A stretch of 37,330 bases of DNA from Bacteroidales bacterium (lineage in GTDB: Bacteria; Bacteroidota; Bacteroidia; Bacteroidales; UBA12077): the NCBI GenBank assembly GCA_021740225.1, contig JAIPAF010000003.1:1-37330 (forward strand). The letters are read 5' to 3'. A program made the position numbers and the translations under genes. Numbering within the stretch: the first letter of the stretch is position 1; the number at the start of each line of letters is the position of its first letter. Shown piece by piece: positions 1-37,330 of the stretch. Under the pieces are notes generated by a model that saw only the letters and a list, made by a program, of their open reading frames with translations, had not been told where the DNA came from and ran no database searches.

Positions 1-51
1 ATTCTAAAAGGTGATTTATAACAGGTTGATAATTCTAAAAAGAATTTGATA

Positions 52-75
52 AATTTACCCTCCCGGTAAGAATAA
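52..75. repeat. Small stem-loop motif, TTACC-CTCCC-GGTAA, upstream of the Kbl-like gene
   Basis: Positions 55-59 (TTACC) and 65-69 (GGTAA) form a perfect 5-bp stem with a 5-nt loop. The flanks AATTTACCCT (52-61) and CGGTAAGAATAA (64-75) both recur at 15093-15144, upstream of the export operon, where the loop is longer. A second inverted repeat lies just before it (AATTCT at 31-36, AGAATT at 41-46). The role is unknown: it could be a protein-binding site, a leader structure or a dispersed intergenic repeat. Confidence 0.4.
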
Positions 76-135
76 GGGAAAATCCAAATAAAAATAAATT
101 AATAAATGTTGTAAAAATATAATAATAAACTAATT

Positions 136-144
136 AAAGGAGGT
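136..144 (+). promoter_or_regulatory. Strong Shine-Dalgarno site for the Kbl-like gene
   Basis: AAAGGAGGT lies 3 nt before the ATG at 148. Such a full anti-SD match is uncommon in this window and fixes the start codon of the gene. Confidence 0.75.
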
Positions 145-147
145 AAT

Positions 148-1371
148 ATGGCACTCAATAAATTAAACGGCATTCTCTATAACAATGTTAAACAGCTTGA
201 AGAAGAGGGAAGGGCAAAAGGAAAAGAGAAAGTCATCACCGGGATCATCAGGCCGAAAGACGGGAGAGGAACCCGGTATATTCTGGAAGGTTATGGCAAT
301 AAGGAATTTGTCAGGATGAACTCAAACGCCTACCTGGGATTGTCGCTTCGAAGCGACATGATTGAAACCGAAGAGCAGGGAGCGAGAGAATTCGGCGTAG
401 GTCCCGGGGCAGTACGATTCATCAACGGAACCTACAAATCTCACATAGAATTGGAAAAGCGACTTGCAGAATTTCATTCACGAGAGGAAGGGATGATTTT
501 CAGTTCGGCTTACGCCACCAGCCTGGGCGTGATCTATCCACTAACAACAAAAGAAACCATTCTGATCAGCGATGAGCTCAATCACAACTGCATCATCAAT
601 GCCATCCGGCTTAGCAAACCGGCAGGCAAAGAAATCTACTCACACAACAACATGGATGAGCTGGAAAATGCTCTTGAGCAAAGTGTCGGAAAAGGCAAAC
701 GGGTCCTGGTTGTTACCGACGGTATCTTCAGTATGCGCGGTGACCATGCGCCCCTGGATAAACTGGTGGAATTGTGCGAAAAATACAATGACCGGTTCGA
801 GGAAGGGGTCATCTCTGTTGTTGACGATTCCCACGGCGTTGGAGCATTCGGAGCATCCGGCAGAGGCGTGGAAGAATATACCGGAACAAAGGTAGATATA
901 TTGATCGGTACACTTGGAAAAGCATTTGGTGTTAACGGCGGATATGTGGTTTCCTCATCCGATGTAATCACCTACCTGAGGGAAACAGCTCCCACCTATG
1001 TTTACTCCAATCCCATTACAGTTTCAGAAACAGAAGCAGCCAAAAAAGCCCTCGATATAGTTGACTCGGAAGAGGGAAAGAAAATATTGGAACACCTCAG
1101 GGCAATGACCAAGCGTTTCGAAAACGGCTTGAAAGATGCCGGTTTTGAGACGATTGAAGGCGAACATCCGGTAGTTCCATTAATGGTAAGGGATACCCAA
1201 AAAACCAAAAAGATGGTAGCCTACCTGAATGAAAACGGGATTCTGGCCACCGGCTTAAGCTATCCGGTAGTGCCCATAGGCGATGAAGAAATCCGGTTCC
1301 AGATTGCAGCCGACCATACGGAAAAAGATATCGATTATGTGTTGAATGTTTTGAAGAATTATATGGGATAA
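148..1371 (+). CDS. kbl: Kbl-like alpha-oxoamine synthase (glycine C-acetyltransferase / 2-amino-3-ketobutyrate CoA ligase family), PLP-dependent
   Basis: This is a 407-aa fold-type I PLP enzyme of the alpha-oxoamine synthase family (Kbl, BioF, serine palmitoyltransferase, HemA). Visible family motifs are a GAVRFINGT substrate-site segment, DELNHNCIINAIRLSK, VTDGIFSMRGD, the PLP-contacting DDSHGVGAFG, and GTLGKAFG with the Schiff-base lysine at about K258. Residue patterns fit Kbl best: it would cleave 2-amino-3-ketobutyrate with CoA to glycine and acetyl-CoA in threonine breakdown, or run the reverse, in the cytoplasm. No threonine dehydrogenase gene is adjacent, so BioF-like or sphingolipid-related activity is not excluded. 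Length matches the family (about 400 aa). The start is fixed by the strong Shine-Dalgarno site just upstream. A decayed toxin-antitoxin module begins directly after the stop codon. Confidence 0.8.
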   Translation: MALNKLNGILYNNVKQLEEEGRAKGKEKVITGIIRPKDGRGTRYILEGYGNKEFVRMNSNAYLGLSLRSDMIETEEQGAREFGVGPGAVRFINGTYKSHIELEKRLAEFHSREEGMIFSSAYATSLGVIYPLTTKETILISDELNHNCIINAIRLSKPAGKEIYSHNNMDELENALEQSVGKGKRVLVVTDGIFSMRGDHAPLDKLVELCEKYNDRFEEGVISVVDDSHGVGAFGASGRGVEEYTGTKVDILIGTLGKAFGVNGGYVVSSSDVITYLRETAPTYVYSNPITVSETEAAKKALDIVDSEEGKKILEHLRAMTKRFENGLKDAGFETIEGEHPVVPLMVRDTQKTKKMVAYLNENGILATGLSYPVVPIGDEEIRFQIAADHTEKDIDYVLNVLKNYMG

Positions 1372-1379
1372 TTCTGAAC

Positions 1380-1532
1380 CATGTTAACAGTAAAAATGAT
1401 GTTGATGAATGGAATAATCTCACATCTACCCAGCAAAAAGGATTAAAGGAAAGTCATAAACAATTGGATAATAATGAAGGGATATCGCATAATCAGGTGA
1501 TGGAAAATAGTAGAAAAAAGTATAATGGCTGA
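1380..1532 (+). pseudogene. 5'-truncated antitoxin remnant of a RelBE/ParDE-type module
   Basis: The reading frame ending at TGA 1530-1532 encodes a C-terminal antitoxin segment including DEWNNLTSTQQKGLKESHKQ and ISHNQVMENSRKKY. This pattern (aspartate-tryptophan, a QQ-containing helix, then a His-x-x-Val-Met motif) is typical of small Bacteroidota antitoxins encoded before RelE/ParE toxins. No ATG/GTG/TTG start lies in this frame between the upstream gene and this segment, and the frame runs backward into the 3' end of the Kbl-like gene, so the N-terminal part (probably about 20-30 residues) is missing. Its stop overlaps the start of the following toxin remnant by 8 nt, as in intact modules. 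Confidence 0.6.
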
Positions 1533-1819
1533 AATAATATGGGGCCCCTCTTGCTAAAGAAGATCTGGAAAACATCCCCTACCTTAATGATAAATGGAGT
1601 GCTCGAACAGTCATTCAATTTCTTGATAAGATAGATCATATTACCCATCAAATCAAAACTAATCCATATCAATATCCGCACATCAATAAAGATTTGGGAA
1701 TTCGTAAATGTGTTATTACAAAACACAATATCCTCTTTTACCGGATCTATAATAACAATATTGAAGTTTTACGGGTATATGATGTCAGGCAAAATCCAAA
1801 TGATTTAAAGTTCAAATAA
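1525..1819 (+). pseudogene. Frameshifted RelE/ParE-family toxin
   Basis: From ATG 1525 the frame reads MAEIIWGPSC and hits TAA at 1555. Shifting by one base at the G run 1541-1544 restores a continuous toxin sequence: APLAKEDLENIPYLNDKW, then LDKIDHI, LGIRKCVITKHNILFYRIY, and IEVLRVYDVRQNP to the stop at 1817-1819. This is the complete small alpha/beta RelE/ParE fold (about 97 aa), including the conserved Y-R-I and RVYDxRQ-P segments near the C-terminus. Removal of one G would repair it, so the lesion is a single-base insertion, or an assembly or sequencing error. With the truncated antitoxin before it, real decay is more likely, since a live toxin without antitoxin would be harmful. Confidence 0.7.
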
Positions 1820-1859
1820 ACTCATTATAAAACCTTTTCTTTAGTTTTATGCAAATGTC

Positions 1860-1867
1860 TATATTTG
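1860..1867 (+). promoter_or_regulatory. Bacteroidota-type -7 promoter element for gltX
   Basis: TATATTTG is an exact match to TAnnTTTG, the -7 element used by the primary sigma factor of Bacteroidota. A T-rich stretch at 1835-1838 is placed about right for the weaker -33 TTTG element. The predicted transcript start is near 1874, just before ATG 1892. This argues against translation from the in-frame TTG at 1865, which lies inside the element. Confidence 0.55.
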
Positions 1868-1891
1868 CGCATAAAACAAAAAACAAATGAT

Positions 1892-3436
1892 ATGGCTCAA
1901 TCAGATATAAGGGTACGTTTTGCACCGAGTCCCACGGGACCACTTCATATGGGCGGAGTAAGAACTGCACTGTATAATTACTTGTTTGCGCGAAAACATA
2001 AAGGAACATTTGTTCTCAGAGTCGAGGATACCGATAGAACCCGTTATGTAGAGGGTGCAGAACAATACATCATAGATGCACTGAACTGGTGTGGACTCAG
2101 TTATGACGAGGGTGTGGATAAAGGCGGCGACTACGGCCCTTACAGGCAATCAGAACGCAGCATGCTTTACCGGCAATATGCGGAAAAGATGGTGCAGGAA
2201 GGAACCGCCTACTATGCCTTTGATACAAGTGAAGAACTGGAAGCCATGCGGGAAAGACTTAAACAGCAGAAAAGCGACATCCAGCAATACAACGCAGTAA
2301 CCCGTGGCGACATGAGAAATTCACTCACGCTTTCCCGGGAAGAAGTCAATGAATTGATCAATAAAAATGAGCCATATGTGATCCGATTCAAAATGCCGGA
2401 AGATCAGCACATTGCGGTCAATGACCTGATCCGTGGCGAAGTGGAGGTAAACACCAATCAGCTTGACGATAAAATACTGTTCAAATCCGACGGCATGCCT
2501 ACTTATCATCTGGCCAATGTGGTAGACGATCGTGAGATGAAGATCAGCCATGTGATCCGTGGCGAAGAATGGCTGCCCTCCCTCCCGCTCCATTTTTTAC
2601 TTTACGAAGCGCTCGGATGGAAAGAGGAGATGCCCGTTTTTGCTCATTTGCCGTTAATATTAAACCCCAGTGGTAAAGGGAAGCTCAGCAAACGCGACGG
2701 GAAAAAACAGGGATTCCCTGTTTTTCCCATGCAATGGACAGATCCTGAAACCGGCGAAACATTCAAAGGATATAAGGAATGGGGATACCTGCCTGAGGCA
2801 TTTATCAACATCCTGGCCTTTCTGGGATGGAATCCCGGCACCGATCGCGAGCTCTATACACTTGACGAGCTGATAGAAGCCTTCGAACTGGAAAAGGTTG
2901 GCAAAGCAGGGTCTAAGTTCGATCCGGACAAAGCCAAATGGTTCAACCATCAATACCTGATGAAAAAGTCGGACAATGAGCTGGCCATGCTTTTCATGCC
3001 CGTATTAAAAAAGAAAGGATATGAACCTCCCTTTGAATTTGTCAGGGAAGTCTGCAGTCTTGTGAAGGAAAGGGTTTACCTCATTAATGAAATATGGGAT
3101 CACTCGTTCTTCTTCTTTCAACCTCCCGAGAAATACGATCAAAAGATGGTTAAAAAGAAATGGAAGGAACACACCCCGGAATTGCTGAATGAACTCAAGG
3201 AAAGACTAAAAGCCCTGGATGAATTTCAAGCAGATATCATCAAGGATACAGTAAAGAAGCTCACCCAGGAAAAAGAAGTGGGTATGGGACAGGTCATGCT
3301 GCCCCTGCGCATTTCCCTTGTAGGAACAGGAATGGGACCGGACGTAGCCAAGATCATAGAAATGATCGGCAAAGAAGAAACGATCAGGAGGATAGAGAAG
3401 GCGGTGGAAAATATTAACACAGGGAATGCTTCTTAA
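1892..3436 (+). CDS. gltX: Glutamate--tRNA ligase
   Basis: This is a cytoplasmic class I aminoacyl-tRNA synthetase that charges tRNA-Glu with glutamate using ATP. From ATG 1892 it has 514 aa. The N-terminal Rossmann domain opens with RFAPSPTGPLHMGG, the HIGH-box variant at residues 19-22. The second ATP-binding signature is KLSKR at about 264-268. The length and the alpha-helical C-terminal anticodon-binding half (after about residue 340) fit bacterial GluRS. An in-frame TTG at 1865 would add nine residues, but it lies within a good -7 promoter element, so ATG 1892 is preferred. A separate glnS gene at 4998-6773 means the GatCAB transamidation route is not needed for Gln-tRNA. The downstream 271 bp hold no convincing gene. 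Confidence 0.95.
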   Translation: MAQSDIRVRFAPSPTGPLHMGGVRTALYNYLFARKHKGTFVLRVEDTDRTRYVEGAEQYIIDALNWCGLSYDEGVDKGGDYGPYRQSERSMLYRQYAEKMVQEGTAYYAFDTSEELEAMRERLKQQKSDIQQYNAVTRGDMRNSLTLSREEVNELINKNEPYVIRFKMPEDQHIAVNDLIRGEVEVNTNQLDDKILFKSDGMPTYHLANVVDDREMKISHVIRGEEWLPSLPLHFLLYEALGWKEEMPVFAHLPLILNPSGKGKLSKRDGKKQGFPVFPMQWTDPETGETFKGYKEWGYLPEAFINILAFLGWNPGTDRELYTLDELIEAFELEKVGKAGSKFDPDKAKWFNHQYLMKKSDNELAMLFMPVLKKKGYEPPFEFVREVCSLVKERVYLINEIWDHSFFFFQPPEKYDQKMVKKKWKEHTPELLNELKERLKALDEFQADIIKDTVKKLTQEKEVGMGQVMLPLRISLVGTGMGPDVAKIIEMIGKEETIRRIEKAVENINTGNAS

Positions 3437-3628
3437 GGAGGATTTTGCTGGAAAAGCATACAATCAAGGAGGTAAACATTCATTAGCTTAACAGTTTATT
3501 AAAGGCTTGAATTTCAAATATATTTATATGCCAATTCAAAAACGCTGCCTGTATCATGCAAAATATAAATGATGCAAAAGTAGGGATTGAATGCATAAAA
3601 CCTTGTTAAATCTTTTCCAAAAATAAAT

Positions 3629-3682
3629 CATATTTAAAAATTTTGGCTTAATTTTTGAACCATATTTAAAAATTTTGGCTTA
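3629..3682 (+). repeat. Two exact 22-bp direct repeats before the DUF4143 ATPase gene
   Basis: The 22-mer beginning CATATTTAAAAATTTTGG and ending CTTA occurs at 3629-3650 and again at 3661-3682, a 32-bp period (about three helical turns). The second copy ends 25 bp before ATG 3708. Each copy holds AAATTTTG, one mismatch from the TAnnTTTG -7 element. The repeats may therefore be tandem promoters or operators for the downstream gene. Most of the remainder of 3437-3707 is AT-rich with no gene that I can support. Confidence 0.6.
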
Positions 3683-3707
3683 GCCTTTCAACAAATAAAA
3701 TATTATC

Positions 3708-4841
3708 ATGTATTCTAGAGATATAGAACTTCTAATCAAGAAATATTTAAACAGTAAGGAAATCATCATCATCTATGGTGCTCGCCAAACGGGTAAAACT
3801 ACCCTGTTAAACAAAATGTTCTCTGGTGATCAAGATGCATTGATCCTCAATTGCGAAAGGCCCGATATAAAAGATGTATTGGAAAATATGGATCTCAGCC
3901 AATATCGCTTATTATTCCGGAACAAAAAAGTGATTGCCCTTGATGAGGCCCAAACAATACAAAATATAGGCAAAATCCTGAAAATAATATATGATTCTCC
4001 TGAATTTAATCATAAGATCATTGCAACAGGTTCAAGTAGTTTTGATCTTGCCGGTAAGATTTCTGAACCCCTAACCGGAAGGAACATCAAATTCAGGATA
4101 TTTCAGTTATCATATAATGAAATTGCTGAAAACAAATCATGGTTGTGGTGCATGGAAAATATGGAAGAACTCCTAATATACGGATCTTATCCTGGTATAA
4201 TAGACAAACCAATAACAGAAAAAGAATTAATGCTTAGCAACTTAGCCTCCGATTATTTGTATAAGGACATATTTGAACTGGAACAGATCAGAAATCATAG
4301 TATTTTGAGAAAGCTGGTCAAAGCCCTTTCCTGGCAAATCGGTTCGCAGGTGTCATACAATGAAATTGCCAATATGATTGGTACTTCAATGAAAACGGTT
4401 GAAAAATATATTGACCTTCTTGAAAAATCATTTGTGGTATTCGGACTATCATCATTTAACAAAAACCTGCGGAATGAAATAAAAAAAAGCAGGAAGTACT
4501 ATTTTTACGACAATGGTATAAGAAATGCCGCGATAAGCAACTTTTCATCTCTTACAAACAGACAGGACAAAGGTGCTTTATGGGAAAATTTTTGCATGAG
4601 CGAAAGAATAAAATACAATTCAATCCATAATCCTTTGGTAAATGTATTCTTTTGGAGAACTTACGACGGTGGGGAGATTGATTTGGTTGAAGAAAAAAAT
4701 GAAAGGATATATGCATTCGAATTCAAATATAACCCGAAATCAAAAGTTAAAATTCCGAAAAGTTTTGTCAATGCATACCATCCTCAATTGTCCCAAGTGG
4801 TTGCTTTGGAAAATGTTCATGAATTTCTGTTGAAGAGCTAA
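3708..4841 (+). CDS. AAA_14 ATPase with C-terminal DUF4143 domain
   Basis: This 377-aa protein belongs to the prokaryotic AAA_14/DUF4143 family, common in Bacteroidota and archaea and of unsettled function. The N-terminal P-loop ATPase has Walker A GARQTGKTT (about residues 24-32), Walker B VIALDEAQ, and the sensor-like IATGSSSFDL. A winged-helix-like middle follows (SYNEIANMIGTSMKTVEKYI), where binding to DNA is plausible. The C-terminus has FFWRTYDGGEIDLVEE and YAFEFKYN, which resemble the D...ExK core of PD-(D/E)xK nuclease folds seen in DUF4143 proteins. It stands alone between gltX and the convergent glnS, with its own upstream repeats. Its base composition is more AT-rich than the flanking housekeeping genes, which suggests transfer. 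Confidence 0.85.
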   Translation: MYSRDIELLIKKYLNSKEIIIIYGARQTGKTTLLNKMFSGDQDALILNCERPDIKDVLENMDLSQYRLLFRNKKVIALDEAQTIQNIGKILKIIYDSPEFNHKIIATGSSSFDLAGKISEPLTGRNIKFRIFQLSYNEIAENKSWLWCMENMEELLIYGSYPGIIDKPITEKELMLSNLASDYLYKDIFELEQIRNHSILRKLVKALSWQIGSQVSYNEIANMIGTSMKTVEKYIDLLEKSFVVFGLSSFNKNLRNEIKKSRKYYFYDNGIRNAAISNFSSLTNRQDKGALWENFCMSERIKYNSIHNPLVNVFFWRTYDGGEIDLVEEKNERIYAFEFKYNPKSKVKIPKSFVNAYHPQLSQVVALENVHEFLLKS

Positions 4842-4877
4842 ATGAATGAATCCATTTTCCTCCAGGCTTTATTACCG

Positions 4878-4929
4878 ACGATTTAAATCCCGGGACCAAT
4901 GATAATATGGACCTCGGTGGATAAATCGT
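4878..4929. repeat. Imperfect palindromic intergenic element, part 1
   Basis: ACGATTTAAATCC (4878-4890) faces GGATAAATCGT (4919-4929), and an inner pair CCGGGACC / GGACCTCGG continues the imperfect stem around an AT-rich loop. It lies between the convergent DUF4143 and glnS genes. It could be a bidirectional terminator or a REP/MITE-like repeat. It lacks a terminal T run. Confidence 0.45.
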
Positions 4930-4957
4930 ATCACTGGCTTGCGATATTTCCCCGTAA

Positions 4958-4988
4958 TTGTAGAGAAGTAGGCCGTACGTCCCTACAA
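4958..4988. repeat. Imperfect palindromic intergenic element, part 2
   Basis: TTGTAGAGAAGTAGGCC at the left reads nearly the same as the reverse complement of the right half, which begins TTGTAGGGACGTACGGCC. The 31-bp block can fold into a GC-rich hairpin just beyond the glnS stop codon, so it could terminate glnS transcription. The hairpin and the preceding palindrome are only 29 bp apart and may form one element. Confidence 0.45.
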
Positions 4989-4997
4989 GACTATATT

Positions 4998-6773
4998 TTA
5001 TTTATTCTTCTGTTTGTTTTTCTGCTTTTTGGGTTGCTGTTTCTGTTGTTTTGCAATCTTGGCCCAGGTATCCTTCAGGGTAACGGTGCGGTTGAAAACA
5101 AGCTTTTTGTGGGGATCACAGTATCGGTCCACACAGAAGTAACCTTTGCGTTCAAACTGGAACTTATCCTCCGGTTTGGCATCTTTAATAAAAGGCTCCA
5201 GCATGCAATTTTCCAATATGTGAAGGGAATCGGGATTAAGATTTGCCCTGAAATCCTTTCTTTCTTCGTCTACTTTATCCGGATCTTCGGTCATGAAAAG
5301 CCGGTCGTACTGGCGTACCTCAACCGGTATGGCATGCTTTGCCGAAACCCAGTGCAGTGTTCCTTTAACTTTTCGGCCGTCAGGTGATTGACCTCCCCGG
5401 GATGACGGATCATAAGTACACCGAATTTCTGTAATTTCCCCGGATGCATCTTTTACAACATCTTCGCAGGTGATGAAATAAGCATAACGTAATCTTACTT
5501 CCCGGCCTGGTGCCAGACGGAAGAACTTTTTAGGCGGCTCTTCCATAAAATCATTGCGTTCGATGAAAATTTCACGGGAGAAAGGCACCTCTCTTTTTCC
5601 CATGCTTTCATCTTCGGGATTGTTCACAGCATCAAGCTCTTCTTCCTCATTCTCGGGGTAGTTGGTGATGACTACCTTTACCGGATCAAGAACACCCATC
5701 ACCCGCTGGGCTTTTTTATTAAGGTCTTCCCTAAGGCTGTTTTCAAGAAGCGCCATGTCAATGATATTATCTCGCTTGGCAATCCCCACTCTTTCAGAAA
5801 AATCCCGGATAGAAGCCGGAGTATATCCTCTTCTCCGTAAACCTGAAATGGTAGGCATTCTGGGATCGTCCCAGCCATCCACTGTACCATCTTCAACCAG
5901 TTGCAGCAGTTTCCTCTTGCTCATTACGGTATAACCCAGGTTCAGCCGGGCAAATTCTATTTGCCTCGGCCGGTAATCCCCTTCGGCAATATGATCAAGC
6001 AACCAGTCGTAAAGCGGCCGATGTACTTCAAATTCCATAGTGCACAAACTGTGAGTAATGCCTTCAATATAATCACACTGACCATGCGCCATATCATACA
6101 TGGGATAAATACACCACTCATCCCCGGTCCGGGGATGAGCCATGTGCCTGATCCTGTATAAAACCGGATCGCGCAGATGCATATTGGGCGAGCTCATATC
6201 AATTTTGGCCCTCAGCTGATAACGCCCCTCCGGAAATTCTCCTTCTTTCATTCGCCGGAAAAGATCCAGGTTCTCCTCAACCGGACGATCCCTATAAGGA
6301 CTTTCTTTGCCCGGCTCAGTAGGTGTGCCCCGGGAATTTTTGATCTCATCGGGAGTCATCTCACAAACAAAAGCCTTCCCCTGCTTGATCAGTTTTTCGG
6401 CAAATTCATACAGCCTCTCAAAATAATCGGAAGCATAATACTCTCTCCCCTCCCAGTCGAATCCAAGCCAATGAATGTCTTCCTTAATTGAATCAATATA
6501 TACCTGTTCCTCTTTCAAAGGATTGGTATCGTCAAAACGAAGATTGGTCTTCCCGTTATATTTCCCGGCCAGGCCAAAATTCAGACAAATGGATTTGGCA
6601 TGTCCTATATGTAAAAATCCGTTCGGTTCGGGGGGGAAACGGGTGTGGATCCGCCCTCCGTTTTTGTTTTTACTCAAATCTTCCTCAATGATCTGTTCTA
6701 TAAAATTCAAGGATTTCTTTTTTCCTTCCTCGTTTTTTTCATTATTTGCCATGAGCTCAAAAGGTTTATTCAT
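4998..6773 (-). CDS. glnS: Glutamine--tRNA ligase
   Basis: This is a cytoplasmic class I synthetase that attaches glutamine to tRNA-Gln. It has 591 aa, longer than the roughly 554 aa of E. coli GlnRS. The ATP-binding signatures are [12 protein letters not shown] (HIGH at residues 55-58) and VMSKR (283-287, replacing KMSKR). The C-terminal half carries the beta-barrel anticodon-binding region, for example [11 protein letters not shown]. The protein ends in a lysine/glutamine-rich tail, [17 protein letters not shown], beyond the usual end of the fold. The start may be 6773 or an internal ATG at 6752 (MANNEK); neither has a clear Shine-Dalgarno site. It diverges from folB across 141 bp. Confidence 0.95.
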
Positions 6774-6830
6774 TCACCCGATAAGTAACTGTAGAAACAA
6801 AATGGTACTTAACGACCAAAAAAAGAATGT

Positions 6831-6838
6831 TAATTTTG
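6831..6838 (+). promoter_or_regulatory. Candidate -7 element upstream of folB
   Basis: TAATTTTG matches TAnnTTTG exactly and lies about 76 bp before ATG 6915 in the glnS/folB divergent region. No good -33 TTTG is visible at the expected distance, so this is a tentative call. Confidence 0.35.
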
Positions 6839-6914
6839 TATCCAGTCGTACAAAAATATTTGATTTTATTGAATAAATCATTTACAGCATTATAAATCTT
6901 AATAATTTTTAGTT

Positions 6915-7265
6915 ATGGGAATGATTCAGCTCGAAGACATGGAATTTTACGCATTTCACGGTCATTTTAAAGAAGAACAGATCGTGGGAAACCGCTTTCT
7001 GGTGAACCTGACCATTCATACGGCCATGAAAAAACCGGCACAAAGTGATAACCTGAAAGACGCACTCAACTATCAAACCGCCTATGAAATCGTTAAAAAG
7101 GAGATGGAAGAAAAGTCGCACTTGCTGGAGCACATCGCAGGCCGGATCCTGGATATGCTCTACCATCATTTTGATACCATTGAAAAAGCTACGATCAAAG
7201 TATCAAAAATGAATCCTCCAACGGGAGGAAAAATGAAATGCGTGAGCGTAACCCTGGAGAAATAG
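6915..7265 (+). CDS. folB: Dihydroneopterin aldolase
   Basis: This 116-aa protein is a FolB-type aldolase of folate biosynthesis, converting 7,8-dihydroneopterin to 6-hydroxymethyl-dihydropterin and glycolaldehyde. Recognisable features are the opening IQLEDMEFYAFHGHF, with the glutamate and tyrosine pattern of the family, the central DALNYQTAYEIVKKEM with the usual LNY, the helix LLEHIAGRILDML, and the C-terminal pterin-site segment VSKMNPPTGG. The length is normal for this tunnelling-fold octameric enzyme. ATG 6915 or 6921 could start it. No other folate genes are adjacent. Confidence 0.9.
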   Translation: MGMIQLEDMEFYAFHGHFKEEQIVGNRFLVNLTIHTAMKKPAQSDNLKDALNYQTAYEIVKKEMEEKSHLLEHIAGRILDMLYHHFDTIEKATIKVSKMNPPTGGKMKCVSVTLEK

Positions 7266-7396
7266 TCTGATCAAAAAAGCTTCACGGGAATTGTGGTTTT
7301 TGTTAACATGGCATCTTAGCATATGAGTAGGAAAGGAAAGCCCTGAATAAATACAATGAACTAAAAGCAGGATTAGATAAAGCATAACTGTGTAGC

Positions 7397-7426
7397 TTGA
7401 CAGTTCGATATATTTTTCGTATCTTG
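7397..7426 (+). promoter_or_regulatory. Candidate promoter for the Mth938-like gene
   Basis: TTGA at about 7397-7400 and TATCTTG at 7420-7426 are separated by 19 bp, close to the Bacteroidota TTTG / TAnnTTTG arrangement with one mismatch in each element. They lie 30 bp before ATG 7456. The preceding part of the 190-bp gap after folB shows nothing else I can support. Confidence 0.4.
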
Positions 7427-7455
7427 TCTCCCTTTAATTAAATCGGTAGTTTATT

Positions 7456-7800
7456 ATGATTCAAGAATATGGTTTTGGGAAGATGGTTATTAACGGGGAA
7501 ACTTATGAACAGGACCTTATCATCACTAAAGATAAAGTCATACCGGACTGGTGGCGCAAAAAAGGCCACCAACTCCAGCTTGATGACCTCGAAGAAGTTC
7601 TGGAAAATTATAAGCCAGAAGTATTGGTTGTAGGGAAAGGCCAATTCGGCATGATGAGTATTGACAATAACATAACAAATTATTTACATGAGCACAATAT
7701 CTCCTTACAACACAAAAAAACCGGGAAAGCAGTTCAGATTTTCAACAAATTGTATCATGAAGGGAAAAACGTAGTCGGAGCCTTTCACCTCACCTGTTGA
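7456..7800 (+). CDS. Mth938-like domain-containing protein (DUF498 family)
   Basis: This 114-aa single-domain protein matches the Mth938/DUF498 family, also seen in eukaryotic NDUFAF3 and AAMDC. It shows the opening FGKMVINGETYEQDLIITKD, the W-W motif (PDWWRKKGHQL), EVLVVGKGQFGMM, and the C-terminal half with KTGKAVQIFNKL and NVVGAFHLTC. The bacterial members have no assigned biochemical role; many are predicted cytoplasmic proteins. The gene precedes a small outer-membrane protein gene by 55 bp, and may be co-transcribed with it. Confidence 0.8.
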   Translation: MIQEYGFGKMVINGETYEQDLIITKDKVIPDWWRKKGHQLQLDDLEEVLENYKPEVLVVGKGQFGMMSIDNNITNYLHEHNISLQHKKTGKAVQIFNKLYHEGKNVVGAFHLTC

Positions 7801-7855
7801 TGAGAAAAAAATCCCATAGCAATTTGTCTTTTTTTTATCACTTTCAAACGGGGTT

Positions 7856-8458
7856 ATGAAAAAAACAATCCTTATTATAGTGCTCACAGGTTTTATGCTT
7901 CCAGTACTAGCACAGCGTTTTCACGGAGGTGCTATGCTGGGTCTGGCAGCAACACAAATAGACGGTGATAACCTCGGGGGATATAACAAACCGGGCATTC
8001 GGGGAGGAGGATGGGTCAATACCCCCGTTTCCGAAAGCCTCGTCATGCAATTGGAACTGGAATTCATACAAAAAGGCAGCAAAGTTTCCCAGAACGAACT
8101 TAAAAATAAAGAGTATTATCATGCCCGGCTGAATTACCTCCAGGCTCCCGTATTGGTTCAAACATCATTAATGACCAGACTAACCGGTGAGGCAGGAATC
8201 GCAGGAGCTTACCTGGTTGCTTCATTGGAAGATGATGATGGGGGTGGTTTTATTGAAGCTGATCCTCCCTTTGACCAATTTGAATTATCAGGATTACTGG
8301 GACTGAACTACGAGTTAAGCGAACACTTCATTGCCAATGTCCGGTTCAACTATTCCCTGCTTCCCGTGAGGCCACACCCGGGCAATCAATCTTATTGGCT
8401 CGACAGGGGGCAATTCAACAATGCCATGCTGTTTTCGCTGTATTACCGAATTGACTGA
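7856..8458 (+). CDS. Small outer-membrane beta-barrel protein (PorT/OMP_b-brl_2-like)
   Basis: The 200-aa product starts with a signal peptide, MKKTILIIVLTGFMLPVLAQ, with likely cleavage after ALA or AQ. The mature part has alternating hydrophobic strands beginning with FHGGAMLGLAATQIDGDN, and ends with MLFSLYYRID. The pattern fits the small 8-stranded porin-family barrels frequent in Bacteroidota, with loops such as LEDDDGGGFIEADPP. The function is unknown. The stop is 8 bp from the stop of the convergent RNase R gene, leaving no room for a separate terminator. Confidence 0.75.
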   Translation: MKKTILIIVLTGFMLPVLAQRFHGGAMLGLAATQIDGDNLGGYNKPGIRGGGWVNTPVSESLVMQLELEFIQKGSKVSQNELKNKEYYHARLNYLQAPVLVQTSLMTRLTGEAGIAGAYLVASLEDDDGGGFIEADPPFDQFELSGLLGLNYELSEHFIANVRFNYSLLPVRPHPGNQSYWLDRGQFNNAMLFSLYYRID

Positions 8459-8466
8459 GGGAACAT

Positions 8467-10611
8467 CTATTTTTTTTCCAGCATCAGAAAATCGATTTGT
8501 TTCTTTTCCAGATCGGCACGTATCAACTTTACTCTCACCGGATCGCCAAGCTGGTATTTTTTGCCTGTGGTTTGACCGATAATACAATAATTTCTCTCAT
8601 CAAAAATGTAAAAATCATCGTCAAGATCTCTTATATGTACAAGACCCTCGCATTTAGAGTCGTTCAACTCAACAAAAACTCCCCACTCCATCACGCCGGA
8701 GATAATGCCTTCAAAATCCTCGCCAATTCTATCCTTTAAAAATTCTACCTGTTTATATTTGATTGAAGCCCGCTCGGCATTCTCGGCCAGCTTTTCCATA
8801 TCCGACGCATGTTCGCACATATCCTCAAATTTTTTCCTATTGGCGGATTTCCCATCATCTAAATAACGGGCCAGGAGACGATGAACCATCATATCTGGAT
8901 ATCTTCGGATGGGTGAAGTAAAATGGGTATAATAATCAAAAGCCAGACCGTAATGTCCGATGTTTTTAGTTGAATACTCGGCCTTGGCCATACTTCGAAT
9001 GGCAAGGGTTTCGATTACATTCTGTTCTCCTTTTCCTTCTACCTGCTCCAGCAATTCATTAATAGAGCGGGTAATGGTTTTATTGTCTTTCATATTGATC
9101 GAATAACCGAATTTTTGAACGAACTCTGCAAATGTTTCGAGTTTATCTTTATCCGGGCTGGCGTGTATTCGGTATACAAAGGTTTTGGGCTTTTTGTCCT
9201 GAGGTACATTGCCAATATATTCAGCCACCTTTCTGTTTGCCAAAAGCATAAATTCTTCGATCAGTTCATTGGACTCGCTGTGTTCCTTGAAATATACACC
9301 GGTAGGCGATCCTATTTCATCAAGCAGAAATTTCACCTCCACCCTTTCAAATGCGATGGATCCATGCTTAAAGCGCTCTTTTCTCATCTTTTGGGCAAGC
9401 TCATTCAGTTTGAGCATCTCTTCCTTATACTCCTCTCTTTGATGATCGATAATTTCCTGGGCTTCCTGATAATTAAACCGCCGGTTGGATTTGATGATGG
9501 TTTTACCGAACCACCGATCATGCACCCTGGCTTTATCATCCATTTTGAATACCGCAGAAAAACAAAGCTTTTCCTCGTTCGGACGTAAAGAACACACATT
9601 ATTGGACAACTTTTCCGGCAACATGGGCACCACCCGATCGACCAGATATACCGAAGTTCCCCTCTCATAAGCTTCCTGATCGATAATGGTATTCGGCGTT
9701 ATATAGTGAGTGACATCGGCAATGTGGACACCTACTTCCCACATTCCGTTATTTAATTTCCTCACAGATAAGGCATCATCGAAATCTTTGGCATCTTCCG
9801 GATCAATGGTGAAAGTACACACATTCCGAAAATCCCTTCTCGAATTATATTCCTCATCCGGAATATGATCCGGGATATTTTCAGCAGCATTTTTTACTTT
9901 TCCCGAAAAATCATAAGGAAGATCAAACTCGGCAAGAATGGCATGCATCTCCACCTCATTATTCCCCGGATCTCCCAATACTTCCACTATCTCGCCAAAA
10001 GGATTATTAACTTTCTCCGGCCAATCGGTAATCCGGGCTATGGCTTTCTGGCCATTCCTTGCATCTTTTGACTTTTTCAGGGGAATAAAAATGTCATAAG
10101 GCACTTTTCTGCTGGCGGTAACAAGAAAAGCAAAATTTTTGGAACGCGATACGGTGCCGACAAACTGGGTTCTGGCCCTCTCAAGAATTTTGACTACTTC
10201 ACCTTCCAAAGCTTTATTCTTGTGGTAGGCAAACAAACGCACCCGAACCCGGTCACCAGGCAAAGCATGATGCAGATTCCTTCCAAAAATATATACCTCC
10301 TGATCAATGCCTTCCGAAACCAGATAGCCCACTCCTTCAGAAGTAAATTCAATTCTTCCTTCAAGAATGCTCGTTTTTAACTTGATCTGATATTTGCCTT
10401 TTTTTACTTCCTCCAGATAATCCGTACGCTCCAGCTCAGCCAGGGTATCCATTACCAGCCTCCTTTTATGCTTATTTTTTATATTCAACTGGCTGGAGAT
10501 CTGCTTATAGTTATATGATTTCGTAGGATGGCGATTGAAAAAATCAAGTATATCCTCTTCCAATCTTTTCTTCAATTTGGCTTTCGACCGGTTCTTTTTC
10601 TTTTTTCCCAT
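8467..10611 (-). CDS. rnr: Ribonuclease R
   Basis: This 714-aa 3'-to-5' exoribonuclease of the RNB/RNase II family degrades structured RNA in the cytoplasm. After a lysine-rich start comes a winged-helix segment (about 15-70), then OB-fold cold-shock domains (about 80-230), the RNB catalytic domain with TIDPEDAKDFDDA (D270, D276, D278 and D279 as metal-binding residues), and a C-terminal S1 domain starting GIISGVMEWGVFVEL (about 630-710). The catalytic core also shows HYGLAFDYYTHFTSPIRRYPD. The length suits RNase R rather than RNase II. The E. coli-style long basic C-terminal tail is absent; the basic patch here is at the N-terminus. Confidence 0.93.
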   Translation of the reverse strand: MGKKKKNRSKAKLKKRLEEDILDFFNRHPTKSYNYKQISSQLNIKNKHKRRLVMDTLAELERTDYLEEVKKGKYQIKLKTSILEGRIEFTSEGVGYLVSEGIDQEVYIFGRNLHHALPGDRVRVRLFAYHKNKALEGEVVKILERARTQFVGTVSRSKNFAFLVTASRKVPYDIFIPLKKSKDARNGQKAIARITDWPEKVNNPFGEIVEVLGDPGNNEVEMHAILAEFDLPYDFSGKVKNAAENIPDHIPDEEYNSRRDFRNVCTFTIDPEDAKDFDDALSVRKLNNGMWEVGVHIADVTHYITPNTIIDQEAYERGTSVYLVDRVVPMLPEKLSNNVCSLRPNEEKLCFSAVFKMDDKARVHDRWFGKTIIKSNRRFNYQEAQEIIDHQREEYKEEMLKLNELAQKMRKERFKHGSIAFERVEVKFLLDEIGSPTGVYFKEHSESNELIEEFMLLANRKVAEYIGNVPQDKKPKTFVYRIHASPDKDKLETFAEFVQKFGYSINMKDNKTITRSINELLEQVEGKGEQNVIETLAIRSMAKAEYSTKNIGHYGLAFDYYTHFTSPIRRYPDMMVHRLLARYLDDGKSANRKKFEDMCEHASDMEKLAENAERASIKYKQVEFLKDRIGEDFEGIISGVMEWGVFVELNDSKCEGLVHIRDLDDDFYIFDERNYCIIGQTTGKKYQLGDPVRVKLIRADLEKKQIDFLMLEKK

Positions 10612-10666
10612 TAAGATTACTATTGATTTTGAATGTTAAAATTACTCTAATTTTATTTGATCCCCC

Positions 10667-10679
10667 CTGATGCAATCAG
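10667..10679. repeat. Short inverted repeat between the reductase and RNase R genes
   Basis: CTGAT-GCA-ATCAG is a perfect 5-bp stem with a 3-nt loop in the 111-bp gap upstream of rnr and downstream of the minus-strand reductase. It might be a weak terminator or an operator; there is no adjacent T run on either strand. Confidence 0.25.
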
Positions 10680-10722
10680 TTATTTATAAATAAAAAACGA
10701 ATCAGAGATCAGGGTATTTTGA

Positions 10723-11724
10723 TTATATATCCAGAGAATTCACAGTATCTGCTATGGTTTGATGTAAAGGAATGAATTGATGGTTTAATCTATTCTTTAC
10801 CTTATCATTGGAAAATCTTACCCTTCTGTGCGCAGATTGGTGCAGCTCCTTTGTGATCCTGGGTTTTTGCAGTAAAAGCTTGCTTCGGAAGCGTTCAAGT
10901 TTCCATGCGATATCGGTGACAAACGGTTTGAGCTCCCGGCGTGGCATTTTGCTCTGAAATGCTTCTGCGATCAGTTGAAAAAGCTCTTTATAGGTATGAT
11001 TTCCTTCGGAGACAATAAAACGCTCATTCATGATGTCTCTTTGCATCAGGTTTATCAGAATACCGCATACATCCCTTACATCGACAAAACCAGTCATACC
11101 GCCCGGATAAAAACCAATGCCCTTTTTAATCACTTTAAAAAAATTGCCGGGTCCTTTCAAAGGAATGCAAGGACCCAGCACAATAGAGGGGTTCACCACC
11201 ACAGCATTCAATCCTTCTTCAACCCCGCGCCACACCTCCAGCTCCGAATGAAACTTGCTTTCAGCATAATTGGAATACCGCTGGGGAAAGTTGCCGAAAA
11301 ATTCTTCCGTGACCACCTGATCTTCTCTAGCCGGATCAAGGGCTGCGACAGAACTTATGCAGGCCAGTTTCCCTACCCCGTTTTGAAGGGCGGCGTTCAC
11401 CACATTCGCGGTTCCTACTATGTTAATGTCGAACATCTTATACTTATCTGCCGGGTCAAAAGATACCATGGCCGCACCATGATAGACCTCATCCGCCCGG
11501 CGCATCACCTCCAGGAGCGTATCATATTCCGTGATGTCTCCGTCAACCCAGTCAATCTTCCTGAAATGGGTTTCATAATCCCGCGTATAGAATCTAAATA
11601 CACATTTTACATATTGCAGATCGCTCGAAGAACGCTTCAAAGCCACCACCTTATTGCCCCCGTTAATTAAATGATAAAGTAAATGGCTTCCTATAAACCC
11701 CGTTGCACCGGTTACAAACACCAT
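10723..11724 (-). CDS. NAD(P)-dependent epimerase/dehydratase, dihydroflavonol-reductase-like extended SDR
   Basis: This 333-aa extended short-chain dehydrogenase/reductase opens with VTGATGFIGSHLL, containing the TGxxGxxG dinucleotide-binding motif at residues 5-11. The active-site YxxxK is Y153-x3-K157 (SNYAESKFHSE), with the serine in SSVAAL near residue 125. GNFFKVIKKG and GFVDVRDVCGILINLM are typical of DFR/3-beta-HSD-like members. The substrate cannot be read from the sequence; sugar-nucleotide or sterol/terpenoid-like ketones are both used by relatives. It is divergent from ribE across a 253-bp gap. It ends 111 bp from rnr on the same strand. Confidence 0.82.
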   Translation of the reverse strand: MVFVTGATGFIGSHLLYHLINGGNKVVALKRSSSDLQYVKCVFRFYTRDYETHFRKIDWVDGDITEYDTLLEVMRRADEVYHGAAMVSFDPADKYKMFDINIVGTANVVNAALQNGVGKLACISSVAALDPAREDQVVTEEFFGNFPQRYSNYAESKFHSELEVWRGVEEGLNAVVVNPSIVLGPCIPLKGPGNFFKVIKKGIGFYPGGMTGFVDVRDVCGILINLMQRDIMNERFIVSEGNHTYKELFQLIAEAFQSKMPRRELKPFVTDIAWKLERFRSKLLLQKPRITKELHQSAHRRVRFSNDKVKNRLNHQFIPLHQTIADTVNSLDI

Positions 11725-11977
11725 ATCTACTGCTTTATAAATTTCTATCCGCTTTTGATAAACTTATATACAAAAGAGTCAAAATTAAATTCACTGAAAA
11801 ACAAAGAGGATTTTATTGACTGATTACTATAAGGTTCTTGCCAAATATGCAATTTAATTTCACAATAAACAACAAATAATTTCTAAATTCGCAAGAGAAA
11901 TCCACGGGTAAATTTTTATTAAAACAAGTGACTTTACGACATACAAAACCTTTTTAGTAACCCATAAATAAAGATCT

Positions 11978-12586
11978 ATGTTTTCAGGAATCGTTGAAGA
12001 AGCTGCCCCGGTAGTAAATATGGAAAAGGAAGGCGGAAACCTTCACATCACCATGGAATGTTCATTTGCCGATGCCCTTAGTATAGACCAAAGTGTTTCC
12101 CACAATGGCGTATGCCTTACGGTGGTAGAAGTTAACCCCGGGAAAAAAAATTTCACAGTAACAGCTGTAAAGGAAACCCTGGATAAATCGAACCTGGGCC
12201 TCCTGAAAATCGGTGATAAAGTAAACCTCGAAAGAAGTATGAAAGCCGACAGTTTTCTCGACGGCCATATTGTTCAGGGTCATGTAGATCAAACCGCCAG
12301 ATGCACTGAAGTAAGAGAGACAGAGGGAAGCTGGTATTTCAGATTCGAGTATGATCCCACCCAGGAAGATTATATAACCGTTGAGAAAGGATCGATTTCC
12401 ATAAACGGGGTGAGTATGACCGTTGTAAATTCAAAGGACACCTCTTTTGAAGTTGCTGTCATCCCCTACACTTATAATATAACGAATTTTCACCAAATCA
12501 AAGCGGGAACCATTGTCAACCTCGAATTTGATGTAATCGGAAAATATGTAGCCAGGATTGTCAGGCAACAATTGGGTAAGGAATGA
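11978..12586 (+). CDS. ribE: Riboflavin synthase, alpha subunit
   Basis: This 202-aa lumazine-binding protein has the two tandem beta-barrel repeats typical of riboflavin synthase, which dismutates two 6,7-dimethyl-8-ribityllumazine molecules into riboflavin and a pyrimidinedione. The first repeat starts MFSGIVEEAAPVV and includes SHNGVCLTVVEV. The second starts GHIVQGHVDQTA and includes SINGVSMTVV. No other rib genes are adjacent. I see no FMN riboswitch in the 253-bp upstream region; TAAATTCG at 11884-11891 is a weak -7 candidate there. Confidence 0.93.
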   Translation: MFSGIVEEAAPVVNMEKEGGNLHITMECSFADALSIDQSVSHNGVCLTVVEVNPGKKNFTVTAVKETLDKSNLGLLKIGDKVNLERSMKADSFLDGHIVQGHVDQTARCTEVRETEGSWYFRFEYDPTQEDYITVEKGSISINGVSMTVVNSKDTSFEVAVIPYTYNITNFHQIKAGTIVNLEFDVIGKYVARIVRQQLGKE

Positions 12587-12673
12587 TATCAAAACATGAA
12601 AAAACAGGTGAATATCATAAAATTATTGCCAATCCGTTTTACCGGTTAATATAATAACATTCAATCGTCAATT

Positions 12674-13723
12674 ATGATGACCTCTTCACCCAAACAAATG
12701 GCTGTGAATATCTCCCTGATATCTGCCTTTATTTCAGCGGTAGTATTGCTGTTGCTGTTTTTCTCCGACCAGGCCACCGAGTTGCTCCCTGTGATCTTTG
12801 GGATACTTTTCATTTTTATTGCGGTATACATAGTGGTTTACTACATGCTAAACAGTTTTATATTTGAAAAGATCAATCCCATATACAAGACCATCCATCA
12901 AAAGAACATCCCGGAAAAAGATTTGAGGCGGGATCTTGAAGAGAAAGACATCATCCGCGAAGTAAATGATGAAGTAATCAACTGGGCAAGAAACAAGACA
13001 CGAGAAATTGCTCAGCTTAAGCAAATGGCCAGGTACAGGAAAGAATTTCTCGGCAATGTATCGCATGAGCTTAAAACTCCCATCTTTACCATACAGGGCT
13101 ACGTGCTTACCCTTCTGGACGGCGCTATCGATGATCCGGAGATCAATAAAAAATACCTGAAAAAGGCTGAAAAAAACATCAACCGGATGATCTCCATAGT
13201 AGAAGATCTGGAAGCGATCACCAAGTTAGAATCCGGGGAGCTTACCCTCAATTACGAAACTTTTGACATTGTATCCTTAATGAAAGATGTGTTTGAAACC
13301 CAGGAATTAAAAGCAAAAGAAAAAGATACCAGGCTGACCTTTGACTCCAAATACGACAAGCCGATAAAAGTTTATGCCGACAAGGAAAGGATCTTTCAAT
13401 TGGCATCCAATCTGATCGTCAATTCCATCAACTATGGAAAAAACAATGGAAAAACTACGGTATCGTTCATGGATATGGGGGACAACATCCTCATTGAAGT
13501 GACTGACAATGGTTTGGGTATCGAACAGAAAGACATCCCAAGGATCTTTGAGAGGTTTTACCGGGTGGATAAGAGTCGATCCCGTGAACAAGGCGGAACG
13601 GGCCTTGGCTTGGCTATTGTAAAACACGTGATCGAAGCCCACAACCAAACCATTAATGTCAGAAGTACCCCGGGTAAAGGAAGCTCTTTTGCCTTCACCC
13701 TGAGCAAGGCAAAAAAGAAATAA
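12674..13723 (+). CDS. Membrane sensor histidine kinase (PhoR-like), orphan
   Basis: This 349-aa protein has two N-terminal membrane helices (about 12-32 and 37-58), with almost no periplasmic domain between them. A short linker leads to a HisKA dimerisation domain with phosphoacceptor H131 in FLGNVSHELKTP. The HATPase_c domain has the N box (NLIVNSINYGK), G1 (DNGLGI), F box (IFERFYRVDKSRS) and G2 (GGTGLGLAIV). All catalytic motifs are intact. The tiny sensor loop suggests it senses membrane or intramembrane signals. No response-regulator gene lies nearby, so its partner is elsewhere. It follows ribE by 87 bp and precedes glycerate kinase by 84 bp. Confidence 0.9.
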   Translation: MMTSSPKQMAVNISLISAFISAVVLLLLFFSDQATELLPVIFGILFIFIAVYIVVYYMLNSFIFEKINPIYKTIHQKNIPEKDLRRDLEEKDIIREVNDEVINWARNKTREIAQLKQMARYRKEFLGNVSHELKTPIFTIQGYVLTLLDGAIDDPEINKKYLKKAEKNINRMISIVEDLEAITKLESGELTLNYETFDIVSLMKDVFETQELKAKEKDTRLTFDSKYDKPIKVYADKERIFQLASNLIVNSINYGKNNGKTTVSFMDMGDNILIEVTDNGLGIEQKDIPRIFERFYRVDKSRSREQGGTGLGLAIVKHVIEAHNQTINVRSTPGKGSSFAFTLSKAKKK

Positions 13724-13807
13724 CCGGCAATTTCTTTTAGAAAACAAGATATTGCTTTAAGGTATAGAGCACAAGTCTTTTTGATCCATTCATGACATCA
13801 TCTGAAT

Positions 13808-14968
13808 ATGAACATACTGATCGCATCGGATTCCTTTAAGCACAGCCTCTCTTCATACGAAGCAGGCAAAAACTTAGCCGGAGGAATAAAAAAAATATTA
13901 CAGGAAGCTGAAATGATCGTATCACCGATAGCTGACGGAGGAGAAGGAACCGTTCAGGCTCTGACGGATGCCATCGGAGGGAAACAGATTGAAACGCAGG
14001 TACATGATCCATTGATGCGAAAGATCACAGCTTCTTTCGGTATTCTAGGGGACGGCGTAACGGCGGTAATCGAAATGGCGAGCGCATCAGGCATCGAGCT
14101 ACTGACTCCGGAAGAGCGGAATCCCCTTCACACCACTACCTATGGTACGGGTGAACTGATCAAAGCTGCACTGGATCACAATTGTTCAAGGATCATACTG
14201 GGGATTGGCGGCAGTGCAACCATCGACGCGGGAGCAGGCTTACTGGCAGCACTGGGAGCAAAATTCCCCGGTTCAGGTAAAGAAACCATTCTCCCTACGG
14301 GGGGAAACCTGAATCAAATACATACTATAGACATCAACGAGCTGGATCACCGGCTGCAGAGCACACACCTCCGGATCGGGACAGATGTAGACAATCCACT
14401 TACAGGTGAAAGGGGTGCTGCTGCCGTATACGGCCCCCAAAAAGGGGCCGGTCCGCAAGATGTCAAAAAGCTGGAACAAAACTTAAACAAGTATGCTGAT
14501 CTGCTGAATGGTTTCACCGGAAAACAATTTCATACGCTGCCCGGAGCCGGCTCAGCCGGAGGACTGGCCATCAGCCTAATGGCCTTTGCTAATGCAGGTA
14601 TGGAAAGCGGATTTGACCTTATAGCAGAAGAAACCGGTCTGGAAGCACGCGTTAAACACGCAGACCTGGTCATCACCGGAGAAGGCAAGATCGACAGGCA
14701 GACCGCTTACGGCAAAACCGCCTGCGGAGTCGCCCGACTGGCTATAAAATATAACAAACCTCTGATAGCTGTGGCAGGTACGGTGGGCAACGGAACCGAT
14801 GAGTTATACAACATGGGATTTGATCTGATTCTTCCCATTATTGAAAGCCCTGTTAATCTGGAGACCTCACTCCGCGAAGCTCCAAATCTCTTGGAAAATA
14901 CAGGTATGAGAATTGGCAGGATCCTGAAGCTAAATGACAGGTTTATGAAGAAGGACTCCTCAAGTTGA
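13808..14968 (+). CDS. Glycerate kinase, GlxK/GarK type I
   Basis: This 386-aa enzyme phosphorylates D-glycerate (usually to 2-phosphoglycerate in this class) with ATP in the cytoplasm. Family motifs are the N-terminal ASDSFKHSLSS, IADGGEGTVQAL, GIGGSATIDAGAG, PGAGSAGGLA and GEGKIDRQTAYGK. The length is normal. No glyoxylate or tartrate pathway genes flank it, so its pathway context is not visible. It is the last gene before the 345-bp gap that precedes the export operon. Confidence 0.9.
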   Translation: MNILIASDSFKHSLSSYEAGKNLAGGIKKILQEAEMIVSPIADGGEGTVQALTDAIGGKQIETQVHDPLMRKITASFGILGDGVTAVIEMASASGIELLTPEERNPLHTTTYGTGELIKAALDHNCSRIILGIGGSATIDAGAGLLAALGAKFPGSGKETILPTGGNLNQIHTIDINELDHRLQSTHLRIGTDVDNPLTGERGAAAVYGPQKGAGPQDVKKLEQNLNKYADLLNGFTGKQFHTLPGAGSAGGLAISLMAFANAGMESGFDLIAEETGLEARVKHADLVITGEGKIDRQTAYGKTACGVARLAIKYNKPLIAVAGTVGNGTDELYNMGFDLILPIIESPVNLETSLREAPNLLENTGMRIGRILKLNDRFMKKDSSS

Positions 14969-15313
14969 ACAATGGATGGGTCGACTGAACAGTGAAGAGC
15001 CAAAACTGGATAATAATTGGGCAATTTAAATCAAATGATTTTCAGGTCTAGCGTTTTTTGTTTTTTTTGGGTAATGAAAAAAAGTAAAATATAATTTACC
15101 CTTAATTATAATTTTGTTTGCAGCTAAAGCTGCGGTAAGAATAAACCGGGTTAAGCAGTTGCAAAAAAAATTTCTTCTCTTTGTAATAAATCAAAAATTT
15201 TTGTGTCTAACCTTTAATAGATGATACAATATTAGCCGGGCTTTAAATCTAAAAAAGTTAGAGTAAATCTCCCAAAAGTTTTTTATTTATTATTACATTT
15301 TAAAATTAATTCG
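14969..15313. other. Non-coding leader region of the export operon
   Basis: This 345-bp gap has no supportable gene. It holds T-rich and A-rich runs near 15047-15085, GGGTAA (15069-15074) facing TTACCC (15096-15101), and a small hairpin GCAGCT-AA-AGCTGC at 15120-15133. TCTAA...TTAGA closer to the gene forms another short inverted repeat. No exact TAnnTTTG promoter stands out. The region presumably carries the promoter for the downstream cluster, but I cannot place it with confidence. Confidence 0.5.
15093..15144. repeat. Long-loop version of the TTACC...GGTAA motif
   Basis: AATTTACCCT (15093-15102) and CGGTAAGAATAA (15133-15144) are the same two words found at 52-61 and 64-75. Here they are separated by 30 nt containing the GCAGCT/AGCTGC hairpin, so TTACC (15096-15100) and GGTAA (15134-15138) can still pair as an outer stem. 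The motif sits about 170 bp before the export operon. Confidence 0.4.
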
Positions 15314-16213
15314 GTGGAAATTCACATTGATCAGTTAAACAAGGTTTATAACAAGGATTTTTATGCCCTGAAAGACGTTTCGTTGTCTATTGGCAACGGG
15401 ATGTTTGGCCTTCTTGGTCCCAACGGGGCCGGCAAATCCACTTTGATGCGAATCCTGGTAACTCTCATGAAGCCCACTAGCGGCAAGATTACTGTTGACG
15501 GAAAAAATATCCACAAACACCGAAAAGAAATTCGTAAGATGATCGGATACCTTCCCCAGGATTTTCGATTTTTCTCAAAACTGAAAACATGGGAATTTTT
15601 GGATTATTCTGCTGCCTTATCGGGGATGACCAACAATAAGCAGCGCAAAGAAGCGGTTGATCAAATGCTTGAAGATGTTGGGCTTTTTGATGCCCGCGAC
15701 CGACAGGCAGGAAAGCTTTCGGGCGGAATGAAACGCAGGCTTGGAATTGCCCAGGCCCTCATCAACGATCCCAAACTGATCGTGGTCGATGAGCCTACAA
15801 CCGGTCTTGATCCGGACGAACGGATTCGCTTCCGTAATCTGTTGTCGAAAATATCCGGAGAAGAACGAGTAATCATTCTTTCCACCCATATCGTTGCAGA
15901 CATTTCCAGTACCTGCAACCAAATGGCACTACTCAGTCAGGGAGAAGTTGCCTTTCAAGGAACTCCCGAAGATATTACGGAAAAGGCCCGTGGCAGTGTA
16001 TGGAAGGTAATCCTTACCACCAGGGAGCTGGAAAAGGTAAAAGAGGAATACCCGGTTATCTCTACGGTCATGATGGAAAAAGGATGGGAAGTGATTCTGG
16101 TGGCCGATGACCTCCAAGGCTATCCAGGTGAAAAGATAGAGCCCGACCTGGAACATGCCTACGTATACTTTATGGATAAAGAATTAAACGAATTCATGGT
16201 TAGTGAATATTAA
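15314..16213 (+). CDS. ABC transporter ATP-binding protein (NatA/CcmA-like, ABC-2 exporter type)
   Basis: This 299-aa nucleotide-binding subunit would power an ABC-2 exporter from the cytoplasmic face. It has Walker A GPNGAGKST (35-43), Q-loop region IGYLPQDF, signature SGGMK (136-140), Walker B with D159 and catalytic E160 (VVDEPTTGLDP), and the switch H192. A C-terminal extension of about 80 residues may contact the permease. The start is GTG, since no upstream ATG is in frame and the next methionine is too far in. It is clearly paralogous to the ATPase domain in the 1571-aa fusion protein: both share GMFGLLGPNGAGK, IGYLPQ, ERIRFRNLL and a THI-x-x-DI-x-S-x-CNQ segment. The probable partner is the permease 11 bp downstream. 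Confidence 0.93.
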   Translation: MEIHIDQLNKVYNKDFYALKDVSLSIGNGMFGLLGPNGAGKSTLMRILVTLMKPTSGKITVDGKNIHKHRKEIRKMIGYLPQDFRFFSKLKTWEFLDYSAALSGMTNNKQRKEAVDQMLEDVGLFDARDRQAGKLSGGMKRRLGIAQALINDPKLIVVDEPTTGLDPDERIRFRNLLSKISGEERVIILSTHIVADISSTCNQMALLSQGEVAFQGTPEDITEKARGSVWKVILTTRELEKVKEEYPVISTVMMEKGWEVILVADDLQGYPGEKIEPDLEHAYVYFMDKELNEFMVSEY

Positions 16214-16224
16214 TCAATAAAACA

Positions 16225-19200
16225 ATGTTTTCTTTCAAAAATTTTAATACGGTTGCCCGGTTTGAGTCCAAAACACTCATGCGGAGCTGGTTCTTGCGTA
16301 TTTTTGCAATCATTGCCTTTATCGTACTGATCTTTTTTAATATCCTCGTTTCGCAGCAGGATTTTTCCCCCAGAGTGCTCAGAGGATTACCCACCAATAT
16401 TCCCTACGCATCCCTGTTGATATTTAATGTTATTCAGGCTGTTATAGCTGTTTTCCTTGCAACTGATTTTATGAAAAGGGATAAAAAACAGGATACAACA
16501 GAAGTAATTTACGTACGCTCACTTTCCAATGCAGAATATATTTGGGGCAAAGTATTTGGAAATTTAAAGGTTTTTCTCGGCCTGAATGTGCTTATCCTGC
16601 TTATTCCACTCATATTCACTCTGGTTACCCAGGATATGACACTAAACCTGTTGGGTTACGGCTTATATTTTCTTTTAATTTCACTGCCCACATTATTATT
16701 CATTTTTGGATTATCATTCTTTCTGATGGCATGGCTGAGGAACCAGGCTATCGTATTGCTTGTGCTGTTGGGCTACATTGCCTTAACCCTGTTTTATCTG
16801 GACGATAAGCTCTACTACATCTTTGATTACATGTCATTCAACATTCCCATGATATGGTCGGAATTTATTGGTCTGGCGGATTCTTCCCGTATTATAATGC
16901 ACAGGGCATTATACGTTTCACTGGGAATTGCAATGGTTTTCCTTACGGTTCTTTTAATGAAACGCCTTCGTCAGTCCAATTCGGCTTACTGGATTTCATG
17001 GACCGGCGGGATTCTATTCCTGGGAATTGCTGTATTCCTTGCTGCAAATCATATCGAAAAGGAGACTTCTATGCGCCAATTCCGGAACAAGTTGATCGCC
17101 CTGAATGATCAGTATCTTCAGAATAATTTGCCGAGGGTTCGGGAATATGATCTTGATCTTGTCCACAAAGGAGATAAGGTTCAGATGGTGGCTGAAATGG
17201 AAGTGCTCAATCCCACCGGCGAAAAGCTCGACTCTCTTATTTTCAGCTTAAACCCAGGATTTAAACTGAACAGATGTACCATTGATGGTCAAGAAAACGG
17301 ATACAGAAAAGACCATCATTTGGTTATTATCGATAAAACTTTGAAGCCCGGGGATTCAACTAATATCACTCTACATTATGCCGGCCGGCCAGATGAAAGG
17401 GTATGCTATCTGGATGTTCCAAACCGGCTTCTGTTCAGAGGCGAACATATGATCTTGTTCAGAATGCCTAAAAAATTCAGCTTCACTACTCCCGGTTATC
17501 TGATGTTTACACCGGAACTTTTATGGTATCCTGTAGCGGGAACTGGGTTCTCAACCAAAAATGTAGCGGGTTTCCGAAAGAATTTTGCAGAATATCAATT
17601 GACAGTAGAACCTGCCAAAAATATGACGGTACTCAGTCAGGGGAAAGCCGAAAGGGAAAACGAAAAATGGGTCTTTGAACCCGGAAAACCTATGACATGC
17701 ATGTCGGTTATTGCCGGAAAATACCAGCGGGATTCCCTTACGGTAGATAACATAACCTACAACATCTATCATAAAGCCGGTCATGACATATACAATCCCT
17801 TCTTTAACGATATCCGGGATACCATCCCATCGATCATTAAAACTGTAATGGGGAATTATGAGTCGGATCTGCATCTGGAATATCCCTTTGAAAATTTTTC
17901 CATTATTGAAGTACCGGCTCAATTTCATGCCTATAAGAAGAATTTCACCCTTGCCAATGAAGCTACTTTACCCCAAATGGTATTGATGAAGGAACGTGCA
18001 TTCTCTTTAGACGGTGCTGATTTTCCCCGGTCTTTAAGAAGAAGGCTAACACGGAGTGATAGGGATCGTTCGGCTGAGGATATAAAAGCCGAATTGTTCA
18101 GGCAATTCATTCAGTCCAACTTTATCGAAGGTGAGGATTTTCGCAGGGGGTGGTTCAGAGCCGAGGACATCAGTGGCAACACAAAAATATTCCCCAATTT
18201 TATTTCCTATACCAATGATTTTGGAGTTAAGGAACTTCCCGTGATGAATCCGGTCCTTGAGCGATACATAGAAAGTCGCAGCACAGAAGAGGACAGGAGC
18301 AGATTCTTAGGTAACGACGGAGTGGGAGAAGAAGAGAGAGCAAATCTTCTGTTGAAGAATAATTCATTCGCCGAGTTGATGAGCGATACAGCCCATTTTG
18401 TCCGTCTCAGTGATGTAATCGATATCAAAGGGAGTTACTTTATTGATCTGATGAAGCATTTCTCAGGAAATTTCGACTTCGATCCGGTGCTTGACAGCTT
18501 TATTGTAGCTTCGCGCTATCAAAACAACACCGGTGAGATATTCCTGGATTACATGAAAAACAGATATAATGTAAACACAGAAAAGTATATGAACGACTGG
18601 CTATATTCCAAACAGTTGCCTGCATTTGAATTCACCGATATGGATGCTTACTCTTATTATGAAAAGGAGCGGCCCAGGTATCAGGCAGAAATTACCATCA
18701 CAAATACAGGCAAAGGTTTGGGTATCGTAAATTTGAACATGCGTATAGGACGACGGAGAAACAGCAGTTTGTCGGAAGAAAAGACGGTCATCCTGGATCC
18801 GGGGCAAAGCAAAAGAATCGGATTGTCTGTGGGTGAAGAACCCTCCATGTTAATTGTCAATACGCTTGTCTCTTCCAATTTGCCTTCCACCCTGAATTTT
18901 CCTTTGCAGGATATTAAAGAAGACAAGGATGCCAATGGCGGTGAATTTATCCGGGAGGTGGAACCGCCTTCCTCCGGGGATGAAGCCATTATAGTAGACA
19001 ATGAGGATCCTTCGTTCCGTGTCTTAGTCCCTGAAAAAGCTATAAAGCTGAGGGACCTTATTCAAAACAACCAAAGCCGGGAAGAATATACAGGGGTAAA
19101 TCCCTGGCGTCCACCGGAAGAATGGCAAAAAGCCATCCACAGCAAGTTTTACGGAGAGGTCAAATTATCGGCCAATTATGTCAGAGCCGGTAATGGAGAA

Positions 19201-19509
19201 CAAAAAGCTCTTTGGATGGTGCCCATAAAGGATGGGGGATACTACGAAGTACAGGCCTATGTCTCCGATGCAGGACTACAGCCACAATGGGGCCGCGGCG
19301 GAGAGAATAACGAAGAAAAACTTTATCATTATAAGATATTCCATGACAGCGGTGAAGAGGTTATTCCGGTTAATGCCAGAAACTATGAGGGCGACTGGGT
19401 CTCGCTGGGAGAATATTATTTTTCCCCGGATTCAGCAAAAATTCAAATATCCAATCAATCCAAAGCCAGAACGGTGGTCGCTGACGCCGTTAAACTAATC
19501 CAAAAATAA
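16225..19509 (+). CDS. ABC-2 permease fused to an inactive M1-aminopeptidase-like region and a C-terminal golvesin-like domain
   Basis: This 1094-aa protein has three parts. Residues 1-283 hold about seven membrane helices of an ABC-2 type permease (near 20-42, 57-77, 108-132, 140-165, 170-192, 225-245 and 255-275). From about 300 to 960 is an extracytoplasmic region resembling the M1 peptidase layout: a beta-rich start (YDLDLVHKGDKVQMVAEMEV), then FENFSIIEVPAQF (about 555-567), then helical segments to LDYMKNRYNVNTEKYMNDWL. ABC permease/M1 fusions are a known family, but I find no HEXXH anywhere, so catalysis by the M1 mechanism is unlikely. Residues about 958-1094 (YYEVQAYVSDAG, WVSLGEYYFS, VVADAVKLIQ) match the pattern of golvesin/xanthan-lyase-type carbohydrate-associated beta-sandwiches. 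It likely pairs with the ATPase at 15314. Confidence 0.82.
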   Translation: MFSFKNFNTVARFESKTLMRSWFLRIFAIIAFIVLIFFNILVSQQDFSPRVLRGLPTNIPYASLLIFNVIQAVIAVFLATDFMKRDKKQDTTEVIYVRSLSNAEYIWGKVFGNLKVFLGLNVLILLIPLIFTLVTQDMTLNLLGYGLYFLLISLPTLLFIFGLSFFLMAWLRNQAIVLLVLLGYIALTLFYLDDKLYYIFDYMSFNIPMIWSEFIGLADSSRIIMHRALYVSLGIAMVFLTVLLMKRLRQSNSAYWISWTGGILFLGIAVFLAANHIEKETSMRQFRNKLIALNDQYLQNNLPRVREYDLDLVHKGDKVQMVAEMEVLNPTGEKLDSLIFSLNPGFKLNRCTIDGQENGYRKDHHLVIIDKTLKPGDSTNITLHYAGRPDERVCYLDVPNRLLFRGEHMILFRMPKKFSFTTPGYLMFTPELLWYPVAGTGFSTKNVAGFRKNFAEYQLTVEPAKNMTVLSQGKAERENEKWVFEPGKPMTCMSVIAGKYQRDSLTVDNITYNIYHKAGHDIYNPFFNDIRDTIPSIIKTVMGNYESDLHLEYPFENFSIIEVPAQFHAYKKNFTLANEATLPQMVLMKERAFSLDGADFPRSLRRRLTRSDRDRSAEDIKAELFRQFIQSNFIEGEDFRRGWFRAEDISGNTKIFPNFISYTNDFGVKELPVMNPVLERYIESRSTEEDRSRFLGNDGVGEEERANLLLKNNSFAELMSDTAHFVRLSDVIDIKGSYFIDLMKHFSGNFDFDPVLDSFIVASRYQNNTGEIFLDYMKNRYNVNTEKYMNDWLYSKQLPAFEFTDMDAYSYYEKERPRYQAEITITNTGKGLGIVNLNMRIGRRRNSSLSEEKTVILDPGQSKRIGLSVGEEPSMLIVNTLVSSNLPSTLNFPLQDIKEDKDANGGEFIREVEPPSSGDEAIIVDNEDPSFRVLVPEKAIKLRDLIQNNQSREEYTGVNPWRPPEEWQKAIHSKFYGEVKLSANYVRAGNGEQKALWMVPIKDGGYYEVQAYVSDAGLQPQWGRGGENNEEKLYHYKIFHDSGEEVIPVNARNYEGDWVSLGEYYFSPDSAKIQISNQSKARTVVADAVKLIQK

Positions 19510-19515
19510 ATCATT

Positions 19516-20997
19516 ATGATTCTAAAACGCTTTATTGCTATCTTTTTTTTATCTTTTTTGGTTGTATCAGCCGGCGCACAACAGTTGCTGACACTTGAAG
19601 AAGCGTTGGAAATTGCCAACGACAACAGCCCGGAAGTAAGAAAAAGCCGATTGAACAGGCAACGCAGCAAAAATTTTCTGGATGCGCAAAGGGCTTCGCT
19701 AAAAACCAATTTCAACCTTTCTCTTGAGCCTTTCAACTACTCAAGAGAAGAACGATTTTATGAAATGGAATCCAGGTGGCAAACCACCGAAATGTATTCC
19801 AGCATGGCCAATTTTAGCATTTCTCAGCCAATCACGCTTACAGACGGGGAACTATCCCTGAACAACCGGCTTGCCTGGCAACATTCCACCACGGAAGTAG
19901 GCACACAACTAAACGAAGATATTGCTTTCAGTAACAATTTGTTTCTGCAGTACGAACAGCCCCTGTTCTCCTATAATGAAACCAAACAGAATCTGGAAGA
20001 ACTGGAGCTGGATTACGAAAGGTCAGACATACAATACAGGCTTCAAAAGCTAAACACAGAGGTACAGGTAACCAGAAGCTATTATAATTTGTATGCCTCT
20101 CAAATGGCATTGGAAATATCCAGAGAAGAACTGAAAAATCAGAAGGAGAATTACCAGGTTGTGCAAAACAAAGTAGATGCCGATTTACTGGCCTTAGAGG
20201 AACTTTATCAGGCGGAAGTTAACCTGACCTCGGCACGTTCACAGGTTTATACCCGTGAAGTTCAGCTCCAAAATGCGAAGGATGATTTCAAACAACTCAT
20301 TGGAATGGATCTGGACAGAAATTTCAGGGTTGAACTCGATATAGAGATCGATTCGGTAGATATAAACATGGATAAAGCCATACAGAATGCCCTTGGATCT
20401 CGCCTGGAGATCCGCAACCGGGAGATCGAACTTCAAAACGCCAAGTTCAACCTCATTGAAACCAGTGACCGGAATAAATTTAAAGGAAATGTATCGGTTT
20501 CTGTTGGTGTTCAAGGAGTAGACAAACAATTTGCTGATATGTACGATGTACCTACAACCAGCCCTTCCATTTCGCTAAGCTTTAACGTTCCCATCTGGGA
20601 CTGGGGGGCTCGCGAAGCCCGTATAAAAGCTGCTAAATTGAATGTACAATCCAATCGGATTGATTTGAATGAGGAGTCCAAATCGATTAACCTGGGCATT
20701 CGCCAAACTATACGGAACCTAAGGAATTATAAGAATCAGATAGAGATAGCCAGAAAGAATCAAAAGAATGCCCAACTGACTTATGATATCAACCTGGAAC
20801 GGTACAACAGGGGTGATCTTACCGGAATGGATATTCAGCAATACCAGAACCAACTAAGTCAGGCGAAAATGGATCTGACCACAGCCCTCATCGATTATAA
20901 AATGGAACTGCTTAATCTTAAAATGCAGACGCTGTACGATTTTATAGAAAATGAACCGTTGCTCCCCAAAAATGTAGTTAACAGTATTTTAGAATAA
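19516..20997 (+). CDS. TolC-family outer-membrane efflux protein
   Basis: This 493-aa outer-membrane factor begins with a signal peptide, MILKRFIAIFFLSFLVVSAG, followed by QQLLTLEEALEIANDNSPEV, the standard opening of OEP-domain proteins. The rest consists of two structural repeats rich in long amphipathic helices, for example ALEISREELKNQKENYQVV and LNLGIRQTIRNLRNYKNQIE, around predicted beta-strand segments with aromatic residues. It should form a trimeric channel and periplasmic tunnel that docks with the adaptor encoded 5 bp downstream. It has no lipobox, unlike NodT/OprM relatives. It is the only outer-membrane factor in the cluster, so all pump modules presumably share it. Confidence 0.92.
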   Translation: MILKRFIAIFFLSFLVVSAGAQQLLTLEEALEIANDNSPEVRKSRLNRQRSKNFLDAQRASLKTNFNLSLEPFNYSREERFYEMESRWQTTEMYSSMANFSISQPITLTDGELSLNNRLAWQHSTTEVGTQLNEDIAFSNNLFLQYEQPLFSYNETKQNLEELELDYERSDIQYRLQKLNTEVQVTRSYYNLYASQMALEISREELKNQKENYQVVQNKVDADLLALEELYQAEVNLTSARSQVYTREVQLQNAKDDFKQLIGMDLDRNFRVELDIEIDSVDINMDKAIQNALGSRLEIRNREIELQNAKFNLIETSDRNKFKGNVSVSVGVQGVDKQFADMYDVPTTSPSISLSFNVPIWDWGAREARIKAAKLNVQSNRIDLNEESKSINLGIRQTIRNLRNYKNQIEIARKNQKNAQLTYDINLERYNRGDLTGMDIQQYQNQLSQAKMDLTTALIDYKMELLNLKMQTLYDFIENEPLLPKNVVNSILE

Positions 20998-21002
20998 TAA
21001 AC

Positions 21003-22088
21003 ATGAATTGTATGCATACAAAAACTTTTTTCTTTTTACGAATCCTTTCCGCTATCACCCTCTTTGCGATGATGATTTCCGGGTGTAACCAGGGAGAGAT
21101 CAGCAGAGACAGTGATGTTGCCGTACCTGTGTCGGTTACGGAAGCCAATTATGAAGCCATTAGTGAATTCCTGCAAACCACCGGCACAGTGAATGCTGTT
21201 CATTCAGCAGAGCTGGTGACCAAAGTGGAAGGAGATTATTTTCTTCAAACCAATCCGAGAACCAACCAAAAGTTTGCCCTGGGTGATCAGATAAAAGAAG
21301 GGGAAACACTAATAAAGCTAAAAAACAGGGAATATGAGCTGGGTATTCAGATTGAATCAGTAAAACTGGAGCAGAAAATAGCCAAACAGGAATATGAAAA
21401 GCAACAAGCTCTATACGAAAAGGGGGGGGTGACCCTTCGGGAACTGACCAATGCCGAAAAAACTTATATCAATGCCCAGAATGCTTTAGAAGAAGCCAAA
21501 CTGAACCTGAACAAGCTTTCCGTAACCGCTCCCATCACCGGATTTATCACTCAACTACCCTACTATACCCCGGGAACCCATATGAATGCCAATACCAACG
21601 TTGCCAAAATAATGGATTACCGTGAATTGATGCTGGAAGTGAGTTTTCCGGAGAAAACCCTGCCGATAATTCAGACCGGCCAACAAGTAAGAATAAATCA
21701 TTATTCCCTGGATACAGCGCAAGCCCTTGAGGGTAGAGTAACGGAGATTTCTCCTGCTGTGGATCCGGACACCCGTATGTTTGATGCCAAAATCCGGGTA
21801 CAGAATCAACAAAAACGGCTTCGGCCGGGAATGTTCGTAAAAGCCAATGTTATGGTAGAACATAAAGACAGTGTGATCACTCTGCCGCGGGAAATCGTGC
21901 TCGAGAGAAACGACCGGCAGATCGTATATGTGGTCCAGCAAGACCGGGCCCATGAAAGAAATGTAGTAACGGGAATTGAATCCGGCGACAGGGTTGAGAT
22001 CATTGACGGGATTGAAGAGGATGAACGGGTGGTCACCGACGGCTACGAAACACTGAGGGACCGGAGTAGGGTGAAGGTGCTGCAATGA
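21003..22088 (+). CDS. Periplasmic adaptor / membrane-fusion lipoprotein (AcrA/MacA-like, HlyD superfamily)
   Basis: This 361-aa adaptor has a lipoprotein signal with MISGC (lipidated cysteine near residue 28), which would anchor it in the inner-membrane outer leaflet. Its two lipoyl half-motifs surround a helical hairpin (about 113-160; VKLEQKIAKQEYEKQQALYE and ELTNAEKTYINAQNALEEAK). The hairpin is short, as in RND adaptors. Beyond APITGFI come the beta-barrel region with RPGMFVKANVMVEHKDSVI and the C-terminal membrane-proximal domain with GIEEDERVVTDGYETLRD. It should bridge the inner-membrane pumps to the TolC-like channel. The stop is directly followed by the octamer repeats of the inserted element. 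Confidence 0.92.
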   Translation: MNCMHTKTFFFLRILSAITLFAMMISGCNQGEISRDSDVAVPVSVTEANYEAISEFLQTTGTVNAVHSAELVTKVEGDYFLQTNPRTNQKFALGDQIKEGETLIKLKNREYELGIQIESVKLEQKIAKQEYEKQQALYEKGGVTLRELTNAEKTYINAQNALEEAKLNLNKLSVTAPITGFITQLPYYTPGTHMNANTNVAKIMDYRELMLEVSFPEKTLPIIQTGQQVRINHYSLDTAQALEGRVTEISPAVDPDTRMFDAKIRVQNQQKRLRPGMFVKANVMVEHKDSVITLPREIVLERNDRQIVYVVQQDRAHERNVVTGIESGDRVEIIDGIEEDERVVTDGYETLRDRSRVKVLQ

Positions 22089-22089
22089 A

Positions 22090-22141
22090 GAATGTGAGAA
22101 TGCGTGAATGCGAGAATGTGAGAATGCATGAATGCGAGAAT
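22090..22141 (+). repeat. Left octamer array
   Basis: Six full units and a half unit with an 8-bp period: GAATGTGA, GAATGCGT, GAATGCGA, GAATGTGA, GAATGCAT, GAATGCGA, GAAT. The first three units are repeated by the next three with one mismatch, giving a 24-bp higher-order period. Confidence 0.9.
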
Positions 22142-22167
22142 AAAATAATAAAATTTAAGTAAGAAAG

Positions 22168-22539
22168 ATGACCGAAAAAGAAATTTTTATTGAAAAGTTG
22201 AAGAAAATTACAAAAGAATTCGCTGTAGATATAATTTTCTTTTGTAATGCATTGAAGACCTGCAAAGCATCATCGGTTGTTGAATATCAGCTTGTAAAAT
22301 GTGCAACCTCAACGGGGGCAAATTACAGATCCGCTTGCAGAGCGAGATCCAAAGCTGAATTTTTTAGTAAAATTTGCATTGTTTTAGAAGAAGCCGATGA
22401 GTCGGACTACTGGCTTGAGATAATAGATACTGCCGGATTATCTGATAACAAAAAAGAATTGACAAGACTCAGAAAAGAAGCCAATGAAATAATAAGAATC
22501 ATAGGAAAAGCAAAAAATTCATCTTTTCCTAACAAATAG
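22168..22539 (+). CDS. Four-helix-bundle protein (23S rRNA intervening-sequence protein family, PF05635/TIGR02436)
   Basis: This 123-aa protein has the family core VEYQLVKCATSTGANYRSAC, then RARSKAEFFSKICIVLEEAD and ESDYWLEI, followed by a C-terminal helix. Relatives are encoded inside 23S rRNA intervening sequences (Leptospira, Coxiella), as free-standing genes in Bacteroidota, and as the Avd accessory protein of diversity-generating retroelements. These form pentameric, basic, nucleic-acid-binding barrels, but the cellular job of free-standing copies is unknown. The gene is more AT-rich than the pump genes around it and sits between inverted octamer arrays, which points to a later insertion into the operon. 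No reverse transcriptase or rRNA is near, so a DGR or rRNA-IVS context is not supported. Confidence 0.88.
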   Translation: MTEKEIFIEKLKKITKEFAVDIIFFCNALKTCKASSVVEYQLVKCATSTGANYRSACRARSKAEFFSKICIVLEEADESDYWLEIIDTAGLSDNKKELTRLRKEANEIIRIIGKAKNSSFPNK

Positions 22540-22591
22540 TTAAAATTCAACTATTCATGCGTACAATCATTAAAATCTCCATACTTTCACT

Positions 22592-22655
22592 CATTCATAC
22601 ATTGAAGCATTCAAACATTCATGCATTCACGCATTTTAGCATCCAAGCATTTCAT
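22592..22655 (-). repeat. Right octamer array, inverted relative to the left one
   Basis: Eight units with an 8-bp period: CATTCATA, CATTGAAG, CATTCAAA, CATTCATG, CATTCACG, CATTTTAG, CATCCAAG, CATTTCAT. It is more degenerate than the left array. The RND gene starts 50 bp later. Confidence 0.85.
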
Positions 22656-22705
22656 AACTAATATATCATAACATAAAGAACCACATTACAGATAAAAAGG
22701 ATTCC

Positions 22706-25700
22706 ATGATAAAACTAACCCGCTTCTCAGTAAAATACCCGGTAACCATTACAATGCTTGTTTTTGCAGTCCTGCTTCTCGGTTACATCTCATTTAACCG
22801 CCTGGGGACGGACTTGTTTCCCGATTTAAGAAATCCGCGGTTGTTTGTAGAACTTCATTCCGGAGAAAAACCCCCTTCGGAAATTGAATCGAGGTTTGCA
22901 GAAAACATAGAAAGTCTGGGTATACGCCAAAACGGAGTGACCGATGTTTCCACGGAGATTGGTACAGGAAGGATGTTAACCACCATTCATTATGAATGGG
23001 GACAGGACATGAATGCTGCCTTTCTTGATCTACAAAAAGCACTTTCTTCTGTGGCCACCAATCAGGAAGTGGACGAGCTTAACATCTACCAGAACGATCC
23101 CAACGCCGCACCCATCATGAGGGTAATCGTCAGTAATGCGGACATCAATGATATGAATCTGCTGCGACAGACGGCGGAGAATTATATTTATAACCAGTTG
23201 GTGCGGCTGAATGGAGTGGCCGATGTTGAACTCTCCGGTGAAGAAGAGGCGCAACTGCTCATTCAAACGGAAAGCTATCTTATGGACGCTCACGGTCTAT
23301 CCATGGACGAGATATCTTCCCGTATTCAGGCTTTCAACCGTGATATCAGCGGGGGTACGCTTGAGGAAAAAGGAACGGAATATCTCATCACGGGAGAAAG
23401 TTTATTGGGAAAGGTGGAGGATTTTCGCAACCTGATTGTGGGATACCAGCAGAAAACTTCCAGAAACAATGAGCGCACTCAAATTCCTGTCACCCTTGAA
23501 CAAGTGGCTGATGTGCAAATGAAAAACAAAGACCCTGATAACATGGTTTACTTCAACGGGGAGCGGTGTATCGGACTTGCCATTTACAAGGAGCAGGGCA
23601 AAAACACCGTGGATATAGTAAAATTGGTAGACCAGGCCCTGACTGATTTAAACAAGGCTTTGCCGGGCTACCGGTTCACCGTTGTAGAAAACCAGGGAGA
23701 ATACATTGACCAGGCCATTGGTGAAGTAGAAAACACTGCCCTTATCGGTATTTTATTGGCGGTTTTCGTGCTTTTCCTATTTTTACGGCGATTGCGTGTA
23801 ACGCTCATTGTTTCGGTGGCCATCCCCATATCAATCATTGCCACTTTTAATCTAATGTATTTTAACGGTTTAAGCCTAAATGTAATGACATTGGGTGGTC
23901 TTGCCCTCGGGGCCGGTATGCTGGTGGATAATGCCATTGTAGTAATCGAAAATATATTCCGCCACATCGAAGAGGGTTCCTCTGTGAAAGATGCTGCCAT
24001 ACAAGGCACGGCAGAGATGGGAGGAGCCATTACAGCCTCTACACTCACCACCATCGTAGTATTTTTACCTATTGTATACCTGCATGGTGAATCGGGCGAA
24101 TTATTCAAGGAAGAAGCCTGGACCGTGGCATTTTCTCTCTTGTCCTCTCTTTTTGTTGCTCTGCTTGTTATTCCGGTAATGACGGATAAGTGGATCAAAG
24201 CGGAGCGGAAAAAAACATTGAAATCAGTAAATATAGGGTGGTATGGCCGGTGGCTGAGCGGGATTCTCAACAAGCGATGGCTCGTTATTGGACTCAGTGC
24301 AGGTTTGATCGGCTTTGCCGCTTTATTGCTGCCGCGCGTGGGAAGTGAATTCATGCCCAAATCCCAGGGTGGCGCATTTGCTGTTTCAATAGAACTTCCC
24401 GGCGGTACCCGTTTGGAGAAAACAGCCAGGGTGGGCCGGCAGGTGCAGGCTATGATGGACGATGCCTTTGGTGATAAAGTGTCCTATTATTACCTGCATG
24501 TGGGACCCGGAACTGAAGAAGATGCTGCTACTACAGAACTAATGCAGGGAAGCAACTTCGCCAGCATTCAGGTACAACCCAAAGAGGGGGCGGTCATCCG
24601 CCCCGAAGAGGTGATTGCATTGACCAACTCCTCACTAGGTGATGTATCGGGCCTGAAAATAGAATACAAACAAAAACAAACAAGCCTGGATGAGATTCTG
24701 GGAACCGATGCATCTCCCCTTGTCGTCCAAACTTCCGGAGAAGAGCTGGAACAGATCGAATCGATCACCGAGAATATTCGTAAAGAACTTACAGGCATTG
24801 AAGGATTGTATGACGTAAAAACCAATTTTGATAAGGGCGCACCTGAAATTGAAGTCCGCGTAGACCGGTACCAGGCGGGAATGTACAATATCAGCCTGGA
24901 TCAGATAGTCAATCAGATTGAAAGGCAATTGACCGGAATGGAAATAGGGGAGTTCGACAGGGAAGGAGAGATGACCGATATTACCCTGAAATTACCTGAT
25001 TTGAGCAGAAAAGACCTTGAAGAGCTGGAGTTGAGATCGGGGAATCAGGTTATACGGCTGGACCAGATTGCCACCTTCCATACCGGTCAGTCACCGGGAA
25101 AGATATACCGGGAAAACCAAAAACGGGTGGGTAAAGTAATGGCCCGTATTGAAGAGGATATAACCCTGGATCGTGTGGTCAAAAAAGTAAATGCCAAACT
25201 GGCCGGGATAGAATTCCCAGCCCGTTATCAAACAGAAATCACAGGAGAAGAACAAAAGAGAGCAGAATCTTTCGCAAGTCTAAAATTTGCACTCATACTC
25301 TCCATCATTCTGGTATATATGGTGATGGCCTCGCAATTCGAAAGTCTGCTACATCCCATGACTATTCTGCTTTCACTGCCTCTTGCTTTCACCGGTCCCG
25401 TATTTTTATTTCTTGGAATAGGTGAATCATTTAACATCATAGCATATATTGGCATTATCATGCTGGCAGGAATAGCGGTGAACAACAGCATCATCCTTGT
25501 TGATGCCATCCGCCGGTATCAGCGACAGGGAATGGTAAAGCGGGATGCCATATTACAAGCCGGGCAAAACCGTATAAGACCCATTGTGATGACCAGCATT
25601 ACCACCATTCTGGCGCTATTACCGTTAACCATTGACTTCGGTCAGAGTGCCGAGCTCCGTTCCCCAATGGCCTGGGCTGTTATAGGAGGTTTGATCACAT

Positions 25701-25789
25701 CAACCATCCTTACGCTAGTGACCATCCCTTGCGTGTATTACATTTTTCAGCGAAAAGAAGTATTGTCAAATCCGGAAGATCAGGAATAA
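22706..25789 (+). CDS. RND efflux pump, inner-membrane permease (HAE1-like)
   Basis: This 1027-aa protein is a full-length RND transporter: one N-terminal helix, a large periplasmic loop, six membrane helices (about 335-500), a helix at about 522-542 opening the second half, a second periplasmic loop, and the last helices (about 865-1015). Family hallmarks include FPDLRNPRLFVEL, MLVDNAIVVIEN in TM4, GSEFMPKSQGG, and the final helices PIVMTSITTILALLPL. Proton-relay positions differ from AcrB: TM4 has D408-N409 in place of Asp-Asp, and TM10 has N926-N927 in place of Lys-Asn (GIAVNNSIILVDA). One relay aspartate is thus retained while the second aspartate and the lysine are both asparagine. It should work with the lipoprotein adaptor and TolC-like channel upstream. 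It is followed after 9 bp by the RND-ABC fusion, so a heteromeric RND (MdtBC-like) is possible. Confidence 0.93.
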   Translation: MIKLTRFSVKYPVTITMLVFAVLLLGYISFNRLGTDLFPDLRNPRLFVELHSGEKPPSEIESRFAENIESLGIRQNGVTDVSTEIGTGRMLTTIHYEWGQDMNAAFLDLQKALSSVATNQEVDELNIYQNDPNAAPIMRVIVSNADINDMNLLRQTAENYIYNQLVRLNGVADVELSGEEEAQLLIQTESYLMDAHGLSMDEISSRIQAFNRDISGGTLEEKGTEYLITGESLLGKVEDFRNLIVGYQQKTSRNNERTQIPVTLEQVADVQMKNKDPDNMVYFNGERCIGLAIYKEQGKNTVDIVKLVDQALTDLNKALPGYRFTVVENQGEYIDQAIGEVENTALIGILLAVFVLFLFLRRLRVTLIVSVAIPISIIATFNLMYFNGLSLNVMTLGGLALGAGMLVDNAIVVIENIFRHIEEGSSVKDAAIQGTAEMGGAITASTLTTIVVFLPIVYLHGESGELFKEEAWTVAFSLLSSLFVALLVIPVMTDKWIKAERKKTLKSVNIGWYGRWLSGILNKRWLVIGLSAGLIGFAALLLPRVGSEFMPKSQGGAFAVSIELPGGTRLEKTARVGRQVQAMMDDAFGDKVSYYYLHVGPGTEEDAATTELMQGSNFASIQVQPKEGAVIRPEEVIALTNSSLGDVSGLKIEYKQKQTSLDEILGTDASPLVVQTSGEELEQIESITENIRKELTGIEGLYDVKTNFDKGAPEIEVRVDRYQAGMYNISLDQIVNQIERQLTGMEIGEFDREGEMTDITLKLPDLSRKDLEELELRSGNQVIRLDQIATFHTGQSPGKIYRENQKRVGKVMARIEEDITLDRVVKKVNAKLAGIEFPARYQTEITGEEQKRAESFASLKFALILSIILVYMVMASQFESLLHPMTILLSLPLAFTGPVFLFLGIGESFNIIAYIGIIMLAGIAVNNSIILVDAIRRYQRQGMVKRDAILQAGQNRIRPIVMTSITTILALLPLTIDFGQSAELRSPMAWAVIGGLITSTILTLVTIPCVYYIFQRKEVLSNPEDQE

Positions 25790-25798
25790 GCCTTCACT

Positions 25799-28700
25799 AT
25801 GAACAAATTTGTAAAGCGAAAAATACTGGTCTCCATGCTGTTCCTGGCTTTAGTCATGCTGGGAATCTTTTCCTATCGATCGATGCCGGTTGAACTATTT
25901 CCAAGCGCCGAAACACCGGTACTCTATGTCCAGGTAAACTACCGTTCCCAAATAAACCCTCATTTTGTGGAAAAGGATGCCATCATTCCCCTGGAGGGGA
26001 TCATCAGTGAAGAAGAAGGTGTTGATGAGCTGGAATCGAACATTTCACAAAGGCGGGCAACCATTGTGGTTACCTTCAGGCAGGATGTGGACATCAACTA
26101 TGCTTATCTGAAGCTGGAGCAAAAGATACAGGAGTTTCAGCGGGAACACCGGGAAAACTATATGGTAAACCTGGTCAAGGTCAATACCGACATGTCCTCC
26201 AACCAGTTTATGACCATCCAGGCGCGGGGTGAAGGCGATATCGACCGGATTCGGAATGTCGTTGATCAGGAGATCCTTTCCGATCTGGTGGCAGTGAATG
26301 GCGTAGGTGATGCTACGGTTCAGGGAGGACAGGAACGATCCGTTGAAGTAATTTTTGATGAGGAAACCTGTGAGGCCCTTCACATCACACCCGGAAGGAT
26401 CAATAACCGGCTCAATATGTATTCCAATCAGCGGCTATATGGCGGGATGGTCTATGATGTGGGCAAACGCTGGATTGTAAACGTATCCGGTGAATTAACC
26501 AGCATCAATGAACTAGGGGATATCATACTGGATGACAACGGTAACGTTCGTCTGCAGGATGTGGCTACAATCAACATGGGAAAAAAAGAGCGGGAAACCA
26601 TCAGCCGTGTAAACGGCATGGAAGCAGTGACCATAACGATCTATAACGACGCCAATGTAAATGATATCACACTCTACCATAAGCTACAGGATGCCATAGA
26701 AAATATTAACTCGGAGATGGCTTCCAATCGAGTTGAACTGGTTATCCAGAGCTGTGAGGCTGAAACCATGGAAGAGAACATGAATCAGATACTCAGCCTT
26801 GCTTTAATCGGCGGATTACTGGCCATCTTCGTCCTATGGATATTCCTGCGGAACATACGTTTGGTAGTTGTTGTGGCGCTTGCGATACCCATTTCCATCT
26901 TCGCCTCGATTAATTTTCTCTATGCTGCCGGCATTACCATCAACACGCTCACTTTAATGGGTGTGGCCCTGGCCATCGGGATGCTCCTGGATAACAGTGT
27001 GGTGGTGCTGGAAAATATCTATCGGTTAAGGACAGAAGGTGCCACTCCAGTAGGTGCTGCATCCGGAGGAACAAGACAGGTGATCCGTGCCGTGACGGCC
27101 GCTACTCTTACAACAATAGCCGTTTTTCTGCCCTTTGCATTTTCTACAGAGTTCTTCATTAAACTCTTGGGGAACAATGTGGGGTTTTCCATTATTTTTA
27201 CCTTGCTGGTGTCGCTTCTTGTGGCACTAATATTTATACCGATGGTGGTATACCAATTCCTCAAAGCCCGCAGGAAAGCCCTGACCCTCCATTCGATAAA
27301 TTTTCGAAAACCAATAATTCGCGGATACCTGATATTGTTAAGATTTTGTCTGCGCCATCCTGCCCAGGTGCTCTTTACCATGGTCTTGCTATTTTTTGCC
27401 GCAGTAGTGATTAGTCTGTCAGTTAGTGTAAACACCCTACAGGAAGCGGAAACAGACAGTTTTCGGGTTTCAATCACCATGCCGGGGGGTACAACCCTGA
27501 AAACCTCCGATGAAACGGTAAGCAATATGGAGGACGATCTCGGAAATATAGAGGAGATTGATGAAGTAGTCAGCAACATTGAAGCAGAAGAAGCTTCCAT
27601 GATCATCCAATTGAAGGAAGAGTTTAAAAAGATCAACGACCGGAGTGTAGCTCAAATAAAAGATGATGTACTGAATAGGCTGGATGTATATAACAACGTT
27701 CATGTTAGCATTACGGACATGACCTCGTCTGATGACAGCAACTTCAATATTGGAGGCGGTGCTTCAGATTTTTTGAGTTTCATGGGTGTCGGACAACAAA
27801 CGGAAGAGGTGCTCATCAAGGGTTCGAATTATGAAGATATGGTTTTGGTTGGTGAAAATGTAGAGTATATACTTTCTGAAGAATCGGATAATGTAACCTC
27901 GGCGCGCCTGCAAATATCGCGTGAACAGCCGGAGGTGAGGGTACTTTTCGACCAACGCCTAATGGAGGCTTTAAATATAGATTACACCAGTGTGCAACAG
28001 GAGATGAACGCTTTCTCCAGGCAACTCGAGAGTGGTATGACCTTTAAACAGGGTGATGAGGAATACGATATTACCATACGCAGCAAACAGGCTGAAGAAA
28101 ATCAAAAAGAACAAAAAGGCATGGAAGATCTCCGGCATTTGCTCATAGATGCTGACAATGATAGTGTTGTTTCCTCCCATCATCTAATGGATTTCAGTTC
28201 CCTGCGCTATAGTGAAGGAATTGCTTCCATTCACCGGCAAAACAGGGAAAAAAGCATCTCGGTAAATTACCGCTTTTCATCTGAAATCAATGAAGACAAT
28301 GATTTGCTGGAGAGTGCCCGTGCCGAAGTAGACGAACTGATTTCCGGTTTATACGTTCCACCGGGAGTAGCGGTAGAAGTACAGCATGAGCAGGATCAAT
28401 ACGGTGAATTCAAAATGCTTATTCTTGCTGCCTTTATACTGATCTATATGATCCTTGCTTCCGTATTTGAAAGCTTTTCCACCCCATTCGTCCTGTTGTT
28501 TTCCATACCCTTGGCGGCCATCGGATCGCTCATGGGGCTCATTTTAACCGGAAATTCCCTGCTCAATGCCAATACCCTTATTGGGTTTCTCATCCTCCTG
28601 GGAGTGGTGGTCAATAATGGGATCATACTGATTGATTTTGTGCAAAATATGAGGTTCAATGGAGCCAGGATTGCACGAGCCGTTATCAGTGCAGGATTGC

Positions 28701-30514
28701 TTCGTGTGCGCCCGATTCTCATTACCGTGATCACCACAGTTATAGGAATGCTTCCACTGGCCATGGGACAGGGCGAATATGTAGGTAGCATTGGAGCTCC
28801 TTTTGCCATCACAGTGATTGGCGGGTTGCTGTTTTCCACCTTGTTCACACTGGTAATCATTCCCACCGCCTACTACGCAATGGAAACCACCCTTCGTTGG
28901 TTTGCTTCGCTTCCGCTTCACATCAAGATCATCAACTGGATGCTTTTGCCGGCAGGTATAGTGCTGGCCATCATAGAGGCGGATACCCTGCTGTGGCAAA
29001 TGGTTGGCGTGGTTGCCGTATTGACTGTTGTGCCTGCAACGACCTGGTTTTTCACCGAAAGCCTGCGTAAAGCATCAGCGGACGTAATCGACAGAAATAG
29101 TGACATCGTTATCCGTATCCGAAACCTGGTAAAAATCTATGACCGGCCTTCAAGACCCCTGCGTGAATGGCTGGGGAACAAGCATCTGAATGAACTCCTT
29201 GGTATGGGAGAAGAAAAACAAAATTCACGTCAGGAGCTGATATGGCAGATGCCGCTTCTGGGCTTCCTCGGATGGTTTGCCTGGTTTTATCAGTCGGGGG
29301 GATTTTGGACATACATCTTATCTGTGGCGTTATGGTTTTACTTAATTTTCCTGATTAAACGTCTCATTACCCTGTTTCCCTCATCCCGTGTTAAAAGATG
29401 GTTTTCCCGGCTGCATTGGATTGTTCTTCGGTTTTTCCCTCTTGTTATACTCGGAGTCTATCAAATCAAATTCACGAATACGGGAGCCACGGTTGTCTGG
29501 GGATTACTCACTTATTTCCTTCTGGGCATTTATCTTACTTCACAACACCTCAAGGAAAACCGGGTGAACACCGCCCGCATCAAAGGGCGTTTTGCCGGTC
29601 TGAAAAAACTATGGATAAACCTTGTGCGCGCCGTGCCGATGATCGGTCGTGAGCGAAAGCCTTTCAAAGCGCTGAAGAGTGTCTCGATGGATATCGGTCA
29701 TGGAATGTTTGGCCTGCTTGGCCCCAACGGAGCAGGCAAGACAACCCTGATGCGGATTATATGTGGTGTGCTGGAGCAGAGCTATGGGAAGATCACCATC
29801 AACGAGATCGATACCCTTGAAAAACGGGAAGAATTGCAGGGGTTGATCGGATATTTGCCCCAGGAATTCGGCATGTATGAAAATATGACCGCCAGGGATT
29901 ACCTGGATTACCAGGCCATACTCAAAGGTTTGCACAATCCGCAAACCCGTAAGGAAAGGGTGGACAATGTATTGCAGTCGGTTCACATGATTTCCAATGC
30001 CAATAAAAAGATCGGTTCGTTCTCAGGGGGTATGAAACAACGGATAGGAATTGCCCAGGTATTGCTGAACCTACCCCGTATACTGGTGGTGGATGAGCCA
30101 ACAGCCGGACTGGATCCCCGTGAACGCATCCGCTTCCGAAATCTTTTGGTAGAGCTGAGCAGTGAACGGGTAGTGATCTTCTCTACCCATATTATCGAAG
30201 ATATTGCCAGTTCGTGCAACCAACTGGCAGTGCTTGACAAAGGAAACCTGAAATATTACGGAAAACCGGCTGAGATGGCATCACTGGCAAAAAACAGGGT
30301 ATGGCAGTTTGATGTTCCGGCAGAACAATTTGAAGGGATAGCCCAGGATTTGAAAGTGGTTCATCATATAAGAAAAGGAGAAAATATCCGTGTGAGGGTA
30401 GTGAATCCCGACAAGCCGCATGAAAATGCCCAAAATGTTACTGCTGTGCTTGAAGACGCCTATATATGGCTCCTGAACTTCAGCGGAAAAAACAATACAA
30501 TTCAATCATCTTAA
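25799..30514 (+). CDS. RND pump fused to a membrane linker and an ABC nucleotide-binding domain
   Basis: This single 1571-aa reading frame combines two transporter classes. Residues 1 to about 1030 are an RND pump with TM4 D398-N399 (MLLDNSVVVLEN) and TM10 N939-N940 (VVVNNGIILIDF). Two extra membrane helices follow (about 1040-1085). Residues about 1103-1115 (IVIRIRNLVKIYDRP) look like strand 1 of an ABC ATPase. About 170 residues with four predicted helices (near 1151-1168, 1170-1192, 1206-1222 and 1231-1250) and a basic stretch come next. The ATPase then resumes at about 1288 (FKALKSVSMDIGHGMFG). It has Walker A GPNGAGKTT (1308-1316), signature SGGMKQ (1409-1414), Walker B D1432 and E1433, and H1464, so it looks catalytically competent. 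The ATPase is paralogous to the one at 15314 and is probably paired with the permease that follows. No frameshift or stop is seen at the junctions. Confidence 0.92.
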   Translation: MNKFVKRKILVSMLFLALVMLGIFSYRSMPVELFPSAETPVLYVQVNYRSQINPHFVEKDAIIPLEGIISEEEGVDELESNISQRRATIVVTFRQDVDINYAYLKLEQKIQEFQREHRENYMVNLVKVNTDMSSNQFMTIQARGEGDIDRIRNVVDQEILSDLVAVNGVGDATVQGGQERSVEVIFDEETCEALHITPGRINNRLNMYSNQRLYGGMVYDVGKRWIVNVSGELTSINELGDIILDDNGNVRLQDVATINMGKKERETISRVNGMEAVTITIYNDANVNDITLYHKLQDAIENINSEMASNRVELVIQSCEAETMEENMNQILSLALIGGLLAIFVLWIFLRNIRLVVVVALAIPISIFASINFLYAAGITINTLTLMGVALAIGMLLDNSVVVLENIYRLRTEGATPVGAASGGTRQVIRAVTAATLTTIAVFLPFAFSTEFFIKLLGNNVGFSIIFTLLVSLLVALIFIPMVVYQFLKARRKALTLHSINFRKPIIRGYLILLRFCLRHPAQVLFTMVLLFFAAVVISLSVSVNTLQEAETDSFRVSITMPGGTTLKTSDETVSNMEDDLGNIEEIDEVVSNIEAEEASMIIQLKEEFKKINDRSVAQIKDDVLNRLDVYNNVHVSITDMTSSDDSNFNIGGGASDFLSFMGVGQQTEEVLIKGSNYEDMVLVGENVEYILSEESDNVTSARLQISREQPEVRVLFDQRLMEALNIDYTSVQQEMNAFSRQLESGMTFKQGDEEYDITIRSKQAEENQKEQKGMEDLRHLLIDADNDSVVSSHHLMDFSSLRYSEGIASIHRQNREKSISVNYRFSSEINEDNDLLESARAEVDELISGLYVPPGVAVEVQHEQDQYGEFKMLILAAFILIYMILASVFESFSTPFVLLFSIPLAAIGSLMGLILTGNSLLNANTLIGFLILLGVVVNNGIILIDFVQNMRFNGARIARAVISAGLLRVRPILITVITTVIGMLPLAMGQGEYVGSIGAPFAITVIGGLLFSTLFTLVIIPTAYYAMETTLRWFASLPLHIKIINWMLLPAGIVLAIIEADTLLWQMVGVVAVLTVVPATTWFFTESLRKASADVIDRNSDIVIRIRNLVKIYDRPSRPLREWLGNKHLNELLGMGEEKQNSRQELIWQMPLLGFLGWFAWFYQSGGFWTYILSVALWFYLIFLIKRLITLFPSSRVKRWFSRLHWIVLRFFPLVILGVYQIKFTNTGATVVWGLLTYFLLGIYLTSQHLKENRVNTARIKGRFAGLKKLWINLVRAVPMIGRERKPFKALKSVSMDIGHGMFGLLGPNGAGKTTLMRIICGVLEQSYGKITINEIDTLEKREELQGLIGYLPQEFGMYENMTARDYLDYQAILKGLHNPQTRKERVDNVLQSVHMISNANKKIGSFSGGMKQRIGIAQVLLNLPRILVVDEPTAGLDPRERIRFRNLLVELSSERVVIFSTHIIEDIASSCNQLAVLDKGNLKYYGKPAEMASLAKNRVWQFDVPAEQFEGIAQDLKVVHHIRKGENIRVRVVNPDKPHENAQNVTAVLEDAYIWLLNFSGKNNTIQSS

Positions 30515-30517
30515 AAC

Positions 30518-30524
30518 AAGGAGG
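30518..30524 (+). promoter_or_regulatory. Shine-Dalgarno-like site before the last permease gene
   Basis: AAGGAGG lies just after the stop of the fusion gene, 16 nt before ATG 30541. The spacing is long, but it is the only strong site here and supports 30541 over the upstream in-frame ATG at 30466, which lies inside the preceding gene. Confidence 0.45.
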
Positions 30525-30540
30525 AAATTTTCAAACCAGT

Positions 30541-31254
30541 ATGGTAAAACTGATAAAACATTGGCTTATCAACTCCGTGCAAATCACCCGGCACAACCTG
30601 AAAATCATATTCGGGGATAAATTTCCCTTCTTCCTGTTGGGGGCATTTGCCATATTCATCTTCATCGTGTTAATCAATTTGTTCGGGGGTGATCCGTTCA
30701 CCAGTGAATCGGTTTATTCACTGCTGGTCTTTGAAGGGATCATCATCGTATTTTTCCCCACCATCTATGCGGTACAGACGGATATTGACAAACGGACCAT
30801 AGAGATTCTTTTCGGCATTCCCGATTACCGTTATAAAGTATGGCTAGTACGCCTTCTGATCGCCTTCATCGTATGCTGGGTTCTTCTGGCGGTACTGGCC
30901 CTGATGTGCTATTTCGCACTGGTCAGTTTTCCCGTGGGCACCATGATCTATTATGTCATCTTTCCGGTTTTTGCCCTGGGAAGCCTGGGATTCCTCATTG
31001 CAACCCTGGTAAAAAACGGAAACAGCGCTGCGGTTGTAGCTATAATCATTGGTTTGGGCTTATGGGTATTATCCGAGGCATTGGTAGATAGTCAGTGGAA
31101 CGTCTTTCTCAACCCGTTTGATGAGGCCGATATGGCCGGACAAATATGGGAAGCTACCATAAGGAAGAACCGCCTGTTCCTTTTCGTTGCCGGAGTGGTA
31201 TTTCTTGTGGGTGGTTTACTAGGTCTCCAGAACCGGGAAGGGTTTATGCAGTAA
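30541..31254 (+). CDS. ABC-2 type permease, small (NosY/GldF-like)
   Basis: This 237-aa integral membrane protein has about six hydrophobic helices: FFLLGAFAIFIFIVLINLF, SLLVFEGIIIVFFPTIYAV, LLIAFIVCWVLLAVLALMCY, MIYYVIFPVFALGSLGFLIA, VVAIIIGLGLWVLSEALV, and LFLFVAGVVFLVGGLLGL. The opening ITRHNLKIIFGDKFPF and the segment TDIDKRTIEILFGIPDYRYK before helix 3 are typical of ABC-2 permeases that keep contact with a NatA-like ATPase. No separate ATPase gene follows, so its natural partner is the ATPase domain at the C-terminus of the RND-ABC fusion encoded just upstream. An earlier in-frame ATG at 30466 would overlap that gene and add an uncharacteristic polar stretch, so it is not preferred. Confidence 0.85.
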   Translation: MVKLIKHWLINSVQITRHNLKIIFGDKFPFFLLGAFAIFIFIVLINLFGGDPFTSESVYSLLVFEGIIIVFFPTIYAVQTDIDKRTIEILFGIPDYRYKVWLVRLLIAFIVCWVLLAVLALMCYFALVSFPVGTMIYYVIFPVFALGSLGFLIATLVKNGNSAAVVAIIIGLGLWVLSEALVDSQWNVFLNPFDEADMAGQIWEATIRKNRLFLFVAGVVFLVGGLLGLQNREGFMQ

Positions 31255-31268
31255 AATTGTTTGAAAAG

Positions 31269-31393
31269 AGTTTGAGGGTTTGACAGAAGTTTGAGGGTTG
31301 AGCCATTGATGGTTATTTATTGTCATTGATGGTCATTAAGTACCCATTTGTTGCCATTCAGTGGTTAATTCGATGGTCATTCAGTGGTCATTC
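31269..31393. repeat. Degenerate short-repeat patch after the export operon
   Basis: AGTTTGAGGGTT occurs at 31269-31280 and 31288-31299. CATTGATGG occurs at 31304-31312 and 31324-31332. CATTCAGTGGT occurs at 31355-31365 and 31378-31388. TGGTCATTC occurs at 31374-31382 and 31385-31393. The units are related but irregular. The patch fills most of the 248-bp gap between the convergent export operon and glycoside hydrolase gene, where no gene is seen. Confidence 0.65.
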
Positions 31394-31502
31394 GATTGTA
31401 ATTCAGGAACATTGATTACCATCCGTCAAAAGCCGAACAAGTGTATGGTCATATATTTATGAACCATATATCTTCAGGTCAAAAATCTGTCCGACCCATA
31501 GC

Positions 31503-33221
31503 CTACCTGGTTCTTATCTTAAAAGCGACATCCGGATGGATTTTTCTCATCTCCGGGACCTGGATTTTCAACTTTCCATTCCGGGAGCTTTCGGTGTAGG
31601 ATTGGATCTTTTTTCCACTCCAGGTATCATACCACACAACTGTATAGCTCTGATCTGTCAGTCCTTCAATAGTAAATTGGAATCCGCTGATGTCTTTACT
31701 TTGATAAGAACGACCCCATCCAAATGCGTTCTTTCCAGTTCCCATAACGTAAAGATCGACGCCATTTGCAGAAACTTTCAGAGGTCGGTAAGGCTTATTT
31801 GCCAAATCAATATCTGAAACAAAACCGGCAAGGATCTTAAGATGATCCCAGTCTTGCTCAGTTAATTCCGGGTAACTCCACCACACCGGAGTAGCCGCGA
31901 GGCCACTGGTCAGGCACGCCCATATCTGGTTGTGATAGGAAATGTGGTACCGCTCATCCTCTGGTTCAAAATAGGCAAGGCTGGCACCGGCTTCACCAAA
32001 AATGGCGGGTTTTTTGAAATTATCCCAGAACCTGCGGCTCGCCCAGGCATAATTATACATGGCACTGCGCAAGCTGTCGCCGGGATATTTTGCTTCCCAT
32101 CCTTGTTCAGGGTAAACATGAAGATTCGGAATATCAATCAAATGGTGCAATGTTTCCCGGTATTGTTTGAATCCTCCGCTAAAAGAGGCGGTAACCGGAT
32201 GGTTATAGGGATCGTGCTCTTCAAAGTATTCCTCACATTTCTTAACCCATTCGTAACATTCCCGGTGCCTTCCATGGGCCCATCCGTCGGTACCGTTCAT
32301 TTCATTGATCAGCTCCCAGATACCCATGCTGCGGCTATAAGCAAACCGGGCTATCATATACCGGTATTTTTGCTTCTGGTATTCCCATACCAGTGAATCA
32401 CTATAAACCTCCTCCACTTTAACAAGCTGGCTGTAGGGGTTATTTTCCCACTGCGATGCCCAAACGGTTTTGGAAAAAAGGTCGTGCGGCCAGATAGCAT
32501 ACATCAACTTGACATCCCTTTCTTCGAGAATCGATAGCAAAGAGTCGATCCGTCCTACCTTCTTCTGGTTGTACTTCCCCAGCACCTCCTCAATCAGGCC
32601 GGTACCGTTGAGAAATCCACCATAGGTAATGTCCCAGATGGCAAACAGGTTGGCATCGTGTTCGGCATACTTTTCAAACCGCTGCATATCATTCTTCCAG
32701 GGAGAATAAACCCCTGTGCCGTAGAAGGTTTTCCCGTCATCATAAGCAAAATAGTGCGGATTGACCTCTGAAGGCTTGATCCATCCATAATGTTTCGATT
32801 CAATGGCTGTGAATTTTGCTGAGGCCGATTCGCCCTTCTCTCCCTCATCTTCAACAAACAACTGATAAGTGTATTCACCCGTTTCGCCGGGTGAGAAACG
32901 GACTTTCCACTGTTCCCTGTCTCTGTAATTGTCGTAAAACCCGTTTATCCTTATCTCTTTCCCGGAAGGAGCCGTAAACAATGCATATGCATCAATGTCT
33001 GCAGGGTCATAGGGATTTTCAATCTCTACATTCCTGAGGTCGAATAAGATCTCGAATTTTTCATACTTTTTTACCCTGGTGGTATTGGTCCCGGCTATTT
33101 TAATTACCGGTGATCCTACTTTCCGTTCTCTACCTGTAATTCCCTTTCTTTCCGAAAAAGCTTGATTCAATGAAAACAAAATAACTACCATGATGAGGTA
33201 AAATGAGGTGAATTTTTTCAT
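31503..33221 (-). CDS. Secreted glycoside hydrolase with N-terminal DUF5060 domain (clan GH-A-like)
   Basis: This 572-aa protein has a signal peptide (MKKFTSFYLIMVVILFSLNQ). Residues about 40-140 are a DUF5060-type beta-sandwich (KYEKFEILFDL, FSPGETGEYTYQLFV). A TIM-barrel region follows (about 150-480) with the clan A pattern: a probable acid/base E307 after an asparagine (WELINEMNG) and a probable nucleophile E410 (PAIFGEAGA). A C-terminal beta domain holds YTVVWYDTWSGKK and a final PDVAFKIRTR, similar to the C-terminal modules of related enzymes. The substrate is unknown; relatives act on plant or algal glycans. It is one of two secreted hydrolases side by side on the minus strand, but no SusC/SusD genes are present, so this is not a complete polysaccharide utilisation locus. 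Confidence 0.78.
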   Translation of the reverse strand: MKKFTSFYLIMVVILFSLNQAFSERKGITGRERKVGSPVIKIAGTNTTRVKKYEKFEILFDLRNVEIENPYDPADIDAYALFTAPSGKEIRINGFYDNYRDREQWKVRFSPGETGEYTYQLFVEDEGEKGESASAKFTAIESKHYGWIKPSEVNPHYFAYDDGKTFYGTGVYSPWKNDMQRFEKYAEHDANLFAIWDITYGGFLNGTGLIEEVLGKYNQKKVGRIDSLLSILEERDVKLMYAIWPHDLFSKTVWASQWENNPYSQLVKVEEVYSDSLVWEYQKQKYRYMIARFAYSRSMGIWELINEMNGTDGWAHGRHRECYEWVKKCEEYFEEHDPYNHPVTASFSGGFKQYRETLHHLIDIPNLHVYPEQGWEAKYPGDSLRSAMYNYAWASRRFWDNFKKPAIFGEAGASLAYFEPEDERYHISYHNQIWACLTSGLAATPVWWSYPELTEQDWDHLKILAGFVSDIDLANKPYRPLKVSANGVDLYVMGTGKNAFGWGRSYQSKDISGFQFTIEGLTDQSYTVVWYDTWSGKKIQSYTESSRNGKLKIQVPEMRKIHPDVAFKIRTR

Positions 33222-33325
33222 AGAAAAGCGGTTTGTATGTTAATCCTGTTTTTAAAAGAAGAAAAAATCAGTATTTAGGTATATATTCCTTGTCACTTTT
33301 AATCTCAGCAGCTTAAATCTGCTAC

Positions 33326-34780
33326 TTATTCTTCAGTTCGTGTTGCATCATCCCAGTCGTCGGTTCTGAAAGATGAAGCTGGCAACAGATTGGTATCATA
33401 AAGCGTCCCGACTATCCAGTTGCGCCAGGCATAACGCACCGCCACGGGATCGGGTACCTTATCGCTTTTCACAAGTACCTCACTGCCGCCTACAATTTCG
33501 GCATCGGCCGGATAAAATACCTTATCTTCCCCTGCAATCTCAAATCCCTCCAAATCATCATATGCATAGAGCCCGTTCTCCGCATTGTCAAACTTTAAAA
33601 CAATAGCACTGTCTTTTACCTCATGCGACTTGTAGACCGGCGAGGCGCCGTCAACATTATCGTAACCATAAGTTTGACTCAGCGCATTAAACAGCAACCG
33701 TTCAGCCACCTCTTTCTTCTTCGGTGGGTGAATGCAATCAGGCTCCCCGATATCCATTGTAATGGCAATACCTGAATTGGGTATCAGATCCAGACACTGC
33801 AGTTGCACTTCCCGTATAAAAGCAGAATTTTCTGCGGTCGAAAACGCTTCGTTTCCTCCATACATGTAAGGGGCAATTTGCACATAATAAAACGGAAAAT
33901 CACCAATTCCCCAACGCGTGCGCCAGTCCTTTACCATTGCAGGAAACAGATCTTTATATTTTTGAGGCTCCAGGCGGTTGGATTCACCCTGATACCAGAG
34001 CGCTCCCTTTATCCGGTAAGGGATCAACGGATGAATCATCGAATTAAACAGGGCGGTCGGAATGTGATTGGTGTTTTCTGTAATATCAGTATCTTCAAGG
34101 TCAACCTCCTGGTACTCGCTCATCACTTCCTTGCTAATCCAGGCCTGAACAGAACTGCCGCCCCAGGAAGTATGAATCATTCCCACCGGAACATCTAAAA
34201 TCTGCTGTAACTGCCTGCCAAAGAAGTAAGCTACGGCGCTGAAACCCCAGACATTCTCCGGAGAAGCCTCTTGCCAAGCGGTATATTCTTTTACATCTTT
34301 TAAAGGCGTTTTCGAACCGACCCGGTCTACAGTAAAAAGCCGCAAATCACTATTTTTCGACTTAGCCGTCTCCATAACAGAGCCATAGGTGGGCTGACCG
34401 GTATAGCCCCTAAGGGGCTGCTGCATATTGGATTGGCCCGAGCACAGCCACACTTCCCCGAAAACTACATTCCACAGCTTAATGTTCGAATCCTTGCTCG
34501 TAATTTCAATGTTCTGAGGCTCCTGGCTGTTGGTTGTTTCTACCTGTACACGCCAGTTACCCTCCTCATCTGCTTCCACATCCAACGCCTTACTTATCCA
34601 GGAGGTTTCTATGGTGATTTTCTCATTCGCATCAGCCCACCCCCATAAGACGACGGTGGCATCGCGCTGTAAAACCATATTCGAAGACACGATAGCAGGA
34701 AGTTTTACTTCTGCCTGGATGGATTGCATACATAACAAAAAAAATGCTGCTATTACTGAAATTAAAGTTACTCTTTTCAT
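33326..34780 (-). CDS. Sialate O-acetylesterase-like SGNH hydrolase, secreted
   Basis: This 484-aa protein starts with a signal peptide (MKRVTLISVIAAFFLLCMQS) and reads AEVKLPAIVSSNMVLQRD, the standard start of bacterial sialate O-acetylesterase-like proteins. A beta-sandwich (VVLWGWADANEKITI) leads into the SGNH domain with GQSNMQ (nucleophile S117), WGGSSVQAWIS, GALWYQGESNR, and a C-terminal Asp-x-x-His in DCIHPPKKKEVAERL. The catalytic Ser and His are thus both present. It would remove acetyl esters from sialic acid or other sugars in the periplasm or outside. ATG 34780 is chosen because it gives an immediate signal peptide; the frame extends upstream to 34861 without a plausible leader. 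It lies 104 bp upstream of the GH gene on the same strand. Confidence 0.88.
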   Translation of the reverse strand: MKRVTLISVIAAFFLLCMQSIQAEVKLPAIVSSNMVLQRDATVVLWGWADANEKITIETSWISKALDVEADEEGNWRVQVETTNSQEPQNIEITSKDSNIKLWNVVFGEVWLCSGQSNMQQPLRGYTGQPTYGSVMETAKSKNSDLRLFTVDRVGSKTPLKDVKEYTAWQEASPENVWGFSAVAYFFGRQLQQILDVPVGMIHTSWGGSSVQAWISKEVMSEYQEVDLEDTDITENTNHIPTALFNSMIHPLIPYRIKGALWYQGESNRLEPQKYKDLFPAMVKDWRTRWGIGDFPFYYVQIAPYMYGGNEAFSTAENSAFIREVQLQCLDLIPNSGIAITMDIGEPDCIHPPKKKEVAERLLFNALSQTYGYDNVDGASPVYKSHEVKDSAIVLKFDNAENGLYAYDDLEGFEIAGEDKVFYPADAEIVGGSEVLVKSDKVPDPVAVRYAWRNWIVGTLYDTNLLPASSFRTDDWDDATRTEE

Positions 34781-34915
34781 TTGCTGAAATTTAAAAATTA
34801 AAACTTCTGAAATATAAAAAAATTCTAAGAGAGTAAAAATTATTATATCACCCCCTTTCACCAGAATCCTGGGGACATCTTATCACAAGCATCTAACTCA
34901 GGTTTTTCTTTATAA

Positions 34916-36244
34916 CTATACTGCTTCCCTGATCAGATTATATTTCCCGGTTTTCGGATCGTTCGCAATATCGCTCACCACTTCAATCCGGTAGTCGAGA
35001 TTCAACATCTCTTTCTTCTTTAATATTTCCCTCAACCGCCCATCAATCTTTTTTATTACCTCATCTCTGCTAAATTGCTGTGAAATAACGGCTCTAAATA
35101 TAAAAGAGGTATTTCCTGTTCTGATAATCTGATATTTTTCCAGGCCCCTGACATAAAATTCTACAATAACGATCGGATGTATAAAATCAAAATCACCCCT
35201 TTGATTGATAAACCAAAGCAATTCCTCCTGACGCCCGATAATATGTTTGATTTTAGTAAACGGCCAGATCCCTCCTTCTCCCCGGGGAACCAAAATATCA
35301 TTCATCCGGTAGCGAATTAACGGCTGGGTATAATTATACAAATTGGTCAAAAGCATATGATCGTCCCGGAATTCAATATAATTCACATCATCGAACAGGT
35401 AAAATCCTTTTAGATCCTTGCGCTCAACTCCCAATATCAGTGATTCCGAGGCAGCATAATAGTTGATAAGTTCACATTCCCACACTTCATAGATGATTTC
35501 TTCCGTTTCAGGCGTAATGGGTTCTCCGCCACACACTACAGCCTGGGGGCTGACAAATAGCTTACCGTATTTTTGCAGCTCTGCCAGCATCCTGATACCG
35601 GTGGGATATCCCGTAATAACATCCGGATTGAGTCTGTTCAATGCATCGGTATATTGCTCAAGGGGATAATTAATGTCTAAAACAAGATAATCCCGGTAAA
35701 CAAATGCTTCCGGTGAATGAAGCGGACTTAAAAACAGGCAGACACCTGCATAATGGCCGTCAACCGCACCGATAAACACATATGATTTTGGTTTTAGACC
35801 AAAATGCGGAAATATCCGCAAAGCAATCGCTTTTATGAAATCCCATTCACGCCGGTTATAGAGAAAATACCCCACTTCCCCAGTGGTGCCGGAAGTATGT
35901 ATTACCCGGTATTTATTATATAAGGCTGTATCCGGAGCTGGAAAGGATTCCAGAAAATCTTCCACCCGCTCTTTTGTTAATTCGCCGGGAACAACCAAAT
36001 CATCAAAATGATCCATCATTACTTTTTTGTCAATTACAGGCAAATTATTGATATCAATATTTTCCAGAGTCTTGGAGTATATACCATGATCCGAATAATA
36101 TTCCCGGTAAAAATCGGAATGATGAAAGGCATATTTCAGCAGCCTGCGAAACTTGATTTCCCGTTGCCGTAAAATGGCACGGCGATCTCTATGTACATTA
36201 CGGTTAAGTTTGAAATTATAATACAAAATCCGGGATAAAGCCAT
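34916..36244 (-). CDS. Adenylate-forming enzyme, PaaK/CapK-like (phenylacetate-CoA ligase family)
   Basis: This 442-aa cytoplasmic protein belongs to the ANL superfamily, close to the PaaK and CapK branches. The phosphate-binding loop is HTSGTTGEVGYF (from residue 116). GYPTGIRMLAEL, VVCGGEPITPETEEIIYEVW, NYYAASESLILG and RYRMNDIL are the further adenylation motifs. The N-terminal RRLLKYAFHHSDFYREYY is typical of CapK-like proteins. The C-terminal mobile domain is short. CapK-like proteins are often found in polysaccharide or O-antigen loci, but no such genes are nearby, and the acyl substrate cannot be read from sequence. Confidence 0.85.
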   Translation of the reverse strand: MALSRILYYNFKLNRNVHRDRRAILRQREIKFRRLLKYAFHHSDFYREYYSDHGIYSKTLENIDINNLPVIDKKVMMDHFDDLVVPGELTKERVEDFLESFPAPDTALYNKYRVIHTSGTTGEVGYFLYNRREWDFIKAIALRIFPHFGLKPKSYVFIGAVDGHYAGVCLFLSPLHSPEAFVYRDYLVLDINYPLEQYTDALNRLNPDVITGYPTGIRMLAELQKYGKLFVSPQAVVCGGEPITPETEEIIYEVWECELINYYAASESLILGVERKDLKGFYLFDDVNYIEFRDDHMLLTNLYNYTQPLIRYRMNDILVPRGEGGIWPFTKIKHIIGRQEELLWFINQRGDFDFIHPIVIVEFYVRGLEKYQIIRTGNTSFIFRAVISQQFSRDEVIKKIDGRLREILKKKEMLNLDYRIEVVSDIANDPKTGKYNLIREAV

Positions 36245-36419
36245 ACAAATAACCTTTTTGAATAAAACAATCTCCCCCGTTTTATATTTTAGACTCCGGT
36301 TAAAAAGGCTAACTTTCAGAGCTAACAGAAATTATTCTGCGTTACAAGAAAAAAAGGGCTGGGCTCTTGTCGCCGTAGATAGGATAGATCGGAGGGATCA
36401 CTTCGTACAGAAAATAAAA

Positions 36420-37160
36420 TCAAAAATTCCAAACAATGCCGGTAGAGGCAAAATTTATTAAAGTAAAACTATATACTTCATCAACATCAGCACCACCCTC
36501 CAATATCCTGTAGCCTGCCTTTACCGAAAGATTATCTGTTACAGGCACTTTGCCTCCCAGGAAAAAATCAAATGCTCTGCCCGGACCTCCTGCCAGTCCG
36601 TCACCTTTTAAAAAGGCTGACCATCGCTCAAAATCATAGGCTGCAAAGACATGCAGCAACGGAACAAATCCAAGATCGTCTTTTTTAACGCTTACATCAT
36701 CCGTACTTAATTGAACCCGGGCATCTCTGACTTTAGCAGTAAACCCGACCCCCAACGTCCACCTATCTGTCATCAGCACATCTCTTCTATAGGTAAGGCG
36801 GTAGCTATTAAACTTGTAGTATCCTTCAACAAATTGACCCCTGGAAAAGAGGGTATGCTGAAAATTGATGTCAAAAGGAGCCGAACCTTCATAATTTAAA
36901 CTCAAGGGAGCATACAGAGCAAGCAGATGATTCTTTTCCGCAAAGGTAAAGCCAACTGTAATGCGATAGGGAATTACCGGACCCTGAAGATCGAAATCTT
37001 TATTGAAATCAAACTTTGTGGCGGTTCGGCTATCATTAGGAATCCTAATATCATTATACTCCTGGAAGGCCAGACCGGTTTCAACATCCAGACTCAATTG
37101 ACCGAAAATCTGAATAGAAGAAACAAACAAAATAATAAATAATAAAATCAGCTTTTTCAT
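36420..37160 (-). CDS. Outer-membrane beta-barrel protein of unknown function
   Basis: From ATG 37160 this 246-aa protein has a signal peptide (MKKLILLFIILFVSSIQIFG, mature part starting near QLSLDVETG). The rest is rich in alternating strands, for example YRITVGFTFAEKNHLLALYA, YYKFNSYRLTYRRDVL and RWTLGVGFTAKVRDARVQL, ending in phenylalanine (GIVWNF), as many outer-membrane barrels do. A glycine-rich region (GLAGGPGRAFDFFLGG) may be a turn. The frame stays open toward the window edge upstream, but the signal peptide makes 37160 the convincing start. The 175-bp gap beyond its stop shows no gene. Confidence 0.78.
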   Translation of the reverse strand: MKKLILLFIILFVSSIQIFGQLSLDVETGLAFQEYNDIRIPNDSRTATKFDFNKDFDLQGPVIPYRITVGFTFAEKNHLLALYAPLSLNYEGSAPFDINFQHTLFSRGQFVEGYYKFNSYRLTYRRDVLMTDRWTLGVGFTAKVRDARVQLSTDDVSVKKDDLGFVPLLHVFAAYDFERWSAFLKGDGLAGGPGRAFDFFLGGKVPVTDNLSVKAGYRILEGGADVDEVYSFTLINFASTGIVWNF

Positions 37161-37246
37161 TGATCCGTTATTATACCATATGTAATAATCAGCAACCAAT
37201 TCTTTCCGGCCCACAGAAAACTTAAAAGATTTCCGGCCTTTCTCTT

Positions 37247-37330
37247 TTAAACGATATGCAATAATATTAATATTGCCCCAATAACATAAGAAACCGTTCT
37301 GGCAGTTTGGGTTTCTCCCTCTAAAGTGGA
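37247..37330 (-). CDS. Possible 3' end of a membrane protein, cut by the window edge
   Basis: The frame entering from the window edge reads STLEGETQTARTVSYVIGA and then ILILLHIV before a TAA at 37247-37249. A polar stretch followed by a hydrophobic C-terminal helix looks like the end of a membrane protein, and the gene would lie 86 bp upstream of the outer-membrane protein gene on the same strand. Only 27 codons are visible, so chance is not excluded and no family can be assigned. Confidence 0.3.
   Translation of the reverse strand, partial: STLEGETQTARTVSYVIGAILILLHIV

Follow-up and report, generated by a model that had tools for sequence, protein, structure and literature searches.

A probable ABC-2 permease family with a zinc-site-less M1-fold ectodomain and a golvesin-type domain, fixed in a composite ABC/RND operon

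A conserved operon around the permease gene

The window, i.e. the whole stretch of 37,330 nucleotides analysed here, contains a gene for a 1094-residue protein that combines a probable ABC-2 permease domain with an M1-aminopeptidase fold and a carbohydrate-binding-module (CBM) sandwich of the golvesin/xanthan-lyase type (Table 1). The frame, whose coordinates, strand and length are exactly as first annotated, starts with ATG 11 bases past the stop of an ABC ATPase gene (ATPase 1) and ends 6 bases ahead of a gene for a TolC-type channel. NCBIfam holds no model for this protein, which is referred to below as the pseudo-M1 protein.

Table 1. Features of the pseudo-M1 locus, with positions in the window
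Feature	Position	Strand	Details
ABC ATPase 1, permease partner	15314..16213	+	299 aa; PF00005 E 2.2e-35
ABC-2 permease / pseudo-M1 / golvesin-type protein	16225..19509	+	1094 aa
Permease domain	16225..17073	+	aa 1-283; elbow helix and seven predicted TM helices (model helices)
M1-fold ectodomain without zinc ligands	17098..18924	+	aa ~292-900; VIA-align Z 20.6, profile match
Helix replacing the HEXXH helix	18073..18126	+	aa 617-634; AELFRQF at 622; conserved His absent
Helix, probable site of third zinc ligand	18244..18282	+	aa 674-686; register by motif, not superposition
Golvesin/xanthan-lyase-type CBM sandwich	18970..19506	+	aa ~916-1094; PF25275, VIA-align Z 18.2 to 6f2p
TolC-type outer-membrane channel	19516..20997	+	PF02321 E 8.9e-40; 73/73 loci with enough flank
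HlyD/RND-type periplasmic adaptor (MFP)	21003..22088	+	TIGR01730 over cut-off; 68/68 loci with enough flank
RND permease 1 (RND1)	22706..25789	+	PF00873 E 5.3e-215; 62/63 loci with enough flank
RND permease 2 fused to ABC ATPase domain (RND2::ABC)	25799..30514	+	1571 aa; ACR_tran 2-1028, ABC_tran 1292-1436
Small ABC-2-like permease	30541..31254	+	237 aa; weak ABC2_membrane_3 E 0.002, below cut-off

The Walker A, signature, Walker B and H-loop motifs of ATPase 1 are intact, and its gene lies upstream of the pseudo-M1 gene in all 76 loci with enough flank among the best 80 of 381 candidate loci (see below). An inner-membrane pump, an adaptor and TolC are encoded together at the window locus, i.e. 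the gene set of a tripartite efflux system. The full order, running from the ATPase through the pseudo-M1 protein, TolC, adaptor, RND1 and RND2::ABC to the small permease, recurs in nine of nine whole-operon loci in addition to the window; a tenth locus was left out of this count because its contig ends inside RND2. Alignment with homologues places the start of the small permease at 30541, as the listed start (30466) falls inside the preceding gene. Conservation of a biosynthetic partner gene next to the operon was not observed.

The RND2::ABC fusion forms a chain of 1529–1574 residues in 9/9 complete loci. Its halves are joined via a membrane-rich linker, an unusual arrangement and perhaps the most unexpected one in the operon. 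The sole exception to the presence of RND1 is a KSB1 locus (L076), where the ABC unit, TolC and the adaptor are followed by unrelated genes instead of RND genes. The RND pair may therefore be dispensable there, with the caveat that this genome is a MAG. Together with a second KSB1 MAG, whose locus (L064) lies at a contig end, it possibly represents an RND-free form of the pseudo-M1 system.

Several smaller features accompany the operon. Between the adaptor and RND1 genes lies a four-helix-bundle gene of the 23S rRNA-intervening-sequence type (22168–22539), flanked by 8-base tandem repeats at 22089–22141 and 22592–22651; small ORFs of similar length are found within the operon of G007, G014 and L077. 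In three same-family relatives (loci L143, L145 and L147 of genomes G007, G006 and G014), ATPase 1 is directly preceded by a second ABC ATPase, an ORF of ~265 residues and two small ORFs of 127 and ~209 residues, a set that is absent from this place in genome G010.

The window's own assembly (57% complete) has one copy of the pseudo-M1 gene. Of 117 relatives, most of them from the same order, 30 gave matches at E 0.001; about 20 of these have full-length or nearly full-length homologues, the others having short golvesin-type or weak matches. Scanning 84,980 species genomes with a profile yielded the 381 candidate loci, and the best 80 were kept. These come from Bacteroidota (Prolixibacteraceae, Marinifilaceae and others), KSB1, Latescibacterota, Krumholzibacteriota, Calditrichota and Melioribacteraceae. 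Because the search patterns lie in the permease, this set was not selected by the zinc motif. Furthermore, a permease profile run across 148 genomes matched only family members and one 541-residue ORF.

Domain architecture of the pseudo-M1 protein

The protein was modelled with AlphaFold2 from a 59-row alignment (pLDDT 83.4, pTM 0.80). The model has seven transmembrane segments (helices 22–43, 58–88, 102–134, 142–171, 174–190, 220–244 and 252–296). Given this odd number and an N-terminus on the inside, the helix count would place the remainder of the protein outside the cytoplasm; the Lys/Arg-rich loops at residues 83–100 and 245–251, as read from the sequence, are consistent with such a topology. 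Assignment to the ABC-2 class is probable and comes from the family, in which 10 of the 13 members scanned match ABC2_membrane_2 (best E 1.7e-6); the window protein by itself gives no match at E 1. In addition, the permease domain matches the second permease half of the ABC/M1 fusions described below with a profile E of 5.8e-17, as compared with only 1.7e-5 and 9.1e-5 for two other permease families used as a control. A PDB search with the permease profile alone returned no matches. Within the protein, conservation is highest in the permease, with a mean column identity of 62% vs 46% for the ectodomain, in which many Trp, Gly, Pro and acidic residues are invariant across the family.

The first-pass annotation had read an M1-like layout into residues 300–960. 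Structure prediction indeed gives an M1 fold and not an unrelated one. The predicted ectodomain superposes on IRAP (4z7i_A) over 462 residues with an rmsd of 5.2 (VIA-align Z 20.6), and on the two-domain Deinococcus M1 enzyme (6a8z_B) over 387 residues with an rmsd of 4.6 (Z 20.4). The profiles agree: the family matches the cold-active aminopeptidase 3cia (E 1.7e-6) and tricorn factor F3 (E 1.6e-5), and its profile-profile comparison with HEXXH-bearing M1 peptidases gives 99.4% and an E of 1.1e-21. For the window protein on its own, Pfam M1 (PF01433) is sub-threshold, with 11.2 bits at residues 735–792 vs a cut-off of 27.7. The likeness to peptidase family M1 (IRAP, ERAP1, Deinococcus two-domain M1, ColAP) comprises the fold of domains I–III and a profile match of the C-terminal helical part. 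The end of the region had to be revised, since the M1-type part, including a domain-III-like sandwich, stops near residue 900.

What follows is a golvesin-type domain, as had been proposed for residues 958–1094. The type is supported by Pfam Golvesin_C (PF25275), which matches residues 966–1092 with an E of 5.8e-16 and 59.2 bits, above the curated cut-off of 31.6, and a match was obtained in 13/13 family members scanned. The start was misplaced and lies near residue 916, because a VDNED strand conserved in the family belongs to the domain. When residues 916–1094 were predicted alone (pLDDT 82.1), the closest structure was the C-terminal domain of xanthan lyase 6f2p (134 residues, rmsd 2.3, VIA-align Z 18.2), followed by CBM35 and CBM6 modules at Z 10–13 (11–13 for CBM35). 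The domain thus measures about 179 residues, with the VDNED strand coming first and a helical insert (residues 937–946) after the first strands. It resembles Golvesin_C and the CBM6-CBM35-CBM36_like_2 relatives (xanthan lyase 6f2p, Cbeg4/5) both in sequence, above the cut-off, and in fold, and differs from them in its helical insert and in sitting on a membrane exporter.

A lost zinc site and the catalytic sister family

Unlike peptidase family M1, the window protein has neither HEXXH nor the conserved Glu that serves as third zinc ligand. The absence of HEXXH from all 1094 residues had been reported in the first-pass annotation and is borne out here; it extends to the family, as none of 80 homologues (the best 80 of 381 candidate loci, from several phyla) has the motif anywhere. 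A homologue outside these 80 (L021) has HETKH at residue 885, in the C-terminal sandwich, which is not the zinc site. A missing five-residue motif would by itself mean little. It becomes significant because homologous ABC/M1 fusions (see below) keep HEXXH in 14/14 cases, vs 0/80 in the pseudo-M1 family.

The ligand positions were therefore inspected in 81 aligned sequences. The register of the former zinc helix is uncertain by one helical turn, HEXXH falling near residue 618 by hhalign and near 622 by motif reading. This uncertainty is immaterial, since no column between residues 612 and 640 has a conserved His in the 81 sequences, the maximum being 3/81 at residue 630. At residue 676, the likely position of the third-ligand Glu ~18 residues downstream, the window protein has Pro and 49/81 sequences have Arg; with the register set by motif, Glu occurs in 0/81. 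In the absence of HEXXH, of a conserved His in the zinc helix and of Glu at residue 676, the alignment indicates that the classical M1 zinc site is missing throughout the pseudo-M1 family. A hidden zinc site built from other His residues was also considered and rejected at the sequence level: between residues 283 and 900, only H314, H365 (45/81) and H520 are His in at least about half of the family, none of them in the helical domain, and no aligned sequence keeps the His set of the zinc helix. The proposal that the domain is a pseudo-enzyme thus holds, as far as the alignment can tell, for an M1 fold devoid of zinc ligands. No HEXXH-bearing intermediate was found within the family, either in the best 80 of 381 loci or among full-family matches from 296 Bacteroidota genomes.

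The existence of bacterial ABC-2 permease/M1 fusions, which the first reading had taken as known, was confirmed by fourteen examples (L164–L177) from other Bacteroidota. These are chains of 1185–1228 residues with two permease halves and an M1 domain, and all fourteen keep HEXXH and the downstream Glu. An ATPase gene adjoins every one of them; no TolC, adaptor or RND genes were found beside them in the stretches read, and no golvesin domain in the six that were scanned. The window family matches permease half 2 plus the M1 domain of these fusions across the full length of these parts (profile 99.8%, E 1.4e-30). Judged from these profiles, the permease and M1 parts of the two families share common descent. 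The two-gene systems (L164–L177 and L198) and the pseudo-M1 system thus have in common permease half 2, the M1 fold and an adjacent ATPase of the same group. They differ in that the former carry two permease halves per chain and HEXXH, whereas the window protein has one seven-helix half and lacks the motif.

The ATPases add to this kinship. ATPase 1 and the ATPase domain fused to RND2, its nearest paralogue in the same operon, are 43% identical. Other ATPases in the searched genomes reach about 36–38% at best and over shorter stretches, with the exception of the ATPase of the G010 catalytic fusion. In a maximum-likelihood tree, ATPase 1, the RND2-fused ATPases and the ATPases of the catalytic fusions form one group (support 95/96), each set being confined to one side of a branch. 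The root is unsure, as the five outgroup rows are long-branched. By sequence and tree, the two ATPases of the operon and those that serve the catalytic ABC/M1 fusions share ancestry.

Possible role in an envelope-spanning exporter

It seems to us somewhat likely that the pseudo-peptidase ectodomain, with its CBM-type domain, serves as a periplasmic scaffold that receives and hands over substrate within an ABC/RND/TolC exporter. An ancestral M1 aminopeptidase ectodomain would have become a non-catalytic scaffold and acquired a domain of the carbohydrate-binding type. ATPase 1 would drive the pseudo-M1 permease inside an envelope-spanning system of TolC, adaptor, two RND pumps and a second, small permease. 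The permease would draw its substrate from the cytoplasm or the inner leaflet, and on the periplasmic side this cargo, probably a glycan, a glycoconjugate or else a peptide, would be held by the golvesin-type domain together with what was once the peptidase cleft, before it is passed onward to the RND/adaptor/TolC conduit. Array experiments have shown glycan binding by isolated golvesin-type domains from the Bacteroides lectins Cbeg4 and Cbeg5 (PMC9166713), which by analogy makes glycan binding plausible for the golvesin-type domain of the window protein. The closest precedent in logic is HlyB of type 1 secretion, where a degenerate C39-like domain keeps hold of the cargo but does not cleave it (PMC8277102). 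There too, the peptidase domain of an exporter has lost catalysis; the holding of cargo is established for HlyB and suggested here by analogy. The two are not kin, as the HlyB domain has an unrelated fold, a cytoplasmic position and an ABC transporter of a different type.

Other roles for the ectodomain have to be weighed. It might bind no cargo and act as a mechanical or docking element that transmits ATP-driven movement and holds the adaptor and TolC, like the periplasmic part of MacB. The genes for TolC and adaptor directly downstream (73/73 and 68/68 loci) fit this role, as does the higher conservation of the permease; yet retention of the CBM-type domain in all members scanned would then have no explanation, and we regard the proposal as unlikely. 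A still less probable alternative is that the golvesin-type domain and the ectodomain fasten the exporter to a polymer of the envelope, such as peptidoglycan or the glycan of LPS. Here, the CBM35/CBM6-like fold and the array binding of the same domain type elsewhere would speak for putative glycan binding that serves positioning and not cargo recognition.

Two further alternatives concern the M1 fold itself. It could have remained an enzyme that uses another active site or another metal, to which the invariant acidic residues E431, D532, E562 and E590 and the near-invariant H314 and H520 would lend themselves. However, the three His columns noted above, with none in the helical domain, make this very improbable. 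Loss of the enzyme site might also mean that the ectodomain is a functionless evolutionary leftover, an idea hardly compatible with its many invariant residues and with the intact full-length frames and fixed domain order in the best 80 of 381 loci, across several phyla.

Returning to the hand-over scaffold, the composition of the operon raises the question of how its ABC and RND parts are joined. One possibility is a heterodimeric ABC unit, formed from the two ATPases and the two permeases and linked to the RND pump through RND2::ABC. As evidence for such a heterodimer, the preference of the small permease for half 1 of the catalytic fusions (2.7e-7 vs 6.4e-4) was considered and discarded, because other ABC-2 permeases, taken as a control family, favour that half still more strongly (1e-10). 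The idea therefore stands on the ATPases and the gene order. More tentatively, and with considerable doubt, we raise the possibility of a single hybrid machine using both ATP and the proton gradient. In such a machine, ATPase 1 would pair with the pseudo-M1 permease and the RND-fused ATPase with the small permease, this heterodimeric ABC-2 exporter would be covalently tied to RND through RND2::ABC, and the dead peptidase with its CBM-type domain would be the hand-over station to the adaptor and TolC. The system resembles the MacAB-TolC and RND-MFP-TolC tripartite pumps in having TolC, an adaptor and RND permeases, known here from their genes. It departs from them in that an ABC-2-type permease takes the place of MacB and that there are two RNDs, one of which is fused to an ABC ATPase.

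Each of the components is already known: the M1 fold, the golvesin-type domain, the ABC/M1 fusion and the tripartite pump. What is new is a protein that is a pseudo-enzyme throughout its family, bears a CBM-type tail and is a fixed member of a composite ABC/RND operon. A literature search, of incomplete coverage, found nothing on ABC/M1 fusions, RND-ABC fusions, hybrid transporters or either system described here. The conserved covalent fusion of an RND permease with an ABC ATPase suggests that ABC and RND transporters, usually regarded as separate energy classes, can function as one unit. Moreover, the catalytic ABC/M1 family and its sister, in which catalysis was lost, a CBM-type domain gained and an RND/TolC apparatus joined, form a clean natural pair, so that the role of a peptidase domain on an exporter becomes testable by comparison. 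Genome G010, from an organism well suited to such a comparison, carries both systems, a catalytic HEXXH-bearing ABC/M1 fusion (L198) and a pseudo-M1 system.
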